DNA of 64,000 nt from Microthrixaceae bacterium. Its GTDB lineage: Bacteria > Actinomycetota > Acidimicrobiia > Acidimicrobiales > Microtrichaceae. Below the pieces are notes generated by a model. That model was not told the DNA's origin. It searched no databases and worked only from the letters and a program-made list of their open reading frames with translations. The translations under genes were made by a program, and so were the position numbers. Location of the stretch: contig JAMLGM010000006.1 of the NCBI GenBank assembly GCA_023957975.1, forward strand, positions 124,001 through 188,000. Reading direction: 5' to 3'. Shown in pieces: positions 1 to 64,000 of the stretch (position 1 is the stretch's first letter; each line of letters starts with the position of its first letter).

Positions 1-1
1 T

Positions 2-592
2 TCGACCGACCGCAACGCGCTGAGCTACCGGACCATCGCCGCCGAACTCGAGATCGACCCCGCCTCGCTGTATCGCTATTTCGCCAATAAGAAGGAACTC
101 ATCAACGCGACGGTCGACCGCCTGTGGGAAGGCGTCGTGGCACAGATCGACCCGTCGTTGCCATGGCGCCGCGGCCTCGAGGCCGGCGCAGATCTGGTGT
201 TTCGCATGGTCGACGCTCACCCGGCGGTCATGGTTGAGGTCGCCCAACGCTCCACCGGCGGCCCGGGCGAGTACGGACTGATCGAACTCATCCTCGACGC
301 GATCGAACGGTCGGGGTTGACCGGCGACGCGGTGGTCCGTGCCTACGCCGTGTTCTCAGGTGTCGCGTTGTCGCTCGCTGCGAACCAGGCGGCCTTCCGA
401 CTCGCGGGCGAAGACCCGGATCCGGAGCCGACGAAGGCGTGGGTGTCGGAGCATCTCGTCCCCGACCCCACGCGGTTCCCGCACGTGTTGCACTATGCAG
501 TGCCGCTCATGGCGGTGACGATTCGCGAGGTGTACGACCTGGCGATCGCCAATGTGCTCGACAACATCGAGCACCTCGTCGCTCAGGGCTGA
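2..592 (+). CDS. TetR-family transcriptional regulator, 5'-truncated by window edge
   Basis: The reading frame is open from base 2, so the start lies outside the window; 196 residues are visible. The first visible residues form the end of a TetR helix-turn-helix (LSYRTIAAELEI, then the recognition helix around ASLYRYFANKKELI). The rest is an all-helical ligand-binding domain of unknown specificity. A GTG at 137 opens a shorter frame but would remove the DNA-binding domain, so it is not the real start. The stop lies 2 bp before the end of the convergent SHOCT gene. Family assignment is firm; target and ligand cannot be read from the sequence. Confidence 0.85.
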   Translation, partial: STDRNALSYRTIAAELEIDPASLYRYFANKKELINATVDRLWEGVVAQIDPSLPWRRGLEAGADLVFRMVDAHPAVMVEVAQRSTGGPGEYGLIELILDAIERSGLTGDAVVRAYAVFSGVALSLAANQAAFRLAGEDPDPEPTKAWVSEHLVPDPTRFPHVLHYAVPLMAVTIREVYDLAIANVLDNIEHLVAQG

Positions 593-594
593 GA

Positions 595-984
595 TCAGCC
601 CAACGCCTTCGCCTTGAGACGGGCGAACTCCGCCTGGTCGATGACGCCGGCATCGAGGAGTTCCTTGGCCCGTGCGATCTCGCCCGCCGGAGACCTACCC
701 GATACGGACTGAACGTACTCGGCGAACTCCGACTCTGCGTCCGTGGCAGCCTTCGCGCTACGTCGGGCCATCCCGTCGCCACGGGAGATGAGATACACCA
801 GCGCCGTCACCAGCGGAAACGCCAACAACAGCACGATCCAGATCGCTTTCGACACCCCACCGAGTTCACGGTCGCGAAACACATCGCTCAACACGGCGAA
901 CAGCAACATGAAGTAGCTGATCATGAAGAACACCACGATCGTGGTCCACAACAGATCGCCCAGACCAATTTCAGCGAGCATCAT
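595..984 (-). CDS. Small membrane protein with C-terminal SHOCT domain
   Basis: This 129-residue protein has two hydrophobic segments (about residues 10-30 and 47-66). A soluble linker follows, then a C-terminal SHOCT-type motif of about 30 residues ([14 protein letters not shown], then [12 protein letters not shown]). SHOCT domains are short oligomerisation modules on many actinobacterial membrane proteins. The N-terminal part resembles PLDc_N-type membrane anchors. I chose the ATG pair at 984/981 because it directly precedes the first membrane helix; the open frame runs further upstream, into the divergent gene, without resembling protein. Role unknown, perhaps envelope-associated. Confidence 0.75.
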
Positions 985-1089
985 TTTCGGCCTCCTGTCG
1001 GCACCGCGTCGTGCCGCCTCGGCCCCGAACGCGGGCCAAGTCAACTCCGCGATCAACGTGAAGTCAACACCGTTGATAGCGTCGGGTTC

Positions 1090-1887
1090 ATGTCGTCGCC
1101 GTTCGCGCCCCCGCGCCCCGAGATCACCTGGGTCGGGCATGCGACGACGCTGATCGAACTCGACGGGGTCCGCATCCTCACCGACCCGGCACTCACACCG
1201 AGGCTCGCCCACCTACGGCGCCACCATCAGGTCGAGACCGATGGCCTCGCCCCCGACGTCGTGCTCATCTCCCACATCCACATGGACCACCTGCACATGG
1301 CCTCGCTGCGCCTGCTGCTGCACGGCCGCGAGCGTCCACTGTCGGTCGTGGTGCCCCACGGCGCGCGACGACTGTTGCCGAGCGACGAACGGATCTCCGT
1401 CACCGAAACCCGGGTGGGCCACACCCACCGGTTCGCCTCGGTGACCGTCGAGACGGTCAAGGCGGTGCATTCCCACTCGCGAGGTCCACACCGCCGCGTG
1501 CGAGCGGAGGCGGTCGGCTTTGTCGTCCGCGGGGCCGACACGTCGGTCTACTTCGCCGGAGACACCGACCTGTTCGACGAGATGGCGCACCTGAACGCCG
1601 ATGTTTCGCTCGTGCCCATCGGCGGCTGGGGACGCACGGTCGGGCCCGGGCACCTCGACGCCCACAGCGCGGTGGATGCCGTGCGCCTCCTCGGCGATGC
1701 CACCGTCGTGCCGATCCACTGGGGCACCTACAGCCCGCTTGCGCTTCGGGCGGGTCCGCCGCAGTGGCTCACCCGCCCCGTGGAGACCTTCGCCTCGAAC
1801 CTCACCGAGGCCGGCCTCAGCGGGCGGGTTCACCTGTTGGAACCCGGCGGGACGATGAACCCCGAGGTCGCTACAGATCCAACGTGA
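1090..1887 (+). CDS. Metallo-beta-lactamase-fold hydrolase (UlaG-like / beta-lactamase_B_2)
   Basis: This 265-residue cytoplasmic protein has the metal-binding signature HIHMDHL (residues about 64-70). It also has the downstream metal ligands expected of the fold: the Asp of [11 protein letters not shown] and the His of VVPIHWGTY. The N-terminal strand [12 protein letters not shown] is typical of the UlaG/RomA branch of MBL hydrolases, which includes lactonases and N-acyl-phosphatidylethanolamine phospholipase-D-like enzymes. The substrate cannot be told. The ATG at 1090 is the first start near the family N-terminus; the frame extends upstream over the SHOCT gene without homology. Its last 17 bp overlap the convergent CopC/CopD gene. 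Confidence 0.85.
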
Positions 1888-3430
1888 CTTCGCCGTCCTC
1901 GATTCGAAACCGGTCGGGCTTCGCACTCAGGTGAACCGTCCAGGCGCCACGGAGGCGAAGGTCGGCGGTGACGGTTCGATATCTGCCGGTATCGACCGCT
2001 TCAAGGTCCTGGGGGATCGCAGCGACGCCGAGGTCCTCGGCGGACAGCTCGAGGGTCGGTTCGGCCACGTCCACCACCACGTTTCCGGCGTCGACGAACG
2101 TGACCCGGATTTCACGACTGGCATCGATCTCCTCGCCGATCTCGACCCGTGCGGTGAGGTCTCCCATCGCCACCGAAACCGATCGGGCGGAACGATCTGG
2201 ACCGTCGTCGTACCGCGGCGAACTGCGTGCCAAACCGGCGGTGACGATCAACACCGCCACCAACACGAGCGCCTCGAACGCCACGAGACGGCCTGTGCCG
2301 CGAAGGTCCCGTTCGTTGCGGACCCGACGACGATTGCCCGCACCCAGCGCCAGCGCCAGGCCGACCAGGAGGGCCTTGATGATCAACAGACGTCCCCACG
2401 CCGTGGAGGTCAACGAGGCCCAGCCGTCCGACAGCGACCAGGTGACGACGCCACCGGCCACAACAACGACCCCGATCGTGGCGGTCGCCGTCGTCGAGAA
2501 CCGGCGCAGAACACGCCACCCGGCCCCCGAGCGCAACGCCAGGGCGAGCGCAGGAGTCGCACCCAACCAGACCGTCGCCGCGACGAGGTGGGCGGCGAGC
2601 GCCATCCGCGCCAGCGGGCGCCCATCGGCGGCGACGTGGCCGCTCAGGCCGATCAGCGCAAGCGAGAACAGGCCGACGATCGCGACGATGCCAGCCATCG
2701 TGCTGTCCTCGCGGCGCCGCGCCGACCAGGCCAGGGTGGACAGCGCGCCGACACCGATCACCAGGTCGGCGGCGCTTCCCGGCCAGATCACCGAGTCGCC
2801 ACCGACCGCGGCTCCGAAGGCCGTCGCCGAGCCGAGAACCGACAGGATCGCGGCGGCCGCAGCCAAGGTGCGCACCGGTGCGAGAGCGCCGTCGAGATCC
2901 GGGCCCAATGCCCAGCGCCGAAGAAACGCGGTGCCGATGGCGACGATCGCTCCGAGAATGGCGAGGCTGCGGCCGAGCACGCGCAGCATCTCCCACGGTC
3001 CGGTCGGGCCCGTGCCGCCATCGGTCAGTGAGGCGAGATCGTCGGGCGTCGCGTCGTCACCGGCCCCGACTCGGAACGTGATCGCACCACCGATCGAATG
3101 GCCGTCGGCCGACACGACACTCCACGACAGCGCGAACCATCCCCCTTCGCTGGTGTCGACGGGCGCCCGCATTACGTCGCCCCCCGACGGCGCAAGTTCG
3201 GTGCGGTTCCCATCGGCGTCGACCAGGACGAACGAGCGGGCCTGAACGGACTCGTTGAACGTGAACACCACCTCGTCGATTGGCGTATCGAGGTGCGCAC
3301 CGTTGGGCGGATCGGTCGTCACGAGCGCAGCGTGGGCTCCGGCCGCGGGGGTGACGGCGACGAACGACAGCAGGACGGCGACCACGACCGCTGTCGCCTT
3401 CGAAACTGAGATGGTCCGGTGAAAGGTCAT
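1871..3430 (-). CDS. CopC-CopD fusion copper transport protein (YcnJ-like)
   Basis: This 519-residue membrane protein starts with a signal sequence ending near GAHA. A periplasmic-type CopC domain follows (about residues 30-125; the mature N-terminal His and FTFNESVQ are typical). Several transmembrane helices then form a CopD domain (about 150-395), and a C-terminal extracytoplasmic beta domain ends the protein. CopC binds copper and CopD is thought to move it across the membrane. The fused order matches Bacillus YcnJ and actinobacterial homologues. It lies 3' in a minus-strand cluster after YcnI and a His-rich membrane protein. A GTG at 3442 is an alternative start; neither has a clear Shine-Dalgarno sequence. 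Confidence 0.85.
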   Translation of the reverse strand: MTFHRTISVSKATAVVVAVLLSFVAVTPAAGAHAALVTTDPPNGAHLDTPIDEVVFTFNESVQARSFVLVDADGNRTELAPSGGDVMRAPVDTSEGGWFALSWSVVSADGHSIGGAITFRVGAGDDATPDDLASLTDGGTGPTGPWEMLRVLGRSLAILGAIVAIGTAFLRRWALGPDLDGALAPVRTLAAAAAILSVLGSATAFGAAVGGDSVIWPGSAADLVIGVGALSTLAWSARRREDSTMAGIVAIVGLFSLALIGLSGHVAADGRPLARMALAAHLVAATVWLGATPALALALRSGAGWRVLRRFSTTATATIGVVVVAGGVVTWSLSDGWASLTSTAWGRLLIIKALLVGLALALGAGNRRRVRNERDLRGTGRLVAFEALVLVAVLIVTAGLARSSPRYDDGPDRSARSVSVAMGDLTARVEIGEEIDASREIRVTFVDAGNVVVDVAEPTLELSAEDLGVAAIPQDLEAVDTGRYRTVTADLRLRGAWTVHLSAKPDRFRIEDGEVTLDL

Positions 3431-3526
3431 GACGTGGGGCACGTTTCTGATCGAGACGCAAGGTCGGATCGGGTGGGGTAAGGGGTCACGCCGGCGACCT
3501 GGCCGACGTGCCCCCCAACTCGGCGA

Positions 3527-4213
3527 TCAGGCCGGGCGTTTGCGAAGGGCGAGGCCCGCCCCGACCGCTGCGAGTGCGATCGCCACCACGCCGAGGACGC
3601 GGGCGACGGCGTCGCTACTTGACTCGGCCTCGGCGTTGTCGGCGCTGTCGGCGCTGTCCTCCGACGGCGCGTCGTCGTGGCCGTCGGTACCGTCGGCTGC
3701 GACGAGTTTCACCATCGGGGCCGGGTGCTCGGCCTCGGGGTCGGCCTCGAGCCACGACGATGTTCCGCCGCCGACGCAGTACTGCACCGTCGGCAACAAC
3801 AGGTCGTCGCCAGCGTGTTCGGGGACCTTCATGGAGATACCGAAGCGTTGGTACTCGTCGTCGGGCAGCGGGTCGCCCTCGGCCGTCCAGGACACGACCG
3901 AGACGTACTCGTCGACCTGCTCACCGTGCAGGTCGATCGGCTCGTCGAGAGGAGCCCGCTCGTAGGAGACCGTCCATCCGGCAATGGACTCGGCCTTCAC
4001 CGAGCTGATCTCGTCGTTGAGTTGCACCTCGACCCGTTCGGTCGCAGCGCCGTCGCAGCCGTGGGGAATCTGCAACTCGATCGTTGCGTACCCGCCAGCG
4101 GGTGCGGTCGACGGAACGGGGGTGACGTGTGCGGATGCCACCGGCGTCAGTGCGAAGAGCGCGGCGATGGACGCGCCAGCGAACGCGGCGGGTTTGAAGA
4201 TATTTGTGGTCAT
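3527..4213 (-). CDS. YcnI-family (DUF1775) secreted copper-binding protein
   Basis: This 228-residue protein has an N-terminal signal peptide ending at VASA before HVTPVPS. A DUF1775/YcnI beta domain follows (about 28-165), then an acidic Ser/Asp-rich linker and a C-terminal membrane anchor with a basic tail (VLGVVAIALAAVGAGLAL then RKRPA). The mature N-terminal His and a conserved Trp (GWTVSYE) match the copper-binding brace described for YcnI. The protein sits between a His-rich membrane protein and the CopC-CopD fusion, the same pairing as in Bacillus ycnI-ycnJ, which supports copper acquisition or homeostasis. Confidence 0.88.
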   Translation of the reverse strand: MTTNIFKPAAFAGASIAALFALTPVASAHVTPVPSTAPAGGYATIELQIPHGCDGAATERVEVQLNDEISSVKAESIAGWTVSYERAPLDEPIDLHGEQVDEYVSVVSWTAEGDPLPDDEYQRFGISMKVPEHAGDDLLLPTVQYCVGGGTSSWLEADPEAEHPAPMVKLVAADGTDGHDDAPSEDSADSADNAEAESSSDAVARVLGVVAIALAAVGAGLALRKRPA

Positions 4214-4260
4214 GTGTTGCGAGCCTCCTGGCTCGTGGGAACTGCGAGTGAAATCGGATG

Positions 4261-4932
4261 TCAGATCGGGACAGGTCGATTTCGAGGAGGCCCGCGAAGC
4301 GAGGGTGGCCAGCCGCGTTGTGCCGATTGAAGACGCACCGGGCGTGCTGCAACCCGTTCGGGTATCGCAGCCGCGACACGGACCCGACGCGGAACCCGGC
4401 CGAACGCCGCAGCGACAACTGCCGCGACCACCGCCGCGACCTCGACGACCTTTCGGCCCAGGCGGGCCACCAGCAACGCTGCCGGCAACTGCAGGGCGAT
4501 CGCGAGGAGGACCCGACGATCGGCGACCATGGCGACCGGGTCCACCCCGGCGATGTGTCGTTCCACGCCCTCCATCGAGACCAACAACCCGACCTGAACC
4601 GCAAACAACGCCGAGGCCGACGGCGGAGGAACCCGGATTCGTCGAGTTGCCAGCGCCCCGAGGCAGACCAACACGACGAGGAGCGCCAAGAAGGCCCCCG
4701 AGGCCACCGGCACGACGTGTGCATGGCCGCTGTGAGCGTCGACCACGGGTGGACTCATCGCCGCGTGGTGTCCGTGGCCCGGGTGAACCGACATGGCCAT
4801 CGTGTCGGGAGCCGCCGGGGACTCGAGGAGGTACACCAGCTGATAGCCGCCGCAGTGGGCCGCGAGCATGCTCAGCGTCCCCAACAACCCCACCACCAGC
4901 GCGTGGGACGCCTGCGCACGCCGATGCCGCAT
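4261..4932 (-). CDS. His-rich polytopic membrane protein of the copper cluster, unknown family
   Basis: I do not recognise a family for this 223-residue protein. It has a hydrophobic N-terminal segment containing a Cys (MLAAHCGGY). A histidine- and methionine-rich loop follows (MAMSVHPGHGHHAAMS, then DAHSGHAHVV), then three more hydrophobic segments and an Arg-rich C-terminus. His/Met loops of this kind are typical metal-binding segments. It is the first gene of the minus-strand copper cluster, about 48 bp before YcnI, so a role in copper binding or delivery is inferred. An in-frame start at 4956 is an alternative. Confidence 0.6.
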   Translation of the reverse strand: MRHRRAQASHALVVGLLGTLSMLAAHCGGYQLVYLLESPAAPDTMAMSVHPGHGHHAAMSPPVVDAHSGHAHVVPVASGAFLALLVVLVCLGALATRRIRVPPPSASALFAVQVGLLVSMEGVERHIAGVDPVAMVADRRVLLAIALQLPAALLVARLGRKVVEVAAVVAAVVAAAFGRVPRRVRVAAAIPERVAARPVRLQSAQRGWPPSLRGPPRNRPVPI

Positions 4933-5012
4933 CGGCCGGATGCTACTGCCAAGCACTACCCTGATGTCCCGGTCGGCTTCGACCGCTGGTCACTGCAGGG
5001 GGCGTGCGAACG

Positions 5013-6704
5013 ATGGGGTTTCTCCAACCGAACCTTCCCGTCGTCGACCACGACGTGTGGGATCACCAGAGTCGCCAGGAGCGCATCGCGCCGATGACCC
5101 GGCACTTCGCGGAGTACGGCTTCGGCTCCCCCGACGTGGTCCTGGTCATGTACCTGGTGAAGATGATCGTGTTCGTCGCCGTCGGGTGGGCGTTCATCAT
5201 GACAACTCCCGGCATCGACGGCTGGTTCGAACCCAGTTCGTGGTGGCAGCGCCCGGAGGCGTTCTACAAGTTCGCCCTCTGGACGATGTTGTTCGAGGTG
5301 CTCGGCCTCGGCTGCGGCTTTGGCCCCCTCAATCTCCGTTTCCTCCCACCCATGGGTTCGGCGCTGTACTGGCTTCGCCCGGGCACGATCCGGCTGCCAC
5401 CGTTTCGAGGCCGGATTCCCGGCACCGGCGGCGACACTCGAAGCGTCGTCGATGCCGCGTTGTACGCGGCGCTGCTCGCATCGATCGTCGTCGCCTTGAT
5501 CGGGGCGTTGACCCGCTGGGAGGTCGCGGTCGTCGTGGGGCTGTTGGCCGTGGTGGGACTTCGGGATCAGGTGATCTTTCTCGCGGCGCGCGGCGAGGTC
5601 TACGGCTCGATTGCGGTCACCTTCCTGTTCGCCACCACCGACCAGGTCACCGGAGCGAAATTCGTCATGTTGGCGATCTGGTGCGGAGCGGCCGCATCGA
5701 AACTGAACCGCCACTTCCCTTTCGTCATGGCGGCGATGCAGTCGAACAGCCCGATGTGGCGATTCGGTGGCGTCAAACGACGCCTGTATCGCAGCTTCCC
5801 GGAGGATCTGCGACCCAGCGGGTTCGCCGCGACACTGGCTCACGGTGCGACGGTCATCGAGTTTGTGGCCCCGGCGGTGTTGATGTTCAGCGGCGGCGGG
5901 ACCATCACGACCGTCGCGGCGATCGTGATGATCGTTTTCCACCTCGGCATCATTTCGAGCTTTCCGATGGGAGTCCCGCTCGAATGGAACGTGTTCATGA
6001 TCTGGGGAGTCGTTTTCCTGTTCCTCGCCCACCCCGGTGTCGAACTCGCAACACTGAGCCAGCCGTGGTGGATCCTCGTGCTCACGGCCGCGTTGATCGG
6101 GTTGGTCGTGTACGGGAACCTCGTTCCGGCCAGGGTCTCGTTTCTGCTGTCGATGCGGTATTACGCCGGCAACTGGGCCGCCACCGTGTGGTGTTTCCGC
6201 GGCGACTCGCTCGAACGCCTCGACCGCGGGGTGACCAAGGCGACGATGCTGCCCCACCAACAACTCGAAAGGGTCTACGGCAGTGCCGAGGAAGCGGCGA
6301 TCCCACTCTTCATGGGATACGCGTTCCGCGGCTTTCACACCCACGGACGTGCGTTGTGGGCGCTGGTGCCGCGGGCTTGCGGCCCCGACCACGAGGACTA
6401 TCTGGTGCTCGATGGCGAACTGGTCGCCGGGACCGTGCTCGGGTGGAACTTCGGCGACGGCCACCTTCACGACGAACGACTCATCGACGCGTTGCAGCGG
6501 CGCTGCGACTTCCGACCCGGAGATGTGCGCGTCGTGATTGTCGAGTCGCAGCCGTTTCACCGGGGAACCCAGCGGTACCGGCTGATCGACGCCGCGACCG
6601 GGTTGATCGAGACCGGACACGTGAACGTCGCCGACATGATCGTGCGCCAACCGACCGACGACGACCTGCCGCTGCACCCCGACCAGGTCGCCCAGCCAAC
6701 ATGA
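5013..6704 (+). CDS. DUF3556 transmembrane protein
   Basis: This 563-residue polytopic protein matches the actinobacterial DUF3556 family. The N-terminus MGFLQPNLPVVDHDVW and the segment MTRHFAEYGFG are characteristic. About eight hydrophobic segments lie between residues 40 and 385. A soluble C-terminal region follows, with conserved aromatic and His residues (GYAFRGFHTHGRALW, GWNFGDGHLHDE). Molecular function is not known. The ATG at 5013 is preferred over the GTG at 5004 because it gives the family N-terminus and lies 10 nt after a GGGGG-type ribosome site. It ends 10 bp before an FAD-dependent oxidoreductase, probably one transcript. Confidence 0.82.
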   Translation: MGFLQPNLPVVDHDVWDHQSRQERIAPMTRHFAEYGFGSPDVVLVMYLVKMIVFVAVGWAFIMTTPGIDGWFEPSSWWQRPEAFYKFALWTMLFEVLGLGCGFGPLNLRFLPPMGSALYWLRPGTIRLPPFRGRIPGTGGDTRSVVDAALYAALLASIVVALIGALTRWEVAVVVGLLAVVGLRDQVIFLAARGEVYGSIAVTFLFATTDQVTGAKFVMLAIWCGAAASKLNRHFPFVMAAMQSNSPMWRFGGVKRRLYRSFPEDLRPSGFAATLAHGATVIEFVAPAVLMFSGGGTITTVAAIVMIVFHLGIISSFPMGVPLEWNVFMIWGVVFLFLAHPGVELATLSQPWWILVLTAALIGLVVYGNLVPARVSFLLSMRYYAGNWAATVWCFRGDSLERLDRGVTKATMLPHQQLERVYGSAEEAAIPLFMGYAFRGFHTHGRALWALVPRACGPDHEDYLVLDGELVAGTVLGWNFGDGHLHDERLIDALQRRCDFRPGDVRVVIVESQPFHRGTQRYRLIDAATGLIETGHVNVADMIVRQPTDDDLPLHPDQVAQPT

Positions 6705-6714
6705 GCCGGCCGAC

Positions 6715-8145
6715 ATGAGGGATCAACTCGACGCCGTCGTCGTCGGGGCCGGGCCGAACGGGCTTGCCGCGGCGGTCGCGATCGCCCGTGCGGGATACAG
6801 CGTCGCGGTCTTCGAGGCTGCCGACACGATCGGCGGCGGTGCTCGGTCCGGCGAACTGACCGTGCCCGGCCTCGTCCACGACCTCTGTTCGGCCTCGCAC
6901 CCGTTCGGTGTGGCGTCGCCATTTCTGTCGGCGCTGCCACTCGAGCAACACGGCCTCGAGTGGGTCTGGGCCGACGTCGATCTCGCCCACCCGCTCGACG
7001 ACGGCACCGCAGCGTTCGCCTACCGCGACTTCGATCGAACCTGTGACGGGCTCGGCGAGGACGGGCCCCGATGGCGCTCGGTGTTCGGGCCGTTGCTGTC
7101 GACCTTCGATGCGCTCACCGGCGACATCATGGGGCCCATCCTGCGCTGGCCCGATCACCCGGTGTCGATGGCCCGCTTCGGCCTGCGCGCCGCGATGCCG
7201 GCCACCGCGATCGGGCGAAGGTTCCGCACCGAGCGGGCGCGGGCGCTGTGGATGGGTAATGCCGCGCATCTGTACCACCGGCTCGACCGGCCCTTGTCCT
7301 CCTCGGTCGGGGTGATGTTGACCCTCGCCGGGCACGCACACGGTTGGCCGGTTCCGAGGGGCGGATCCGCGGCGATCACCGCCGCGCTGGCGTCACTGTT
7401 GGAATCTCACGGAGGCACCGTCACCACCGGAATGCACGTGCGGTCGCTCGAGGAGTTGCCGTCGAGCCGGGTCGTCATCCTCGATGTCGCTCCCGGTGCA
7501 GCGGTCGAACTCCTCGGAGACCGGCTTCCCACACGGCGCCAGCGCGCCTTGCGGCGCTTTCGTCACGGTCCGGCTGCCTTCAAGGTCGACTTTGCCGTAC
7601 GCAACGGTGTCCCGTGGACCGCGGAGAAGGTAGGAAGCGCCGGCTTCGTTCACCTCGGAGGTTCCGCGGCAGACATCGCGTCCGGCGAGGCGGCGACGGT
7701 TCGGGGCGACATGTCTCAGCGACCGTTCGTCCTGGTCGGCCAGCAACACGTCGCAGATCCCGGGCGTGCACACGACGATCTCGTGCCGATCTACGCCTAC
7801 TCCCATGTTCCCGCCGGCTGGAGCGGCGACGGAGAGTCGATCATCATCGACCAGATTGAGCGGTTCGCTCCCGGATTCCGCGAGCGCATCGTGGCCACCT
7901 CGGTGCAGCGACCCGCCGACCTGCAGCGCGACAACCCCAACCTTGTCGACGGAGACATCGTCGGAGGATCGAACGACCCGATGCAACTACTCGCTCGCCC
8001 TCGCCTCGCCCGCGACCCGTACTCGACCGGGGCGCCCGGAGTGTTCCTGTGTTCCGCGTCCACACCGCCCGGCGCCGGAGTTCACGGGATGAACGGCTAT
8101 CACGCTGCCACCCGAGCGCTGCGCCTGCTCGGCGAAGCACGCTGA
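6715..8145 (+). CDS. FAD-dependent phytoene-desaturase-type oxidoreductase (PYROXD2-like)
   Basis: This 476-residue flavoprotein opens with a dinucleotide-binding Rossmann motif (VVVGAGPNGLAAAVAIARAG) followed by the acidic residue ending the second strand (VAVFEA). The next segment, IGGGARSGEL, is typical of carotenoid desaturase and amine-oxidase-like enzymes. The C-terminal flavin-binding segment is GAGVHGMNGYHAA. The length and motifs match the NAD(P)/FAD-dependent oxidoreductases related to CrtI and PYROXD2, whose substrates are mostly unknown. It follows DUF3556 by 10 bp. No carotenoid synthesis gene is nearby, so a carotenoid substrate is not supported. Confidence 0.85.
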   Translation: MRDQLDAVVVGAGPNGLAAAVAIARAGYSVAVFEAADTIGGGARSGELTVPGLVHDLCSASHPFGVASPFLSALPLEQHGLEWVWADVDLAHPLDDGTAAFAYRDFDRTCDGLGEDGPRWRSVFGPLLSTFDALTGDIMGPILRWPDHPVSMARFGLRAAMPATAIGRRFRTERARALWMGNAAHLYHRLDRPLSSSVGVMLTLAGHAHGWPVPRGGSAAITAALASLLESHGGTVTTGMHVRSLEELPSSRVVILDVAPGAAVELLGDRLPTRRQRALRRFRHGPAAFKVDFAVRNGVPWTAEKVGSAGFVHLGGSAADIASGEAATVRGDMSQRPFVLVGQQHVADPGRAHDDLVPIYAYSHVPAGWSGDGESIIIDQIERFAPGFRERIVATSVQRPADLQRDNPNLVDGDIVGGSNDPMQLLARPRLARDPYSTGAPGVFLCSASTPPGAGVHGMNGYHAATRALRLLGEAR

Positions 8146-8146
8146 C

Positions 8147-8186
8147 TCAGCCCAGGGGTTGGGGTGTCAGCCCGGAGGTTGGGGCG
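8147..8186. repeat. 20-bp tandem duplication across the end of the DUF222 gene
   Basis: Two adjacent 20-bp copies (8147-8166 and 8167-8186) match at 17 of 20 positions. Each carries the TGA stop of the minus-strand DUF222 gene. The outer copy lies in the gap to the neighbouring gene and has no coding role. Loss of the inner stop would only lengthen the protein by a few Pro-rich residues. Confidence 0.7.
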
Positions 8187-9858
8187 GCTCTTTGTGGCGG
8201 GGGGTGTTGGTGATGGTGGTGTTGTCGGGTCGGGTGGCTTGGAGTGGTTGGTTGGGGTTGCCGGTGATGGTGGCGTGGCCGGTGTGGTGTCGGGTGTGGT
8301 GGTAGCGGCATAGGTGGGTGAGGTTGTCGGGGTCGGTGGTTCCGCCGTTGCTGTGGTGGGTGAGGTGGTGCAGGTCGGAGCCGATGGTGGGGCGTTCGCA
8401 TCCGGGGAAGCGGCAGCCGCGGTCGCGGTGGGCTAGGACGCGTCGCAAGATGTCGGGGGCGAGGCGGCGGGTGTGTCCGTAGGACAGGGGTGTGCCGTTG
8501 CGGGTGAAGGTGGGGGTGATGTCTGCGTTGGCGAGCAGGGCCCAGAGGGTTTGGTCGGTGATGTCGAGGTTGGTTTCGGTGTGGGTGGGTCCGGAGATGT
8601 CGGGTTGGCCGTGGTGTTGGGTGAACAGTGCGGTGAGGCCTTCGTGGGCGCGGTTGAGTTTGTCGAGGTCGATGTGGAGGTAGGTGCCGACGCGGCCGGG
8701 TTTGGTGGCGCCTGCTGCGGTGATGAGGGCGTCGCGTAGGGCGTTGGCTCTGCGTTGGGCCATGGTGGGCCCGCGTTCAGGCTCGGCAGGTTCCGCCGGC
8801 TCGGGTTCGGGTTCGGGCTCGGCGGGGTCAGGCTCCGCCGGCTCAGGCCCGGGTTCAGGTCCGGGTTCAGGTCCGGGCTCACCGGGCTCGGCGGGGTCAG
8901 GCTCCGCCGGCTCAGGCCCGGGTTCAGGTCCGGGTTCAGGTCCGGGCTCACCGGGCTCGGCGGGCTCCGGTTCGGTGGGTGGGCTGGCGCCTGTGGGTGC
9001 GCTGCCGCTGCCGCTGCCGCTGTCGCTGCAGCTGTCGCTGTCGGTTTCGTTGGTTTCGTTGGTGGTGGTGTGGGTTTGGCGGTTGATGAGGTCGTGGAGG
9101 ATGGTGGCGAGGAGTGCGCCGTCGTCGGGGGTGAGGTTGCCGTGGAGGTGCCAGCGTCCGTTGAATGTTTTGGACAGGGTGATGTGGGATGGTTCGGTGT
9201 TGGGGTCGCTGGGGCCGTCTTGGTCGAGGCGGTCGCGGACGTTGTCGCAGAATTGTTCGAATCGGTTGATGCTGGTGTGGGTGGCGGTGTCGATGAGGAG
9301 TTGTTCGACGTTGCGGATGGCTTCGATGGCGTCGAGGGTTTGTTGGTGGGTGTAGCGGGTGGGGATGATTTTGGAGATGGCGTCGAGGTGGCCGAGGGTG
9401 ATGGTGCCGTTGTTGTAGGCGGTGGCGATTTGTTCGAATCGTTCGATGGTGGTGGTGGCGCGTAGGAGCCGGTTGGCGTCGCGGCGGGCGATGCCGTGGT
9501 GTAGTGCGAGCCAGTGGCTCATGGTGGGGATGCGGTCGTGGAGGTGGACGTTTTCGTGTTGAGCGATTTTGACGGTGGCGACGTGGAGGCGTTGGGCGAG
9601 GTGGTTGAGGCGGGCTGCGGTGAGGGACAGTTCGCGGGCGATGTGTTCGCGTTGACCACCGCTTGAGCCGTTGAACGGTGTTGTGTCGCCTGGGGTGGTG
9701 TTGAGGGTGTCGATGCCGGTTTGGACGTGGTCGAGGAGTTGTTCGAGTTGTGTGGCGAGGGTGTTGCCGGTGGTGGTTGCGGTGTCGAGCAGACCCCAAC
9801 CGTCACCGCCGCTGTCACCGTTGTTGGTGTGTTGGGATGCCCTGTCGTGCTCGAACAT
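8167..9858 (-). CDS. DUF222 / HNH endonuclease (13E12 repeat family)
   Basis: This 563-residue protein has an N-terminal DUF222 helical region (about 35-235). A long Pro/Glu/Gly/Ala-rich linker follows (about 300-370), then a second conserved block and a C-terminal HNH nuclease domain. The nuclease shows two CxxC-like cysteines (GCRFPGCERP), the HHLTHHSNGG core and the final Cys-His-His element (HLCRYHHTRHH). The family is common in actinobacteria as the mycobacterial 13E12 repeat genes. Codons end in C with a striking excess of His, Thr and Asn, so the plus strand is almost pure G/T, unlike any neighbour. The ATG at 9858 fits a leaderless start; three SOS-box-like sites lie at or just upstream of it. 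Confidence 0.9.
   Translation of the reverse strand: MFEHDRASQHTNNGDSGGDGWGLLDTATTTGNTLATQLEQLLDHVQTGIDTLNTTPGDTTPFNGSSGGQREHIARELSLTAARLNHLAQRLHVATVKIAQHENVHLHDRIPTMSHWLALHHGIARRDANRLLRATTTIERFEQIATAYNNGTITLGHLDAISKIIPTRYTHQQTLDAIEAIRNVEQLLIDTATHTSINRFEQFCDNVRDRLDQDGPSDPNTEPSHITLSKTFNGRWHLHGNLTPDDGALLATILHDLINRQTHTTTNETNETDSDSCSDSGSGSGSAPTGASPPTEPEPAEPGEPGPEPGPEPGPEPAEPDPAEPGEPGPEPGPEPGPEPAEPDPAEPEPEPEPAEPAEPERGPTMAQRRANALRDALITAAGATKPGRVGTYLHIDLDKLNRAHEGLTALFTQHHGQPDISGPTHTETNLDITDQTLWALLANADITPTFTRNGTPLSYGHTRRLAPDILRRVLAHRDRGCRFPGCERPTIGSDLHHLTHHSNGGTTDPDNLTHLCRYHHTRHHTGHATITGNPNQPLQATRPDNTTITNTPRHKEPPQPPG
8821..8958. repeat. Two tandem copies of a 69-bp coding repeat
   Basis: Two back-to-back 69-bp copies (8821-8889 and 8890-8958) encode two copies of a 23-residue Pro/Glu/Gly unit (GEPGPEPGPEPGPEP then AEPDPAEP) in the linker of the DUF222/HNH protein. 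The copies appear identical, and further degenerate PEPEP units flank them. This is an in-frame, expandable low-complexity linker, not a CRISPR array. Confidence 0.85.
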
Positions 9859-9927
9859 GTGTTCATGGTATCGAACGGCAGTTCGGTTTGCAAGCCGAAA
9901 GCCCAATATTCCAGAACAAATGTTCGG
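9851..9927 (-). promoter_or_regulatory. Three SOS-box-like LexA sites and leaderless promoter of the DUF222/HNH gene
   Basis: Three GAAC-N4-GTTC sites lie at 9853-9864, 9873-9884 and 9914-9925. The middle one (TCGAACGGCAGTTCGG) differs from the mycobacterial SOS consensus TCGAAC-N4-GTTCGA at only the last base. Centre spacings are 20 and 41 bp, close to whole helical turns. The first site covers the start codon. A TACCAT -10 box (9870-9865, minus strand) ends 6 nt before the ATG, predicting a leaderless message. A further near-palindrome lies at 9882-9899. 13E12/HNH genes are known SOS targets in mycobacteria, so LexA control is well supported by analogy. Confidence 0.75.
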
Positions 9928-10049
9928 CACCTCCGAGCACCCCTCGGAGCGCGCTCACGCCGGCGCGACGCCGCCACCCACGCCAGCGCCAGAGTTAAGA
10001 CGCGCGCTTTACGAGACATCGCCGCAGAGCGCTCCGCTATCTTCAGCCC

Positions 10050-11645
10050 GTGAGCCGCTCGCATCGACACCGTTCCGCCACCACGTTGCTCGCCGTCGCG
10101 ACGGCTGCCGCCCTAGCCGCCACGGGCATCGCCTGCAGTGACAACAGCAGCGACCGGGCCGACGACACGAATGTCACCTCCACGACCGGATCCCGGTCTG
10201 AGGCCGGAGGGGGCGGCACCACCGCCGACATCACGCTCGCAACCGACGGTACGTTGATCGCCACGGTCGACCCCCGGTTCGCTTCCTACAACATCGAAAT
10301 GGTGGAGGTGACCGGCGGAGAGTTCTGGCCGCCATATGACGCCGGCTCGGCCAAGGTCGTCCGAGAGCCGATCGATCTCGGGTCCGAACGCCTGCGCAAT
10401 CTGGCGCGCGAACTCGGCCCCGTGTACATCCGGGTCAGCGGTTCCTGGGCGAACTCGACCTATTTCGACGCCGAGGACACAACCGGCGGTGTCGCCCCCG
10501 AGGGCTACAACGCCGTGCTCACCCCCGACCAGTGGATCGGGGTCGGCGAGTTCGCCAAGGCCGTCGACGGAAAGATCCTGACCTCGTTTCCGTCCAACAC
10601 CGGGGCGCGCGACGCCGACGGGCGCTGGAACGATGACCGCGCCCGGGCGCTGCTGAAGTTCAGCGCCGACCATGGGATCACCATCGACGCCCTCGAACTC
10701 TTCAACGAGGCGGGTCTTCCGGTCGGAATGCCAGCTGGCTACACGGCCGCCGACTACGGGGAAGACCACAAGATCTTCATCGAGATGCTCGACGAGATCG
10801 CGCCCGATGTCATCGTCGCCGGACCCGGCATGACCGCCGACGTCGAACCGCTGCTCATCAGCCCGTCGATCGCTGGCGAGGACCTCGTGTCGGTATCGGC
10901 TTCCGCGCTCGACGTGGTGAGCTACCACTTCTACCCGAAGGTGTCCGAGCGCTGCGGTTCGACCGAGAGTCCAGACATCGCCCTCACCTCGGAATTCTTG
11001 TCGCGGGTCGACGAGGCGCGCGACTACTACGAGGCGATGCGGGACCGGCTCGTGCCCGGCGCCCCGATGTGGATCACCGAGACCGCTCAGGCCGCGTGCG
11101 GAGGCGACCGCTGGGCCACGCAATACCGCGATGTGATTCGCTACGTCGACACGTTGGGGCGGTTGTCGAGCGGCGACGGCGACATCGTGTTTCACAACAC
11201 TCTGGCGGCGAGCGACTACGGCCTCCTCGACGAGGACGGTCTGGTGCCGAGGCCGAATTACTGGGCCGCGGTCATCTGGGCGCGCCTCATGGGACCCGAG
11301 GTTCTGGCGACCGACACCGCCGATACCGCCGATGTCGTCGAGGACGTCACGACCTATGCCCGGTGCAGCCTGGATGGACGCGGCGTGACCTATGCGGTGG
11401 TCAACGCGTCGCCGACAGCGGCGCGAACCATCACGACCAGCAGCGGTTCCGCCGAGGCCTACGTGCTGAGTGGTGACTCCCTTGAGGGTTCCACCATCCG
11501 GCTGAATGGAACCGAACTCGAGGCGAACGACGACGGCACCCCACCATCGATCGCAGCGAACAAGACGACCGATGCCGTCGAGGTTGCGCCTGCCAGTGTG
11601 GCGTTCATCGTCGACCCCGACGCCAAGGTCGACGCCTGCGGGTGA
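10050..11645 (+). CDS. Secreted GH79-like (heparanase/beta-glucuronidase fold) lipoprotein
   Basis: This 531-residue protein has a signal peptide ending GIACSDN, a probable lipoprotein cleavage site, and a Thr/Gly/Ser-rich tether. A clan GH-A-type catalytic barrel follows. ELFNEAGLP (about residue 210) looks like the Asn-Glu acid/base and WITETAQAACGG (about 345) the nucleophile Glu. RVSGSWANSTYFD near residue 130 matches heparanase-like enzymes of family GH79. A small beta domain ends the protein. GH79 members cleave glucuronides or proteoglycan-like chains; the substrate here is unknown. The start is the GTG at 10050. The family call is moderately sure; GH30 or GH39 relatives remain possible. 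Confidence 0.65.
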   Translation: MSRSHRHRSATTLLAVATAAALAATGIACSDNSSDRADDTNVTSTTGSRSEAGGGGTTADITLATDGTLIATVDPRFASYNIEMVEVTGGEFWPPYDAGSAKVVREPIDLGSERLRNLARELGPVYIRVSGSWANSTYFDAEDTTGGVAPEGYNAVLTPDQWIGVGEFAKAVDGKILTSFPSNTGARDADGRWNDDRARALLKFSADHGITIDALELFNEAGLPVGMPAGYTAADYGEDHKIFIEMLDEIAPDVIVAGPGMTADVEPLLISPSIAGEDLVSVSASALDVVSYHFYPKVSERCGSTESPDIALTSEFLSRVDEARDYYEAMRDRLVPGAPMWITETAQAACGGDRWATQYRDVIRYVDTLGRLSSGDGDIVFHNTLAASDYGLLDEDGLVPRPNYWAAVIWARLMGPEVLATDTADTADVVEDVTTYARCSLDGRGVTYAVVNASPTAARTITTSSGSAEAYVLSGDSLEGSTIRLNGTELEANDDGTPPSIAANKTTDAVEVAPASVAFIVDPDAKVDACG

Positions 11646-11658
11646 CGACGGCCCGCCG

Positions 11659-13254
11659 TTATCCGATCAGGACTCCAGGGTTCATGATCCCTTCGGGGTC
11701 GAACGTCTCCTTCACGGAGCGCAGCGCCGACGCGAACAGCCATGGGACCTGCCGGTCATAGCCGGGCCGGTGGTCGCGGCCGACCGCGTGGTGGTGGGTG
11801 ACCGTCGCTCGATGGCGATGCAGGATCTCCATCGAGGCGGACTTGATCTCATCCCACATGGCGACTTCCGAACCTCGGCGGCCAGCGGCGATCACCGTGA
11901 AATACGGCGCCGCACCGTCGGGGTAGACGTGGGTGAAACGACAGTTGATCAGCCCCGGTGAACCGGTGATCGAACGAATCGCCTCGCCGAGCTCATCGTT
12001 GACCGCGAGATACAACGCCTCGACACGATCCCACGTCGTGGCGGTCTCGAACGTCTCCACGATGGCGCCCATGCGAGACATCGCGTCGCGCAGGTACGGC
12101 ATGCGCAGGAAGGCCGAACGCCAGGCCTCCGCGGCCCCGTCGCGGTCAGAGACGTGCCCATCACCGCCGGGGGCTTCGGCCACGACGCCCCCATGTGACC
12201 GCGCGATCTCGACGAGGTTCCCCATCGTTTCGTCGACGGGGAAATATGCGGATTCGACGCCGAGCACCAGCACCCACTCCCCCTTGGCCGACGCCCCCGA
12301 CAACGCCGCCTCGCCCGGATCGAGCAACCGGCAGTTGGCCGGGTTCAGCCCCGACTGGGCGATCCAGCGCACTGCGCTCATGGCCGAGGAGCCGTCGGCA
12401 AACGCGACCGAGGTCGAGCGCCGAAAGGCGGGCCGCGACTGAATCCGCATCCACGCCTCGGTGATGACCCCCAGGGTCCCTTCCGAACCGAGCAGGACAC
12501 GGTCGGGAGACGGGCCGGCCCCCGAGCCTGGCAACCGCCACGACTCGGTGACGCCCACCGGGGTCACCGCTCGAATCGACTCGACGAAGTCATCGATGTG
12601 GGTGTGCAAGGTGGCGTAGTGGCCACCGGCGCGCGTCGCCAACCAGCCGCCGAGCGTGGAGAATTCGAAGCTCTGCGGGAAGTGGCGCAACGTGTAGCCG
12701 TGCGGTCGGAGTTGGTTCTCGAGTTCGGGACCCAACGCTCCCGCCTGGATCCGAGCGGCCCGGCTGACCTCGTCGATCTCCAGAACCCGGTTCAGGCGCG
12801 ACATGTCGAGTGAGACCACCCGACGATCGTCATCGTGGTCGGCTCCACGGAACTCGACACCGCCGACGACCGAACTCCCGCCGCCGAACGGGATGACGAC
12901 GATGTCGGATTCCGACGCCCAGTCGAGCACTGCGACGACATCGGCCTCGTTTCGGGGGTAGGCGACCAGATCCGGCGGATGGTCGAACTGCCCGGCGAGA
13001 CTGCGAACGACGTCGCGGTACGCCTTGCCGTACGTGTGGCTCACCCGATCGGCCAGCTGGTTCGAGACCACGCCACCCAGCGAGGCCGGCGAACGAAGGC
13101 GTGACGGCCGAACGTCCAGCGAACTCAGGTCCGGAATCGGATGCGGCCGCGGTGCCAACCCGGCGATGAGCGCGCCATACGCGCTGCACTGTTCATCGGT
13201 GAGAGCCTCATCAGCCCAACCCCACCCCCACCAGGACCTTGTCCGTTCCGTCAT
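11659..13254 (-). CDS. FAD-binding oxidase, alkyldihydroxyacetonephosphate synthase-like
   Basis: This 531-residue protein is a vanillyl-alcohol-oxidase-type flavoprotein. PFGGGSSVVGG (about 140-150) is the FAD pyrophosphate loop. FPQSFEFSTLGGWLATRAGG and HIDDFVESI match the alkylglycerone-phosphate synthase (AGPS) branch, as does the C-terminal histidine motif VTHHHAVGRDH. In eukaryotes AGPS makes the ether bond of ether lipids; bacterial members are annotated either as AGPS-like or as plain FAD-binding oxidases. No acyl-DHAP partner is adjacent, so ether-lipid synthesis is only a suggestion. It converges on the GH79-like gene with a 13-bp gap. Confidence 0.82.
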   Translation of the reverse strand: MTERTRSWWGWGWADEALTDEQCSAYGALIAGLAPRPHPIPDLSSLDVRPSRLRSPASLGGVVSNQLADRVSHTYGKAYRDVVRSLAGQFDHPPDLVAYPRNEADVVAVLDWASESDIVVIPFGGGSSVVGGVEFRGADHDDDRRVVSLDMSRLNRVLEIDEVSRAARIQAGALGPELENQLRPHGYTLRHFPQSFEFSTLGGWLATRAGGHYATLHTHIDDFVESIRAVTPVGVTESWRLPGSGAGPSPDRVLLGSEGTLGVITEAWMRIQSRPAFRRSTSVAFADGSSAMSAVRWIAQSGLNPANCRLLDPGEAALSGASAKGEWVLVLGVESAYFPVDETMGNLVEIARSHGGVVAEAPGGDGHVSDRDGAAEAWRSAFLRMPYLRDAMSRMGAIVETFETATTWDRVEALYLAVNDELGEAIRSITGSPGLINCRFTHVYPDGAAPYFTVIAAGRRGSEVAMWDEIKSASMEILHRHRATVTHHHAVGRDHRPGYDRQVPWLFASALRSVKETFDPEGIMNPGVLIG

Positions 13255-13335
13255 ATCGTCTCCCCCTGTTCGACCGCCGACGGTATCGCAGCCACCAGGT
13301 GTGTGGCGCGGTCAGCACTCCCCCTGTACACGCGA

Positions 13336-13366
13336 CGAGGGGGCCGCCCAATGGGTAGCCCCCTCG
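13336..13366 (-). terminator. Stem-loop terminator after the glycine-rich lipoprotein gene
   Basis: A perfect 9-bp GC-rich stem (13336-13344 pairing with 13358-13366) closes a 13-nt loop. It lies about 30 bp beyond the stop of the minus-strand glycine-rich gene and upstream of the next minus-strand gene. There is no T-tract, as is usual for actinobacterial I-shaped terminators. Confidence 0.6.
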
Positions 13367-13395
13367 CTCAGAGCATCGGTGATGCCGATCGATGA

Positions 13396-15351
13396 TCAGC
13401 TCGTGGTCGTACCGTTGTCCCAAATGCGGAACAGCTGACCGTTCGCACCATTGGCGCCGGCCGGGCCGATGTTGCCGGTCGCGGCGCTCTGGCCGTTGTG
13501 GAGGGCGATACCGCCAGAGGCCGGCGCTGCGAAGGCGCCACCGGCGCCTCCTGAAGCGGGAATGGCGGGACGCGTGTAGCTGCTGCCCGTGTGGTTGAGC
13601 GTGCCGACTCCGACGTGAAGCACCGCGATCGACGGGCCACCGGCGCCGCCACCGGCCCCACCGCCACCGCCGCCGGCGCCGCCACCACCGCCACCACCGC
13701 CACCACCGGCATTGGTGCCCCACTGCTTCGCGCCACCGGTGGCTCCGTTGCCACCGTTGCCACCGCGCCCGGCGGCCTGACCACTGCCGCCCGCACCGCC
13801 GGCCGACGAGGTGACGATGACCGAATTGAGGTTCACCGTGGCCCCACTGGCATAGACCCCGAAGGAGCCGCCGCCGGAGGTCCCGCCCTGGGTGCCAGCG
13901 ACGCCGCCATTGCCACCGGCGCCACCACCGGCACCACCGCCGCCATCGGCGCTTTGGGCCCTGCCGCCGCCGCCACCACCGCCGCCGCTTCCCGGGGCGC
14001 CGTTGGTACCGGCCGTGCCGTGGGTCGGGGCGTAGAGGTCGGACGCGACCAGCGCGTTGGACCCGGCCGCTCCGGCGGTTCCGGCTGCACCGGCACCGCC
14101 CGCGCCACCGCCCGTTGCGGAGACTCCACAGTTGCCAACCGCCCCGCAGCCACGCGTGCCACCGCTACCGCCAGCGGGCCCGGCCCCGGCAACACCATGG
14201 TCACCCGGAGAGGCGTAGTGACCACCCTTTCCGCCCGCGCCACCGGCGTGGGTCGTGCCACCGCCTCCCGAGCCAGCCGTGCCGGGCACAAGAACTCCCG
14301 CGTCGCCGCCGTTGCCACCGTGACCACCCGAGGTGGCCTGAGCCGGCGTACCCGCCGATGCGCTCGTTCCAGCGATACCCGGCTGAGCCGTGATGTCGGA
14401 CAGCGTCACATTCGCGACCGACAGGCCGATGACCCGCACGCCGTAGGCGCTCGAGCCGGCGCCGGTGGGCGTGCCGCTGTTGACCTTGGTGTTCACGACG
14501 CTGGCGTTCGAGCCGCCGGTGATGAGGACACCGGTCGCGTTCGGGCCGGTACCGCCCGTCACCTGAGTGCGCGGAGCGTTGACGTCGCCGAGCACGACAC
14601 TGGTGGAGCCGCCCGAGATGACGACACCCACGGCGTCGCCGCTCGAACGAGCCACGCCCTGGGCGTTGACACCGGTGACCTTGGCGTTGTTGACGCCGTT
14701 GAACACGAGGGCCGGCGAGGTCGCCGTGCCGTAGACGATGGTGATTTCATTCGCGCCGAAGTCGCTGAAGTCCTGAAGCCATCCACCGCTGATCTCCATT
14801 CCGGAGGGGACCGTGACGGTTCCGGTGTAGGAGCCTCCGGCCACTCGGATGTTCGAGATCCCAGCGCTCTGAGCGTTGGCCACGGCTTGCACCAGCGAGG
14901 CACACGGGTCCAGCTTCGGCCCACAGTTCGCACCGGTGCTCCCGGTCGCCTTCACGTAGAACTTGGGCTGGGGGTCGGCGTTCGCCGTGATGGTGATCGC
15001 CGGAGAGGTCGAGGACCCGAGCGTGGTCGTGATCGTCAGCTTGGCCTGGTAGGTGCCGACGTTCTCGTACAGGTGCACCGCCGAGGCGCCGCTTTCCGTA
15101 GTGCTGCCGTCGCCGAAGTCCCAGGAGTAGGTGACATTGTCGCCGGCGCCGAGCACCGAGCCTGCCGAGTCGAAATGGACCGTCAGCGGAGCGTCGCCGA
15201 CGGTGGGCGATGCGCTCGCAATCGCTACCGGGTTCCCCGACGGGGCGATCGAGGTGGTCGTGCCACCCCCGCTCCCGGTGCTGGGTGTACAGCCCGAAAT
15301 AACCAGTGCCCCTGCCGCTACGGCAGGAACAAGAATTCGACGTATGGACAT
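13396..15351 (-). CDS. Glycine-rich surface lipoprotein with PKD domain and parallel beta-helix region
   Basis: This 651-residue protein has a lipoprotein signal peptide (lipobox VISGC, Cys near residue 21). A PKD domain follows (about 38-122; YSWDFGDGS is diagnostic). A region that looks like a right-handed beta-helix comes next (about 130-300), with repeated Asn/Gly-Val-Val turns. The C-terminal half is highly Gly/Ala-rich, with GGxGGx runs reminiscent of mycobacterial PGRS segments, and ends in a short non-repetitive tail. It is probably a cell-surface adhesin or matrix protein; no catalytic motif is seen. It is transcribed away from the other lipoprotein gene at 15547, with which it shares a promoter region. 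Confidence 0.75.
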   Translation of the reverse strand: MSIRRILVPAVAAGALVISGCTPSTGSGGGTTTSIAPSGNPVAIASASPTVGDAPLTVHFDSAGSVLGAGDNVTYSWDFGDGSTTESGASAVHLYENVGTYQAKLTITTTLGSSTSPAITITANADPQPKFYVKATGSTGANCGPKLDPCASLVQAVANAQSAGISNIRVAGGSYTGTVTVPSGMEISGGWLQDFSDFGANEITIVYGTATSPALVFNGVNNAKVTGVNAQGVARSSGDAVGVVISGGSTSVVLGDVNAPRTQVTGGTGPNATGVLITGGSNASVVNTKVNSGTPTGAGSSAYGVRVIGLSVANVTLSDITAQPGIAGTSASAGTPAQATSGGHGGNGGDAGVLVPGTAGSGGGGTTHAGGAGGKGGHYASPGDHGVAGAGPAGGSGGTRGCGAVGNCGVSATGGGAGGAGAAGTAGAAGSNALVASDLYAPTHGTAGTNGAPGSGGGGGGGGRAQSADGGGGAGGGAGGNGGVAGTQGGTSGGGSFGVYASGATVNLNSVIVTSSAGGAGGSGQAAGRGGNGGNGATGGAKQWGTNAGGGGGGGGGGAGGGGGGAGGGAGGPSIAVLHVGVGTLNHTGSSYTRPAIPASGGAGGAFAAPASGGIALHNGQSAATGNIGPAGANGANGQLFRIWDNGTTTS

Positions 15352-15402
15352 TCGTGTTCGCCCCTATCCCATGTGCCGCCGCGCACACGGCGACCACGGT
15401 GT

Positions 15403-15432
15403 TGCTTAGCAACTGCCGCCCCACCTTGTCAA
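15403..15432 (-). promoter_or_regulatory. Candidate sigma-70 promoter of the glycine-rich lipoprotein gene
   Basis: On the minus strand a perfect TTGACA -35 box (15432-15427) is followed after 18 bp by TAAGCA (15408-15403). This would give a leader of about 45 nt. The -10 region sits inside the small palindrome GTTGCTTAGCAAC (15401-15413), a possible operator. A further hairpin at 15465-15484 lies on the plus-strand side, before the divergent lipoprotein gene. Confidence 0.4.
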
Positions 15433-15546
15433 GGTTTCCTAAACTTATTCCGATGGGATGTGTCATCCGACTCCGGGTTCGGATAACGTTTCTTCAGCTG
15501 CATGTGACGAGCGGCACAAACAGCAGGTGGACCAGAGGGAAGCACC

Positions 15547-17601
15547 ATGCATTTTCGATCACCACGTCCAACCGAGCGTCGGCGGGGCAGAGCGTTTCAA
15601 ACGTCGGGCCTTACCGTGGCCTTCGCGTTGCTGGCTGGCCTGACCGCCGGTTGTGCGCCGAGTTCGCCCTCCGGCGGCAATGGGAACGGGAACAACACCG
15701 CCGAACAGTTCTGTGAGGTCTGGAACGGCGCCGTGGTGAAGGCACCGACCGCCGACGAGGCGCTGCTAGTGAAGCCCGACGTCGTGGCGTTCGCCGCGGA
15801 GGCCGAGGTCACCGGTCAGGCATGTACCGATTCCAACGCGCGGGTCAACCTCGACGGGGCGGTTCTCGCCGAAGGCACCGAGGTTCCGGTCGAACAGGGC
15901 AGCGACTCGACCGAGAAGGTCGCCGCGGTCACCGGCGACGAGATCGGCGCCGGCAAGCCGGTGCTCGACAACGTCAAGCTCACCGCACTGTCCGCCTCCA
16001 TCGGCCAGCACGGCATTTCGATCACCGGCAACGTTGCGGTGCGCCTGTCGGGGACGACCTCCACGATCGGGTTCATCGGCACGGTGTCCAACCTCGACAA
16101 CTGGTCGGTCAATCTCTCCTCCAGCGCTCTCACCATCCCGGGGATCACGACCACCCCGGTCACCTTCAGCGGAACACTTCGAATGTCGGGCGGGGTTCCG
16201 TCCCTCGCACTCAGCGCCTCGGCCACGTCGGTCAAAATCGGCGACATCAGCGTCACCGGCGCCACGGTGAGTTTCAACGCTTCGCCCACCACCGGTGTGC
16301 AAGCGGCCGTCGCCGGCACCATCAAGGTGGGGCCCTCATCGGTCTCCGGAAACGTCGCGGTCGACTTCGATCGCACCGGTGCGCTCGTTTCCGCCAAGGC
16401 GGATATCGCCGCACGTTTGAAGGGCCTCCAGGCCGGTGGAAGCCAGGTCGACCTGACCGGCGAGGTCCATCTGCTGGGCAACGCCAACGAGACCTCCGTC
16501 TCGTTCACCGGTAGCGGCATCCTCGGCGACATGGTGGTCAACCAGGCCAGCGGGTCACTCACGCTGGCACCGAACAAGGCGACACTCGTCGGCCTGATCG
16601 ATATCGCACAGGGTCCGAACAGCATCCGGATGAACGGGTCGATCGTGTGGGACGGCGTCACCGCCTACGTTCCGTATCTCATCGCCGAAGGAGCGGGTGA
16701 GTACTCCGGAACCCTGCAGAACGGTCAGACCGTGTCGGTGTCGGGCTCGATGTCCACCGAGATCATCGGAGGGCAGGTCCGGGCCGTCGTCGAGGGCAAC
16801 TTCCAGGTCGGCGACCTGAAGGCCCACGGCTCGGCCGTGGTCGAGAGCACCGGGGCCACCACCACCCTTGAGGTCGATGCCGATCTCGTCAACGCCGGCT
16901 TCGCGGCCCGCCTCCAGGGCGCCATCATCATTACCGACGGCATCGCCGAGACGGTTCACCTCGACGCCGCCGTGACCGGTACGGTCAACCTCGGCGACGC
17001 CACGTTGACCGGGGCGAACTTCAAGATTCGCTCCTCCTACGGCAGCCCACTCGAGCTGTCGTTCTCCGGCGGCCTCAAGGTCGGCACCCAGGCCAACCTG
17101 AGCGGTTCGCTCGCGGCGGCGTTCGGCCCCAACGGCGCACTCCTCAGCCTCGACGGCAACCTCACCGGCTCGCTGCAGCTCGACAGCTGGGGCTTCGCTA
17201 ACTTCAGCGGCTCGGTCGTCGCCAGCCCCGAGCGCGTGACCCTCAACGGCCAGGGTTCGATCACCACGACGAACTTCCCGTTGGGCATCAGCTTCAAGGG
17301 CACGTTCAGCTCGTCGCTCACCGAGCCGACCTGGTCGCTGAGCGGATCGGGCAAGTTCAGCATCGCCTCGATCACCGTGGCCTCGGCCCGAATGACGCTG
17401 TCGCAAACGGCAGGGATGAAGGCCACCCGGGCGGGCTTCTACATCTCCATCCTCGGCATCCCCACCTATCTGGAGGCCGACTTCTACATGAATGGCGGCG
17501 GCGGCTGCTCGAAGGTTCAGCTCACCGGCGGCAGCTTCCTCGCACGGCCGATCGCGACCCTCGTGATGCCGGGCATCGTGGGCTGTCCCGTCTACAACTG
17601 A
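15547..17601 (+). CDS. Large beta-repeat lipoprotein of unknown function
   Basis: I do not recognise a family for this 684-residue protein. It has a lipoprotein signal with a twin-arginine-like basic start and lipobox LTAGC (Cys near 36). A short Gly/Asn linker follows, then a region with two Cys (EQFCEVWNG and GQACTDS) that may pair. From about residue 130 to 640 it consists of repeated amphipathic beta segments (alternating V/L/I with G/S/T, such as VSGSMSTEI and LSFSGGLKVG). This suggests a long beta-solenoid or an elongated lipid-groove protein. A Cys pair closes the C-terminus. A good ribosome site (AGAGGGA) precedes the ATG. Confidence 0.7.
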   Translation: MHFRSPRPTERRRGRAFQTSGLTVAFALLAGLTAGCAPSSPSGGNGNGNNTAEQFCEVWNGAVVKAPTADEALLVKPDVVAFAAEAEVTGQACTDSNARVNLDGAVLAEGTEVPVEQGSDSTEKVAAVTGDEIGAGKPVLDNVKLTALSASIGQHGISITGNVAVRLSGTTSTIGFIGTVSNLDNWSVNLSSSALTIPGITTTPVTFSGTLRMSGGVPSLALSASATSVKIGDISVTGATVSFNASPTTGVQAAVAGTIKVGPSSVSGNVAVDFDRTGALVSAKADIAARLKGLQAGGSQVDLTGEVHLLGNANETSVSFTGSGILGDMVVNQASGSLTLAPNKATLVGLIDIAQGPNSIRMNGSIVWDGVTAYVPYLIAEGAGEYSGTLQNGQTVSVSGSMSTEIIGGQVRAVVEGNFQVGDLKAHGSAVVESTGATTTLEVDADLVNAGFAARLQGAIIITDGIAETVHLDAAVTGTVNLGDATLTGANFKIRSSYGSPLELSFSGGLKVGTQANLSGSLAAAFGPNGALLSLDGNLTGSLQLDSWGFANFSGSVVASPERVTLNGQGSITTTNFPLGISFKGTFSSSLTEPTWSLSGSGKFSIASITVASARMTLSQTAGMKATRAGFYISILGIPTYLEADFYMNGGGGCSKVQLTGGSFLARPIATLVMPGIVGCPVYN

Positions 17602-17615
17602 GCCGCAACCCGGCC

Positions 17616-19001
17616 ATGGCAACAGGTTCGGATGCGTCACCCCAACGAGCGGTGACGCATCCGAACCTGTTGTTCGTTTTGTCCGACCAACAGCGCCCGG
17701 ACTCGTGCGGCGTGTTCGGGCAGCGCCTGGACGTCACGCCTCGGCTCGACGAGTTGGCGACGATAGGTGTGGCCTTCGACCAAGCGTTCACCATCCAGCC
17801 GGTGTGTGGCCCGGCCAGATCAGCAATCCAGACCGGCCTCTACCCCACCCGTACGGGTTGTTGGCGCAACGGAATTGCGTTGCCGCCCGGCGTCGACACC
17901 CTCTCCGACAGGATGCACGCCCTCGGGTATCAGTGCGGTTACGTCGGCAAGTGGCATCTCGCCTCCAATCGCGGCCGCAATCTGCCGACTGATCGCGCCG
18001 CGGCGCGTTTCGAACGCAGACCCATACCGCCCGACCGACGTGGCGGATACCACGACGTGTGGAAGGCTGCCGACGCTCTCGAACACACCTCCGGCGCCAA
18101 CGCAGGACACGTCTTCGACGAGTCGGGCGATCGGGTGGACCTCCGCGGGTACCGGGTCGACGCGCTCACGGATCTAGCCATCGACGCGATCAAGCACTTC
18201 GACCCGTCCCGCCCGTTTCTGTTGTTTGTGTCCTACCTCGAGCCACACCACCAGAACAATCGATTCCGATCGATCGGACCCCCGGGCTGGGCGCGGCGAT
18301 TCCACGACTTCGATCGCCCCGGCGACCTGTCGCCATGGCGGGGCGACTGGCGTTGGAACTACGCGCAGTACCTGGCGTGTTGTGCCAGCATCGACGCCAA
18401 CCTCGGCCGACTCCTCGACACGCTGGAGGCCGCGGGGCACCTCGATGACACGATCGTCGTGTTCACGAGCGATCACGGCAGCCACTTTCGCACTCGCAAC
18501 CTCGAGTACAAACGCAGCCCTCACGATGCTTCGATTCGAGTGCCGCTTGTGATTGCCGGACCCGGATTCCGCGGGGGAACCCGGCGCAATGATCTCGTCA
18601 CCCACCTTGACCTCGTACCGACGCTCGTCGTCGCCGGCGGGGGCGAGGATCCCGGCCTCGACGGGCGACCCCTCCAGAACGTCGGCGATGGCGACCCGGC
18701 CGCGGGCGGGCCCGAGGACGCACTCATCCAGATCAGCGAATCGCAGATCGGTCGTGCGCTGCGGACTCGAACGCACACGTTCGCGGCGGCCTCGCGCACC
18801 CGCAATCCGCTGGCCGGCCACCTTCGGGCTGCTGCGGAGCGTTACGTGGCGACGCATCTCTACGACAACGTCGCCGACCCCCACCAGCGACACAACCTCA
18901 TTCGGGAGCCCGAACATGCGGGGCTGCGCGACACGCTGGCACAGCGACTCACCGAGCGGATTCTCGAGGTCGAAGAGGTTCGCCCCGCCATCGAGGTCTG
19001 A
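17616..19001 (+). CDS. Sulfatase (type I, formylglycine-dependent)
   Basis: This protein of up to 461 residues belongs to the arylsulfatase/alkaline phosphatase superfamily. The N-terminal HPNLLFVLSDQQRPD holds metal ligands. PVCGPARSAIQTG contains the CxPxR motif whose Cys becomes formylglycine. GKWHL and FTSDHGSHF supply further active-site Lys, Asp and His. No signal peptide is visible, so it is probably cytoplasmic. Two starts are possible: the ATG at 17616 and a GTG at 17652 that gives a more typical N-terminus. Both lie within or beside a perfect 22-bp inverted repeat. The gene begins only 14 bp after the beta-repeat lipoprotein gene. Confidence 0.88.
   Translation: MATGSDASPQRAVTHPNLLFVLSDQQRPDSCGVFGQRLDVTPRLDELATIGVAFDQAFTIQPVCGPARSAIQTGLYPTRTGCWRNGIALPPGVDTLSDRMHALGYQCGYVGKWHLASNRGRNLPTDRAAARFERRPIPPDRRGGYHDVWKAADALEHTSGANAGHVFDESGDRVDLRGYRVDALTDLAIDAIKHFDPSRPFLLFVSYLEPHHQNNRFRSIGPPGWARRFHDFDRPGDLSPWRGDWRWNYAQYLACCASIDANLGRLLDTLEAAGHLDDTIVVFTSDHGSHFRTRNLEYKRSPHDASIRVPLVIAGPGFRGGTRRNDLVTHLDLVPTLVVAGGGEDPGLDGRPLQNVGDGDPAAGGPEDALIQISESQIGRALRTRTHTFAAASRTRNPLAGHLRAAAERYVATHLYDNVADPHQRHNLIREPEHAGLRDTLAQRLTERILEVEEVRPAIEV
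17620..17672 (+). terminator. Perfect 22-bp inverted repeat spanning the sulfatase start
   Basis: Arms 17620-17641 and 17651-17672 are perfect reverse complements with a 9-nt loop. TTCGTTTTG follows the right arm, a weak T-tract. The position, 18 bp after the lipoprotein stop, fits an intrinsic terminator. It also covers the ATG at 17616-17652 region and the GTG start of the sulfatase, so it could hide that start in read-through mRNA. It encodes the first residues of the sulfatase if the upstream ATG is used. Confidence 0.65.
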
Positions 19002-19039
19002 GTGCCAGGCGGCGAAAACGCAGGTCGGCTCAGTTTGGC

Positions 19040-19657
19040 TCAACTCGTCTCGCGCCTGCCCCCAGCACCACCGCCACGCCGCAGTTCGAGCGCGCTGACC
19101 AACCGGTCCATGTCGGAGGCCGCCTGTTCATGGCACGTGTCGTAGCCGGCCGCCTCGTCCGCCACCACGGCGAAGGCCAGCCCCTGCATCGTGGCCGCGA
19201 CCAACGCGGGGGTGAACCGTTTCGGGTCGATGCCGTACTCCTCCAACAGGACCTCGAGACGCTCCATCTGAAGTCGACGGATGTTTTTGGCCATCTCCGC
19301 CATCTCGGCCCTCAATGCGGCGCGGTGATTGGCGGCGGCGAGCAGTTCGACGAGCAGCGCCGTGCCGCGACGATCCGAGGCCAGCGCCCACCAGGCCCGC
19401 AGGGGTTCGGAGGATTCCAGTGCGGCACTCATCCGCTCGACCGCACCGTGGCTGCGTCGGTGCAGGACCGCGACGAAGAGATCGTCGATGGTCTTGAAGT
19501 AGTAGTGCAGATGCGGGGGCTGAATTCCGACCCGCTCCGCCACGCTGCGAGAGGTCACCGCGGCGTAACCGCGCTCGAGGATGATCTCCTCGGTCGAGTC
19601 GAGGATCCGCTGGCGCTTCTCGGTGGTGGCGGGGCGTGCCCGACGTGTGTTCGCCAT
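19040..19657 (-). CDS. TetR-family regulator, divergent from SDR-P450 genes
   Basis: This 205-residue protein has an N-terminal TetR helix-turn-helix (about residues 14-60: RILDSTEEIILERGYAAVTS, then VAERVGIQPPHLHYYFKTID). An all-helical effector domain with a conserved Trp-Trp pair follows, and a Gly/Arg-rich tail. It is transcribed away from the SDR-P450 pair. The 53-bp gap between them holds a short palindrome (19679-19690) that is the likely operator. It is probably the local repressor of the SDR and P450 genes; the ligand is unknown. Confidence 0.85.
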   Translation of the reverse strand: MANTRRARPATTEKRQRILDSTEEIILERGYAAVTSRSVAERVGIQPPHLHYYFKTIDDLFVAVLHRRSHGAVERMSAALESSEPLRAWWALASDRRGTALLVELLAAANHRAALRAEMAEMAKNIRRLQMERLEVLLEEYGIDPKRFTPALVAATMQGLAFAVVADEAAGYDTCHEQAASDMDRLVSALELRRGGGAGGRRETS

Positions 19658-19678
19658 GTCCGGCCCCCCAACTACTTG

Positions 19679-19690
19679 TAACGGTCGTTA
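19679..19690. promoter_or_regulatory. Candidate TetR operator between the TetR and SDR genes
   Basis: TAACGGTCGTTA is a 5-2-5 inverted repeat lying midway between the divergent TetR (start 19657) and SDR (start 19711) genes. Its A/T-rich setting (ACTTGTAACGG, TTAAAACTC) is unlike the GC-rich surroundings. Placement and symmetry fit autoregulation plus control of the SDR-P450 transcript. Confidence 0.5.
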
Positions 19691-19710
19691 AAACTCGAAC
19701 ATTCTGCGGC

Positions 19711-20460
19711 ATGGCAGAACTCCAGGGCAAGGTTGCAGTCATCACCGGCGCCGGTTCCGGCATGGGCCGAGCGGCAGCGGAAGTATTCGTGCGAGAGGGG
19801 GCTCGGGTGCTGGCCGCCGACGTCAGCGGCGCGCAGGACGACACCGCCGCAGCGCTCGGCGACGCGGTCGTCCCACTCCGGGTCGACGTTTCAAACGAGC
19901 GCGATGTCGAGGCCATGTTCAGCACGGCGCTCGACGCGTTCGGCAAGGTCGATGCTGTGCTGAACGTCGCCGGAATCGCCGGGGCCGCGCCACTCGCGGA
20001 TCTGAGCGTCGAGGAATTCGACCGGTTCATCTCGGTCAACCTCACCGGGGTGATGCTGGGCACCAAACACGGCATCCGAGCGATGCTGCCGACCGGCGGC
20101 GGAGCGATCCTCAACTGGTCCTCGACCGGCGGACTCAACGGATCCCGCCTCCCCACCGCGGCATATTCGGCGTCGAAGGCCGGCGTCATCGCCATCACGA
20201 AGGCCGCGGCCATCGAGTACGGAGCCGAAGGGATCCGCGCCAACACGATCTGCCCCGGGTTCGTCGAGACCGCCATGTCCGGCGGCAAGGGTGCCTTCGA
20301 ACGGTTCCCGCAACTCGTCGGGTCCATTGCGCTCAAGCGTCCCGGTCAACCGGAGGAGGTCGGCGAACTCGCGTCGTTCCTCGCGTCCGACCGGGCGACC
20401 TACATCACCGGCGCGGTCATCGCCATCGACGGTGGCAGCACCGCCATGTTGCCGAGCTGA
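19711..20460 (+). CDS. Short-chain dehydrogenase/reductase
   Basis: This 249-residue classical SDR has the NAD(P)-binding motif TGAGSGMG (about residues 11-18). It also has NVAG (about 88), the catalytic Ser in NWSSTGG, and YSASK containing the catalytic Tyr-x-x-x-Lys (about 151-155). ICPGFVETAM is the usual PG motif. An Asp after the second strand (LAADVS) suggests NAD(H) rather than NADP(H). The ATG at 19711 gives the normal family start. It ends 2 bp before a cytochrome P450 gene, so the two are almost certainly cotranscribed, possibly oxidising the same hydroxylated substrate in turn. Confidence 0.9.
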   Translation: MAELQGKVAVITGAGSGMGRAAAEVFVREGARVLAADVSGAQDDTAAALGDAVVPLRVDVSNERDVEAMFSTALDAFGKVDAVLNVAGIAGAAPLADLSVEEFDRFISVNLTGVMLGTKHGIRAMLPTGGGAILNWSSTGGLNGSRLPTAAYSASKAGVIAITKAAAIEYGAEGIRANTICPGFVETAMSGGKGAFERFPQLVGSIALKRPGQPEEVGELASFLASDRATYITGAVIAIDGGSTAMLPS

Positions 20461-20462
20461 CC

Positions 20463-21683
20463 ATGGACGCGGCCGCGACGCCCACCCTCCGGGCACCCGA
20501 CTCCGATCTCTACTACGACCCCTACGACGTCGCGATCAACGCCGACCCGTATCCGGTCTACGAGCGGCTCCGCGAGGAGGCGCCGATCTACCACAACGAC
20601 CGGTACGGGTTCTGGATGCTCACCCGCCATGACGATGTCGAAAAGGCGCTGGTCAACTGGAAGGCGTTCAGCAGCGCACGCTCGGACATCCTCGACATCA
20701 TCCGCGCCGGATACGACCTTCCCGGTGGCGTCATCATGTTCGAGGACCCGCCGGCGCACACGATGCATCGCAAGCTCATGTCGCGGATCTTCACCCCGCG
20801 ACGCATGGCTGAACTCGAAGATCAGGTGCGCCGATACTGCGTCGCATGCCTCGACCCGCTCGTCGGCGAGCCCCGCTTTGACATCGTCGAGGAGTTGGCT
20901 CGGACCCTGCCGATGAAGGTCATCAGCATGTTGGTCGGGATCCCCGAACAGGACCAGGAGGCGGTGCGCGACAAGACCGACCGCAACCTGCGCACGCGCC
21001 CCGGCAAACCGATGGAGATCCGCGAGGAGGAAATCGCGAGCGGGTCGATGTTCGAGGACTACATCGACTGGCGTGCCGACCACCCCTCCGACGACCTCAT
21101 GACCGTGTTGTTGAACGCCGAGTTCGAGGACGACAACGGCGAGACCCGACGCCTCACCCGCCAGGAGGTGTCGACCTACACCGCGGTGCTCGCCGGGGCC
21201 GGCAACGAGACCACCGGTCGCCTCATCGGCTGGCTCATCAAGGTGCTCGCCGACCACCCCGACCAGCGGCGCGCGGTCCACGAGGACCGGTCGCTCCTGT
21301 CGAGGGTGATCGACGAAACCCTGCGCTTCGAACCCACCGGCCATGCGATCGCCCGCTATGTCACCAGCGACATCGACTACTACGGCACCACGGTGCCGGC
21401 GGGAAGCCCGATTCTGCTGTCGCTCGCGGCCGCCAATCGAGACCCGCGCCGCTACCGCGACCCCGACACCTTCGACATCGGCCGCAATGACATCACCCAC
21501 CTCACGTTCGGGTACGGACTGCACTATTGCCTCGGCGCGAGCCTGGCTCGGCTCGAAGGTCGCGTCGCCCTCGACGAGATGCTGAACCGCTTCCCCACCT
21601 GGGAGGTCGATACCGAAGCGACGCGCCTGTTTCCCACCTCGACCGTGCGAGGATGGGAAACGATGCCGGTCCTCATTCCCTAG
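20463..21683 (+). CDS. Cytochrome P450 monooxygenase
   Basis: This 406-residue soluble bacterial P450 shows the I-helix oxygen-activation motif (VLAGAGNETTGR), the K-helix ExxR (DETLRFEP) and the haem-ligand loop FGYGLHYCLGASLAR with the thiolate Cys near residue 354. The length is usual for class I bacterial P450s that use ferredoxin partners. No ferredoxin gene is adjacent. It starts 2 bp after the SDR stop and ends 6 bp before the GH31 gene, so all three may share a transcript. The substrate cannot be predicted, though SDR-P450 pairs under TetR are often linked to steroid, terpene or xenobiotic oxidation. Confidence 0.92.
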   Translation: MDAAATPTLRAPDSDLYYDPYDVAINADPYPVYERLREEAPIYHNDRYGFWMLTRHDDVEKALVNWKAFSSARSDILDIIRAGYDLPGGVIMFEDPPAHTMHRKLMSRIFTPRRMAELEDQVRRYCVACLDPLVGEPRFDIVEELARTLPMKVISMLVGIPEQDQEAVRDKTDRNLRTRPGKPMEIREEEIASGSMFEDYIDWRADHPSDDLMTVLLNAEFEDDNGETRRLTRQEVSTYTAVLAGAGNETTGRLIGWLIKVLADHPDQRRAVHEDRSLLSRVIDETLRFEPTGHAIARYVTSDIDYYGTTVPAGSPILLSLAAANRDPRRYRDPDTFDIGRNDITHLTFGYGLHYCLGASLARLEGRVALDEMLNRFPTWEVDTEATRLFPTSTVRGWETMPVLIP

Positions 21684-21689
21684 CCGTAC

Positions 21690-24371
21690 ATGCGCCGTCC
21701 ACCGAACGCCCCACCGAGCACTCCGCCGGCCACTCCGCCGGCCACCTCCCCCGCCGCGCTCGCCGAGCAGATGGTCGTCGCTGGCAGCGTTCGCGTCACC
21801 GTCCTGACCGAGCGCCTCGTTCGAATCGAGTACAGCGCGGATGCTTCGTTCGAGGACCGGGCCACCGTGTCGGTGGTCAACCGTCGATTCGACCCGACCC
21901 CGTTCGAGGTCACGATCGACGCCGACAGGCTGAACATAGACACCGGCGCGGTGCGGGTGACGTGCACCAACGTCACCAGACCGTTCACGTCGCGGACCCT
22001 GCGCGCCACGATCCGCACCGAGTCCGGCGAGGTGTCGTGGAGGTACGGCAAGGCTGCGCCCGGCAACCTCGGCGGAACGGTTCGTACCCTCGACGGCTGG
22101 GACGGCACGTCGACACCGCGGGCCGTCGGATTCGATCCGGCCACCGGCATGATTCAGGAGTGGGATCGCCAGGAACTCAACCCTGGGTTGTTGTCACGCG
22201 ACGGCTGGGTGGTGGTCGACGACAGCGGCAGCGCCCTGATCGAAACTCCGACCGGTCGCAACGGCCGCCGACGACGACCGGTCGCCATCCCGAGGTCGTC
22301 GCCGCACGAGGCTGAGGACGCCTCCCCCAGTGCGGACCGGGACCTCTACCTGTTCGGCTACGGCAACGACCACGAACGTGCGTTGCGAGACGCGGCGCGG
22401 CTTGTCGGAAGCCAACCGCTTCCACCGCGCTTCGCCTTCGGCTATTGGTACAGCCGGTACTTCCCCTACACCGACCGGGAGTTGCTGCGGCTCGTCGATG
22501 AACTCGATCGCCACGACATCCCCACCGACGTGTTGGTGATCGACATGGACTGGCATCGCGCGGGGTGGACGGGATATTCGTGGGACCACGACCTGTTCCC
22601 GGACCCCAGCGAAACCCTCGATCGGTTGCACGAACGCGGCCTGCGGGTGGCGCTCAACCTCCACCCCGCCGACGGCGTCGGCGCCCACGAGGACGCGTTC
22701 GTCGAGATGTGCGAGGCACTCGACCTCGACCCCGCCACGACCGAGCGGATCCCCTTCGACATCACCGACCCGCGTTTCGTCGACGCCTATTTTCGCGTGC
22801 TGCACCACCCCGAGGAAGAACGCGGCGTCGACGTGTGGTGGATGGACTGGCAACAAGGAACCGACACCGCAGTGGTCGGGCTCGACCCACTCGCCTGGCT
22901 GAATTTCCTGCACTGGGACGACCAGGAGCGTCGTCGACCGAACCGTCGCCCCATGATCTTCAGCCGCTGGGGCGGACTCGGTGCCGGCCGCCACCCGATC
23001 GGGTTCTCCGGCGACACGTACGCGACGTGGGATTCCCTCGCCTACCAGCCCGAGTTCACCGCGACCGCGGCCAACGTGTTGTACGGGTACTGGAGCCACG
23101 ACATCGGCGGGCATTTCGGGTCGACGTCGGAGCCGGAGATGTACACCCGATGGCTCCAGTTCGGCGCGTACTCGCCGATCCTTCGAACCCACGGCACCCT
23201 CGACGCCCACCAGGAGCGCCGGATCTGGGAGTATCCGAACCCGTACCGCGACGTCATGATCGCGGCGATCCGTCAACGCTACGAACTCGTGCCGTACCTC
23301 TACGGCGAGGCCCGACGTGGCGTCGAGAGCGCCTTGTCGCTGGTTCGCCCCATGTATCACCACCATCCAGACGTTCCCGCCGCTTACGAGGCGACGGGTC
23401 AGTACTGGTTCGGAGGCGAGATGATCGTCGCTCCGGTGACGAGCCCCCTGTCGGAGGACTCCATGGCGGCCGTCGACGTGTGGCTTCCCGAGGGCGAATG
23501 GTTCGACGTCGCGCACGGCGCACGACTGAGCGCCGGCCACCACGAGCGCCGATATCTGTTGAACGAGATTCCGGTGTTTGTGCGAGCGGGGGCCATCATT
23601 CCCGGCCAACGCGAGGTGCGACGCCTCGATACGGCGTCGTACCCGAACCTGGTCATCACGACGTATCCGGCCGACGAAGGAACGACGGCCGCCTACGACC
23701 TGTACGAAGACGACGGCATCTCCACCGGGTACGAGCGGGGCCAATCGGTGGTGGCCACACTTCGCCACTCGGTCGGCGCACGCCTGCGGCGCATCACCGT
23801 CGAAGCGGCCCAGGGCACCTACCGCGGTTGGCAACGGGTTCGACCGGTCGAGGTCGTTGCGGTGGGCGAGGCCCCACCCCGCGCGGTCTACGTCGACGAC
23901 GTCGAGATCCCCTGGTCCGCTCGGCGCTGCGACGGCCACTGGCACTACGACGCGACGGCCGCCGCGGTGGTCGTGTCGCTGCCGCGCGTCGATCTGCGCA
24001 ACGGGGCCACCGTCACCATCAAACGGGCCAGCAGCACGCGCCACGCGGTCGAGGCCCTGCTCGACGGGTATCCGGGTCTGGCCCGCCGACTCGAGACGAT
24101 CAGCGAATCCACCCGGGCGCTGCTCGGCGAGGACAACCGACGCATCGTCACGGTTGCCCAATCCCTCGACCGCATTCAGCGCGACCCTTCCCGCGCCGAG
24201 GCCGAGCTTCAAGCGGTCCGCGAGCACCTCGACGGCCTCGACGACGTGCTCGTCGGTGCGACCGCGACCTGGCGCGGCTACCAGGCGTTGACCCCGAAAC
24301 AGCCACCGCGGTCGACCGACATCCTCGACGCCGCGCGCCGCTTGCTCGACACGACACGAACGCAGGTCTGA
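21690..24371 (+). CDS. Glycoside hydrolase family 31 (alpha-glucosidase/alpha-xylosidase type)
   Basis: This 893-residue protein has an N-terminal beta domain (about 25-200), then a GH31 (beta/alpha)8 barrel. VLVIDMDWHRAGWTGYSWD is the first barrel signature. WWMDWQQG (about 388) carries the nucleophile Asp, and FSGDTYATWDSL (about 435) the acid/base Asp. SHDIGGHFG follows, then C-terminal beta domains and a helical extension beyond the usual family end (about 790-893). No signal peptide is seen, so it probably acts on imported or internal alpha-glycosides. It begins 6 bp after the P450 gene, an unusual neighbour for a glycosidase. Confidence 0.88.
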   Translation: MRRPPNAPPSTPPATPPATSPAALAEQMVVAGSVRVTVLTERLVRIEYSADASFEDRATVSVVNRRFDPTPFEVTIDADRLNIDTGAVRVTCTNVTRPFTSRTLRATIRTESGEVSWRYGKAAPGNLGGTVRTLDGWDGTSTPRAVGFDPATGMIQEWDRQELNPGLLSRDGWVVVDDSGSALIETPTGRNGRRRRPVAIPRSSPHEAEDASPSADRDLYLFGYGNDHERALRDAARLVGSQPLPPRFAFGYWYSRYFPYTDRELLRLVDELDRHDIPTDVLVIDMDWHRAGWTGYSWDHDLFPDPSETLDRLHERGLRVALNLHPADGVGAHEDAFVEMCEALDLDPATTERIPFDITDPRFVDAYFRVLHHPEEERGVDVWWMDWQQGTDTAVVGLDPLAWLNFLHWDDQERRRPNRRPMIFSRWGGLGAGRHPIGFSGDTYATWDSLAYQPEFTATAANVLYGYWSHDIGGHFGSTSEPEMYTRWLQFGAYSPILRTHGTLDAHQERRIWEYPNPYRDVMIAAIRQRYELVPYLYGEARRGVESALSLVRPMYHHHPDVPAAYEATGQYWFGGEMIVAPVTSPLSEDSMAAVDVWLPEGEWFDVAHGARLSAGHHERRYLLNEIPVFVRAGAIIPGQREVRRLDTASYPNLVITTYPADEGTTAAYDLYEDDGISTGYERGQSVVATLRHSVGARLRRITVEAAQGTYRGWQRVRPVEVVAVGEAPPRAVYVDDVEIPWSARRCDGHWHYDATAAAVVVSLPRVDLRNGATVTIKRASSTRHAVEALLDGYPGLARRLETISESTRALLGEDNRRIVTVAQSLDRIQRDPSRAEAELQAVREHLDGLDDVLVGATATWRGYQALTPKQPPRSTDILDAARRLLDTTRTQV

Positions 24372-24397
24372 TCGCCGGGCGCCGCCCGACCGCCGAC

Positions 24398-25336
24398 TCA
24401 GGTGAGCAGCACGATCTTGCCAAACTTCGCCCCGGCGTCGAACCGGTCGTACGCGGCGACGGCATCGGCCATCGCAAAGGTCGCCTCGACGGGCACCTTC
24501 ACCGTTCCCGCTGCGAACAGACCGAGCACGTGGCGTTCGACGGCCCGGGCCGCTGCAGCCTTGTCCTCCAGGCTGCGCGCCCGCAGCGTCGAGCCGTGGA
24601 TTCGCCCGCGTGCCGCCATCAGATCCAGCAGGCTCACCTCGACCTTCGGACCACCACCGACTCCGATGACCGAGACCCGGCCGCCGGTGGCGAGCGACCG
24701 CAGGTTCTCGGCCATGTTCGGGCCACCGATCAGCTCGAGGATCACGTCGAAGGGGCCGTGGGCGCCGAACCCATCGGGCGCGACCGCTTCCGCTCCGAAT
24801 GCGGCGACCCGGTCGCGCAGGCGCTCGTCGCGCACCGTTGCGACGACATGCGCGCCGGCGGCCACACCGAGTTGAACGGCTGCGATCCCCACCCCTCCGG
24901 CGGCGCCGTGCACGCACAACCGCTCGCCGACCGACAGCGACGCCTGGGTGAACAGGGCGTCGTGCGCCGTAGTGAACGCCTCCGCAAAGCCGCCGGCCGC
25001 ACTCCAGTCGACCCCATCGGGCACCGCCAACAGGTGGCGTTCATGAACCACGCACAGCTCCGCCTGGGCGCCACCGCCGACGACGGCCATCACCCGTTCC
25101 CCCACGGAGAACCGCTCGGCGCCCGGCCCGAGCGCCGCAACCTCACCGGCCAGCTCCAGGCCCGGGATGTCGGCGGGCGAACCCGGTGGCGCAGGGTAGA
25201 AGCCCTTCAACTGCAGCCGATCCGCGCTGTTGAGCCCCGCTGCTCGCACCCGGACCAGCACCTCACCGGTCCCCGGAACCGGGTCGGGGTGTTCGCGCCA
25301 TTCCAGCGCGCCGTCGACGATCGTGACCGCATACAT
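24398..25336 (-). CDS. NADPH:quinone oxidoreductase-like MDR enzyme
   Basis: This 312-residue zinc-independent medium-chain reductase has an N-terminal GroES-like domain (about 25-110, with PGLELAGEV). A nucleotide-binding domain follows with HGAAGGVGIAAVQL (about 143-156). The catalytic zinc ligands of alcohol dehydrogenases are absent, which places it with quinone oxidoreductases/zeta-crystallins. It is the last gene of a minus-strand run after a P450 and a glutathionyl-hydroquinone-reductase-like protein, with a 46-bp gap. This context suggests detoxification of quinones or enones, an inference. Confidence 0.85.
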   Translation of the reverse strand: MYAVTIVDGALEWREHPDPVPGTGEVLVRVRAAGLNSADRLQLKGFYPAPPGSPADIPGLELAGEVAALGPGAERFSVGERVMAVVGGGAQAELCVVHERHLLAVPDGVDWSAAGGFAEAFTTAHDALFTQASLSVGERLCVHGAAGGVGIAAVQLGVAAGAHVVATVRDERLRDRVAAFGAEAVAPDGFGAHGPFDVILELIGGPNMAENLRSLATGGRVSVIGVGGGPKVEVSLLDLMAARGRIHGSTLRARSLEDKAAAARAVERHVLGLFAAGTVKVPVEATFAMADAVAAYDRFDAGAKFGKIVLLT

Positions 25337-25382
25337 ATTTCGTTGACCTCCCGGGCCGTTGGGGCGTGTGGATGTCGGCCGT

Positions 25383-26432
25383 TCAGCCGATCGCAGCGGT
25401 CACCCGCTCCGACGGCAACGGCGGACCGGGTGGGGTGCCGTCGCCGAAGGGTCGGCCGCCCAGTTGCTCACGTCCATGCGGGGTCATCCAGTTCGCGAGA
25501 TCAGGGCCGAGCGGGACGATCTGGGTCGGGTTGATCGAGGTGTGCACCACGTAATAGTGCTCCTTGATCTGCTGGAAGTCGGTGGTGTCGCCGAACCCGG
25601 GAGTCTGGAAGAGATCGCGGGCGTAGGCCCACAACACGGGCATCTCGCTCAACTTCGATCGATTGCATTTGAAATGTCCGTGATAGACGGGGTCGAAGCG
25701 GGCGAGCGTCGTGAACAACCGAACGTCCGCCTCGGTGATGGTGTCCCCCATCAGAAATCGTCGGGTGGCGAGGCGTTCGCTCAGCCAGTCGAGCCGGTCG
25801 AACAGCCGTCGATAGGCCCGCTCGTAGGATTCCTGGCTGCGAGCAAACCCGGCGGCATAGACCCCGTTGTTCACGTCGCGGTAGACGAGTTCCATGACCT
25901 CATCCATCTCGTCACGCAGCGGTTCCGGGTACAGGTCCGGCGCGCCCTCGCGATGAAACTCGGTCCATTCGCTCGACAGGTCGAGGGTGATCTGCGGGTA
26001 GTTGTTGGTCACGACCTGCCCCGAGGGGATGTCGACGATCGCGGGAACGGTGATCCCCTTGGGATAACCGGGAAAGCGTTTCTCGAACGCCTCCTTGAGG
26101 CGCTCGATGCCCAGAACCGGATCGAGCCCGTCGGGATCGAGGTCGAATTGCCAGCTGCGTTCGTCGTGGGTGGGGCCGGCGATGCCCATGCTCAAGACGC
26201 TTTCGAGTCCGAGCAGGCGCCGCACGATGATCGCCCGGTTCGCCCACGGACACGCCCGAGCGACGACGAGGCGGTATCGTCCCGCCTCGACGGGCCAGCC
26301 GTCGCGCCCGTCGCGGGTGATGCGGTCTTCGATGTAGGCGGTGTCGCGGACGAATTCGCCGGTCTCATCGGCAAGGCCCCGTTGCACCGACCCCGGACGT
26401 GAATTCGATGGCGTGGTCGCGTCGTCGCTCAT
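25383..26432 (-). CDS. Glutathionyl-hydroquinone reductase-like protein (Xi-class GST, YqjG/ECM4 family)
   Basis: This 349-residue protein has a thioredoxin-fold N-terminus with the active-site motif ACPWANRAII (Cys near residue 60). It also has the ECM4/YqjG signature segments (GIAGPTHDERSW, VPAIVD, IVTNNYP-like VVTNNYPQI) and a C-terminal all-alpha GST domain (FLMGDTITEADVRLF). Xi-class enzymes reduce thiol conjugates of hydroquinones. Actinobacteria generally use mycothiol rather than glutathione, so the natural thiol here is uncertain. Its ATG overlaps the P450 stop by 4 bp, indicating translational coupling. Confidence 0.88.
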   Translation of the reverse strand: MSDDATTPSNSRPGSVQRGLADETGEFVRDTAYIEDRITRDGRDGWPVEAGRYRLVVARACPWANRAIIVRRLLGLESVLSMGIAGPTHDERSWQFDLDPDGLDPVLGIERLKEAFEKRFPGYPKGITVPAIVDIPSGQVVTNNYPQITLDLSSEWTEFHREGAPDLYPEPLRDEMDEVMELVYRDVNNGVYAAGFARSQESYERAYRRLFDRLDWLSERLATRRFLMGDTITEADVRLFTTLARFDPVYHGHFKCNRSKLSEMPVLWAYARDLFQTPGFGDTTDFQQIKEHYYVVHTSINPTQIVPLGPDLANWMTPHGREQLGGRPFGDGTPPGPPLPSERVTAAIG

Positions 26433-27643
26433 GCACGCACCCTACCTACCGACGCTTCGGCGACGAAGGGAAGCGACTTGTATCGCCGCACGAAGTGACC
26501 TGCGGCGAACTCGCTGGCATCGCTGTCGACTGCGAAGTTCGGGCACCGCGCCAACAGCTCCTCGAGCACGACCCGCGCCTGCAGCCGGGCCGCCGCAGCG
26601 CCAAGGCAGTGATGAGCCCCATAGGAGAACGTCATGATCCGCTTGATGGACCGGCCGACGTCGAAGGCCTCCGCGGTCGGCCCGAACTCGCGAGGGTCAC
26701 GGTTGGCCGACCCGTACAACAGCATCACCTTCTTGGCCGCGGGGATCGTCCGACCGTGCAGCTCCACCGGCCGGGTCGTGGTTCGGGCGAGTCCCTGAAC
26801 CGGGGCCGACAGCCGCAGGAGCTCCTCGATGGCCGGCTCGACCAACGAGGGATCGGCGATGACACGAGCGCGCTGGTCGGGATGCTTCGTGAAGAGTTCC
26901 GCCGCGGTTCCCAACAGTCCCGTCGTGGTGTCGTTGCCGCCGGTGACCATGGTGAACGCAAAGCCGAGCACCTGCAGCATCGGAACCTCAGCGGCGCCCG
27001 TGGCGACCAACGCCGAAATGGTGTCGTCGCCCGGCCGGCGTCGCCTGGTCTCGATGAGCTCGCTGAAGTAGGTGAACAGGCCTCCCACCGCTTCGCCGGC
27101 GTCGAGCGGGTTGCCGTTCGAGTTCGCGGCGACGATCGCATCGGTCCAGGCGTCGAAGCGGTCCCGGTCCGCATCGGGCACGCCCAGGTAGGAGGCGACG
27201 ACGAGACTCGGAAGCGGTTTGAACAACTCCTCCACCACATCGCCGGTGCCCGTTGTTCTCAGGCGCTCGATCCGCTCCACCACGAATCGGCGCACCTCCG
27301 GCTCGATCGCGGCCACGTGGCGCGGGGTGAACCCTCGGCCGACCAGACGACGAAACGCCGTGTGCTCCGGCGGGTCCATCATGACCATCGGACGAACCTG
27401 GTCGAGGCCGACCTTGTCCCGTTCGCCGTAGGTGAAGGTCAGCCCCTCGGCCGAGGAGAACGTCGTCGTGTCTCGGGCGGCGTTCATCACGTCGTCGAAT
27501 CGCGACAAGACCCAGTAATCGCCACCGACGACGTGGTGGGCAGGGTCGCGATCGCGGAGCCGGGCGTACATCTCCCACGGTGAACGCCAGGACTCGCCCG
27601 ATCGCGGAAGGAACGTCGGCTGCTCGTCGGTGCCATCGAACAT
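26429..27643 (-). CDS. Cytochrome P450 monooxygenase
   Basis: This 404-residue P450 has the I-helix motif MVTGGNDTTTG, the ExxR element EELLRL and the haem loop FSYGAHHCLGAAAARLQ. The N-terminus FLPRSGESWRSPWEMYARLR fits actinobacterial P450s. The ATG at 27643 has AGGA 7 nt upstream. A GTG at 27709 with an AGGGGG ribosome site is an alternative, adding 22 residues and leaving only 29 bp to the divergent flavoprotein gene. It heads a tightly linked operon with the GST-like gene (4-bp overlap) and the MDR reductase. Confidence 0.9.
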   Translation of the reverse strand: MFDGTDEQPTFLPRSGESWRSPWEMYARLRDRDPAHHVVGGDYWVLSRFDDVMNAARDTTTFSSAEGLTFTYGERDKVGLDQVRPMVMMDPPEHTAFRRLVGRGFTPRHVAAIEPEVRRFVVERIERLRTTGTGDVVEELFKPLPSLVVASYLGVPDADRDRFDAWTDAIVAANSNGNPLDAGEAVGGLFTYFSELIETRRRRPGDDTISALVATGAAEVPMLQVLGFAFTMVTGGNDTTTGLLGTAAELFTKHPDQRARVIADPSLVEPAIEELLRLSAPVQGLARTTTRPVELHGRTIPAAKKVMLLYGSANRDPREFGPTAEAFDVGRSIKRIMTFSYGAHHCLGAAAARLQARVVLEELLARCPNFAVDSDASEFAAGHFVRRYKSLPFVAEASVGRVRA

Positions 27644-27738
27644 CGCCACATCCTGTGCGGTTCGGCCGACCCTGTCGAGCGCGTCGGCCGGCACTGTTCG
27701 GACTTGCACCGCGTGACCCCCTGTCCTAGAAGCGCGAC

Positions 27739-29208
27739 GTGACTGATGCAGATGTAGACCCGATCCAACCACTCGACGTGTCGGAGTTGTCCGACGGGTG
27801 GGCCGAGGAATGCGACGTGCTCGTCATCGGCCTCGGCGCTGCGGGGCTGGCGACCTCGATCGCTGCGGCCGAGGCCGGGGCGTCGGTCATCGCCCTCGAC
27901 CGAAGCGGCGGTGGCGGAACCTCGGCGAGTGCGGGCGGAATCCTCTACCTCGGCGGCGGTACCTCGACCCAGGTCGAGGCCGGCCTGAGCGACACCGCCG
28001 AGGAGATGCGCGCGTTCCTGGCCGAGGCGCTCGGCCGCGACATCGACGATCCGCGCCTGGTCGCGTACTGCGAGGGCGGCGTCGAACACCACGACTGGTT
28101 GGTCGCCCACGGGGTCCCGTTCGAGCCCGCATTCTGGGACGAGCCCGGCATGGAGCCGCCCGGCACCGAGGGCCTGATCTACAGCGGAGGCGAGGACGCC
28201 AGCCCGTATCGCCAACATCATCGACCGGTGGCGCGCGGCCACGTCCCCGCAACGCCGAACGCTGCCGGTTGGTTCCTGGTGGAACGTCTCCGCGAGGCGC
28301 TCGAACGCACGGCGGCCACCGTGCTGACCGATCAGCGCGCGGAACGGCTCGTCGTGGACGGGGGCCGGGTCGTCGGGGCCACGGTGCGCGCCGATGGCAC
28401 GGTTCGCGCCATCCGGGCGAACAGCGGCGTGGTACTCGCCTGCGGCGGCTGGGCCTACAACGAGGCGCTGCTCGCGAAATATGCGCCGAAGCTGCTCGAC
28501 ATCGCGTGGCGACTCGGCACCGACGGCGACGACGGGTGGGCGCTGCGAACCACACTCGGGCTCGGCGCCGAGATCGAGGGAATGTCGACGATGGAGGTCG
28601 CCGTTCCGGTGACCCCACCGCGCTCGGTGGTTCGCGGGGTGATCGTCAACGGTGAGGGCGAACGCTTCATCAACGAGGACACCTATTTCGGACATGTCGG
28701 CCAGGCCATCTTGCGCGACCAGGACGGGGTTGCGTGGCTGCTCACCGACGAACCCAACTACGTGGTCAACCGGGTTGGCATGCGCGCCGAGAACGTGTGT
28801 GAGACCTGGGAGGAGTTGGCTCGCGAGATCGGGTTGCCGCCCGAAAAGCTCGCCGCAACGATGGCGGCCTACAACGAGGCGGCCGCTCGCGGGCAGGACC
28901 CGCAGTTCCACAAGGCCGCCGAGTGGCTCGTGCCGCTCGACACGGCGCCGTTCGGGGCGATCGACCTGCGGGTCGCGACCATTCTCTATGCCGGGTTTCC
29001 CCTCGGCGGCACCCGGATCGACGAACACGCTCGAGTCGTTCGCCCCGACGGTTCCCCCATCGACGGATTGTTCGCCGCCGGCCGCGCCGCATCGAGCCTG
29101 GCGCTCGCCCACTACTGCTCGGGCATCTCCCTCGGCGAGGGCACGTTTTTCGGCCGGCGCGCCGTTGCCGAGATGTTTTCAACCCGAGAGGTTCTCAACC
29201 TGAAATGA
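27739..29208 (+). CDS. FAD-dependent fumarate reductase/ketosteroid-dehydrogenase-type oxidoreductase
   Basis: This 489-residue flavoprotein has the Rossmann motif VLVIGLGAAGLATSIAAAEA (about residues 29-48). SASAGGILYLGGG follows as in the succinate dehydrogenase/fumarate reductase flavoprotein superfamily, and the C-terminal FAD segment is GLFAAGRAASSL with YCSGISLGEGTFFGRRA. The substrate domain lies between, with INEDTYFGH and a conserved Tyr. The closest functional relatives are 3-ketosteroid delta-1-dehydrogenases and fumarate reductase-like oxidases. It is divergent from the P450 operon. The substrate is not determinable. Confidence 0.85.
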   Translation: MTDADVDPIQPLDVSELSDGWAEECDVLVIGLGAAGLATSIAAAEAGASVIALDRSGGGGTSASAGGILYLGGGTSTQVEAGLSDTAEEMRAFLAEALGRDIDDPRLVAYCEGGVEHHDWLVAHGVPFEPAFWDEPGMEPPGTEGLIYSGGEDASPYRQHHRPVARGHVPATPNAAGWFLVERLREALERTAATVLTDQRAERLVVDGGRVVGATVRADGTVRAIRANSGVVLACGGWAYNEALLAKYAPKLLDIAWRLGTDGDDGWALRTTLGLGAEIEGMSTMEVAVPVTPPRSVVRGVIVNGEGERFINEDTYFGHVGQAILRDQDGVAWLLTDEPNYVVNRVGMRAENVCETWEELAREIGLPPEKLAATMAAYNEAAARGQDPQFHKAAEWLVPLDTAPFGAIDLRVATILYAGFPLGGTRIDEHARVVRPDGSPIDGLFAAGRAASSLALAHYCSGISLGEGTFFGRRAVAEMFSTREVLNLK

Positions 29209-29221
29209 AGCTTGCCGACAA

Positions 29222-29266
29222 CTTGTCGACATCATGTCGCTAAGATGCTGACATGATGTCGACAAG
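29222..29266. promoter_or_regulatory. 17-bp perfect inverted repeat, operator of the ABC exporter operon
   Basis: Arms 29222-29238 and 29250-29266 (CTTGTCGACATCATGTC and its reverse complement) are perfect, with an 11-nt spacer containing TAAGAT. Each arm also contains smaller palindromes (GTCGAC, GACATNATGTC). The repeat ends 11 bp before the ABC permease start and is much more A/T-rich than its surroundings. It is the obvious binding site for the TetR encoded third in this operon (31114-31719). Confidence 0.7.
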
Positions 29267-29277
29267 ATGGAGATGTG

Positions 29278-30369
29278 ATGTTTCTCGCACTACGTGACCT
29301 ACGGCGCGGGAGTCGCCGATTCGCGCTGCTGGGCGCGGTCATCGCGCTGGTAGCGGTTCTGTCAACGGTGCTGTCGGGACTGGCCACCGGCCTGGTCACC
29401 GACGGCATCTCGGGGCTGCGTGCGTTGCCGCTCGATCGGCTCGCGCTCCAAGAAGGCGCCCAGGCAACCTTCAGCCGCTCCGCGCTGCAACCCGAGGTAC
29501 TCGAGCCGTTCGAACAGCTCGACGGGGTCGAGGTGACGCCGCTCGGGGCCAGCTTCGTCAACGCGGCGGCGAATAACGGCGGGCTGAGCCTCGACCTCGC
29601 CCTCTTCGGCATCGCCCCCGAAAGCTTCCTGGTCACACGCAACGACGCCAGCGATGCGCTGCACGGCGAGCCCGGCCTCATCCTGGGCAGCGAACTGGCC
29701 GATGAAGGCGTCAAGGTTGGCGATCGCTACACCCTCGTCGGATCCGACATCGAACTCCCCGTGTTGGGATTCACCTTCGCCGGCACCTACGGACACGCAC
29801 CGATCGCGTTCACCTCGCTCGAGACGTGGCAGCGCGTTCAGTTCGGAGACAGCGCCAAGGGCCGGTTCTCGGCGGTCGCGCTCAAGGGCGGCGACCAGGC
29901 CGACATCGACGCGGCCGCCAAGGCGGCCGGAGTCGAGGTCATCACCAAGTCAGCCGCTTACGCCGGATCCCCCGGCTTCACCGCCGAGACGACAACGATG
30001 AGCCTGATCCGCTCGTTCCTGCTCGTCATTTCCGCGCTGGTCATCGGGGCGTTCTTCACCGTGCTCACCGTACAGCGGACCCGCCAGATTGGGTTGCTCA
30101 AGGCGATGGGAGCCAGCAACGCCTACGTGCTACGAGACGGCATCGGCCAGATGACGATCCTCGTCGCCCTCGCCACCGCCGCCGGGGTGCTCGTCGGCGC
30201 CGCCCTGATCGCCCTGGTCGGCGGCAGCGGCGCCCCCGTGGAACTCAACCTGGCGGCGATCGCCACCGTCGCCGGATCGCTCGTGGTCGCCGGAGTTCTC
30301 GGCAGCCTCGTCGCCTTCCGCCGAATCACCCAAATCGAACCGGCCATCGCCCTCGGAGTCGAATCATGA
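29278..30369 (+). CDS. ABC transporter permease, FtsX/MacB type
   Basis: This 363-residue membrane protein has one N-terminal transmembrane helix (about 18-38) and a large extracytoplasmic domain (about 45-240). Three C-terminal helices follow, with the FtsX signature LTVQRTRQIGLLKAMGASN. The layout is that of FtsX-like permeases, which act in export, lipoprotein handling or mechanotransmission rather than import. The ATG at 29278 follows a GGAG ribosome site; a GTG three bases upstream is in frame. It overlaps the ATPase gene by 4 bp (ATGA) and is headed by a long operator palindrome. Confidence 0.88.
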   Translation: MFLALRDLRRGSRRFALLGAVIALVAVLSTVLSGLATGLVTDGISGLRALPLDRLALQEGAQATFSRSALQPEVLEPFEQLDGVEVTPLGASFVNAAANNGGLSLDLALFGIAPESFLVTRNDASDALHGEPGLILGSELADEGVKVGDRYTLVGSDIELPVLGFTFAGTYGHAPIAFTSLETWQRVQFGDSAKGRFSAVALKGGDQADIDAAAKAAGVEVITKSAAYAGSPGFTAETTTMSLIRSFLLVISALVIGAFFTVLTVQRTRQIGLLKAMGASNAYVLRDGIGQMTILVALATAAGVLVGAALIALVGGSGAPVELNLAAIATVAGSLVVAGVLGSLVAFRRITQIEPAIALGVES

Positions 30370-31103
30370 GCCTCTCCTCGAACACTGAACCCGCGACCTC
30401 CCACCCCGGCAACGCGCCAAGCGCGCTCGTCGTGTCGAAGGCGCGAGTCGCCTACCCGGATGGTCCCGACGTGCGCGTCGTGCTCGACGACCTGGACCTG
30501 AGCGTCTCGCCGGGCGAGATCGTGGTGATCTCCGGCGAGTCCGGTGCCGGTAAGTCCACCCTGTTGACGATCGCCGGCCTGCTGCGCCGTCCCGATTCCG
30601 GCGAGGTGACCGTCGCCGGAATCCCCACCTCGGCGCTCTCGGAGCGCCAACGCACCGTCGTACGTCGCGACCACCTGGCGTTCGTCTATCAGTCGGCCAA
30701 CCTGTTGCCATCCCTCACCGCGGTGGAACAACTCGAACTCGTCGGCCACATCCGAGGCGAGAAACCCTCGACCATGCGAGCACGCGCGCTCGAGACACTC
30801 GCTGCGGTCGACCTGGCGGATCGAGCCAACCAACTGCCCTCGCAGCTGTCGGGCGGTGAACGTCAGCGGGTGGGCATCGCCCGAGCGCTCATGGCCTCCC
30901 CGAGCGTCCTCATCGCCGATGAGCCGACCGCCTCGCTCGACCCCGAGCGCGCTGCGGTGGTGGCTGAGCTTCTCGCCGGTGCGGCGGCCGCGAATGGCAT
31001 CGCCACCATCATCGTGGCCCACGACACCGCAGCGCTCGCACACGCCGACCGGCATCTGCGCCTCGAGGGAGGCCGCCTCCACGAATTCGCCCGCACTGTG
31101 TGA
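30366..31103 (+). CDS. ABC transporter ATP-binding protein (MacB/LolD type)
   Basis: This 245-residue ATPase shows Walker A SGESGAGKSTLL (about 55-66), a Q-loop (FVYQSANLLPSLT), the ABC signature LSGGERQRVGIARAL, Walker B VLIADEPTASLD and the H-switch IIVAHD. It is closest to LolD/MacB ATPases that pair with FtsX-like permeases. Its start overlaps the permease stop as ATGA. It is followed after 10 bp by the TetR gene. The three genes form a self-contained exporter with its own regulator. Confidence 0.92.
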   Translation: MSLSSNTEPATSHPGNAPSALVVSKARVAYPDGPDVRVVLDDLDLSVSPGEIVVISGESGAGKSTLLTIAGLLRRPDSGEVTVAGIPTSALSERQRTVVRRDHLAFVYQSANLLPSLTAVEQLELVGHIRGEKPSTMRARALETLAAVDLADRANQLPSQLSGGERQRVGIARALMASPSVLIADEPTASLDPERAAVVAELLAGAAAANGIATIIVAHDTAALAHADRHLRLEGGRLHEFARTV

Positions 31104-31113
31104 GGCTTGCATC

Positions 31114-31719
31114 GTGCCACGGATCAAAGCCGACACCATCGCCGAACACGTCGACCAGCAGCGCGCTGCGGTGCTCGACGCCGCCGTCGAGTTGTTCACC
31201 ACCCGCGGCTTCGCCGAGGTCAGCCTCGGAGACGTCGCCGCGAAGGTCGGCCTGGCCCGCAGCTCGCTGTATCGATATGTCCCCGACAAGACCCACCTCC
31301 TCGTCGAGTGGTATCGGCGAGCGGTACCGGACATCACCAGTGCGTGGAGCGCGGTGACCGCTGGTGACGACGATCCCGTGATGCGACTGCAACGGTGGGG
31401 ACACGCGTTCCTCGAATGGGCCAACAGCCCCGAACACCAACTCGTCGCTCCGCTCATGGAGGCCATCCCGAACCTCGATGCGCAGACCCGAGCCGAGATC
31501 AGCTCGTTGCACCGCACGATGATGGGAACCGTCGGCGAGGTCCTTCAAGCGGTCGGAACACCGCCGGAGCAGATCGACGGCACGGTCGATCTGCTCGCCG
31601 GACTACTGCTCAGCGCGGCGAGGGCCGAACAGGCCCACGGGGTGAACCCGCAGGTACGACGGCGCCTCGACGCCGCCGTCGCGGCCATCATCGCCCCGCT
31701 GGACAACGACGACGCGTGA
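31114..31719 (+). CDS. TetR-family regulator of the ABC exporter operon
   Basis: This 201-residue protein has the TetR helix-turn-helix at about residues 14-62 (AAVLDAAVELFTTRGFAEVS, VAAKVGLARSSLYRYVPDKT). An effector domain with TetR_C-like helices follows (QRWGHAFLEWANSPEH). The GTG at 31114 is preceded by GAGG. Being third in the operon and having a strong palindrome in front of the first gene points to autoregulated repression relieved by the exported compound, which is an inference. Confidence 0.87.
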   Translation: MPRIKADTIAEHVDQQRAAVLDAAVELFTTRGFAEVSLGDVAAKVGLARSSLYRYVPDKTHLLVEWYRRAVPDITSAWSAVTAGDDDPVMRLQRWGHAFLEWANSPEHQLVAPLMEAIPNLDAQTRAEISSLHRTMMGTVGEVLQAVGTPPEQIDGTVDLLAGLLLSAARAEQAHGVNPQVRRRLDAAVAAIIAPLDNDDA

Positions 31720-31724
31720 TCCAG

Positions 31725-33323
31725 CTAGCCGGTTCTGATCATGTCGGCGCACTTCTCACCGATCATGATCACCGGCGCATTGATGTTGTTGCTCGGGACC
31801 CGGGGCATCACCGACGCATCCGCGATTCGCAGCCCCTCGATGCCGCGGACCCGAAGCGACGCGTCGACCACCGCCATCGCGTCGCTGTCCGGGCCCATCT
31901 TCGCGGTTCCACACACGTGGTATTCGGTATCGGCGTGTTGGCGCAGGGTCTGCTCGATCTGGTGCGGATCGTTGCGGTCATAGCGAATCAACATCTCGCC
32001 ACGGTAGGGATCGAACGGCGCGCTGTTCATGATGTCGAGCGCGATCTGGGTGCCCTTGATCAGCGTCTCCATGTCGTACGGGTGGCTGAAATAACGGGGG
32101 TCGATCAGCGGATCCACGCGGGTGTCGGGGCTGGCGAGGCGAACCTCGCCGACACTCTTGGGGCGAGCCAACAGCAGGTGGGCCGAATAGCCGTGGCCGA
32201 GATGGAGCTTGCGGCCGTGGTCGTCGCCGATGCCGACGATGAGTTCCATCTCCATGTCGGAGACCTCAACGTCGGGGCTGGTGCGGTAATAGACCCCCGA
32301 CTCGGCTGCGCAACTCGTGATCACGCCGCGTCGATGGCAGCGCCAGTCCCACATTCCCTTGAGCAGGCGTGCCACGCCGACCGGGGAGATCCCCACGGTG
32401 TGGTCGGGGATCTTGGCCCGATAGATGAGTAACGCCGAGATGTGATCCTGAAGGTTCTGTCCGACTCCGGGGAGGTCGAGGATCGTCGAGATGCCGAGTT
32501 CCTGCAGGTGAGCGCCGGGGCCGATTCCCGACGCCATCAGGATCTGCGGGGTTCCGAACGCCCCAGCCGACATGATGATCTCGCGGCGAGCCCGGACCGA
32601 TTCGCGCCGTCCGCCGCGCTCGTAGTCGACCGCGGTCGCGCGTCGTTGGTCGAAGCGCACCCGGGAGATGTGCGCTCCCGTGCGCACATCGAGGTTGGGG
32701 CGGTCGAGGTTCGGGTGGATGAACGCGGCCGCGGTGCTGTGGCGTTCGCCGTCCTTCTGGGTGACCTGCACGTGGTAGCAGCCGTGATGGTCGGCGCCGT
32801 TCAGGTCGGGGTTGAACGGGATTCCGTGGGCCTGGCATGCCTCGAGGAAGACGTCGTTGAGGGGGCTCGGGCTGCGCAGATTCGTCACGTGGAGCGGGCC
32901 ATCGGTGCCGTGGAATGGCGAGTCCCGGTGGATGGCGTTGCACTCGGATTTCTTGAAGTACTCGAGGACGTCGTCGTAGCCCCAACCCGGGTTGCCGAGG
33001 GCAAGCCACTCGTCGTAGTCGCTGCGGTGCCCGCGGGCGTAGATCATCGCGTTGATCGTGGAGGACCCACCGAGTGCCTTGCCGCGCGGTTGGAACCCGC
33101 GCCGCCCGTTGAACCCAGGTTGGGGCACCGTCGAATAGTTCCAGCTGTTGATGCCCCGAGGCATGGCCGCTGCGAACCCGAGAGGGGCCCGGATCAAAAC
33201 GTCGCGGCCCTCCCCGCCGGCCTCGAGTAGACACACCCGCACCGTCGGATCCTCGCTGAGGCGGCCGGCTACGACGCAGCCCGCCGAACCTCCACCCACG
33301 ACCACATAGTCGAACTCGTCCAC
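31725..33323 (-). CDS. GMC-family FAD oxidoreductase (choline dehydrogenase-like)
   Basis: This 532-residue glucose-methanol-choline oxidoreductase has the N-terminal FAD motif [37 protein letters not shown] is GMC signature 1 and [18 protein letters not shown] signature 2. The catalytic His/Asn region is HVCGTAKMG and the C-terminal segment [12 protein letters not shown]. The GTG at 33323 gives the usual family N-terminus; the frame continues upstream into the neighbouring gene without homology. It lies 29 bp after the hydrolase/acyl-CoA-synthetase fusion gene on the same strand. Bacterial members oxidise primary alcohols, often long-chain; the substrate here is unknown. Confidence 0.9.
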
Positions 33324-33352
33324 GGAGCGAACCACCTCAACACCGACGTCGA

Positions 33353-36259
33353 TCAGGCGCTCGCGGCGCGCTCCCGGGTGTATTCGACGAAGGTGCCATC
33401 GGGTTGGCGGGCGAACACCGGACGGCGACGGGTCGAGGTCACGATTCCCTGATCGCGGAGCTTGTTGGCCTGCAGACGCCACCAGTCGGTGTGAGGAATC
33501 CCGTCGACCACACGCACATAGGACACCTCGACCCCGGCGAGCGCGTCTGCGCACAACCGCGTCCCCGGGCGCATGGTCACCGCCGCCACCGAGTCGTCGC
33601 CGACCCGGTAGGCGACGCACAGGTCGACGCCCGCGACCCCGTACAGCGAGTCTTCGATCGGGGCGGATCCGTCGCCCACAAACCAGAAGTCTCCGTCGTC
33701 GTCGCGTCGGAACAGGTCTCCGGTCATCAGCCACGAGTCGCCGCTGGAGAACACACCGCGCAACGGAGTGGTCGTGATCGCCGTGTTGCGTTCGGTCGCG
33801 ACCAACAACATCCCCACCTCACCGCGAGGGCATCGCAGGGCGAACCCGTCCTCTCCGAGGACCAACCGACCCGCCTCCTGGTCATAGGCCGCGAGGCTGA
33901 TCTTGGCGCTGCCGGGCAGTTGGCGTCCCTTGCAGCCGACCTTGGCCCCGGACAGGTTCACCAACACCGCCTCGCCTTCGGTGGACCCGTAGAACTCGAG
34001 CACCCCTGCGGGAGCAAAACGGCTCGTGACCCGACGCCACAACCCGACCGGCATTCCCGAGCCGACGAACAGCCGCACCGAATGGCCGCGTTCAAGCGGA
34101 TGTTCCGGGGCCTCGACGAGGTCGTGAACCTGGGTCCACGTGTAGGAGACCACCGTCACGCCGTAACGGCGAACCTCGTCCCAGAAGGTCGCCGGGTCGA
34201 AATGGGTCGTCATCGCCAGTCGGGCGCCACCGGCGACCGCTCCGCCGATGGCCGTGAGTAGACCGGCGGGATGATGCACGGGCGTCACCCCATAGACCGT
34301 GTCGGCGGGGCCGAGCGATGCCGCCGTCGCCGTTCCGAACGCCGAGAGCGCCCAGCGGCCGTTGGTGAGCCACTTGGCTTTCGTGCGGCTGCCTTCGCCG
34401 GTGAACACGATGAACGCCAGGTCTCGGGCCAGCCCAGGGTTCGGCCGGTACCACGCGGGGACGGCGACCGCATCGGGATCGATCCGCTCCATGTCGACCA
34501 CGTCGAGACCGAGGTCGCGCGGAGCGCCACCGCCGCCGAGAACGAAGGTGGCCACCTCGGCCAGTCCGGCGACCCGCGCTGCGTGTTCGGGGTCGGCCAC
34601 CACCTTGTTGACCCCGCCGAGACCGATTTCTGCGGCGACGTCGCCCGCGGGGCGAAGCAGCACACCGATCGCGCCGATCCGGTTGAGCGCAGCCACGACG
34701 ATGAGCGCCGAAGGCCGGGTTGCCATCAACACCCCGACGTGTTCCCCCTGGCGAACGCCGAGGGAGATCAGGCCGCTCACCACGTTGTCGATACGACGTT
34801 TGGCATCCGCATAGCTGACGCTGCGCCCTTCGAACAGAAAGACCGTGCCCTCGGGGGAACTCGAGGCCTGTTCGTCGAGCAGGAGACCGAGCGAGATCCG
34901 AGTCGAGGGCCGCACCCGTTCAAGGCGGGCCAGTCGAGGAAGCTGCTGGGCCGCCTCGCTGACGAGTTCACGTAGGCCGATCGCACTCATCCCCGCGTTG
35001 CGCACCACGAATCGTCCCGTTTCGAGCCCGAGGGTCGCGGCGGTCGTCATCCCCTGGGCGACGTCGCCGACGAACGATGCCGCGCGCACCGAGTTCCCCT
35101 CGGTGGTGCGGTCGTCGTCCAACGGGATGATCGTGGCTGGCTTCGCGCCCGTTCCTTGACGCCAATGCAACCATTCGGCGGTCGTCGGCCAGGTCGTCTT
35201 CATCGCGAGCGACCCCACGACGAGGCCGAAATGACCGGCCACAAGCTCATGTTCATAGATCTCGGCGAGCGGGGCGGCCTGCCGGATCGCACGAACGACC
35301 GACGGCGAAGCGATTTCGTCGTTCGTGCCGATGAAGCACATCAGCGGGCACGTCACGTCCGCGAGGGTGACGGTATGGCCGTCGATCACGAACCCGCCGG
35401 CAAGCATCCGGTTGTGGGCCACAAACTGGCTCAGCAGTTCCGCCAAGGCCGGACCCGGCCAGGCAACCCACCCTTCCTGTTGCAGAAACCGCCGCTGGCC
35501 TTCCCGCGGCAACAGCGCGTCGCGGTCGTGGAGTTGGCGAACGAAGTCGAGGCGTTGGCGCACGGCCTTGACCGGGTCGAGGAGGCGAAACCCGGTGCGA
35601 CTCGCCCACGCCGGCAGCGCTGTGCGGGACAACACGTTGTCACCCACGAATTCCAGCACTCGTAGTGCCACCTCATCTGGGATGCCGAACGGGATCATCC
35701 CATGCAGGTCGACCGGGCTTCCGAACGTGACGATGCTGGCGATCCCCTCCGACCTGCGATACGCCGTCGCCTGATAACAGAACATGCCGCCCTGGGAATA
35801 GCCGCCGAGATGAACCTCGGCACCGAGGTACCCGTTCAGGAACTCGACGGCGTCGGAGATGGCAAGCACATGATCGGTGAGGGTGCGCTGCATGCCACCC
35901 TGCTCGTGTTCCGGAGCGCCGAAGTCGATCACCCAGGGGTCGATTCCGTCACCGGCCAGGAGCGAAACCGCGCTCGTCACCGGGCTCACATCGAACACGT
36001 CGGCCGACAGCATCATCGGAGGCACGAGCACGACCGACGGCCGTGGTTTCGCCTTTGGGCCGGAGTCGCGATCCGCGTGGTAGCGGCGGAGGCGATAGAG
36101 CGGGGTTTCGTGCACGACGGTGTACGCCGACGATTCCTCACCGGTGTCGAGCCCGCCGAAGCGCGCCACCTCGAGCGCGTTTCGCGCCATCGCCGCCAGC
36201 CGCTCGGTCGTCGCAGACAGTGTTCGAGAGGAGAGTTCCAAGGATTCGAATCCTGCCAT
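33353..36259 (-). CDS. Alpha/beta hydrolase (PHA-synthase-like) fused to acyl-CoA synthetase-like domain
   Basis: This 968-residue protein joins two enzymes. Residues about 45-370 form a PhaC/lipase-like alpha/beta hydrolase with LGGYSQGGMFCY, so the nucleophile is Ser and not the Cys of true PHA synthases; GTNDEIASP and VAGHFGLVVGS supply the Asp and His. Residues about 440-960 are an ANL adenylating domain with EFYGSTEGEAV and MTGDLFRRDDDG. The usual phosphate loop is replaced by FTGEGSRTKAKWLTN, so activity is uncertain. The C-terminal lysine region is LQANKLRDQG. The pair could release and reactivate an acyl group, which is inference. It precedes the GMC gene by 29 bp. Confidence 0.85.
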   Translation of the reverse strand: MAGFESLELSSRTLSATTERLAAMARNALEVARFGGLDTGEESSAYTVVHETPLYRLRRYHADRDSGPKAKPRPSVVLVPPMMLSADVFDVSPVTSAVSLLAGDGIDPWVIDFGAPEHEQGGMQRTLTDHVLAISDAVEFLNGYLGAEVHLGGYSQGGMFCYQATAYRRSEGIASIVTFGSPVDLHGMIPFGIPDEVALRVLEFVGDNVLSRTALPAWASRTGFRLLDPVKAVRQRLDFVRQLHDRDALLPREGQRRFLQQEGWVAWPGPALAELLSQFVAHNRMLAGGFVIDGHTVTLADVTCPLMCFIGTNDEIASPSVVRAIRQAAPLAEIYEHELVAGHFGLVVGSLAMKTTWPTTAEWLHWRQGTGAKPATIIPLDDDRTTEGNSVRAASFVGDVAQGMTTAATLGLETGRFVVRNAGMSAIGLRELVSEAAQQLPRLARLERVRPSTRISLGLLLDEQASSSPEGTVFLFEGRSVSYADAKRRIDNVVSGLISLGVRQGEHVGVLMATRPSALIVVAALNRIGAIGVLLRPAGDVAAEIGLGGVNKVVADPEHAARVAGLAEVATFVLGGGGAPRDLGLDVVDMERIDPDAVAVPAWYRPNPGLARDLAFIVFTGEGSRTKAKWLTNGRWALSAFGTATAASLGPADTVYGVTPVHHPAGLLTAIGGAVAGGARLAMTTHFDPATFWDEVRRYGVTVVSYTWTQVHDLVEAPEHPLERGHSVRLFVGSGMPVGLWRRVTSRFAPAGVLEFYGSTEGEAVLVNLSGAKVGCKGRQLPGSAKISLAAYDQEAGRLVLGEDGFALRCPRGEVGMLLVATERNTAITTTPLRGVFSSGDSWLMTGDLFRRDDDGDFWFVGDGSAPIEDSLYGVAGVDLCVAYRVGDDSVAAVTMRPGTRLCADALAGVEVSYVRVVDGIPHTDWWRLQANKLRDQGIVTSTRRRPVFARQPDGTFVEYTRERAASA

Positions 36260-36318
36260 AACGAGGCTTGGATTGATACGGGAAACGCGTCGGCGCTGGG
36301 CGGCTCAACGGCGGTCGT

Positions 36319-37023
36319 TCACCGTCTCGCCACGAGCGCGGCGAAGCGTGCCACGACGAGGTCGCGCACCGGGGCCAACGCCTCGACGGCCGGGCCACAG
36401 CCTTCACGCACCCCGTGCCGACCGCCGAGCGCAGCGTCGGCCTCGTCGGGGAACGAGTCGATGAATCGGGTCGCCTCGTCCACGCCGACCTCGAGGTGGA
36501 ACTGCAGACCCCAGGTACAACGGCCGACCCGAAAGGCCTGCTGTTCATACGCTTGCGATCGGGCAAGGTGGATCGCCCCCGCGGGCAGCGAGTAGGTCTC
36601 GCCGTGCCAGTGCAGCACATCGAGATGCCCGTCGAGACCGAAGAAGAGGTCGTCGTCGACGGCGCATTCAAGCACCTCGACGGCGCCCCAGCCGACCTCG
36701 AGGCCATGGCCGGCGATCACTCGGGCTCCCGCAGCGGCGGCCAGCAGTTGGGCGCCCAAACACACGCCGAGGGTCGGCACCTCACGATCGAGCGCCTGGC
36801 GCAGCAACGCGATCTCGGCGCCGCGGGTCGGGAATCCGTCGTCGGAACGAGCCGACATCGGACCACCCATCACGACGAGCCCGTCGATGCCATCGAGGTC
36901 CTCAGGGATGCGTTGGCCGAGATCGGCCCGAATCACGTCGACCTCGACACCGGCCGCGTCGAGTGCGGTGGCGATGTGCGCGGGGCCCTCCACGTCGAGA
37001 TGTTGGATGACCACGGCGCGCAT
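36319..37023 (-). CDS. Class I glutamine amidotransferase-like protein
   Basis: This 234-residue protein is a stand-alone GATase1 domain like the amidotransferase part of GMP synthase. GVCLGAQLLA carries the catalytic Cys (about residue 88), and QFHLEV the catalytic His and Glu (about 173-175). VVMGGPMSA is the oxyanion loop. Stand-alone members are usually annotated GMP-synthase-like or gamma-glutamyl hydrolase-like, and their acceptors are unknown. It begins 6 bp after the patatin gene on the same strand, suggesting cotranscription. Confidence 0.87.
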   Translation of the reverse strand: MRAVVIQHLDVEGPAHIATALDAAGVEVDVIRADLGQRIPEDLDGIDGLVVMGGPMSARSDDGFPTRGAEIALLRQALDREVPTLGVCLGAQLLAAAAGARVIAGHGLEVGWGAVEVLECAVDDDLFFGLDGHLDVLHWHGETYSLPAGAIHLARSQAYEQQAFRVGRCTWGLQFHLEVGVDEATRFIDSFPDEADAALGGRHGVREGCGPAVEALAPVRDLVVARFAALVARR

Positions 37024-37029
37024 GGAACG

Positions 37030-38061
37030 TCAGCTTACGGCCCGCCTCGCGAAGCGCTGGAACACGGGATGTTCGTGGCGCCGCAGATCGATCACCGGGC
37101 CGGAGGCCGCGGCCGGGCTGGGCTCGGAGACCGGTTCAAGTTGCTCTGCGTTGTGGTCGAGCCACACCTTCATCGACTCTGCCCCAGCCTCGACCAGCCG
37201 GGAACAGGCGCGCCAGTCGCTGGTGTTGAGCGACGGATCGATCGTCGGCCGGACCCGCCAGAGCTGACGATCGATCGACGCTGCGTCGACGATGGCGTCG
37301 GTCGCCGCGTTCAGGGCGATCGAGAAGCTGCGGGTCAGCATGCCCAGCGCGGTTCGAGGAACCGAGTCGTTGCCCGCCGCGGAGACGTCGAGGCACAGGA
37401 TCGAATCGCCTCCGAGCTCAGCCGCGCGTTGCACCGGAAGGTTTGCCACCACTCCTCCGTCGACGAAACTCATTCCGTCGATGACCGCCGGCGGAACGAT
37501 CGCCGGGAGTGCGGCCGACGCATACAGCACGTCGCGGGCAAAGCCCGCATCAAACCAGTGCGGTAGTCCGGTGAGGATGTTCGTCGCCGACACGTGCAGC
37601 GGGATCCTCAGGTCCTCAAGCCGTTCGATCGGGCACAGGTCCGAGATGAGCGATCGGAGCTTCGCCCCGTCCTGCACGGAGGGGCGCCGCCGCACCAGGT
37701 TGAGCGCCTGCGACAGCACGCCCTGGGGGAACACTCCACGGGAATCGAAGTGCGACCAGATGTCGCTCAGTGCCTTGGTCGCGTCAGCGGTGAAGTCGTG
37801 GGCGACCCAACTGCCGTTGAGCGCTCCGGCCGAGGTCCCCACGATGACGTCGGGCCTCCACGTCGAATGCTCCGCGAGCGACTGCAGCATTCCCGCTTGG
37901 GCGGCTCCGAAGATCCCGCCGCCGCTGAGCACGAGCACGCGCTTGGCCGACGGCTCCGGCGCCGCCTCCGGTGCGTCCGACCCTGCCTCGGGTTCTCGGG
38001 TGAGGTGCGGTCGCCCCCACCCCGAAGAGGTGAAGGCTCCAAGATTCAGCGAGCACTTCAT
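37030..38061 (-). CDS. Patatin-like phospholipase
   Basis: This 343-residue protein has an Ala/Glu/Pro-rich N-terminal extension of about 40 residues. A patatin domain follows: SGGGIFGAAQAG (oxyanion hole), GTSAGALNG (nucleophile Ser in GxSxG) and VDGGVVANLP (catalytic Asp of the Ser-Asp dyad). Bacterial patatins hydrolyse acyl esters of phospholipids. No signal peptide is evident. The start at 38061 is the last ATG before the conserved domain that still includes the extension; the frame extends to 38583 without homology. It precedes the glutamine amidotransferase gene by 6 bp. Confidence 0.86.
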   Translation of the reverse strand: MKCSLNLGAFTSSGWGRPHLTREPEAGSDAPEAAPEPSAKRVLVLSGGGIFGAAQAGMLQSLAEHSTWRPDVIVGTSAGALNGSWVAHDFTADATKALSDIWSHFDSRGVFPQGVLSQALNLVRRRPSVQDGAKLRSLISDLCPIERLEDLRIPLHVSATNILTGLPHWFDAGFARDVLYASAALPAIVPPAVIDGMSFVDGGVVANLPVQRAAELGGDSILCLDVSAAGNDSVPRTALGMLTRSFSIALNAATDAIVDAASIDRQLWRVRPTIDPSLNTSDWRACSRLVEAGAESMKVWLDHNAEQLEPVSEPSPAAASGPVIDLRRHEHPVFQRFARRAVS

Positions 38062-38204
38062 GGGGGGACGTTGAGCCCATGGGCTACGAAATGCAACCCT
38101 GCCTTTCGGCTCAAACCCGCGATTCATGAGGTCGATCGAGCGACCGCGTTTCACACCGCACCCCCCGGGTACCCAAACCAGTGCAGCGGAGACAGTCACA
38201 GCGC

Positions 38205-38654
38205 TCATGACCGTCCAAAGCCACCAGCCAGATCTGTTGGATTGATCCAGCGGAGCCCGCCAAACCGGGCAAAGTCGCTGTCGAACGAGCAGATGCTGGT
38301 CCCGTGCTCGATGGCGAGTGCGGCGAGATGTGCATCGGTCACGAGGTTCGCTCGCAGATCGCCGTCGATCAGCAAACGCTTGAGGATGTCGCGATGGCGC
38401 TGACCAGCAGCGGGCACCCACACCTGCGCGATGTCGAGCCAGTCCGAGACGAACCCCCACGCATCCCTGGGGCTCAACGGGTTCGCACTCACACGGGGAT
38501 GAGTCATGATCCGCTGAAACGCCATCAACGACACCCATGGCAACCCGACACGCTCGTTGCCGTTCAACGCGTCTTCGAGCCACGAGCGAGCAACCTCGTG
38601 GAAATGTGACTGTTCGTCAACGGCGTAGATCAGGACATTGGCGTCGACGATCAC
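38205..38654 (-). CDS. vapC: VapC-type PIN-domain toxin
   Basis: This 149-residue PIN-domain ribonuclease has the first acidic residue in MIVDANVLIYAVD (Asp4). Further acidic residues lie in the central helix region, and TDAHLAALAIEHG and SFDSDFARF supply the metal-binding Asp residues. VapC toxins cleave tRNA or rRNA and are held inactive by their antitoxin. Its ATG overlaps the VapB stop by 4 bp (ATGA), the standard coupling in vapBC modules. Confidence 0.92.
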   Translation of the reverse strand: MIVDANVLIYAVDEQSHFHEVARSWLEDALNGNERVGLPWVSLMAFQRIMTHPRVSANPLSPRDAWGFVSDWLDIAQVWVPAAGQRHRDILKRLLIDGDLRANLVTDAHLAALAIEHGTSICSFDSDFARFGGLRWINPTDLAGGFGRS

Positions 38655-38893
38655 CGCTCGGACCCGTCGGCGACGACTTCATCAAGGAGTTCGAGAGCGT
38701 CGGCGATGTCGGTGACGTCGATGCGCAACCCCACGCTGGCGGTACGTTGCTGGAATTTGGTGGGCGGCAGCTCTCGCGCCAATCCCGCACGGGCGAGTTC
38801 GTTGACGGCCTCACCAAGGCCGATGTTGCGCTCGCGACGCAGCTGCTCGGCCGCCGCCACCACCTCTGGATCAAGCCGCACCGTAGTCCTCAT
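38651..38893 (-). CDS. vapB: VapB-type ribbon-helix-helix antitoxin
   Basis: This 80-residue protein has an N-terminal ribbon-helix-helix DNA-binding fold (MRTTVRLDPEVVAAAEQLRR, then GLGEAVNELARAGL). The C-terminal tail (RIDVTDIADALELLDEVV) would wrap VapC. It is translationally coupled to vapC. The -10 box TATAAT ends six bases before the ATG, so the mRNA is expected to be leaderless. A palindrome beside that box is the probable VapBC operator. Confidence 0.92.
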   Translation of the reverse strand: MRTTVRLDPEVVAAAEQLRRERNIGLGEAVNELARAGLARELPPTKFQQRTASVGLRIDVTDIADALELLDEVVADGSER

Positions 38894-38899
38894 GGGTTC

Positions 38900-38918
38900 A
38901 TTATAGCATCAGTGATGC
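38900..38918 (-). promoter_or_regulatory. vapBC promoter (-10 TATAAT) and palindromic operator
   Basis: On the minus strand a perfect TATAAT (38905-38900) lies 6 nt before the vapB ATG, placing the transcript start at or next to the A of the start codon. Immediately upstream GCATCAGTGATGC (38906-38918) is a perfect 6-1-6 palindrome, positioned to block RNA polymerase when bound by the VapBC complex. Confidence 0.7.
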
Positions 38919-39197
38919 AGCTAAGCCGCACCAGAGATGCACGGCTCGATTCGACACCGCCGATCTCGGCCCCTGCCGCTTCGCAGCTGCCGAACCCCCG
39001 TGGTCGACAGCTCGAGCGCATGACGCCGGTGATCTTGCGCACGTAGTTGACGTGGACGACTCGAAGTTGGCGTCGCCGACGAGCATCAGCAGTTGGCGCG
39101 GTTCTCTGGCGAAAATGGAGCAAACAGTGATCGTGCCACGAAGAGCCGGGTACAGTCCGCAGGGCCGCGAAGCCCGAGTCAGCTCGGAGGATCAAGA
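38919..39197. other. Non-coding gap between vapBC and the EcsC gene
   Basis: About 280 bp without a convincing gene. Both strands have short open frames, but none has a ribosome site or recognisable motifs. I see no tRNA or repeat. The last 12 bp hold the GGAGG ribosome site (39186-39190) of the EcsC reading frame. Confidence 0.5.
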
Positions 39198-39353
39198 GTG
39201 GGTGAGTTGACGTACGTCTTGGACTTGAGCGAGCTCAGTCCCTATGAACGCCAGGCTTGGGAGTCGATACAGCGGTGGCAGACTGCAGATGCCAAGCCAA
39301 GTCGTGTCCCCGAAACAGTTCGTGATAAAGCGAAGGAATTAGGCCATCACTGA
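39198..39353 (+). pseudogene. N-terminal fragment of a frameshifted EcsC-family gene
   Basis: A GTG at 39198, 7 nt after a strong GGAGG ribosome site, opens a 51-residue frame. Its sequence LSPYERQAWESIQRWQ matches the usual N-terminus of EcsC-family proteins. It stops at 39353, but the remainder of the family continues in the +1 frame from 39343. Skipping one base near 39342 would join the two parts as DKAKELG-AITDAVASSL. So this is the start of one gene interrupted by a single-base insertion, by a sequence error, or less likely by recoding. Confidence 0.75.
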
Positions 39354-39369
39354 CGCCGTCGCGTCGTCG

Positions 39370-40158
39370 TTGCGACGTGAACGAATCCTCGAGGCCGTGC
39401 GCCGCACTGGTGCCGATGTCCACGAACTTTCCGACCTGCGCAATCTTGACCTCAAGGTCATCGATGAGGCCTGCCCTCGACTGAACCTGCGGTACGCGGC
39501 CGCCTCTGCAGTCACCGGCGCTGGTTCGGGTTTCGTGGCTGGTGGGGGATCGGCAGCGATCGTCGGCACAGCGGGAGTCGGCGCCGCTCCAGGCGCCATG
39601 GCCGTCGGGAGCGCGCTGGCAGGCGACGTCGTGGCTACCATCGCCCTGGCAGCGAGGGTCGCTACCCATTACGCCGGATACTACGGCTACGACGCACGCG
39701 AAGAAGAGGAGAAGGCGGTGCTACTCGCTGTCATCAGCCTCGGCATCGTGGGTGAGAGTGCCGCAAAGCAAACAGCGATGATCCAAGTCCGGCAAGTGGC
39801 GATGATGGTCGCCCGACGCGCTGGTTGGAAGGAGCTCGGTGAGGAGTTCATCGTCAAGCTAGTTCAGGGCCTGTTTACGAAACTCAGCGCCACCCTGACT
39901 AAGAAGAAGCTCGCTCAGGCACTTCCGATCGCCGGCATTGGGCTCGGGGCCACGTTCAACTACGCGCTGATGCGGAAGGTCGGTACCGCGGCTTCCTTCG
40001 CATATCGCGAGCGGTTCCTCATCGAGAAATATGACCTTGATGTATCAACGGCGCCTCCCGACATTGACACGCTTCTCAACGGCGGTGTCGACGAAGCCTG
40101 CCTCGAAGCGAATGCAGAGACGCTGGACCCGACTGACCACGATCGAGATGACTCTTAG
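39370..40158 (+). CDS. EcsC-family protein, main part (frame open from 39343)
   Basis: This frame encodes 262 residues from a TTG at 39370, or 271 from the frame opening at 39343. It contains the EcsC hallmarks: two Gly/Ala-rich hydrophobic hairpins (VTGAGSGFVAGGGSA, AMAVGSALAGDVVATIALA), then YYGYDAREEEEKAVLLAVISLG and the C-terminal YRERFLIEKYDLD. EcsC proteins are membrane-associated and of unknown biochemistry; they turn up in bacterial accessory regions. The N-terminal part lies in another frame (39198-39353). Base composition is more A/T-rich than the neighbours, which with the adjacent vapBC suggests acquired DNA. Confidence 0.8.
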   Translation: MRRERILEAVRRTGADVHELSDLRNLDLKVIDEACPRLNLRYAAASAVTGAGSGFVAGGGSAAIVGTAGVGAAPGAMAVGSALAGDVVATIALAARVATHYAGYYGYDAREEEEKAVLLAVISLGIVGESAAKQTAMIQVRQVAMMVARRAGWKELGEEFIVKLVQGLFTKLSATLTKKKLAQALPIAGIGLGATFNYALMRKVGTAASFAYRERFLIEKYDLDVSTAPPDIDTLLNGGVDEACLEANAETLDPTDHDRDDS

Positions 40159-40242
40159 AACCATTCGCGCCGCCGCGAATACCAACAAACCGGAACCAGC
40201 TCGGAGGCCTCTTCGGTGAGGCGTGGCGTCGCTGCTCGAAAA

Positions 40243-41022
40243 TCAAAAGACGGTGTAGCCGCCGTCGATGACGAGCGCGTCGCCGGTGTGGAAGCTGGTC
40301 GCCGGGTCGCACAGGAACACCGCCGCCGCGCTCATTTCGCTCGGTTCAGCCCAACGGCTGAGTGGCGTGCGACGGATCATCCCGTTGCGGAACCGCTCGT
40401 GGTCATAGGCGGGCCCCGCCAACTCTGTCTTCGTCCAGCCCGGCAGGAGGGCATTCACGCGGATCTGGTGGTGACCGAGCGACACGGCCAGGGCGCGCAC
40501 CAGTCCGACCAAGGCGGTCTCGAGGTGCCGTACGCCTCGTTGCCACCGGCGCCGTGCATCGCTGAGGTCGACGACACCGCCACCAGCGCGCCGTTGCCGC
40601 CGGTTCGACCAGGTGGCGCGCACCGGCGCGCAGGGTCAGGAACGTGCCGTCGAGGTTCGTCGCCATCACGCGACGCCACTCGCTGAAGTCCATATCGGTG
40701 AACTGGCCGCCGATTCCGGTCGTTCCGGCATTGGCGAACACGGCGTCGATACGGCCACCCGCGGCCTCGACCGACGCCGCGAACGTCCGCTCGGTGACGT
40801 CCTCATCTGCGACGTCGCAGAGGAAGGACCATGCATCCACCCAAGCGCTCGCAGCGTGTCGACCGCAGCGTGGTTCTTGGTGTCGTTGCGGCCCCACAAC
40901 ACGATGTCGGCACCGGCCGCAGCGCACCCTGTCGCCAGCGCCAAGCCGATGCCGCCGTTCCCACCGGTCACCAACACCGTCCTGCCCGCGAGTTGTCCGC
41001 GTCCGCTGCCTCGATCGCCCAT
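40243..41022 (-). pseudogene. Short-chain dehydrogenase gene broken by three frameshifts
   Basis: A complete SDR can be read only by changing frame three times. From the ATG at 41022 come GRTVLVTGGNGGIGLALATG and VLWGRND. Near 40840 the match moves frame to give FLCDVADEDV, then AVFANAGTTG. Near 40603 it moves again to GALVAVSSTSAMHG and NEAYGTSR, and near 40522 once more to ETALVGLVRALAV, INVNALLPGW-like RVNALLPGWTKTEL and the end VIDGGYTVF. All three shifts have the direction of 1-nt deletions. The catalytic Tyr is present, but the Lys of YxxxK is lost at the last shift. It is a pseudogene unless the assembly is wrong here. Confidence 0.85.
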
Positions 41023-41247
41023 GTCACCCCTTCCTCGGATCGCCGCGCCGTTGGCCACATTCCTACCGGACGCGCGGGCGCCACGAGCGCCGGGGTCGAC
41101 AAACATCGCGTCGACGCTCAACCCTGACGGGCGGACGGTCGTCGCGGTTTGCCTCCTGACCTCAGCGACGCCCACAGATAGAGTCTCTCTCGCACGACCG
41201 CCGCGACACCGGTGGTCGCCGAGTCGACGCACTGAGAGGCGACCACC

Positions 41248-42693
41248 ATGAACGATTCGATTCGCGGCCCACTCAGCAACGGGCCGACCCCCGACATGTT
41301 GGAGGTCGACGCGCCGCCGCTTCACGAGTTCCGCCTCGGCGACGTGGCGCGCCTCATCGTCGTGTTCTTCGTCATCGCCACGTCCACGCTGAACGCGCTC
41401 GCGCGGCGCGGATTGCGCATCGTCGGCCGAACCGTCAGCGTCAAGCTCGGTCGCACCCCGTCCACCGAGCCCGTCGCCGGCCTCATCGATGCGGCCTGCA
41501 ACGGCCTGATCGACGGATTCATCCGCCTCGGGCCGACGTTTGTGAAACTCGGACAGATCATCGCGTCCTCCGGTGCGCTGTTTCCCGACCAGTTGGTCGC
41601 CGCCGCACGTCGGTGCCTCGACCAGGTGCCGACGTTTCCCGCCGAGGTCGCGAGGGCGACGATCGCCGAGGACCTCGGGCATCCGATCGAAAGCGTGTTC
41701 GCGGCGTTCGTCGACGAGCCACTGTCCGCAGCGTCGATTGGCCAGGTCCACGCGGTGACGCTCCACGACGGCCGCGAGGCCGTCGTCAAGGTTCAGCGCC
41801 CCGGTATCCGCGAGCAGATGGCGGGCGACCTCCGCAACGCGGCCCGAGTCGCTTGGCTGTTCGAAAAGACCCCCTGGGGTAAGGCGAGCGGCGCCGTCGC
41901 GATCATCGAAGACCTCCATTCGGTGACGTTCCAGGAGCTCAACCCGGTGCGCGAGGGGTGGCAGCAGGATCGGTTCCGTTCCAACATCTGGGCCTTCGGC
42001 GACAACACGATGATCACCGCACCCGAGGTGTACTGGGACTTCTGCGGCCGTCGCACCATTTGCATGGAACGGGTCTCCGGCATGCCGATGGACCGTTTCG
42101 ACGAACTCGCCGAACGGGGGCTCGATCTGCAACTCGTCGTGCGCCGCGGCGCGAAGGTGTGGGCCGAAGCGGCGATGATCCACGGCCCGTTTCACGGCGA
42201 CATGCACGCCGGCAACATCTGGGTGCTCGACGACGGCCGGGGTTGTTTCCTGGATTTCGGGATCATGGGCGAGTTGTCCGGCGAGTGGCAGGACCTCATG
42301 AAGGACCTGTTCTACACCTGCGCCATCGACCTCGATTTCAGCCGGGTGGTGGAGTCGTACCGCCGTGTTGGCGCCATCCCGGCGGAATTCAGCGACGACA
42401 CTCAGCTGTCGATGTTCCTGACCAACGTCTTGGGAACGATGCTGGCCGACGGCTTTGGCGGCGTCGACATCGGGGCGCTGGTGACCGAGTCGGTGAAGAT
42501 GCTCAAGACCTACAACGCATCGGTACCCCGCGAGCTGGTGCTGATCGCCAAGCAGTTGCTCTACATCGACCGCTACACCAAACACCTGGCGGCGGATTAC
42601 TCCATCACCTCTGACCCGTTCATCATCAAGAACGTGTTCCCCGAGGAAGCTGCCAAGAAGGCCGCCGACCTCGGGGTCGCGATGCCCATCTGA
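41248..42693 (+). CDS. ABC1/UbiB-family atypical kinase-like protein
   Basis: This 481-residue protein has the ABC1/AarF family features. FVKLGQIIASSGALFPDQ is the KxGQ motif. SAASIGQVHAVTL is the Ala-rich nucleotide loop with VVKVQRPG (catalytic-lysine strand). HGDMHAGNIWV is the catalytic loop and LDFGIMG the DFG-like metal motif. A hydrophobic N-terminal segment (about 33-53) may anchor it to the membrane. Family members support isoprenoid-quinone synthesis or lipid metabolism through ATPase activity. A GAGG ribosome site precedes the ATG. It stands alone between the broken SDR gene and the TetR-DUF1214 gene. Confidence 0.9.
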   Translation: MNDSIRGPLSNGPTPDMLEVDAPPLHEFRLGDVARLIVVFFVIATSTLNALARRGLRIVGRTVSVKLGRTPSTEPVAGLIDAACNGLIDGFIRLGPTFVKLGQIIASSGALFPDQLVAAARRCLDQVPTFPAEVARATIAEDLGHPIESVFAAFVDEPLSAASIGQVHAVTLHDGREAVVKVQRPGIREQMAGDLRNAARVAWLFEKTPWGKASGAVAIIEDLHSVTFQELNPVREGWQQDRFRSNIWAFGDNTMITAPEVYWDFCGRRTICMERVSGMPMDRFDELAERGLDLQLVVRRGAKVWAEAAMIHGPFHGDMHAGNIWVLDDGRGCFLDFGIMGELSGEWQDLMKDLFYTCAIDLDFSRVVESYRRVGAIPAEFSDDTQLSMFLTNVLGTMLADGFGGVDIGALVTESVKMLKTYNASVPRELVLIAKQLLYIDRYTKHLAADYSITSDPFIIKNVFPEEAAKKAADLGVAMPI

Positions 42694-42749
42694 CCGAACC
42701 GCTCAACTTACATATTGAAAGATACGGGTGGGGTCTCTAGCGTGTCGCC

Positions 42750-44429
42750 ATGGCAGCGACCCCACGACGTCGGCTCAGCGCTGAAGCACGCCGCGACCAA
42801 CTCCTCGACGCATGCGCCGCCGTGGTCGACGCCGAGGGCTTCCCGGCCGTGTCCATCGACGCCATCGCGGCGGCGTGTGATGTCACCCGCACGGTGCTCT
42901 ACCAACAGTTCGGCGGCCTCGAGGGCATGCTCGAGGCGCTCGTCGAACGCTCGACACTGCGGGCGGCGGCAGCCATCGACACGACGGGAACGGCCACCGG
43001 GGCGCGAACGCTGCGCGACTCAATGGCCCATGTGCTCGACGCGGTCGACGCCGACCCGGCGACGTGGCGAATGTTTTTCATCGCCCCGAACGTCGGGCCG
43101 CGCAGCCTGAGCGACAACCTCGCAACGGGCAGAGCGCTGCTGCGAACACAGCTCGCCGGAATGGTCGAACGACGAATCGGTGACGCCGATGCCGATCTGA
43201 CCGCGCGCATGCTGCAGGCCGCCGCGGACGAACTAGTCAGACTCCGACTCGCCGATCCGGACCGCTACCCCACCGAACGCCTCCTCGATCAGTTCGACGC
43301 GCTGGCCGACGCGCTCGCAGGCCCAGCCCAACCGGCCGAACCCGCCCAACCGGCCGAACACCACCGAGGCTGGACCGCACTGGTCGACGGGCTGCGCTCG
43401 GCCGGCGACCAGGTGGCGAACCTCGCCGAAACCGGTGAGGCCGACGACCAATCGGACGCGTTTCGAGCACTGCTGCGCGGCTTGACCAATCAGCTCGGGC
43501 GCTTCGAGGTCGACCGCGATCGCCCCGAACTCGTCGCCTTCAACGGATGGCGCGAGAAGATGTTCATGGACAATCCTGACTTTCGTTACTGGGTGGCCGA
43601 CGTCCGCGACGACCGCCGCTACCGGATCACCGGCAATATCGCCGATGCGGTGTACATGTCGGTGACGGCCTACTCCTCGTCGGGGACCCTCGACGCATCG
43701 GCCGGCGCACGCCTCGACTCCGACACGATCCGACTCGCCGACGACGGTGCGTTCACCATCACCATGTCCAGCGAGGACCCGGGCGACGGCACCGACTGGC
43801 TCGCCTTGCCGCCTCGCGCGAACGCAGTGTGGGTCCGACAATTCCACCGCGACGTTGCCAACGAGACACACGGCTGGTGTCTCATCGATCCCCTCGATTC
43901 CCCTCCGCCGCCCGCAAGGTCGCTCGACAGCGAACGATTCGGCACCAAACTCACCCGCCTCGGCGAAAGACTGGCGGCGTTTCCCGCCATCTGGGCGGCC
44001 GCCACCAGCGATGACTTCAACGCACCGAACACCGTGCGCCACTGGACCGAGATGGCCGGCGGCGCGGCGTTCACCGAACCCGGCATTCACTACCTTCGCG
44101 GCTCGTGGCAACTCGAGCCAGGCGAGGCGCTCGTGATCGAGGGCACACCACCGCCGTGTCGCTACTGGAACGTGATGTTGTACGACCGGTTCCTCAACTC
44201 ACTCGACTACCGGGCGCGCACCGTGTCCTACACCGGCGCCACCGCCACCCTGAGCGACGGCGCCTACCGATTCATCCTCGCCGGTGACGACCCCGACGGC
44301 TCCGGCGATTGGCTCGACACCGAGGGCCGCTCGTTCGGGCTGTTCGTCATGCGGTTCCTGCAACCCGCCGTCGAGCCGCCGCTACCGCACCTTCGACGGT
44401 GCCCGATCGAACACCTGAGGGAGCGTTGA
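42750..44429 (+). CDS. TetR helix-turn-helix fused to a DUF1214-type domain
   Basis: This 559-residue protein begins as a normal TetR regulator (helix-turn-helix about 15-60: IDAIAAACDVTRTVLYQQFG; effector helices to about 185). After a repeated Pro-Ala-Glu linker it continues into a domain of some 350 residues. Paired segments there match DUF1214 proteins: TDWLALPPRANAVWVRQFHRD and, at the end, YWNVMLYDRFLNSLDYRART and GDWLDTEGRSFGLFVMRFLQP. DUF1214 proteins are normally separate, and their function is unknown. The fusion suggests a sensor whose ligand-binding role is taken by DUF1214, or a regulator tethered to an enzyme. It ends 2 bp before a sulfotransferase gene. Confidence 0.8.
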   Translation: MAATPRRRLSAEARRDQLLDACAAVVDAEGFPAVSIDAIAAACDVTRTVLYQQFGGLEGMLEALVERSTLRAAAAIDTTGTATGARTLRDSMAHVLDAVDADPATWRMFFIAPNVGPRSLSDNLATGRALLRTQLAGMVERRIGDADADLTARMLQAAADELVRLRLADPDRYPTERLLDQFDALADALAGPAQPAEPAQPAEHHRGWTALVDGLRSAGDQVANLAETGEADDQSDAFRALLRGLTNQLGRFEVDRDRPELVAFNGWREKMFMDNPDFRYWVADVRDDRRYRITGNIADAVYMSVTAYSSSGTLDASAGARLDSDTIRLADDGAFTITMSSEDPGDGTDWLALPPRANAVWVRQFHRDVANETHGWCLIDPLDSPPPPARSLDSERFGTKLTRLGERLAAFPAIWAAATSDDFNAPNTVRHWTEMAGGAAFTEPGIHYLRGSWQLEPGEALVIEGTPPPCRYWNVMLYDRFLNSLDYRARTVSYTGATATLSDGAYRFILAGDDPDGSGDWLDTEGRSFGLFVMRFLQPAVEPPLPHLRRCPIEHLRER

Positions 44430-44431
44430 CC

Positions 44432-45646
44432 ATGTGGCAACCGCCCGAACGAACCGCCGCCGCGAGCGCTGCGATCGCCGCTGCCGACCAGGGCCGCCTG
44501 GCGCGTCCGGATCGGTATCTGCTCGACGCCGATCACCTCGCGAGCGTCGCAGCCCGCCGAGATGGCGACACCGAACGGTTCGCCGCCGGCTGGCGAGAGG
44601 GCCTCGAACGCTACGTGGAATCGGCGAGCGAGGATGGACGGCTCAACGCGTTCGGAATGGCGATGGCAGCGCGCACCGCCGTCTCGCGTCTTCGCTCCGG
44701 GGTGGCGCTCTCGCGCTTTCGCGAAGCCAACCCGAACGTCGCCGATCGCCCGCCGACGCCACCGATCTTCATCACCGGCGGGTGGCGCAGCGGAACGACG
44801 TTTCTGTTTCGGCTCCTGGCCTCCGATCCCCACTTGCGCGCGCCGCTGCCAGCCGAACTCGCCGAACCGATGTCGATGGCGAGCCTCAGCGGCGAGGAAC
44901 GCGAGCGGCGCATCGATGCCAGCGCCGCAGCCCACGACATGTTGCATGTCCTCAACCCCACGCTACGAGCGATTCACGATTCCGGGGCGCGGCTGCCCGA
45001 GGAATGCGGGCTCGCTATGGGAGCCGACCTTCGAAGCTGGTCACTCTCGGCGACCACCCGGCTCGAGTCGTACTCCGAGTGGCTTGCGGGCCAGGACCTG
45101 GGTCCGTCCTATCGGGACTACGCGTCGGTGCTGGGCGTGCTCGGCGACGGCGACGATCGCCGCTGGGTGCTGAAGGCTCCCCCACACCTCGCGGAGCTCG
45201 GTGCGCTCGCTCAGGCGTTTCCCGGCGCGGTCGTGGTGATTCTGCATCGCGACATCGTCGAGACGATCGCGTCGGGAGCCAGCCTGTTCGCGGTGTTCCG
45301 TTCCACCTACAGCGATGACGTCGACCCCCGAGACGTCGGACGGTTTCAGAGCGATCAGACCGAGCTGTGGATGCGCCGGGCGCACGAGTTGCGCACCAGC
45401 GCCTTGGCCAGCACCATCACGATGCTTGACGTCGACTACGGCGATCTCGTCTCCGACCCTGCGGGCACCCTCGATCGGGTGTACGCCGCGGCCGATCGGG
45501 AACCCCCGGCCGACCTGGAGGCTTTCGTCGCCGACTTCAACGCGGCACACCCCCGACATGCACAGGGAACGCACCGCTACTCCCCCGAGGACTTCGGGCT
45601 CAACCCCGCGGAGCTACGTGAACGGTTCGCCGAGTTCGCCCGCTGA
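44432..45646 (+). CDS. PAPS-dependent sulfotransferase-family protein
   Basis: This 404-residue protein has the 5'-phosphosulfate loop GGWRSGTTFLFRLLASDP (about 112-129) and the 3'-phosphate segment VVVILHRDIVETIASG (about 268-283). RRWVLKAPPHL and RYSPEDFGL are typical of bacterial type-3 sulfotransferases that act on lipids or small alcohols. Its ATG at 44432 is 2 bp after the stop of the TetR-DUF1214 gene, so they are translationally linked. The acceptor is unknown. It is intact although genes on both sides of this block are broken. Confidence 0.87.
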   Translation: MWQPPERTAAASAAIAAADQGRLARPDRYLLDADHLASVAARRDGDTERFAAGWREGLERYVESASEDGRLNAFGMAMAARTAVSRLRSGVALSRFREANPNVADRPPTPPIFITGGWRSGTTFLFRLLASDPHLRAPLPAELAEPMSMASLSGEERERRIDASAAAHDMLHVLNPTLRAIHDSGARLPEECGLAMGADLRSWSLSATTRLESYSEWLAGQDLGPSYRDYASVLGVLGDGDDRRWVLKAPPHLAELGALAQAFPGAVVVILHRDIVETIASGASLFAVFRSTYSDDVDPRDVGRFQSDQTELWMRRAHELRTSALASTITMLDVDYGDLVSDPAGTLDRVYAAADREPPADLEAFVADFNAAHPRHAQGTHRYSPEDFGLNPAELRERFAEFAR

Positions 45647-45683
45647 CGGGCCTCGGTCGCGCAGGCCTCCCTCGCGCAGGACC

Positions 45684-45734
45684 TCAGATGTCGGCGGGGC
45701 TCAGTCGTCGGTGGAGGTCAGTCGTCGGCGGAGA
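45684..45734. repeat. Three tandem 17-bp copies at the end of the reductase pseudogene
   Basis: Three adjacent 17-bp units (45684-45700, 45701-45717, 45718-45734) each begin with TCA, the minus-strand stop. The last two differ at only a few bases; the first is degenerate. A similar 15-bp doublet precedes them (about 45651-45680). Together these short tandem repeats fill most of the gap after the sulfotransferase gene. Confidence 0.55.
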
Positions 45735-46692
45735 TCAACCGGTAGCTGGGGGCCGAGTCGTCCACAAGAATGCCTGGCTCCGCGGCACATACGGCCGGGA
45801 TGGCGGCGAGAACGGCGCGTACCGATCCGTTGGTGATCGCGTCGCGCCCCTTGAGTGTCGGCTGAAACTCGAGTTGTGAACGCAGATTCGCCGGTTCGCC
45901 GGTGATCTCGATCGTGTAGGAGGCGGAGGTGGTGAATCCGCCAAAGGGGAGATCGTCCCCCCGAAACGTCACCGCGTCGCGCAGGTACCAGCACTCTTCG
46001 TTGGTGAAGAAATGGTGGTCTCCGAGATAGCCGCGGTGCACGAGGTGGACCGCTCCCGCTGTGCCGCGCCGAATCGTCTCGTTGCCGATGACATCGCCGT
46101 AGTAGAGATCGCCTCCTGCGGCCACCGGATGTTGAGGACCGATCTCGTCGATGTCGACCCCGAAGCCCATCGCACCGAGCCCACCCCACATGTCGCCGGG
46201 GGCGCCCTGGAAGTTGGCGGCCTCGACGAACCGGATGTGGCTCACGCTGTCGAGTGGTTGGCACATGGTCAGCACCAGTCGCTCGACCATGTAGGAGGGG
46301 TGAACTCCCGTGCCGTGCAGCGTCGCGGCACCGGCCTTGCACGCCTCGAGCAGCCGCCGAGCCGATGCCCGGCCACCCGACGCCCAGTTCTGCATCCACG
46401 GGTTGTGGTAGGCGGCGGTTGCAACGACATTGGTGCCGGACTCGAGCAGGTCGATCACGTCGTCGTCGAGTCCCTTGAAGACCGCCGCTGCTGACGGGGT
46501 GACGACGACACAATCCAGCCCGAGTCAGATCACCTCGTCCTTCGAGGTGGTGATGGCCACATCGGAAAACGACCGCTGCTTGTCTCGGCGCGCCTTCACG
46601 ATCTCCAGATCGAACCGAGGGTCCTCCTGAAGTGCCCGAATGACGGCCCGCCCCACGTGGCCCGGTCCCCATACCCCGATTCGAAGTGTCAC
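45718..46692 (-). pseudogene. Dihydrodipicolinate-reductase-like gene with an in-frame TGA
   Basis: A 325-codon frame from the GTG at 46692 encodes a DapB-fold dehydrogenase. RIGVWGPGHVGRAVIRAL is the NAD(P)-binding motif. LDCVVVTPS, TAAYHNPWMQNWA, LHGTGVHPSYMVERL and ISHIRFVEAANF-like SHIRFVEAANF are typical of the 2,4-diaminopentanoate-dehydrogenase-like group. A TGA at 46527-46525 interrupts the frame after KDEVI, and translation then resumes in the same frame (LGLDCVVV). The segment before it is also shorter than usual. An internal ATG at 46458 could give a 246-residue C-terminal protein, but it would lack the cofactor site. Confidence 0.75.
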
Positions 46693-46949
46693 CCGCCCAG
46701 CGTACCGCTGCGGCCCGACCAGACTCTTCCAACACGTCCAAATCCGGGACATATTCAAGCGATATAAGGCTTCCGTCTCATCTCTATTTACCACTTTAAG
46801 GCGGCTGTCTTAGATATTTCCCTGGCGCAACCCAACGCGCATAGCTAGGTTGCGAAACGCGAGATATATCACCTCCGATATCGACGAGAAACCGACGTCT
46901 GGTCTCACACATTGATTCCAAACAACTGCGAGCACTGTGGGGCCGTGCC
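46693..46949. other. AT-rich intergenic region upstream of the CotH gene
   Basis: These 257 bp are clearly more A/T-rich than the rest of the window, with several GATAT-type words. A 7-bp inverted repeat (CGCAACC at 46826-46832 and its complement at 46848-46854) encloses a 15-nt loop. It probably carries the promoters of the divergent reductase-like and CotH genes, but no -35/-10 pair is convincing. I see no RNA gene. Confidence 0.45.
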
Positions 46950-48484
46950 ATGACGGAAACGACCCAAACCCGAAGCGATTCGAAGCGCCGGCGGGTTCGC
47001 CGGCTCGCAATCGGAATCATCGCGGCAATCACCGCCGCATGTGCCCCCAACTCCGGCGGCGGAACCCCGTCAGACCCGGGGCCCGGAGACACGTCACCGC
47101 CAGCGCCTCGCGCGTACCATGGCGACGAATCGGTCACCTTGACGTGGGGGATCGATGAACCGAACGCCACCGGCTACGAGTGGCAGTGGCGGCCGTCGGA
47201 AACGTCGACGTCAACCTCCGAGACCACCGAAGTACCGGAGGTGGTCGCCACGATGGGCCTGACGCCGAACCGGCACTACTGGGCACGGGTGCGCTACCTC
47301 GATACCGACGGATCGGCCGGTGAATCGTCGAGTGGTACTTCGTTCTTCTTCGCCGACATGACGCTGCCCGTGGTGCGGATCAATACTGAACATGAAGTAG
47401 CGATCGGCCGCGAGTTGTACGTCAATGCCTCGATGACTATCGACCCCAATGGGTCGGGCGATGCCGCGTACTCCGGAACCACCCAGATTCGAGGAGCGGC
47501 AACTCGACGTGGGGCGCCCCGAAGAAGCCCTACCGACTGAAGCTGTCGACGAAATCGAGCCTGATGGGGATGACCACCAACCGGGATTGGATCCTGTTGG
47601 CCAACTTCTACGACCCCAGTCACCTGCGCACCGAGTTGGCATTCGACCTGAGTCGACAGACCGACCTTTCATTCACCCCGACGTACCGCTACGTAGAAGT
47701 CATCTTGAACGGCCGCTATGACGGCCTCTACATGCTCGGCGAGCAGGTGGAGGTCGACTCCGGTCGCGTTGAACTCGACGAGATGGGTCCGACGGACAAC
47801 TCCGGCGAGGCGCTGACCGGGGGCTACATGTTGGAATTCGACTTCCGCCTCGATACCGCGGTTGAGCCCGGCTTCGTGTCGGGAGAGGGCGTCAAGGTTG
47901 CGATCAAGGAGCCGGACCCACCCGCCCACGAACAGGCCGCGTACATCCGCTCCTACTTCAATGCGTTCGAGGCCGCGACCCTCAGCCCGACGTTCGCCGA
48001 TCCCGTCACCGGCTTTCGCTCCTACCTCGACGTCGACGCCTTCATCGACTGGTACATCATCGCCGAGCTGACCCGACAGCAGGATGCGGCGTGGGCCAGC
48101 ACGTTTTTGACCAAACCCAGGAACGGGAAGCTCACGTTCGGACCCGTCTGGGACTTCGATTTGTCCATGGGCACAAAGAACGAGCACTCGCCCGGCTGGC
48201 CAGCGACCGGTTGGTGGATCAACCTGCCGGTCTTCGGCAAGTGGATCCCGCGCCTGTTCGAGGATCCGGCGCTGCGCGCACAGACCGCCGCTCGCTTCGC
48301 CGAACTCCGGCCAGCACTCGAAACCGTCGTCGCGCAGATTCCAGAAACGGCCGAGCCGATTTCCACCGCACGCCTCATGGACGCCGGCAGATGGAAGCGC
48401 ACCGTCACCTCGAACGATAAGGACGCGTTCCTCGTGAATTGGTTGACCGACAGGATCAACTGGATGAGCGGCCGACTCGGCTGA
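46950..48484 (+). pseudogene. CotH-family secreted protein gene with one 1-nt deletion
   Basis: The first part (46950-47540) encodes a basic signal peptide ending TAACAPN, a Gly/Pro linker, a fibronectin type III-like domain (YEWQWRPSE, YWARVRYLD) and the start of a CotH domain. The frame then leaves the family at IRGAAT. Reading one frame over from 47496 restores GNSTWGAPKKPYRLKL, a CotH hallmark. It continues as DWILLANFYDPSHLRTELAF, YDGLYMLGEQVEV and FGPVWDFDLSMG to the stop at 48484. A single missing base near 47495 explains the break (IRG-R-GNSTW). CotH proteins are atypical kinases that modify secreted proteins; as sequenced, this one is disrupted. Confidence 0.85.
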
Positions 48485-48500
48485 GCTACGGTCGCCGGCG

Positions 48501-48959
48501 TCAGCGATCGAAGACCGGATAGCCGCCGAAGCGGATGCTCGCACCGGCGAGGACGAACAGCACCGCAGCGATCGTGACGACGCGAATGTGCCAGGCCAGG
48601 GTCGGCAGGGTGTCGTCGCTGAGATTTGGGATGACCCGGAACCGGGCGTGAACGGCCAACCCGACGGTGATGGCGAGCAACGCGAGCTTGACTTGCACCG
48701 TACGTGCGACCGCGTCGCCGGCGAACCAGTTCCCCGGACCTCCGAGCAGATGCTCGGCAAGCCAGAGTCCGGTGAGAATCTGCAGCGCCAACGAGGGCAG
48801 CCCGATGCGCTCGAAGCGGCTTTCGAACTCGGTGACGATCGATGCGCGCTGCTGGCGGAGCGCATCCGGAAGGACGGCCACGGCAAGCACCAGATGCCCG
48901 CCGGCCCAGATCGTCGCACCGAGAATATGCAGACTCAACGCGATGTAGTAGCTGGCCAT
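48501..48959 (-). CDS. CopD-like small integral membrane protein
   Basis: This 152-residue protein has four hydrophobic segments. YYIALSLHILGATIWAGGHLVLA is an N-terminal helix with His and Trp typical of CopD/COG1981-type membrane proteins. The others are about 45-65, 80-105 and 118-140. The family includes copper-resistance CopD domains and haem-linked membrane proteins; the conserved His residues may bind haem or copper. The ATG at 48959 directly precedes the first helix, while an upstream start at 48992 adds a polar stretch. It is not near the copper cluster at 2-5 kb. It converges on the CotH gene with 16 bp between. Confidence 0.7.
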   Translation of the reverse strand: MASYYIALSLHILGATIWAGGHLVLAVAVLPDALRQQRASIVTEFESRFERIGLPSLALQILTGLWLAEHLLGGPGNWFAGDAVARTVQVKLALLAITVGLAVHARFRVIPNLSDDTLPTLAWHIRVVTIAAVLFVLAGASIRFGGYPVFDR

Positions 48960-49134
48960 TTCGAGAACCCCCGATCGGCACGAATATTTCAAGCACTCAC
49001 TGTATTAAATAGGGAACCGGCATGGGCGCCTTTCTTTCGACTCCGCGCGACCTCACGGCGCGCCGTCTGGGCGATACGGTCTCATCGACTGGGATGGCGG
49101 CGATGGCCGCTGGCGATAACTCGGAGGGTCGGCC

Positions 49135-50769
49135 ATGAGGCTGAGCGTTTTGTCGTATTCGGCGACGTTGGACGGAGTTCCACTGCGGCAAGGACCGGCC
49201 CGAGAACACGCGAACTCCATTCATCTTGCGACGCTGGTTGACGCGCTGAGCACGCCCGTTGCCCGGTTCGACGACCCCGGCGCCGGGAATCCTGGTGACC
49301 CCGCCCTAGCGTTTCAGCGCCTCACGCGCTGCCCGAACGCGACAATGGAGCTGGCGGGCAAACGATCGCTTGCCGAGGCAACCCCTCGTCGTGAGGACTG
49401 GCGGCGGATCGTGGCCAACTCGGGAATCGGTGCCCTCGGCCACGGCGAGCGGATCGATCTCGCCCGCCTCGCCACCGTCGCCCACCGTCCCGATGATTCG
49501 AGGGTCACCACCGACGCTCACCGGCTCGTCGCCCTCGCCTCCACCGTCGCAACGCCTCAGACGTCGAGCCAAACCCAGGCATTGGCGGACGAGTTGGCCA
49601 GCCTCCTCGCTCCGCAGATCACGAGGGCTTCCGACATCCGAGGCAACAACCGCATCTGGTTGATGGACCTCTTGCACGCGTACGCCCAACTGACCACCAC
49701 GATGCTGGAGGCCTGGTATCGATCCGAGTCGCTTCGCGGCACCGAGGGCGCGGCCCGACGGTGGCTCAAGGAGCACGACCACCTCGCCGTGGGCGAGCAC
49801 CCGGTCGTCGCGGATCTGTTGCACCGGATCGACACCGGGATGTTCCGGGCAACCCCGAGCGATGAGGAGTTTCGGGCGCTGTTCGGGCTCGAAACGTCGA
49901 ACACCGTCGAACTCTTCGCCGGACGACGCGATTTTCGCGGCTTCCTGCCGCTGTTGTCCCCTGATCTCCCGTCGGAATTCGAGCGTCGGGGGATTCAACC
50001 AACCGGCGTGCACTGGTGGCATGCCGAAGACGACGTGGCCGCGCTGATCGCGGTCACCGCCTTGTTGGCCAGCCGCGGCGTTACCGTGGCCTTTCCCTCG
50101 CTACAACACCAGGGCGTGGCTCGGCGAGCCTCGAGCATTCAGGGCTTCAGCGGGTTCGGCGTGGGGGCCGGGTTCTCGCCCTACACCCATGCGGTCGCAG
50201 ACGCGAGCAACCTCTTTACCTCCAGCAACGACGGCGAGACCGACACGCTCGAAATCCGCATGACCGACGACGTCGCCTCGGACGCACGGTGGCAGGAACT
50301 CACCATCACGTCCGACGACGCGCCGCAGGTGCCGTTTCGCCGCATCACCGACGACACCGAATGCCTCGACCACGCGATCATCGCCCGCGTACCGGTGAAC
50401 GCTCACGGCGTCGTCCGGGTGCACTGGGTGGTTGCGGGTTTCACGGCGATGGCGACTGCCGAGTCGACCGCGTGGCTCTGCCGTGAATGGCCATGGGTGC
50501 TCGATCAGTACCGCCGGTGCGGCAACACGCTCGACCGACATCAGATGGTGGTGGTCCTGGGCAAACAGGCGGTACTGGGCAAGCAGGCGGTCGATTACAA
50601 CGCTCCGCTCCGACCCGACGACAGCCCGTTGCGCTGGGTGCCACGTTCGGTGATTTGGGGAGACCGCCACGAACTCGCGCCGCCGCCACCGTCGAGGTTC
50701 CGAACCAACGGGGTCCCAGGGACCGACGCGGCTCAAGTTACGCCCAGCGGCGTTCCGTTAGCCCGATAG
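49135..50769 (+). CDS. Unrecognised 544-residue protein, partner of the TraG/VirD4-like ATPase
   Basis: I recognise no family. The protein is soluble, with no signal peptide or membrane helix. A helical central region contains NNRIWLMDLLHAYAQLTTTM. A beta-rich part follows with FSGFGVGAGFSPYTHAVAD, then a short exact repeat (LGKQAV twice, residues about 475-486) and a Pro-rich end. An internal segment (PFRRITDDTECLDHAIIARV then a VHW strand) loosely resembles LRRHIDLLNSEVEVVRVATV in the next protein, which may point to a shared domain. GGAGG lies 7 nt before the ATG. The next gene starts 132 bp downstream on the same strand. Confidence 0.7.
   Translation: MRLSVLSYSATLDGVPLRQGPAREHANSIHLATLVDALSTPVARFDDPGAGNPGDPALAFQRLTRCPNATMELAGKRSLAEATPRREDWRRIVANSGIGALGHGERIDLARLATVAHRPDDSRVTTDAHRLVALASTVATPQTSSQTQALADELASLLAPQITRASDIRGNNRIWLMDLLHAYAQLTTTMLEAWYRSESLRGTEGAARRWLKEHDHLAVGEHPVVADLLHRIDTGMFRATPSDEEFRALFGLETSNTVELFAGRRDFRGFLPLLSPDLPSEFERRGIQPTGVHWWHAEDDVAALIAVTALLASRGVTVAFPSLQHQGVARRASSIQGFSGFGVGAGFSPYTHAVADASNLFTSSNDGETDTLEIRMTDDVASDARWQELTITSDDAPQVPFRRITDDTECLDHAIIARVPVNAHGVVRVHWVVAGFTAMATAESTAWLCREWPWVLDQYRRCGNTLDRHQMVVVLGKQAVLGKQAVDYNAPLRPDDSPLRWVPRSVIWGDRHELAPPPPSRFRTNGVPGTDAAQVTPSGVPLAR
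50557..50592 (+). repeat. 18-bp tandem duplication coding LGKQAV twice
   Basis: Two adjacent 18-bp copies (50557-50574, 50575-50592) differ at two positions and duplicate six residues near the C-terminus of the unknown protein. It looks like a recent in-frame slippage. Confidence 0.75.
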
Positions 50770-50901
50770 ATGTCTCGGCTCGGTGCTGATAACACCGGCG
50801 ATAGCGACAAACTGCTGAGTTGATCCCGTGGTTCGGTCGTGTCGGTCGGGCCCACGCTGGAGTCCGCACCTGCAGGTGCCAGAACCGCTGGGAGGACTCC
50901 G

Positions 50902-53900
50902 ATGACACATTTTGGCGATCGGCCGGACGCGACGATCGAACGACCGGTTCGAGCTTTCGTTCGACGAGTGGTGACACTCGCAAATCGGGTCGAGCCCGTC
51001 CCGGTCGATGGCGAGGCCGACGACGACGTCGGCGACCCCTTCGAACTCGTTGCGGCGGCAACCATCCGAGGCCAACGCCCCGGGCGCCTGGTCTATCCGC
51101 TCGTCGAACTGGGTGGTGGCGCTGACCGCCGACCGGTCGAGTTGGACTCCAGCACGCTCGATCGACTCCATTCGGCGACGCCGACCATGGCGCGAATCGC
51201 CGTCAATCGGGAACAGGCGGCCGTCGTTTGCGACATCGCCGACTTCTATACCGAAGCCACGACGACGATCGCTGCGACCCACATGTTGCAGTTGCACGCC
51301 GAGGCGCTGCGGGCCGCGGGGGCGACCCCGTGGTTCGATGAAGCCGCCACGGCGTCGTTCGCGGCGAGGGTCTCGCCGAGCGATCGTTCCCCACGGGCCC
51401 GGTCCCGTGCCCGAAGGTTGGCCAACGACGTCATCGCCGCAGCCGGTATTCCCAGCTCAGCCCGATCGCCGACCGGCGACTACGCGATCGGCTGGATGTC
51501 GGACGGTCCGGGGGCCTTCGGTTCCGAATCGGGACTCGCGCTCGCCAACGGGAACAACCTCGCTTGGGTGCGACTCGTCGAATCGGATGGAATCAGCTTC
51601 GTACGGGTCCACGGCACCTTCGGCACGATCCCAGGAGCGGCCGATTCCCGGCCGCTGCGGCGCCATATCGACCTGTTGAATTCCGAGGTTGAGGTCGTGC
51701 GTGTCGCTACCGTTCCAGCGCCACGGGGTAAGCGCCGGTATCTCATCGCCGTGTGCGACGTGCCCGTGTCGCAATTCTCCCCGCGCATGCTCGAACACAT
51801 GGTGTGGGCCGTAGCGACACTGCTCGACTGGGGGGTCGACGATGCCCTCGACTCCGGACTTGTCGTACCGGACGGAGCCGGCGCGGATCCGATATCGGTC
51901 GATTTCGTGCGACCCGAACGGTGGCTGAAGCACCAGGTCGCCCCGCGTCTGGTGAAGCGATCCTCGAACGAGCGAACTGCCGATCACCGCCTCGCGATCG
52001 ACGACGGCGGAGACGTCGCCGCCGCGCCGGAGGCTGTCCCGGACGCCGCGCCCCCTCGCCCACGCGGCACGTCGCTCAGCCCCAACTCGACGACGTGGCG
52101 CGAGGTGGCCGCACCTCACCTGGAGATGCTGATTCGCCGTGACGACGTTTCGCTGCTCAAGTCGAACGACGACGTCACAGCGAACGACCTCTCCGTCAAC
52201 GACCTCGCGGCCGCGGCGTTGCGTCTGCTGATCGCCGGGCCCGCCGCGTTCGGACGGCTCACGTCGCTGGCCTCGCAGGCGGGACCCGAGGCCATCGTTG
52301 GCCACGTCGATGAGGTGGTGATCAGCTCGGCGATCGCCGAACAGCATCGACTCCGAGCGTTGTCCGACGCCGTCGGGGCCTGGGGCCGAGACCAACCGCA
52401 TCAGGTACGCCAACAGATGGGCTCGGCGTTGCAGCCGATGTTGGGAGTTCGCCATCCCGGGTTCGAAGCAACGATCGACACTGCGCTCGGTCTGGACGAT
52501 GCGGCACCGTCCGAGCGTCTCAAGACGATCGCGGTGCATCTCGGCTCGCTTGATGTCGACGACGCGAGCTATCCGCTTCAACTGGTCGATCTGGCGATCG
52601 ACTCGATCTCATCCGGAACGCTGATGGCGCGCACTGCCTACTCTGCGAGCTCCGACCGCGCACCCCTGGCAGCGGTGCTGGCGACCGCGGCGGCGCTGCA
52701 CCAGTGCTCGCTCGAACCCGACGTGATCCGTGCAATTCAGTACCTCGCTCAGCCGCTGCGGGCAGCGGACCTGCTGCAACTTCGAAGCGGCGACCGGATC
52801 GGGCCGATCGTGAAACGGCGAGGCCGACACGTGATGGCGCACCGCCGCGACGGCTTCACGGTATTCATCGGACCGCCGGGATGCGGCAAGTCGAGCACGC
52901 TCAACACGGTCCTGTCCGGATACACCGGCCCCGTCGTGGCGACGACAACGAAGACGGGTGAGTGGGAGCAGTCCTATGTGACCATCCGGGCCGAGCGAGG
53001 TCCGATCTGTCTCTTCGACCCGGCCAACAAGGTCGCCGATCCACACCCATCGGCCCGTCGCATCCGCTTCGACGTCGTGCAGTTGTGCACCTCCTATGCC
53101 GAGGCGAGGCGAATCGCCTGGCAAATCGCCGAAGGCACCGACCGGAACTCGTTGACGGCCGCCGACTTCTGGATCTCCTACGCCCAGAGCCTGCTCGGGC
53201 CGCTGTTGTTCGCCGCGAATCTCGACTCTGGCGGCATCGCCGATGTGCTGTCGTGGAACGTCGCCGATCGGCTCGACCGACCGATCGAAATCCTCACCGA
53301 TCACGGTCACGAACCGGAGGCTGCGCAGGTGCGTGCGATCGTCGAGACCGATTCGCGAACCCGCGACAGCGTGCTGGCAACCGTCACGGCGCTCCTCGCT
53401 CCATTCTCGACCGGCGACGCGGCACGCCTGGCGACGCACGGGCACCGGTTCGATCCGTTCGCCGACTGGATCGAACCCAACGGCACGGTGCTGTTGTGCC
53501 TCGACCCCACCGACACCGCGCAGCTCGGGCTGCTGATCGAGATCTTCCTCAGCTGGCTGATCCGTGCACGAACCACACTCGCCGACAACGGCTGGAGCGG
53601 ACCGTCGTGTCTGCTCGGTGGCGACGAGATCGCCCACGTGTGTGCGCTCAGCACCCTGCCGCGTCTCATCGGCGAGGGGCCGGGCCGCGGCGTGTCGGCC
53701 ATCGTGTGTCTCCAGGATTTGAGTCAGGCGCACGCACGTTGGGGTGCGTCGGGAGATCTGTTTCTCACCGCAACCGGCAACCGCGTGTTGTTTCCCGGCG
53801 TCGCCAGCACGGCGCTGCTCAACTGGGTGACCCCGCTGCTGGGGCGCGGCACGTCGAGGCCTGCGGGCTTCGTCAACCGGAACCGTTCAGGTTTCGATCT

Positions 53901-54138
53901 CGACGACGATCACGAGCCGAGCGACGTCGAAAACGTCGGACAGGTCATTCATCCCGGCCGGAACGCAGCGGTGCTGATCACCCCCGACTCGTCGGTGTAT
54001 TCCGCACAACAGGCCCGGGCCCAAGACGACCCGTTGTACTGCCAGGCCATTGCCGAATCGCAGGCCACGTTGATCTCGTGGAGCATCCTCCCGCCGGCGC
54101 CAGACGAACGCGAACCTCCTGCCGGAAGCGACACGTGA
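50902..54138 (+). CDS. Large TraG/VirD4-like ATPase with novel N-terminal region
   Basis: This 1078-residue protein has a C-terminal ATPase of the type IV coupling-protein kind. FIGPPGCGKSSTLNTVL is Walker A (about residue 655). VATTTKTGEWEQSY and GPICLFDPANKVADP match the next VirD4 strands. SCLLGGDEIAHVCAL is Walker B (about 900), followed by GRGVSAIVCLQDLSQAHARWG, the usual TraG sensor region. About 600 residues before it match nothing I know, and the N-terminal membrane helices of true VirD4 proteins are absent. GGAGG lies 6 nt before the ATG. No relaxase, VirB4 or pilus gene is nearby, so conjugation is not supported. Confidence 0.78.
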   Translation: MTHFGDRPDATIERPVRAFVRRVVTLANRVEPVPVDGEADDDVGDPFELVAAATIRGQRPGRLVYPLVELGGGADRRPVELDSSTLDRLHSATPTMARIAVNREQAAVVCDIADFYTEATTTIAATHMLQLHAEALRAAGATPWFDEAATASFAARVSPSDRSPRARSRARRLANDVIAAAGIPSSARSPTGDYAIGWMSDGPGAFGSESGLALANGNNLAWVRLVESDGISFVRVHGTFGTIPGAADSRPLRRHIDLLNSEVEVVRVATVPAPRGKRRYLIAVCDVPVSQFSPRMLEHMVWAVATLLDWGVDDALDSGLVVPDGAGADPISVDFVRPERWLKHQVAPRLVKRSSNERTADHRLAIDDGGDVAAAPEAVPDAAPPRPRGTSLSPNSTTWREVAAPHLEMLIRRDDVSLLKSNDDVTANDLSVNDLAAAALRLLIAGPAAFGRLTSLASQAGPEAIVGHVDEVVISSAIAEQHRLRALSDAVGAWGRDQPHQVRQQMGSALQPMLGVRHPGFEATIDTALGLDDAAPSERLKTIAVHLGSLDVDDASYPLQLVDLAIDSISSGTLMARTAYSASSDRAPLAAVLATAAALHQCSLEPDVIRAIQYLAQPLRAADLLQLRSGDRIGPIVKRRGRHVMAHRRDGFTVFIGPPGCGKSSTLNTVLSGYTGPVVATTTKTGEWEQSYVTIRAERGPICLFDPANKVADPHPSARRIRFDVVQLCTSYAEARRIAWQIAEGTDRNSLTAADFWISYAQSLLGPLLFAANLDSGGIADVLSWNVADRLDRPIEILTDHGHEPEAAQVRAIVETDSRTRDSVLATVTALLAPFSTGDAARLATHGHRFDPFADWIEPNGTVLLCLDPTDTAQLGLLIEIFLSWLIRARTTLADNGWSGPSCLLGGDEIAHVCALSTLPRLIGEGPGRGVSAIVCLQDLSQAHARWGASGDLFLTATGNRVLFPGVASTALLNWVTPLLGRGTSRPAGFVNRNRSGFDLDDDHEPSDVENVGQVIHPGRNAAVLITPDSSVYSAQQARAQDDPLYCQAIAESQATLISWSILPPAPDEREPPAGSDT

Positions 54139-54202
54139 TGTCAGCCCCGGCAGGAAGTTCGCCCGATGCCGACGTCGGTCGCCGGTGGTCGGTCGCCCGA
54201 GG

Positions 54203-54640
54203 TCAGATGCCGCTGGCCGGTTCGAGCTCTCCGAGCACGTCGTTCATCTCCTGGCGGAACCGGCGCAGTTCGTCGCGATGCACCACCGACAGCGCCGCGA
54301 GCACCCGCTCGCCCTGGTCGGTGAGTTCGAGAATGATGCGTCGCCCATCGGCGGGGTCGGTGAGACGGCGCACGAGCCCGTTCGCATCGGCCCGGGCCAC
54401 GAGCTCGGTCGCCGAGTGAACCCGGATGAGCAGGCGTTCGGCGATATCGGAGATCGACGGGGGTGGGGCCTCATGGCCGCGAATGGCGAGCAGCAACTGG
54501 TGTTGTGCCGGCGAAAGCCCGAGGGTCTTCGCGGCATTGCTCGAGAACGATTCGAAGGTGCGAAGCGCATGGCGAAACCGCGCCAACGCCCGGTACTCCT
54601 CGTCGCGCAGGCCATCGTCGCGCGAGTTGCGATTGGTCAT
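54203..54640 (-). CDS. MarR-family regulator coupled to the ClC gene
   Basis: This 145-residue winged-helix protein shows the MarR layout: GLSPAQHQLLLAIRGH, then the recognition part ISDIAERLLIRVHSATELVARADANGLV and the wing RRLTDPADGRRIILELTDQG. Its ATG overlaps the ClC stop by 4 bp (ATGA), so it is translated from the ClC message. MarR proteins usually bind small palindromes; a 5-3-5 inverted repeat at the ClC start (55923-55935) is a good candidate for autoregulation. Confidence 0.88.
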   Translation of the reverse strand: MTNRNSRDDGLRDEEYRALARFRHALRTFESFSSNAAKTLGLSPAQHQLLLAIRGHEAPPPSISDIAERLLIRVHSATELVARADANGLVRRLTDPADGRRIILELTDQGERVLAALSVVHRDELRRFRQEMNDVLGELEPASGI

Positions 54641-55932
54641 GTGTCGCCCTCCCCCGGCTTCGACGGATCGAAGCGTCGCTGCTGAGATTCAATCAGTGAA
54701 ACCGGCGAGGACAACAACAGCGCCACGATCGCTGCGATCAGTACGGTCGGCAACAGCACCATGCCGGCCATCTCGGTGACCACGAGGGTCGAGCCGATGG
54801 GCGTCTTCGTGACGGCGACGTTGGCGGCCACCATCAGCGCCGCCACGAGGACCCAGGAGTTTCCGAACGGAAGGTGGCCATCGAGCGCACGTCCCAAACA
54901 GAACCCGACGAAGAACAGCGGGATGATGAACCCGCCACGCCATCCGGTGGCCATCGCAACCGCGCTCGCCACGAGCTTCGCCGCCGCCCCCACCAGTAGC
55001 GCCCCGACGGTGACGGTCGTGGCGCTGAGGTGTTGCATCTGGACCTCGCCGTTGGTGAGCGCATACGGCGACAGTGCCGCCAGCCCGGACAACACCACGG
55101 CACCCACCACGGGACGCGCTCCCGGCGCCACCCACGCCGCCAATCGCCGCATCGCCACCGTCAGGTAGGTGAACAGGTACCCGATGAGCGCTCCGACGAC
55201 GCCGGCAGCGACCGCGATGGCCAGGTCGCCCGACACGAGTCGCTCGGGGCTGGGAAATGACCAGATCGGTTCGAGGCCGGCCCCCGACAACACGATCGAC
55301 ACGGCATAGCCCGACAACGACCCAACCGAGGCCGGCAAGAGCGCCTCGTAATACTCCAGGCCGCGACGATGCAGGATCTCGAGGGCGAATACGGCCGCAC
55401 CGAGTGGAGCGCCGAACAGCACCGTGAACCCGGCCGCCATGCCGGTGATGGACAACACGCGCAACGGCTCCCGATCGAGCCCCGCCCGGCCACCCATCCA
55501 GGACGCCATCGTTCCGGTCGCGGTGACCAGTGGTGCTTCTGGGCCAAGCGGACCGCCTGCTCCGACGCAGATCAACGACACGGGGATGAGCGATCGGAGG
55601 CTTCGCACTCCTTCGGCGCCTCCCGAAACGTGGATGTTGTCGACCAGTAGTTCGACGTCGCTCGGCGGACCGAGCAGCCGAATCAACCCCGTCACCACCA
55701 CGCCGACGACGATCATCACGCCCAGGTGCCCGGCCGCGCTCCAGTGCTCGGGCAACAGCCGTTCGGAGACCAGCTCGAGCACGAAGAGGTAGGCGGCTCC
55801 GATGAGTCCACCAACGAGGCCTGCCGCCACGACGAGCCCGGCGAGTCGTCGACGGGTGAAGACCCCGAGGATGACCTCGCGGGCCGGATGACTGAATCGT
55901 ACGGTACTTAGCACGGGATTAGATCGTATCAC
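54637..55932 (-). CDS. ClC-family chloride channel/transporter
   Basis: This 431-residue polytopic protein has the ClC fold with about ten hydrophobic segments. GGPLGPEAPLV is a variant of the GREGP motif that keeps the gating Glu. TGWRGGFIIPLFFVG is the GxFxP motif and TKTPIGSTLVVTEM the C-terminal conserved segment. The GSGIP serine motif is replaced by SGGAEGV, so anion selectivity may differ. There is no CBS domain. Starts at GTG 55932 and GTG 55914 are possible; a TACGAT -10 box at 55928-55923 would favour the latter as leaderless. It is coupled to a MarR gene. Confidence 0.87.
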   Translation of the reverse strand: MIRSNPVLSTVRFSHPAREVILGVFTRRRLAGLVVAAGLVGGLIGAAYLFVLELVSERLLPEHWSAAGHLGVMIVVGVVVTGLIRLLGPPSDVELLVDNIHVSGGAEGVRSLRSLIPVSLICVGAGGPLGPEAPLVTATGTMASWMGGRAGLDREPLRVLSITGMAAGFTVLFGAPLGAAVFALEILHRRGLEYYEALLPASVGSLSGYAVSIVLSGAGLEPIWSFPSPERLVSGDLAIAVAAGVVGALIGYLFTYLTVAMRRLAAWVAPGARPVVGAVVLSGLAALSPYALTNGEVQMQHLSATTVTVGALLVGAAAKLVASAVAMATGWRGGFIIPLFFVGFCLGRALDGHLPFGNSWVLVAALMVAANVAVTKTPIGSTLVVTEMAGMVLLPTVLIAAIVALLLSSPVSLIESQQRRFDPSKPGEGDT

Positions 55933-55935
55933 GAT
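55923..55935 (-). promoter_or_regulatory. Candidate MarR operator and -10 box of the ClC-marR operon
   Basis: ATCGTATCACGAT (plus strand) is a 5-3-5 inverted repeat overlapping a TACGAT -10 box (55928-55923, minus strand) at the ClC start. The location would let the coupled MarR protein block transcription. Confidence 0.4.
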
Positions 55936-56018
55936 GTATTAGTTGGAGCGAACTCCGATGGGGACCAGATCGCTCCCCCAACTCCTCACAGGCGGCGATG
56001 CGGCACGGTGAGGGAACC

Positions 56019-56045
56019 GTCACGCCGGGAGAACGGTTGCGAAAC
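56019..56045 (+). promoter_or_regulatory. GlnR-like nitrogen-control box upstream of the nitrite reductase gene
   Basis: GTCAC-N6-AGAAC-N6-GAAAC places three half-sites exactly 11 bp apart, resembling the actinobacterial GlnR element (GTNAC-N6-GAAAC repeated). It ends 22 bp before the reductase ATG. The middle half-site departs from the consensus. GlnR control would fit nitrite assimilation, but the match is short. Confidence 0.4.
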
Positions 56046-56067
56046 ATCGCCTCCGTACGGTCATCGC

Positions 56068-57735
56068 ATGGCTTCGATCAACATCCCCGCAGCAAAGCGT
56101 GCCGGCCTTCCGGTCGACCTCGAACGCCTTCGGGCCGAGGGCGATTCGTGGCTCACCGCAGAGGACCGCTTCGCCCTCAAGACCTACGGGGCGTGCACCC
56201 AGCTTCAAGACGGCGTGTTCATGGTGCGGGTCCGCATCGCCGGCGGGGTACTGCCGACCACCCATGCCCGGGCGCTGGCTCGCATCGCGAACCGTCACGC
56301 CGAGGACTGGTTGCACCTCACGACCCGCCAGAGTTGCGAACTGCACTGGGTCGAGGACCGACGGGTGCCCGACGTCCTGGACGAACTCGCCCGCGCCGGA
56401 CTCTCCACCCGCTCCGCTTGCGGCCACACCGTGCGCAACGTCATGTGTTCAGAAGACGCTGGGGTCGGCCTCGACGAACCCTTCGACTGCTTCCCCGATG
56501 CCCGGTTGATCTCCGACACCCTCGTCGCACGCTCGGCGACCCTGAACGTGACCCTCCCGGGGCGCATCAACATCTCCCTAGGCGGCTCGCCACGATGCCG
56601 CCACGATGCGCTCGTCAACGACGTCGGTCTCGTGTCGATCGTGCGCGACGGCGAGGCGGGATACGAAATCTGGGCGGGCGGCAGCCTCGGCAAGGCCCCG
56701 AGTCTCGGCGTGATGTTGGCGCCCTTCGTGCCTCGACGACAGCTTCCGGCAGCCATCGATGCGATCGTCGATCTCTACGTTGCCCACGGCGACTTCGACA
56801 CCCCGGCCAAAGGGCGGATGAAGTTCGTGGTCGAACGCCTCGGAGTCGATGGATTCCGCGGCGCCTACCTCGAAGCGTTCCGTGAAGCACAGCTGCGACC
56901 ACAACCCACGGTCCCACCCGTCGAAGTGCTTTCCGACGAGGCCACGACCGTGATTCTGGCCGAGACGCCTCCCGGAGGTTGGAGCATCGGCGTACGCCCT
57001 CAGCGCAGCGCAGGGCTGGCCACCGTCACCATCGACTTGCCCCTCGGCGACACGAACTCCTCGGAGTTTCGACTGCTCTGCGACCTCGCCGACACCTACG
57101 CGGATGGCCACCTCACCTTCACCCGAGACCAGAACATCGCACTTCGAAACGTGAGCCTGGCGGGAGTCGCCGCCATCCGAAACGCCATCGCCCAGCGCGG
57201 CCTGTTCCTGCTCGGCGAGGCGCCGAATGCCCAAATCCGCGCCTGCACCGGGGCGACTGTGTGCGCACTGGGCATCACCGACTCCCCCGGGTTGGGCAAG
57301 CTGCTGTCGACCAGCGCATCGTTGCGCCGCAATTCAGCACTCTCGGTGTTTATTTCCGGCTGCCCGAACTCCTGTGCCCAACACCAGGTGAGCGACATCG
57401 GACTCGCCGGATCGAAAGTGCGTGTGAACGGGCGCACCAGCGACGGCTACCAGGTATTTGTCGGAGCGGTGCTCGACGACCATCTCATCGGTGAAGTGGT
57501 CGGGCGCGTGGCCGAACGCGACCTCCCCACCGCACTCGACGCCATCGTCGGAACCTGGGAGGCCCTGCGCCACCCGAACGAATCGCTCGGTCGCACCGTA
57601 CGTCGCCTGGGCCTCGATGCCTTCTCACTTCAAATCGCCGCCGTGCTCGAGGACCGATGGGCACCCGGGCCTGAGGAGGTGAACACCGCAACGATCGAAC
57701 CCGACCTCACCACCACTGCGGTCAGTCTCCCCTGA
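56068..57735 (+). CDS. Ferredoxin-type nitrite/sulfite reductase (siroheme, [4Fe-4S])
   Basis: This 555-residue protein has the two-fold repeated ferrodoxin-like/siroheme domains of the NirA/SirA family: HLTTRQSCELHWV, CGHTVRNVMCSED and LTFTRDQNIALRNV. The four cluster and siroheme cysteines are in RACTGATVCALG (C-x5-C) and SGCPNSCAQHQ (C-x3-C). The enzyme reduces nitrite to ammonium or sulfite to sulfide by six electrons. The neighbouring FNT nitrite channel and HemD-type nitrate/nitrite regulator favour nitrite. The ATG at 56068 gives a normal N-terminus; the frame continues 20 codons upstream. Confidence 0.88.
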   Translation: MASINIPAAKRAGLPVDLERLRAEGDSWLTAEDRFALKTYGACTQLQDGVFMVRVRIAGGVLPTTHARALARIANRHAEDWLHLTTRQSCELHWVEDRRVPDVLDELARAGLSTRSACGHTVRNVMCSEDAGVGLDEPFDCFPDARLISDTLVARSATLNVTLPGRINISLGGSPRCRHDALVNDVGLVSIVRDGEAGYEIWAGGSLGKAPSLGVMLAPFVPRRQLPAAIDAIVDLYVAHGDFDTPAKGRMKFVVERLGVDGFRGAYLEAFREAQLRPQPTVPPVEVLSDEATTVILAETPPGGWSIGVRPQRSAGLATVTIDLPLGDTNSSEFRLLCDLADTYADGHLTFTRDQNIALRNVSLAGVAAIRNAIAQRGLFLLGEAPNAQIRACTGATVCALGITDSPGLGKLLSTSASLRRNSALSVFISGCPNSCAQHQVSDIGLAGSKVRVNGRTSDGYQVFVGAVLDDHLIGEVVGRVAERDLPTALDAIVGTWEALRHPNESLGRTVRRLGLDAFSLQIAAVLEDRWAPGPEEVNTATIEPDLTTTAVSLP

Positions 57736-57839
57736 GCGCCGCCGCGAGCCCGACGACCCCACCCCAGCCTCCAGTACCTTCAACCCTCACCCACCTTCGA
57801 ATCGTTCAACCCCCCGGACAGGAAGCCCCAGGAGCGATC

Positions 57840-58712
57840 ATGCCCAACGCCATCCCCCAGGCCATCGATGACCACACCGCTGCCGCGATCACCAAAGCCA
57901 CCGCGGCACGTCAGTGGCCTCGCTACCTTCTCTCCTCCGTTTTCGCCGGAGCCTTCGTCGGGTTCGCCGTCGTGTTGATGGTCGCGGTGAGCGCCCCGCT
58001 CGTGGCCGAGGGTTCGGGCATCGCCAAGCTCGTGCAGGGTTCGGTCTTTGGCGTCGCGCTCGTTCTCGTCGTGTTCGCCGGCGCGGAACTCTTCACGGGA
58101 AATGCCATGGTGATGTTGCAGGGATGGTGGCGACGACTCGTCGGTCCCGCCGATGTCGCACGGGTGTGGGGGCTGTCGCTCGTGGGGAACCTGATCGGAT
58201 CGATCGCCCTCGCCGCGGCCGTGCACGGCGGCGGCACCCTCACCGGACCGGGCGCGAACCTCATCGCCGCGGTCACGGCCGCCAAAGACTCGGCGAGCGG
58301 GCCCCCGTTGTTCTGGCGGGCGGTGTTGTGCAACGCGCTGGTCTGCCTCGCTTTGTGGATGGCGACTCGGGCCACCACCGACGGCGCGAAGATCGCCTGT
58401 TTGTGGTTCGCCCTGCTGGCCTTCATCGGTTCCGGGTTCGAGCACTCGATCGCCAACATGACGATCTTCGGCCTCGGGGTGTTCGAGGGATCGACCTCGT
58501 GGGGTGCGCTGGTCCGCAACCTTGCGTGGACCGTTCCCGGCAACGTCGTCGGCGGCGGCCTGGTGATCGGGCTCGGCTATGCGTGGCTCGCCGGATCCCG
58601 GGTGCCAGCCCCTGCCACCGCCGAGAGCGCGTCGGTGACGACCGATCTCGTTGCAGGCGCCGAACGGGCCGACGACCTCATCGGCGCCGCACAGGTTCCC
58701 GCCGTCGGCTGA
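57840..58712 (+). CDS. Formate/nitrite transporter (FNT) family channel, NirC-like
   Basis: This 290-residue protein has six hydrophobic helices and FNT family signatures: VFAGAELFTGNAMVML, LCNALVCLALWMA (helix 4 with its Asn) and GFEHSIANMTIF containing the central His-pore region. The C-terminal 40 residues are a polar tail. FNT pentamers move nitrite, formate or related monovalent acids. It follows the siroheme reductase by about 104 bp on the same strand, so nitrite uptake or export is likely. An AGGAG ribosome site sits just before the ATG. Confidence 0.88.
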   Translation: MPNAIPQAIDDHTAAAITKATAARQWPRYLLSSVFAGAFVGFAVVLMVAVSAPLVAEGSGIAKLVQGSVFGVALVLVVFAGAELFTGNAMVMLQGWWRRLVGPADVARVWGLSLVGNLIGSIALAAAVHGGGTLTGPGANLIAAVTAAKDSASGPPLFWRAVLCNALVCLALWMATRATTDGAKIACLWFALLAFIGSGFEHSIANMTIFGLGVFEGSTSWGALVRNLAWTVPGNVVGGGLVIGLGYAWLAGSRVPAPATAESASVTTDLVAGAERADDLIGAAQVPAVG

Positions 58713-58716
58713 ACGG

Positions 58717-59826
58717 TCACAGGTTCTCGCTCGACGCTGCCAACGACGTCAGGGTCGAGCGATACCCCCGACGCGGCACCGACACGATGCCCGATCGCAA
58801 CACACCCAGCTTGCTGCGAAGCCGCCCGATGGCGGCTTCCACCGCGTGCGGGTCGACCCCGTCGCCGGCGAGTTCCTCCTTCGTCAACACGCCGGGTGCG
58901 GCGCTCAACAGTCGCATGAGGAGTTGACGCTCGCGTGGGGTGAGAAGGCGGACCGCACCGGAACTCTCGACGAGTGCGTTGCCCCGCAACTCGACGCTGT
59001 CCTCGCCCACCGACAACCGCACGGCGGTGCCCGACACCTCGGTGATCAGCGCCTGCACCATCGCCCCCAGTCGGGCGCGACGAGGTTCGACCACGCGGGT
59101 CACCCCAGCGTCGCGCAGCGCCTGCGCAGTGACCGGGCCGACGGCGACGGCGCGGGCTCGACGGCCGAGTGCCGCCACGAACTCACCCGGATCGGTTGCG
59201 AGCCGGAGGGTGGATTGAACCGCATAGCTGCAGGTGAACGTGACGGCGTCGACGCGGTCGTCGAGCACCGCGTCGATCAGGCGCAATGCCGGCGCGGGGT
59301 CGTGGGGCGGCGTCCATTGATAGACGGGAATGTCGACGACGTTCGCGCCCGCCTTCGTCAGTTCGTCGGCCAACAGCGGCTCGCCACCGTCGCGTTGCAC
59401 CACGATGTTGCGGTCGGCCACACCGAGGCCGAGCAGGTGTTCGAGTACCTCGGCGCCGGTCTCCGAAGCAGCGTGCCAGTCGACTTCGATGCCGCATCCG
59501 AGCGCGGCCGAGCGCGCCTTGGGCCCGCGTGCGATCACGGTTGCGTCGCCGCACCACGCGAGCAACGCCTCGTCGAGTCGGGCACTTTCGCACGCAGCGA
59601 ACCACGATCGCGTCCCCAAACCGGTCGTGAGCACCAACAGGTCGGGACGTCGATCGAGCGCAGCTCGCGTCGCAGCGACCGTGGCGTCGACGTCATCGAG
59701 CAGGCTTGTGTGCATCACCGGGCCGTGCAGCACCGTGGCACCGCGCCGAGCCAGCATCTCGTGTTGTTCCTCCCATCGCCGGTGCCCGGTGATGGCGACC
59801 ACGAAACCGGTGAGCGGATCGACCAT
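58717..59826 (-). CDS. HemD-like regulator with winged-helix C-terminus (NnaR type)
   Basis: This 369-residue protein has an N-terminal uroporphyrinogen-III-synthase-like domain (about 1-255; VLTTGLGTR, VQRDGGEPLLADELTKAG, TFTCSYAV, AVGPVTAQAL). A C-terminal OmpR-type winged helix follows (about 285-360; TPRERQLLMRLLSAAPGVLTK, VEAAIGRLRSKLG, VPRRGYRS). The same fusion is known in actinobacterial nitrate/nitrite assimilation regulators such as Streptomyces NnaR. Its placement beside the siroheme nitrite reductase and FNT channel supports that role. It converges on the FNT gene with 4 bp between. Confidence 0.85.
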   Translation of the reverse strand: MVDPLTGFVVAITGHRRWEEQHEMLARRGATVLHGPVMHTSLLDDVDATVAATRAALDRRPDLLVLTTGLGTRSWFAACESARLDEALLAWCGDATVIARGPKARSAALGCGIEVDWHAASETGAEVLEHLLGLGVADRNIVVQRDGGEPLLADELTKAGANVVDIPVYQWTPPHDPAPALRLIDAVLDDRVDAVTFTCSYAVQSTLRLATDPGEFVAALGRRARAVAVGPVTAQALRDAGVTRVVEPRRARLGAMVQALITEVSGTAVRLSVGEDSVELRGNALVESSGAVRLLTPRERQLLMRLLSAAPGVLTKEELAGDGVDPHAVEAAIGRLRSKLGVLRSGIVSVPRRGYRSTLTSLAASSENL

Positions 59827-59890
59827 GCCGGGACGCTAACCGGGCAATGTTTCGGCACGGTTTCCCGGCCGACTCCAGCGACAGGTTCTG

Positions 59891-61330
59891 CTACCGGGCC
59901 CGTCGCTCGATCACCCGCCGCTGAGCCGGGGTCTGAGGCGCCTCACGGTGAGCCTTTCGTGTCACCGACCGTTGAGCCCTGATGAAGTCGAGCGCTTCCG
60001 TCGGCGACATCCCGCCGTCGACGAGCAGGCAACCGGCGACGGTCGCCGTTCGTCCGATCCCGCCCCAGCAGTGGACATACACCACACCCCGCTCGGACTC
60101 CGCGCGAATGGTCTCGATGATCTCGTCGTAGCCCTCGGCCGGGCGAACCCCCATGTCGGGGATCCCGTGCGACACGACCCGGAGGTCGAGGTTTCGGCGG
60201 GATCCGGCCAGCGCGACGTAGTGGTCGTAGGGCGCAAGGGGGTCGTGTTCGTTCGTCAGGTTCACGAACGTTCGAACACCGTTGTCGACCAACAGGTTGA
60301 CCTTTGCGTCGGCCTTTCCGGCAGAGGGGTCGCCCGGGTATTCGCCCGCCAGAACCCGTCCGGGCTCGATCCAGTAGCCGTGGACGAACTGATCAAACGG
60401 CCATGGTTGTGCGGCGGTGGCGCCGACGGCCTGATCGTGAAGTCGAGCGGCCACGGCACGAATTCGGTCGCGTTGGGCCAGCTTCGCCAACCACTGCGTC
60501 GGCATCTCCGCCTCGCCCCAGATAGCGCCGGCAAGCTGTCCGGCGATTGCCGCGGTCGTATCGGCGTCGTCACCCAGGTTGGCCGCTCGCAGCACCGCGT
60601 CGGCGAAGCTGTTCGCCCCACCAACCGCCCATAACGCCGCTTCGAGTGCGTCGACCACGAACCCGGTGCCGCGAATCTCCGAATCGGATTTCGTCCTCCA
60701 CGACCCGCGAACGACCGCCTCGATCTGGGGGTCGAGTTCGCCCCATTGCCAGAACTCAGGCGACAACACCTCGTCTGGGGCGGCGCCACCGATGAGCGCG
60801 GCGGTCATCGCTCCGTAGACCCGACACGCATCCACCGGTCGGCGCGCAGGGTGGGTCGTCCGGCTGGACTCGGCCGACTTCTCCGCCGCGAGTCCGACGT
60901 CTTGGTGCCAACGGATCGGCACCGGGGCCAGCCGCATGAGCGACCCGTTCGCCGCCGCCTCCTCATCGATGACGGCGTCGACGACCGACCCGTCGCGAGC
61001 GAAGCGGGCGAGCGCTGCGGAGGTGGCATTGCCGATATCGAAACAGCGGTCTTTGACCGACCAGTAACCCTCATCGCGCCACAACAGGTAGCGGCGCAAT
61101 TGATCGGCGAGGTCGAGCTCGCCGGTATCGAGGATCGACTCGCCGAGACACATCGCCATCGTCGTGTCGTCAGTCCATTCCCCTGGCTTCAGTCCGAACG
61201 GTCCACCTCCGATGAGGTCGTCGATCGGTTCGAACGTCCCGGGAGAACGAAACTCCAACGTCGTTCCCACGGCGTCGCCGAGCGCCAATCCCAGCAGCGC
61301 ACCTGTTGATCGTTCCCGCGAAGTCATCAT
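59891..61330 (-). CDS. ADP-ribosylglycohydrolase fused to a tyrosine/dual-specificity phosphatase
   Basis: This 479-residue protein is a two-enzyme fusion. Residues about 8-300 are a DraG-type ADP-ribosylglycohydrolase with GLALGDAVGTTLEF, the metal motif EWTDDTTMAMCL and the C-terminal GDDADTTAAIAGQLAGA. Residues about 310-475 are a Cys-based phosphatase with VHCWGGIGRTATVAGC (HCx5R signature, Cys near 426) and an upstream candidate general-acid loop (HGIPDMGVRP). DraG enzymes remove ADP-ribose from proteins or nucleic acids. A phosphatase on the same chain suggests processing of two modifications or of phospho-ADP-ribose, which is inference. Confidence 0.87.
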   Translation of the reverse strand: MMTSRERSTGALLGLALGDAVGTTLEFRSPGTFEPIDDLIGGGPFGLKPGEWTDDTTMAMCLGESILDTGELDLADQLRRYLLWRDEGYWSVKDRCFDIGNATSAALARFARDGSVVDAVIDEEAAANGSLMRLAPVPIRWHQDVGLAAEKSAESSRTTHPARRPVDACRVYGAMTAALIGGAAPDEVLSPEFWQWGELDPQIEAVVRGSWRTKSDSEIRGTGFVVDALEAALWAVGGANSFADAVLRAANLGDDADTTAAIAGQLAGAIWGEAEMPTQWLAKLAQRDRIRAVAARLHDQAVGATAAQPWPFDQFVHGYWIEPGRVLAGEYPGDPSAGKADAKVNLLVDNGVRTFVNLTNEHDPLAPYDHYVALAGSRRNLDLRVVSHGIPDMGVRPAEGYDEIIETIRAESERGVVYVHCWGGIGRTATVAGCLLVDGGMSPTEALDFIRAQRSVTRKAHREAPQTPAQRRVIERRAR

Positions 61331-61552
61331 CGCCCGATCGTGCCAGAGCCCCTGCCGCCTGTGCCGAGCAATTTCCGCCAGGACTCCGGACTGCGCCGGG
61401 GCGGTCGGGCCCGAACTTTGTGCAGAAAGCTCGCGACGGCGGGACGGGAGGTTTGAGCCAGCCAGCAGCTCGGAGGTTGAACCGCCGACTGCGACTCAGT
61501 TAAACCGATGGGGTCGCGTCGCTTGCCGGCGGGCCCGACCAAGGAGCTGCAC

Positions 61553-62776
61553 ATGACGAACCGTCGAGTCGAGCAGACCCATCCGCAGAGCGGCTTGAAG
61601 CTTCTCGCCCTGCCTGCTGCACTGTGGCGCACCGGCGCCTACTTCGCCCCCTCCCACTATCTGCGCCGCCAATCCTGGCACAACCGCGCGAGCCTGCCGG
61701 CACCGTCGCCGTCGCTCGGTGGAGTGGCAGCGGTGCTCGCGGATGAGCTGGTCCTCGCCGGTTTCAAACTCACTCGCAACCCCCCGACGGTCGACGCGTG
61801 GGAGCGGATTTCCGCAGAGGTTGCCGACGCGCTGATCTCGTTCGAACACGAGGGATGGCTAGAGAACCCTGCGTCCTACCACCGTGCGCCGGTGGTCCCG
61901 AACGACGCCACCGTGACGCCGGTGCAACGCTGGGAATCGCTGGGAATGCGTTGGCAGCAGCTTCGCTGGACCAGTGGCTGGGAACCCGTGGTCGGCCAGC
62001 CGGGTGCGCAACGTTGGAGTTCGTACGAGCGAAATCACCGGGCGTCGGCGTGGATGCTCCGCTACCCCGACGACAAGCCACGCCATTGGGCGGTGCTCGT
62101 CCACGGCACCGAACAGGGACGTCTGCTCGTCGACCAGATCGTGTTTCGAGCCCGCCGCCTGCACTACGAACTCGGCTGCAACGTCCTCATGCCGCTGTTG
62201 CCGCTCCATGCCTCGCGTCGCGCGCCCGACGCGCTCGGAACGGGATTTCCCACCCTCGACGTCATGGACAACATCCATGGCCTCGCCCAGTCGGCCTACG
62301 ACGTTCGCTGTGCCTTGGCGTGGGTCGCCGAACAGGAACCCAGCAGCGTCTCACTCACGGGCCTGTCGCTCGGGGGCTACACCGCCGCTCTTGTCGCCGG
62401 CCTGGAAGAACCCCTCGGCGCAGTCGTCGGCCTCGTTCCGGCGGTCGATTTTCCCGAGGTGTTCCGCCGCCAGACCCCGCATCTGATGCGCTACAGCGAG
62501 GCGTTCGCAGCGTTGCACGAGGCCTCGCGGCGGCTCCACTCGGTCGTGTCGCCGTTGTCGTTCACCCCGCAGACTCCAAGCGAGCGTCTCTACGTGCTCG
62601 CCGGCATCCACGATCGCCTCCTCGACCCGCTCAACCAGGCGGCGTCACTCGCCGAGCACTGGGGAACCGACAACGTCGTGTGGCTTGACCGCGGCCACGT
62701 CTCACACATGACCTCACCGGAACTCGGTTCCATCATCGAGTCCGCGGTCACCTCCGTACCCGTGCCGGCCGCCTGA
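61553..62776 (+). CDS. Alpha/beta hydrolase-fold protein
   Basis: This 407-residue protein has a long N-terminal region (about 1-165) of unclear fold, then an alpha/beta hydrolase core. WAVLVHGTEQGR holds the oxyanion strand, and SLTGLSLGGYTAAL the nucleophile Ser (about 272). IHDRLLDP and LDRGHVSHM probably carry the acid and the His. It resembles actinobacterial hydrolases of the DUF2048/ABHD18 kind, which act on unknown esters. The ATG at 61553 lies 6 nt after AAGGAG; an upstream ATG at 61508 is in frame but has no ribosome site. The gap before it (61331-61552) shows nothing recognisable. Confidence 0.78.
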   Translation: MTNRRVEQTHPQSGLKLLALPAALWRTGAYFAPSHYLRRQSWHNRASLPAPSPSLGGVAAVLADELVLAGFKLTRNPPTVDAWERISAEVADALISFEHEGWLENPASYHRAPVVPNDATVTPVQRWESLGMRWQQLRWTSGWEPVVGQPGAQRWSSYERNHRASAWMLRYPDDKPRHWAVLVHGTEQGRLLVDQIVFRARRLHYELGCNVLMPLLPLHASRRAPDALGTGFPTLDVMDNIHGLAQSAYDVRCALAWVAEQEPSSVSLTGLSLGGYTAALVAGLEEPLGAVVGLVPAVDFPEVFRRQTPHLMRYSEAFAALHEASRRLHSVVSPLSFTPQTPSERLYVLAGIHDRLLDPLNQAASLAEHWGTDNVVWLDRGHVSHMTSPELGSIIESAVTSVPVPAA

Positions 62777-62806
62777 ACGACCACTGCCGATCGGGGCCGC
62801 CTCGCT

Positions 62807-64000
62807 TCAGCCAGGAGTCGACGCGGTCTTCTTCGCTGGGGCCTTTGGGGCAGCAGACTTCTTGGCTGGCACCTTCTTGGCCGGCACCTTCTTGGCCGCG
62901 ACCTTCGGTGCCGGCGTCTTTTTGGCTGGCGCCTTCTTGGCTGGCGCCTTTTTGGCCGCGGCCTTCGGTGCCGGCGCCTGTTTCGTCGTCGACGTGCTGC
63001 GCTTGCGCGGTGCCGCCGCTTCGAGTTCGTCCAACGCCGCCGGCACGGCCTCGGCCATCGTCCGAAGGTGAGGTACGACATCTGGACAACTCATGAAGCC
63101 GAAATCGATGCTGCCCATAATCGACAGCGCCGTCACGTTCAGGCTCATCCCCATCAGCAGCGGGCCCATCGGATAGAGCGCCTCGAGTCGGCCACCCGCG
63201 AGGTACAGCGGAATCGGTGGTCCCGGGACGTTCGAGACGACGACCGACGCGGCGGGAGGTGTATGCGATGCGAGCCCCACACTGGTGTACATCCGGGCTG
63301 CCAACGCGATCAGGCCCGGAGGGGTGGTTTCGGTCAGGCCCATGATCTGATGCGCTGCGAGCGCCTTTTGCATCTCCTTGGCCGACATCGTCGACTGGTG
63401 GATCCGACCGAGCCGCTCCGCCGGATCCTCGATGTCGGTCGCGAGGCTGGCGAACATGTTGCCGACGTGGTTGCCGACAGGGCCATCCTTGGAATCGGCC
63501 CTCAGCGAAACCGGACAGGATGCGATCAGTGAGGAACCGGGCAGCTCTCCCCGCTCGATGAGGTAGCTGCGCATCGCCCCCGACACCAACGCCAGCACCA
63601 CGTCGTTCACCTTGACCCCGTAGGCGTCCTTCACCGCCCGCACACGCTCGAACTCAACTCGGGTCGCCGCGAACTCACGACGTGGGGTCGGGTCGCTGTT
63701 GAAAACCGAGCGCGGTGCGGTCAGCGGCAGGCTGACCGGGTTCTCACCGCGCAGAACCGGAACCGCGGACGCGAACTGCAAAGCGGTCTGTTGGGCGAAG
63801 CGCAGTGTCCGAAACGGAGTGCGGACCACCGAGTTGGCGACTCCCCGCACGAGCATCTCCATCGGACCCGGCACCCGCTCGGCCTCGATCTCGTCGTGCA
63901 CCTCGACCGGGGAAACACGCGGCGTCGGCTCGAGGTCCAACAACACGTCGGCGAGACCGGCCCCGGACACCCCGTCGATGATCGCGTGGTGCATCTTGTG
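62807..64000 (-). CDS. Wax ester synthase/diacylglycerol acyltransferase with Lys/Ala/Pro tail, 5'-truncated by window edge
   Basis: The 397 visible residues begin with HKMHHAIIDGVSG, the catalytic HHxxxDG of WS/DGAT enzymes, so the N-terminal third lies beyond the window. KVNDVVLALVSGAMRSYL, PVSLR, GNHVGNMFASL and VVSNVPGPPIPLYLAGG are family motifs. The enzyme esterifies acyl-CoA to long alcohols or diacylglycerol, making storage lipids. The last about 60 residues are an added tail of AAKK/PAKK repeats (62821-62990) like those of histone H1 or mycobacterial HupB. Such tails usually bind DNA or acidic surfaces; this one is unusual for the family. Confidence 0.9.
   Translation of the reverse strand, partial: HKMHHAIIDGVSGAGLADVLLDLEPTPRVSPVEVHDEIEAERVPGPMEMLVRGVANSVVRTPFRTLRFAQQTALQFASAVPVLRGENPVSLPLTAPRSVFNSDPTPRREFAATRVEFERVRAVKDAYGVKVNDVVLALVSGAMRSYLIERGELPGSSLIASCPVSLRADSKDGPVGNHVGNMFASLATDIEDPAERLGRIHQSTMSAKEMQKALAAHQIMGLTETTPPGLIALAARMYTSVGLASHTPPAASVVVSNVPGPPIPLYLAGGRLEALYPMGPLLMGMSLNVTALSIMGSIDFGFMSCPDVVPHLRTMAEAVPAALDELEAAAPRKRSTSTTKQAPAPKAAAKKAPAKKAPAKKTPAPKVAAKKVPAKKVPAKKSAAPKAPAKKTASTPG
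62821..62990. repeat. Short imperfect tandem repeats coding the AAKK/PAKK tail
   Basis: About ten imperfect 12-15 bp units in the plus-strand form TTCTTGGCNGGCNCC encode the Lys/Ala/Pro tail of the WS/DGAT protein. Copy number could vary between strains. Confidence 0.7.

Follow-up and report, generated by a model that had tools for sequence, protein, structure and literature searches.

Two genes, separated by 132 bp, lie on the forward strand of the 64,000-nucleotide stretch of Microthrixaceae DNA that we analysed (hereafter the window, whose positions are used unless a contig is named). The upstream gene, P1 (49135..50769), encodes 544 residues with no family match, and the downstream gene, P2 (50902..54138), encodes a predicted soluble protein of 1,078 residues with a putative C-terminal ATPase of the VirD4/TraG type. 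P1 has the ribosome site GGAGG 7 nt 5' of its ATG at 49135. The mechanical open reading frame of P2 opens at GTG 50839, but its start is most likely ATG 50902 because GGGAGG lies 6 nt upstream of that codon. Third-position GC periodicity was gene-like in nearly every 100-codon block of both genes, the weakest being the first block of P2. These observations agree with an earlier note on this DNA, made from the letters alone, which had described strong ribosome sites and intact frames. We conclude that P1 and P2 are real genes with intact frames. Their codon usage falls at the 15th–20th percentile of 882 genes from the same genome, mildly low and within the normal range, and gives no clear sign of recent transfer. 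A simple scan, which is not strong evidence, recognised neither a sigma-70-like promoter nor anything resembling a terminator between the two genes.

The C-terminal part of P2 was matched by two Pfam families above their curated cut-offs, T4SS-DNA_transf at residues 647–951 (4.6e-08, 32.8 bits) and TraG-D_C at residues 908–985 (2.6e-08, 34.3 bits), and by a sub-threshold VirD4-like NCBIfam model. The coupling-protein motifs that had been read in the sequence beforehand (GPPGCGKSS, LLGGDE and LQDLSQ) are all present. On the forward strand, the Walker A motif GPPGCGKSS occupies residues 657–665 (52870..52896), the Walker B acidic pair lies in GGDEI at residues 906–910 (53617..53631), and the LQDLSQAHARWG block at residues 937–948 (53710..53745) retains the family-invariant Q, Q and R. 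The GK of Walker A, the DE of Walker B, Q938, Q942 and R946 are residues invariant in 33 related sequences. P2 departs from the other sequences at further invariant positions, with WSP replaced by FDV and the LDEVANIAPL-type segment replaced by GDEIAHVCAL (L-D-E...A-P to G-D-E...C-A). An AlphaFold2 model of residues 580–1078, built with 31 sequences, reached a pLDDT of at least 90 for 200 core residues and was poor before residue ~645 and after ~985; it predicts a TrwB-like fold, a RecA-like core with a helical insert. The top Foldseek matches to the model were Cagbeta (8dol, 4e-11) and TrwB (1e9r, 4e-11), with a TM-score of ~0.5, followed by HerA and TdpAB. By profile and predicted fold, residues ~630–1000 (52789..53901) are thus assigned to the VirD4/TraG-type ATPases. 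Kept catalytic residues together with changed invariant ones suggest an active but re-purposed enzyme. In a 34-row tree, P2 formed the longest branch by far (~3.4–4.0 substitutions per column), and its place is unsure because of this length.

The N-terminal region of P2, residues 1–600 (50902..52701), has no detectable homologue. Searches with residues 1–604 found no relative in 396 phylum genomes, where the best non-self match (E 0.003) was short and contained a stop, and none in plasmids; matches at E 0.003–0.1 were rejected as short and mostly crossing stops. Comparison with relaxases and other module proteins gave no match. The earlier description of about 600 extra residues of unrecognised fold agrees with the lack of any match in Pfam, profile and phylum searches. 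No hydrophobic segment of P2 exceeded the threshold for a membrane helix. The earlier note had been right that N-terminal membrane helices are missing, but this is no peculiarity of P2: its nearest ATPase relatives as a rule lack them too.

We found matches to P2 in 146 of 397 genomes of the order, scoring about two candidates per genome; among the matches listed, all covered the ATPase part only, starting at query residue 572 at least. The nearest relatives are soluble ATPases, mostly of 430–500 residues, and in several loci they are adjoined by a TrwC/MobF relaxase and a BTAD-type regulator. Coupling ATPases without a membrane helix are therefore common in this group. Scanning the GTDB genome collection with the ATPase alignment yielded 62 loci, with MobF in at least 30 and a WYL-domain gene nearby in at least 35, both lower bounds as the gene caller missed some genes. 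None of the 62 loci held a relative of P1 or of the P2 N terminus. Two apparently long coupling proteins (L033, 790 residues; L154, 944 residues) were set aside, as their N termini look like gene-calling artefacts. P2 stands out for its ~600-residue N terminus, its substituted invariant residues, the lack of a neighbouring relaxase and the presence of P1. Scanning for patterns with either protein on its own returned nothing, as did a search of viral contigs with the ATPase alignment, and we found no described match to the pair in the literature. Conserved co-occurrence of the two genes across Acidimicrobiia, proposed as a check, did not emerge: among the genomes searched, no other contained the pair, which is known from this single example.

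In many Acidimicrobiia, genes for GpsA, CofC, a PIG-L-type deacetylase and WYL (PafBC-like) proteins mark a fixed site in the chromosome at which a soluble ATPase of the VirD4 type is encoded, often in convergent orientation to a MobF relaxase gene (L045, L051, L111, L112, L124, L146, L154 and others). In L040 and L046 the soluble ATPase precedes ImuA/ImuB/DnaE2-type genes. This chromosomal pair looks vertically inherited, and it may represent a domesticated conjugation pair.

P1 matched nothing recognised, as had been stated from its sequence, and no homologue appeared in the samples searched: 33 family, 148 class and 396 phylum genomes, plasmids and phages. Homologues of P1 living apart from the ATPase, which would have spoken against a two-gene unit, were likewise absent from every search. 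Class- and phylum-scan matches at E 2e-4 to 0.05 were taken as chance after the strongest had been inspected; among these were one in a UvrD-like helicase gene and two over one HD-like protein in a single genus. A weakly similar internal segment supposed to be common to P1 and P2 dissolved on comparison (best BLASTP E 1.0; nothing in HHalign, P ~0.3). AlphaFold2 gave P1 alone a pLDDT of 35, and the N-terminal ~240 residues are probably helical according to this low-confidence model. The C-terminal half, which by eye we take to resemble an unnamed alpha/beta domain, offers a suggestive match at residues ~298–454 (DHAIIAR...AGFTAMATA; 50026..50497, forward strand). In public records this domain follows DNA-binding regions that are sigma-like HTH, XRE or membrane-anchored. 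A profile of the domain, A1, ranked P1 first of 853 proteins (E 0.0027) and first of 1,870 (E 0.0058), an enlarged profile gave weaker values that were not significant (E 0.02 and 0.046), and the HHalign score stood just above those of 100 shuffles. We treat the match as a lead and not as an identification, because the domain was picked after P1 had been read; judged from sequence, the C-terminal half of P1 may be such a domain. A hydrophobic stretch at residues 301–319 scores like a membrane helix, yet it lies inside the presumed alpha/beta domain.

The neighbours of the pair are ordinary chromosomal genes, identified by Pfam as CotH, CopD, MarR, a ClC channel, nitrite/sulphite reductase, a formate/nitrite transporter and HemD. 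The ClC–MarR arrangement is also conserved in nine further genomes from the family, which lack P1 and P2; because the gene beyond MarR varies between genomes, this empty-site comparison does not allow an insertion boundary to be drawn. The reported lack of relaxase, VirB4, integrase and pilus genes nearby was borne out among the Pfam-scanned genes at 36–63 kb, and relaxase, VirB4 and PrgI queries against the window returned nothing. No recognised defence island surrounds the pair. The same genome has a second coupling ATPase, with two predicted membrane helices, on contig C1, where a PrgI-like gene and a recombinase-like open reading frame fall within the same 20 kb. This conjugation-like cluster spans C1:312–332 kb, and a MobF relaxase lies upstream at about C1:296–300 kb, its gene reaching the end of the examined stretch at C1:300000; the relaxase search covered 2.06 Mb of the 3.6-Mb genome. 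Together, C1 ~296000–332000 (L225, L226 and L035) resembles a conjugative element. Although the predicted ATPase fold of P2 is an ordinary one, it belongs to no conjugative element nearby.

Several other features of the window were recorded. An fn3 lipoprotein open reading frame is followed after 29 bp by a CotH kinase frame that lacks the first ~34 profile positions (46950–48484), and the two are possibly one frameshift-split gene. A short frame at 40243–40623 matches an enoyl-reductase family over its C-terminal third only and looks like a gene remnant, and the gene for a PIN-domain protein, preceded by a small gene (38205–38881), forms with it what resembles a VapBC-like toxin–antitoxin pair. 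Positions 8001–10000 show a strong local GC skew of +0.33 and an AT skew of −0.39 over one minus-strand gene of 587 residues. At 59891–61330, an ADP-ribosylglycohydrolase is fused to a dual-specificity-phosphatase-like domain.

The simplest account, to which we lean with little more than even confidence, makes P2 a coupling-protein motor that has been withdrawn from conjugation and acts together with P1 in the cytosol. A stand-alone motor fits the locus because the neighbours are ordinary, the ATPase core is conserved, its predicted fold is TrwB- and HerA-like, and the conjugative element on C1 is separate. P2 would be a soluble, probably hexameric RecA-type ATPase from the VirD4/TraG family of coupling proteins; its core most likely keeps the ability to bind and hydrolyse ATP and to move a nucleic-acid or nucleoprotein substrate, like TrwB and HerA. 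In place of the usual membrane anchor and of docking to a relaxase, P2 would have its ~600-residue N terminus, which probably binds a substrate or partner. The likeliest partner or regulator of P2 is P1, whose gene directly precedes it in the same orientation; P1 may act through a putative alpha/beta domain, sensor-like in kind, within its C-terminal half. The two genes would be transcribed together and their products would interact. It is possible that the pair has lost its function despite the intact frames. Of the stand-alone machine imagined in the earlier note, the location outside any nearby conjugative element stands, but nothing points specifically to defence or contact-dependent transfer.

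Comparison with known systems places P2 closest to the short soluble Acidimicrobiia ATPases by MobF/TrwC (L006/L037, L010, L044), with which it shares the same domain (31–37% identity over ~330 residues) and the lack of a membrane helix before it. Unlike P2, these proteins have almost no N-terminal part in their 430–500 residues and often adjoin a relaxase, whereas P2 has ~600 extra residues, P1 in place of the relaxase and changes at family-invariant positions. With TrwB, VirD4 and Cagbeta it shares the predicted core fold (1e9r, 8dol), the Walker motifs and the TraG-D C-terminal motif block, but it lacks their transmembrane anchor, is accompanied by neither relaxase nor mating-pair genes and carries a large unrelated N terminus. 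P2 resembles HerA-type translocases and two-component HerA systems in being a soluble member of their ATPase superfamily that is paired with another gene, here one of no known family, and HerA comes next after the coupling proteins among its fold matches; the profile of P2, however, is VirD4/TraG, and no NurA, SIR2 or other nuclease or effector partner was recognised.

One rival reading is a two-gene anti-phage or anti-plasmid system, akin to defences that rely on HerA/FtsK-type ATPases, in which P2 would be the motor and P1 would sense either a signal or incoming foreign DNA. The rarity and strong divergence of the pair, the HerA-superfamily fold found by Foldseek and the possible presence in P1 of a domain that occurs elsewhere behind DNA-binding domains are all consistent with it. 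We nevertheless consider it distinctly unlikely: PADLOC matches of either protein cover just 20–30 residues at Walker A, PHROGs matches are likewise at Walker A level, no nuclease, NADase or other effector was recognised, no recognised defence island surrounds the pair, and no second occurrence was found that could show such a context. An origin within conjugation, with P2 either left over from a MobF module or acting in trans with the C1 element, is unlikely as well. The nearest ATPases do belong to MobF–coupling-protein modules, and relaxase and conjugation-like cluster are present in the same genome, but that cluster owns a membrane-anchored coupling protein, relaxase and integrase are absent near P2, its frames and catalytic residues are intact, and its 600-residue N terminus matches neither relaxases nor other module proteins.

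Chromosomal DNA maintenance, akin to the fixed coupling-protein/relaxase pair of Acidimicrobiia by WYL and sometimes ImuA/ImuB/DnaE2, seems very unlikely. Many such chromosomal copies are among the nearest relatives of P2, but P2 has another location, lacks the genes that flank them and exceeds every one of them by far in divergence. One example does not separate roles in defence, in conjugation in trans and in DNA maintenance. A bolder version of the non-conjugative motor, a first-seen two-protein cytosolic machine that would combine a coupling motor, a new module at its N terminus and a sensor-like partner to deal with DNA that is damaged or comes from an invader, is a rather improbable proposition.

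Coupling proteins are membrane parts of conjugation. The interest of the locus lies in a soluble, strongly altered coupling protein with a new 600-residue region and a new partner, away from relaxase and secretion genes. The weight of the claim is limited because it comes from a single genome; if true, it would mean that cells can recruit the motor of conjugation to a different job.
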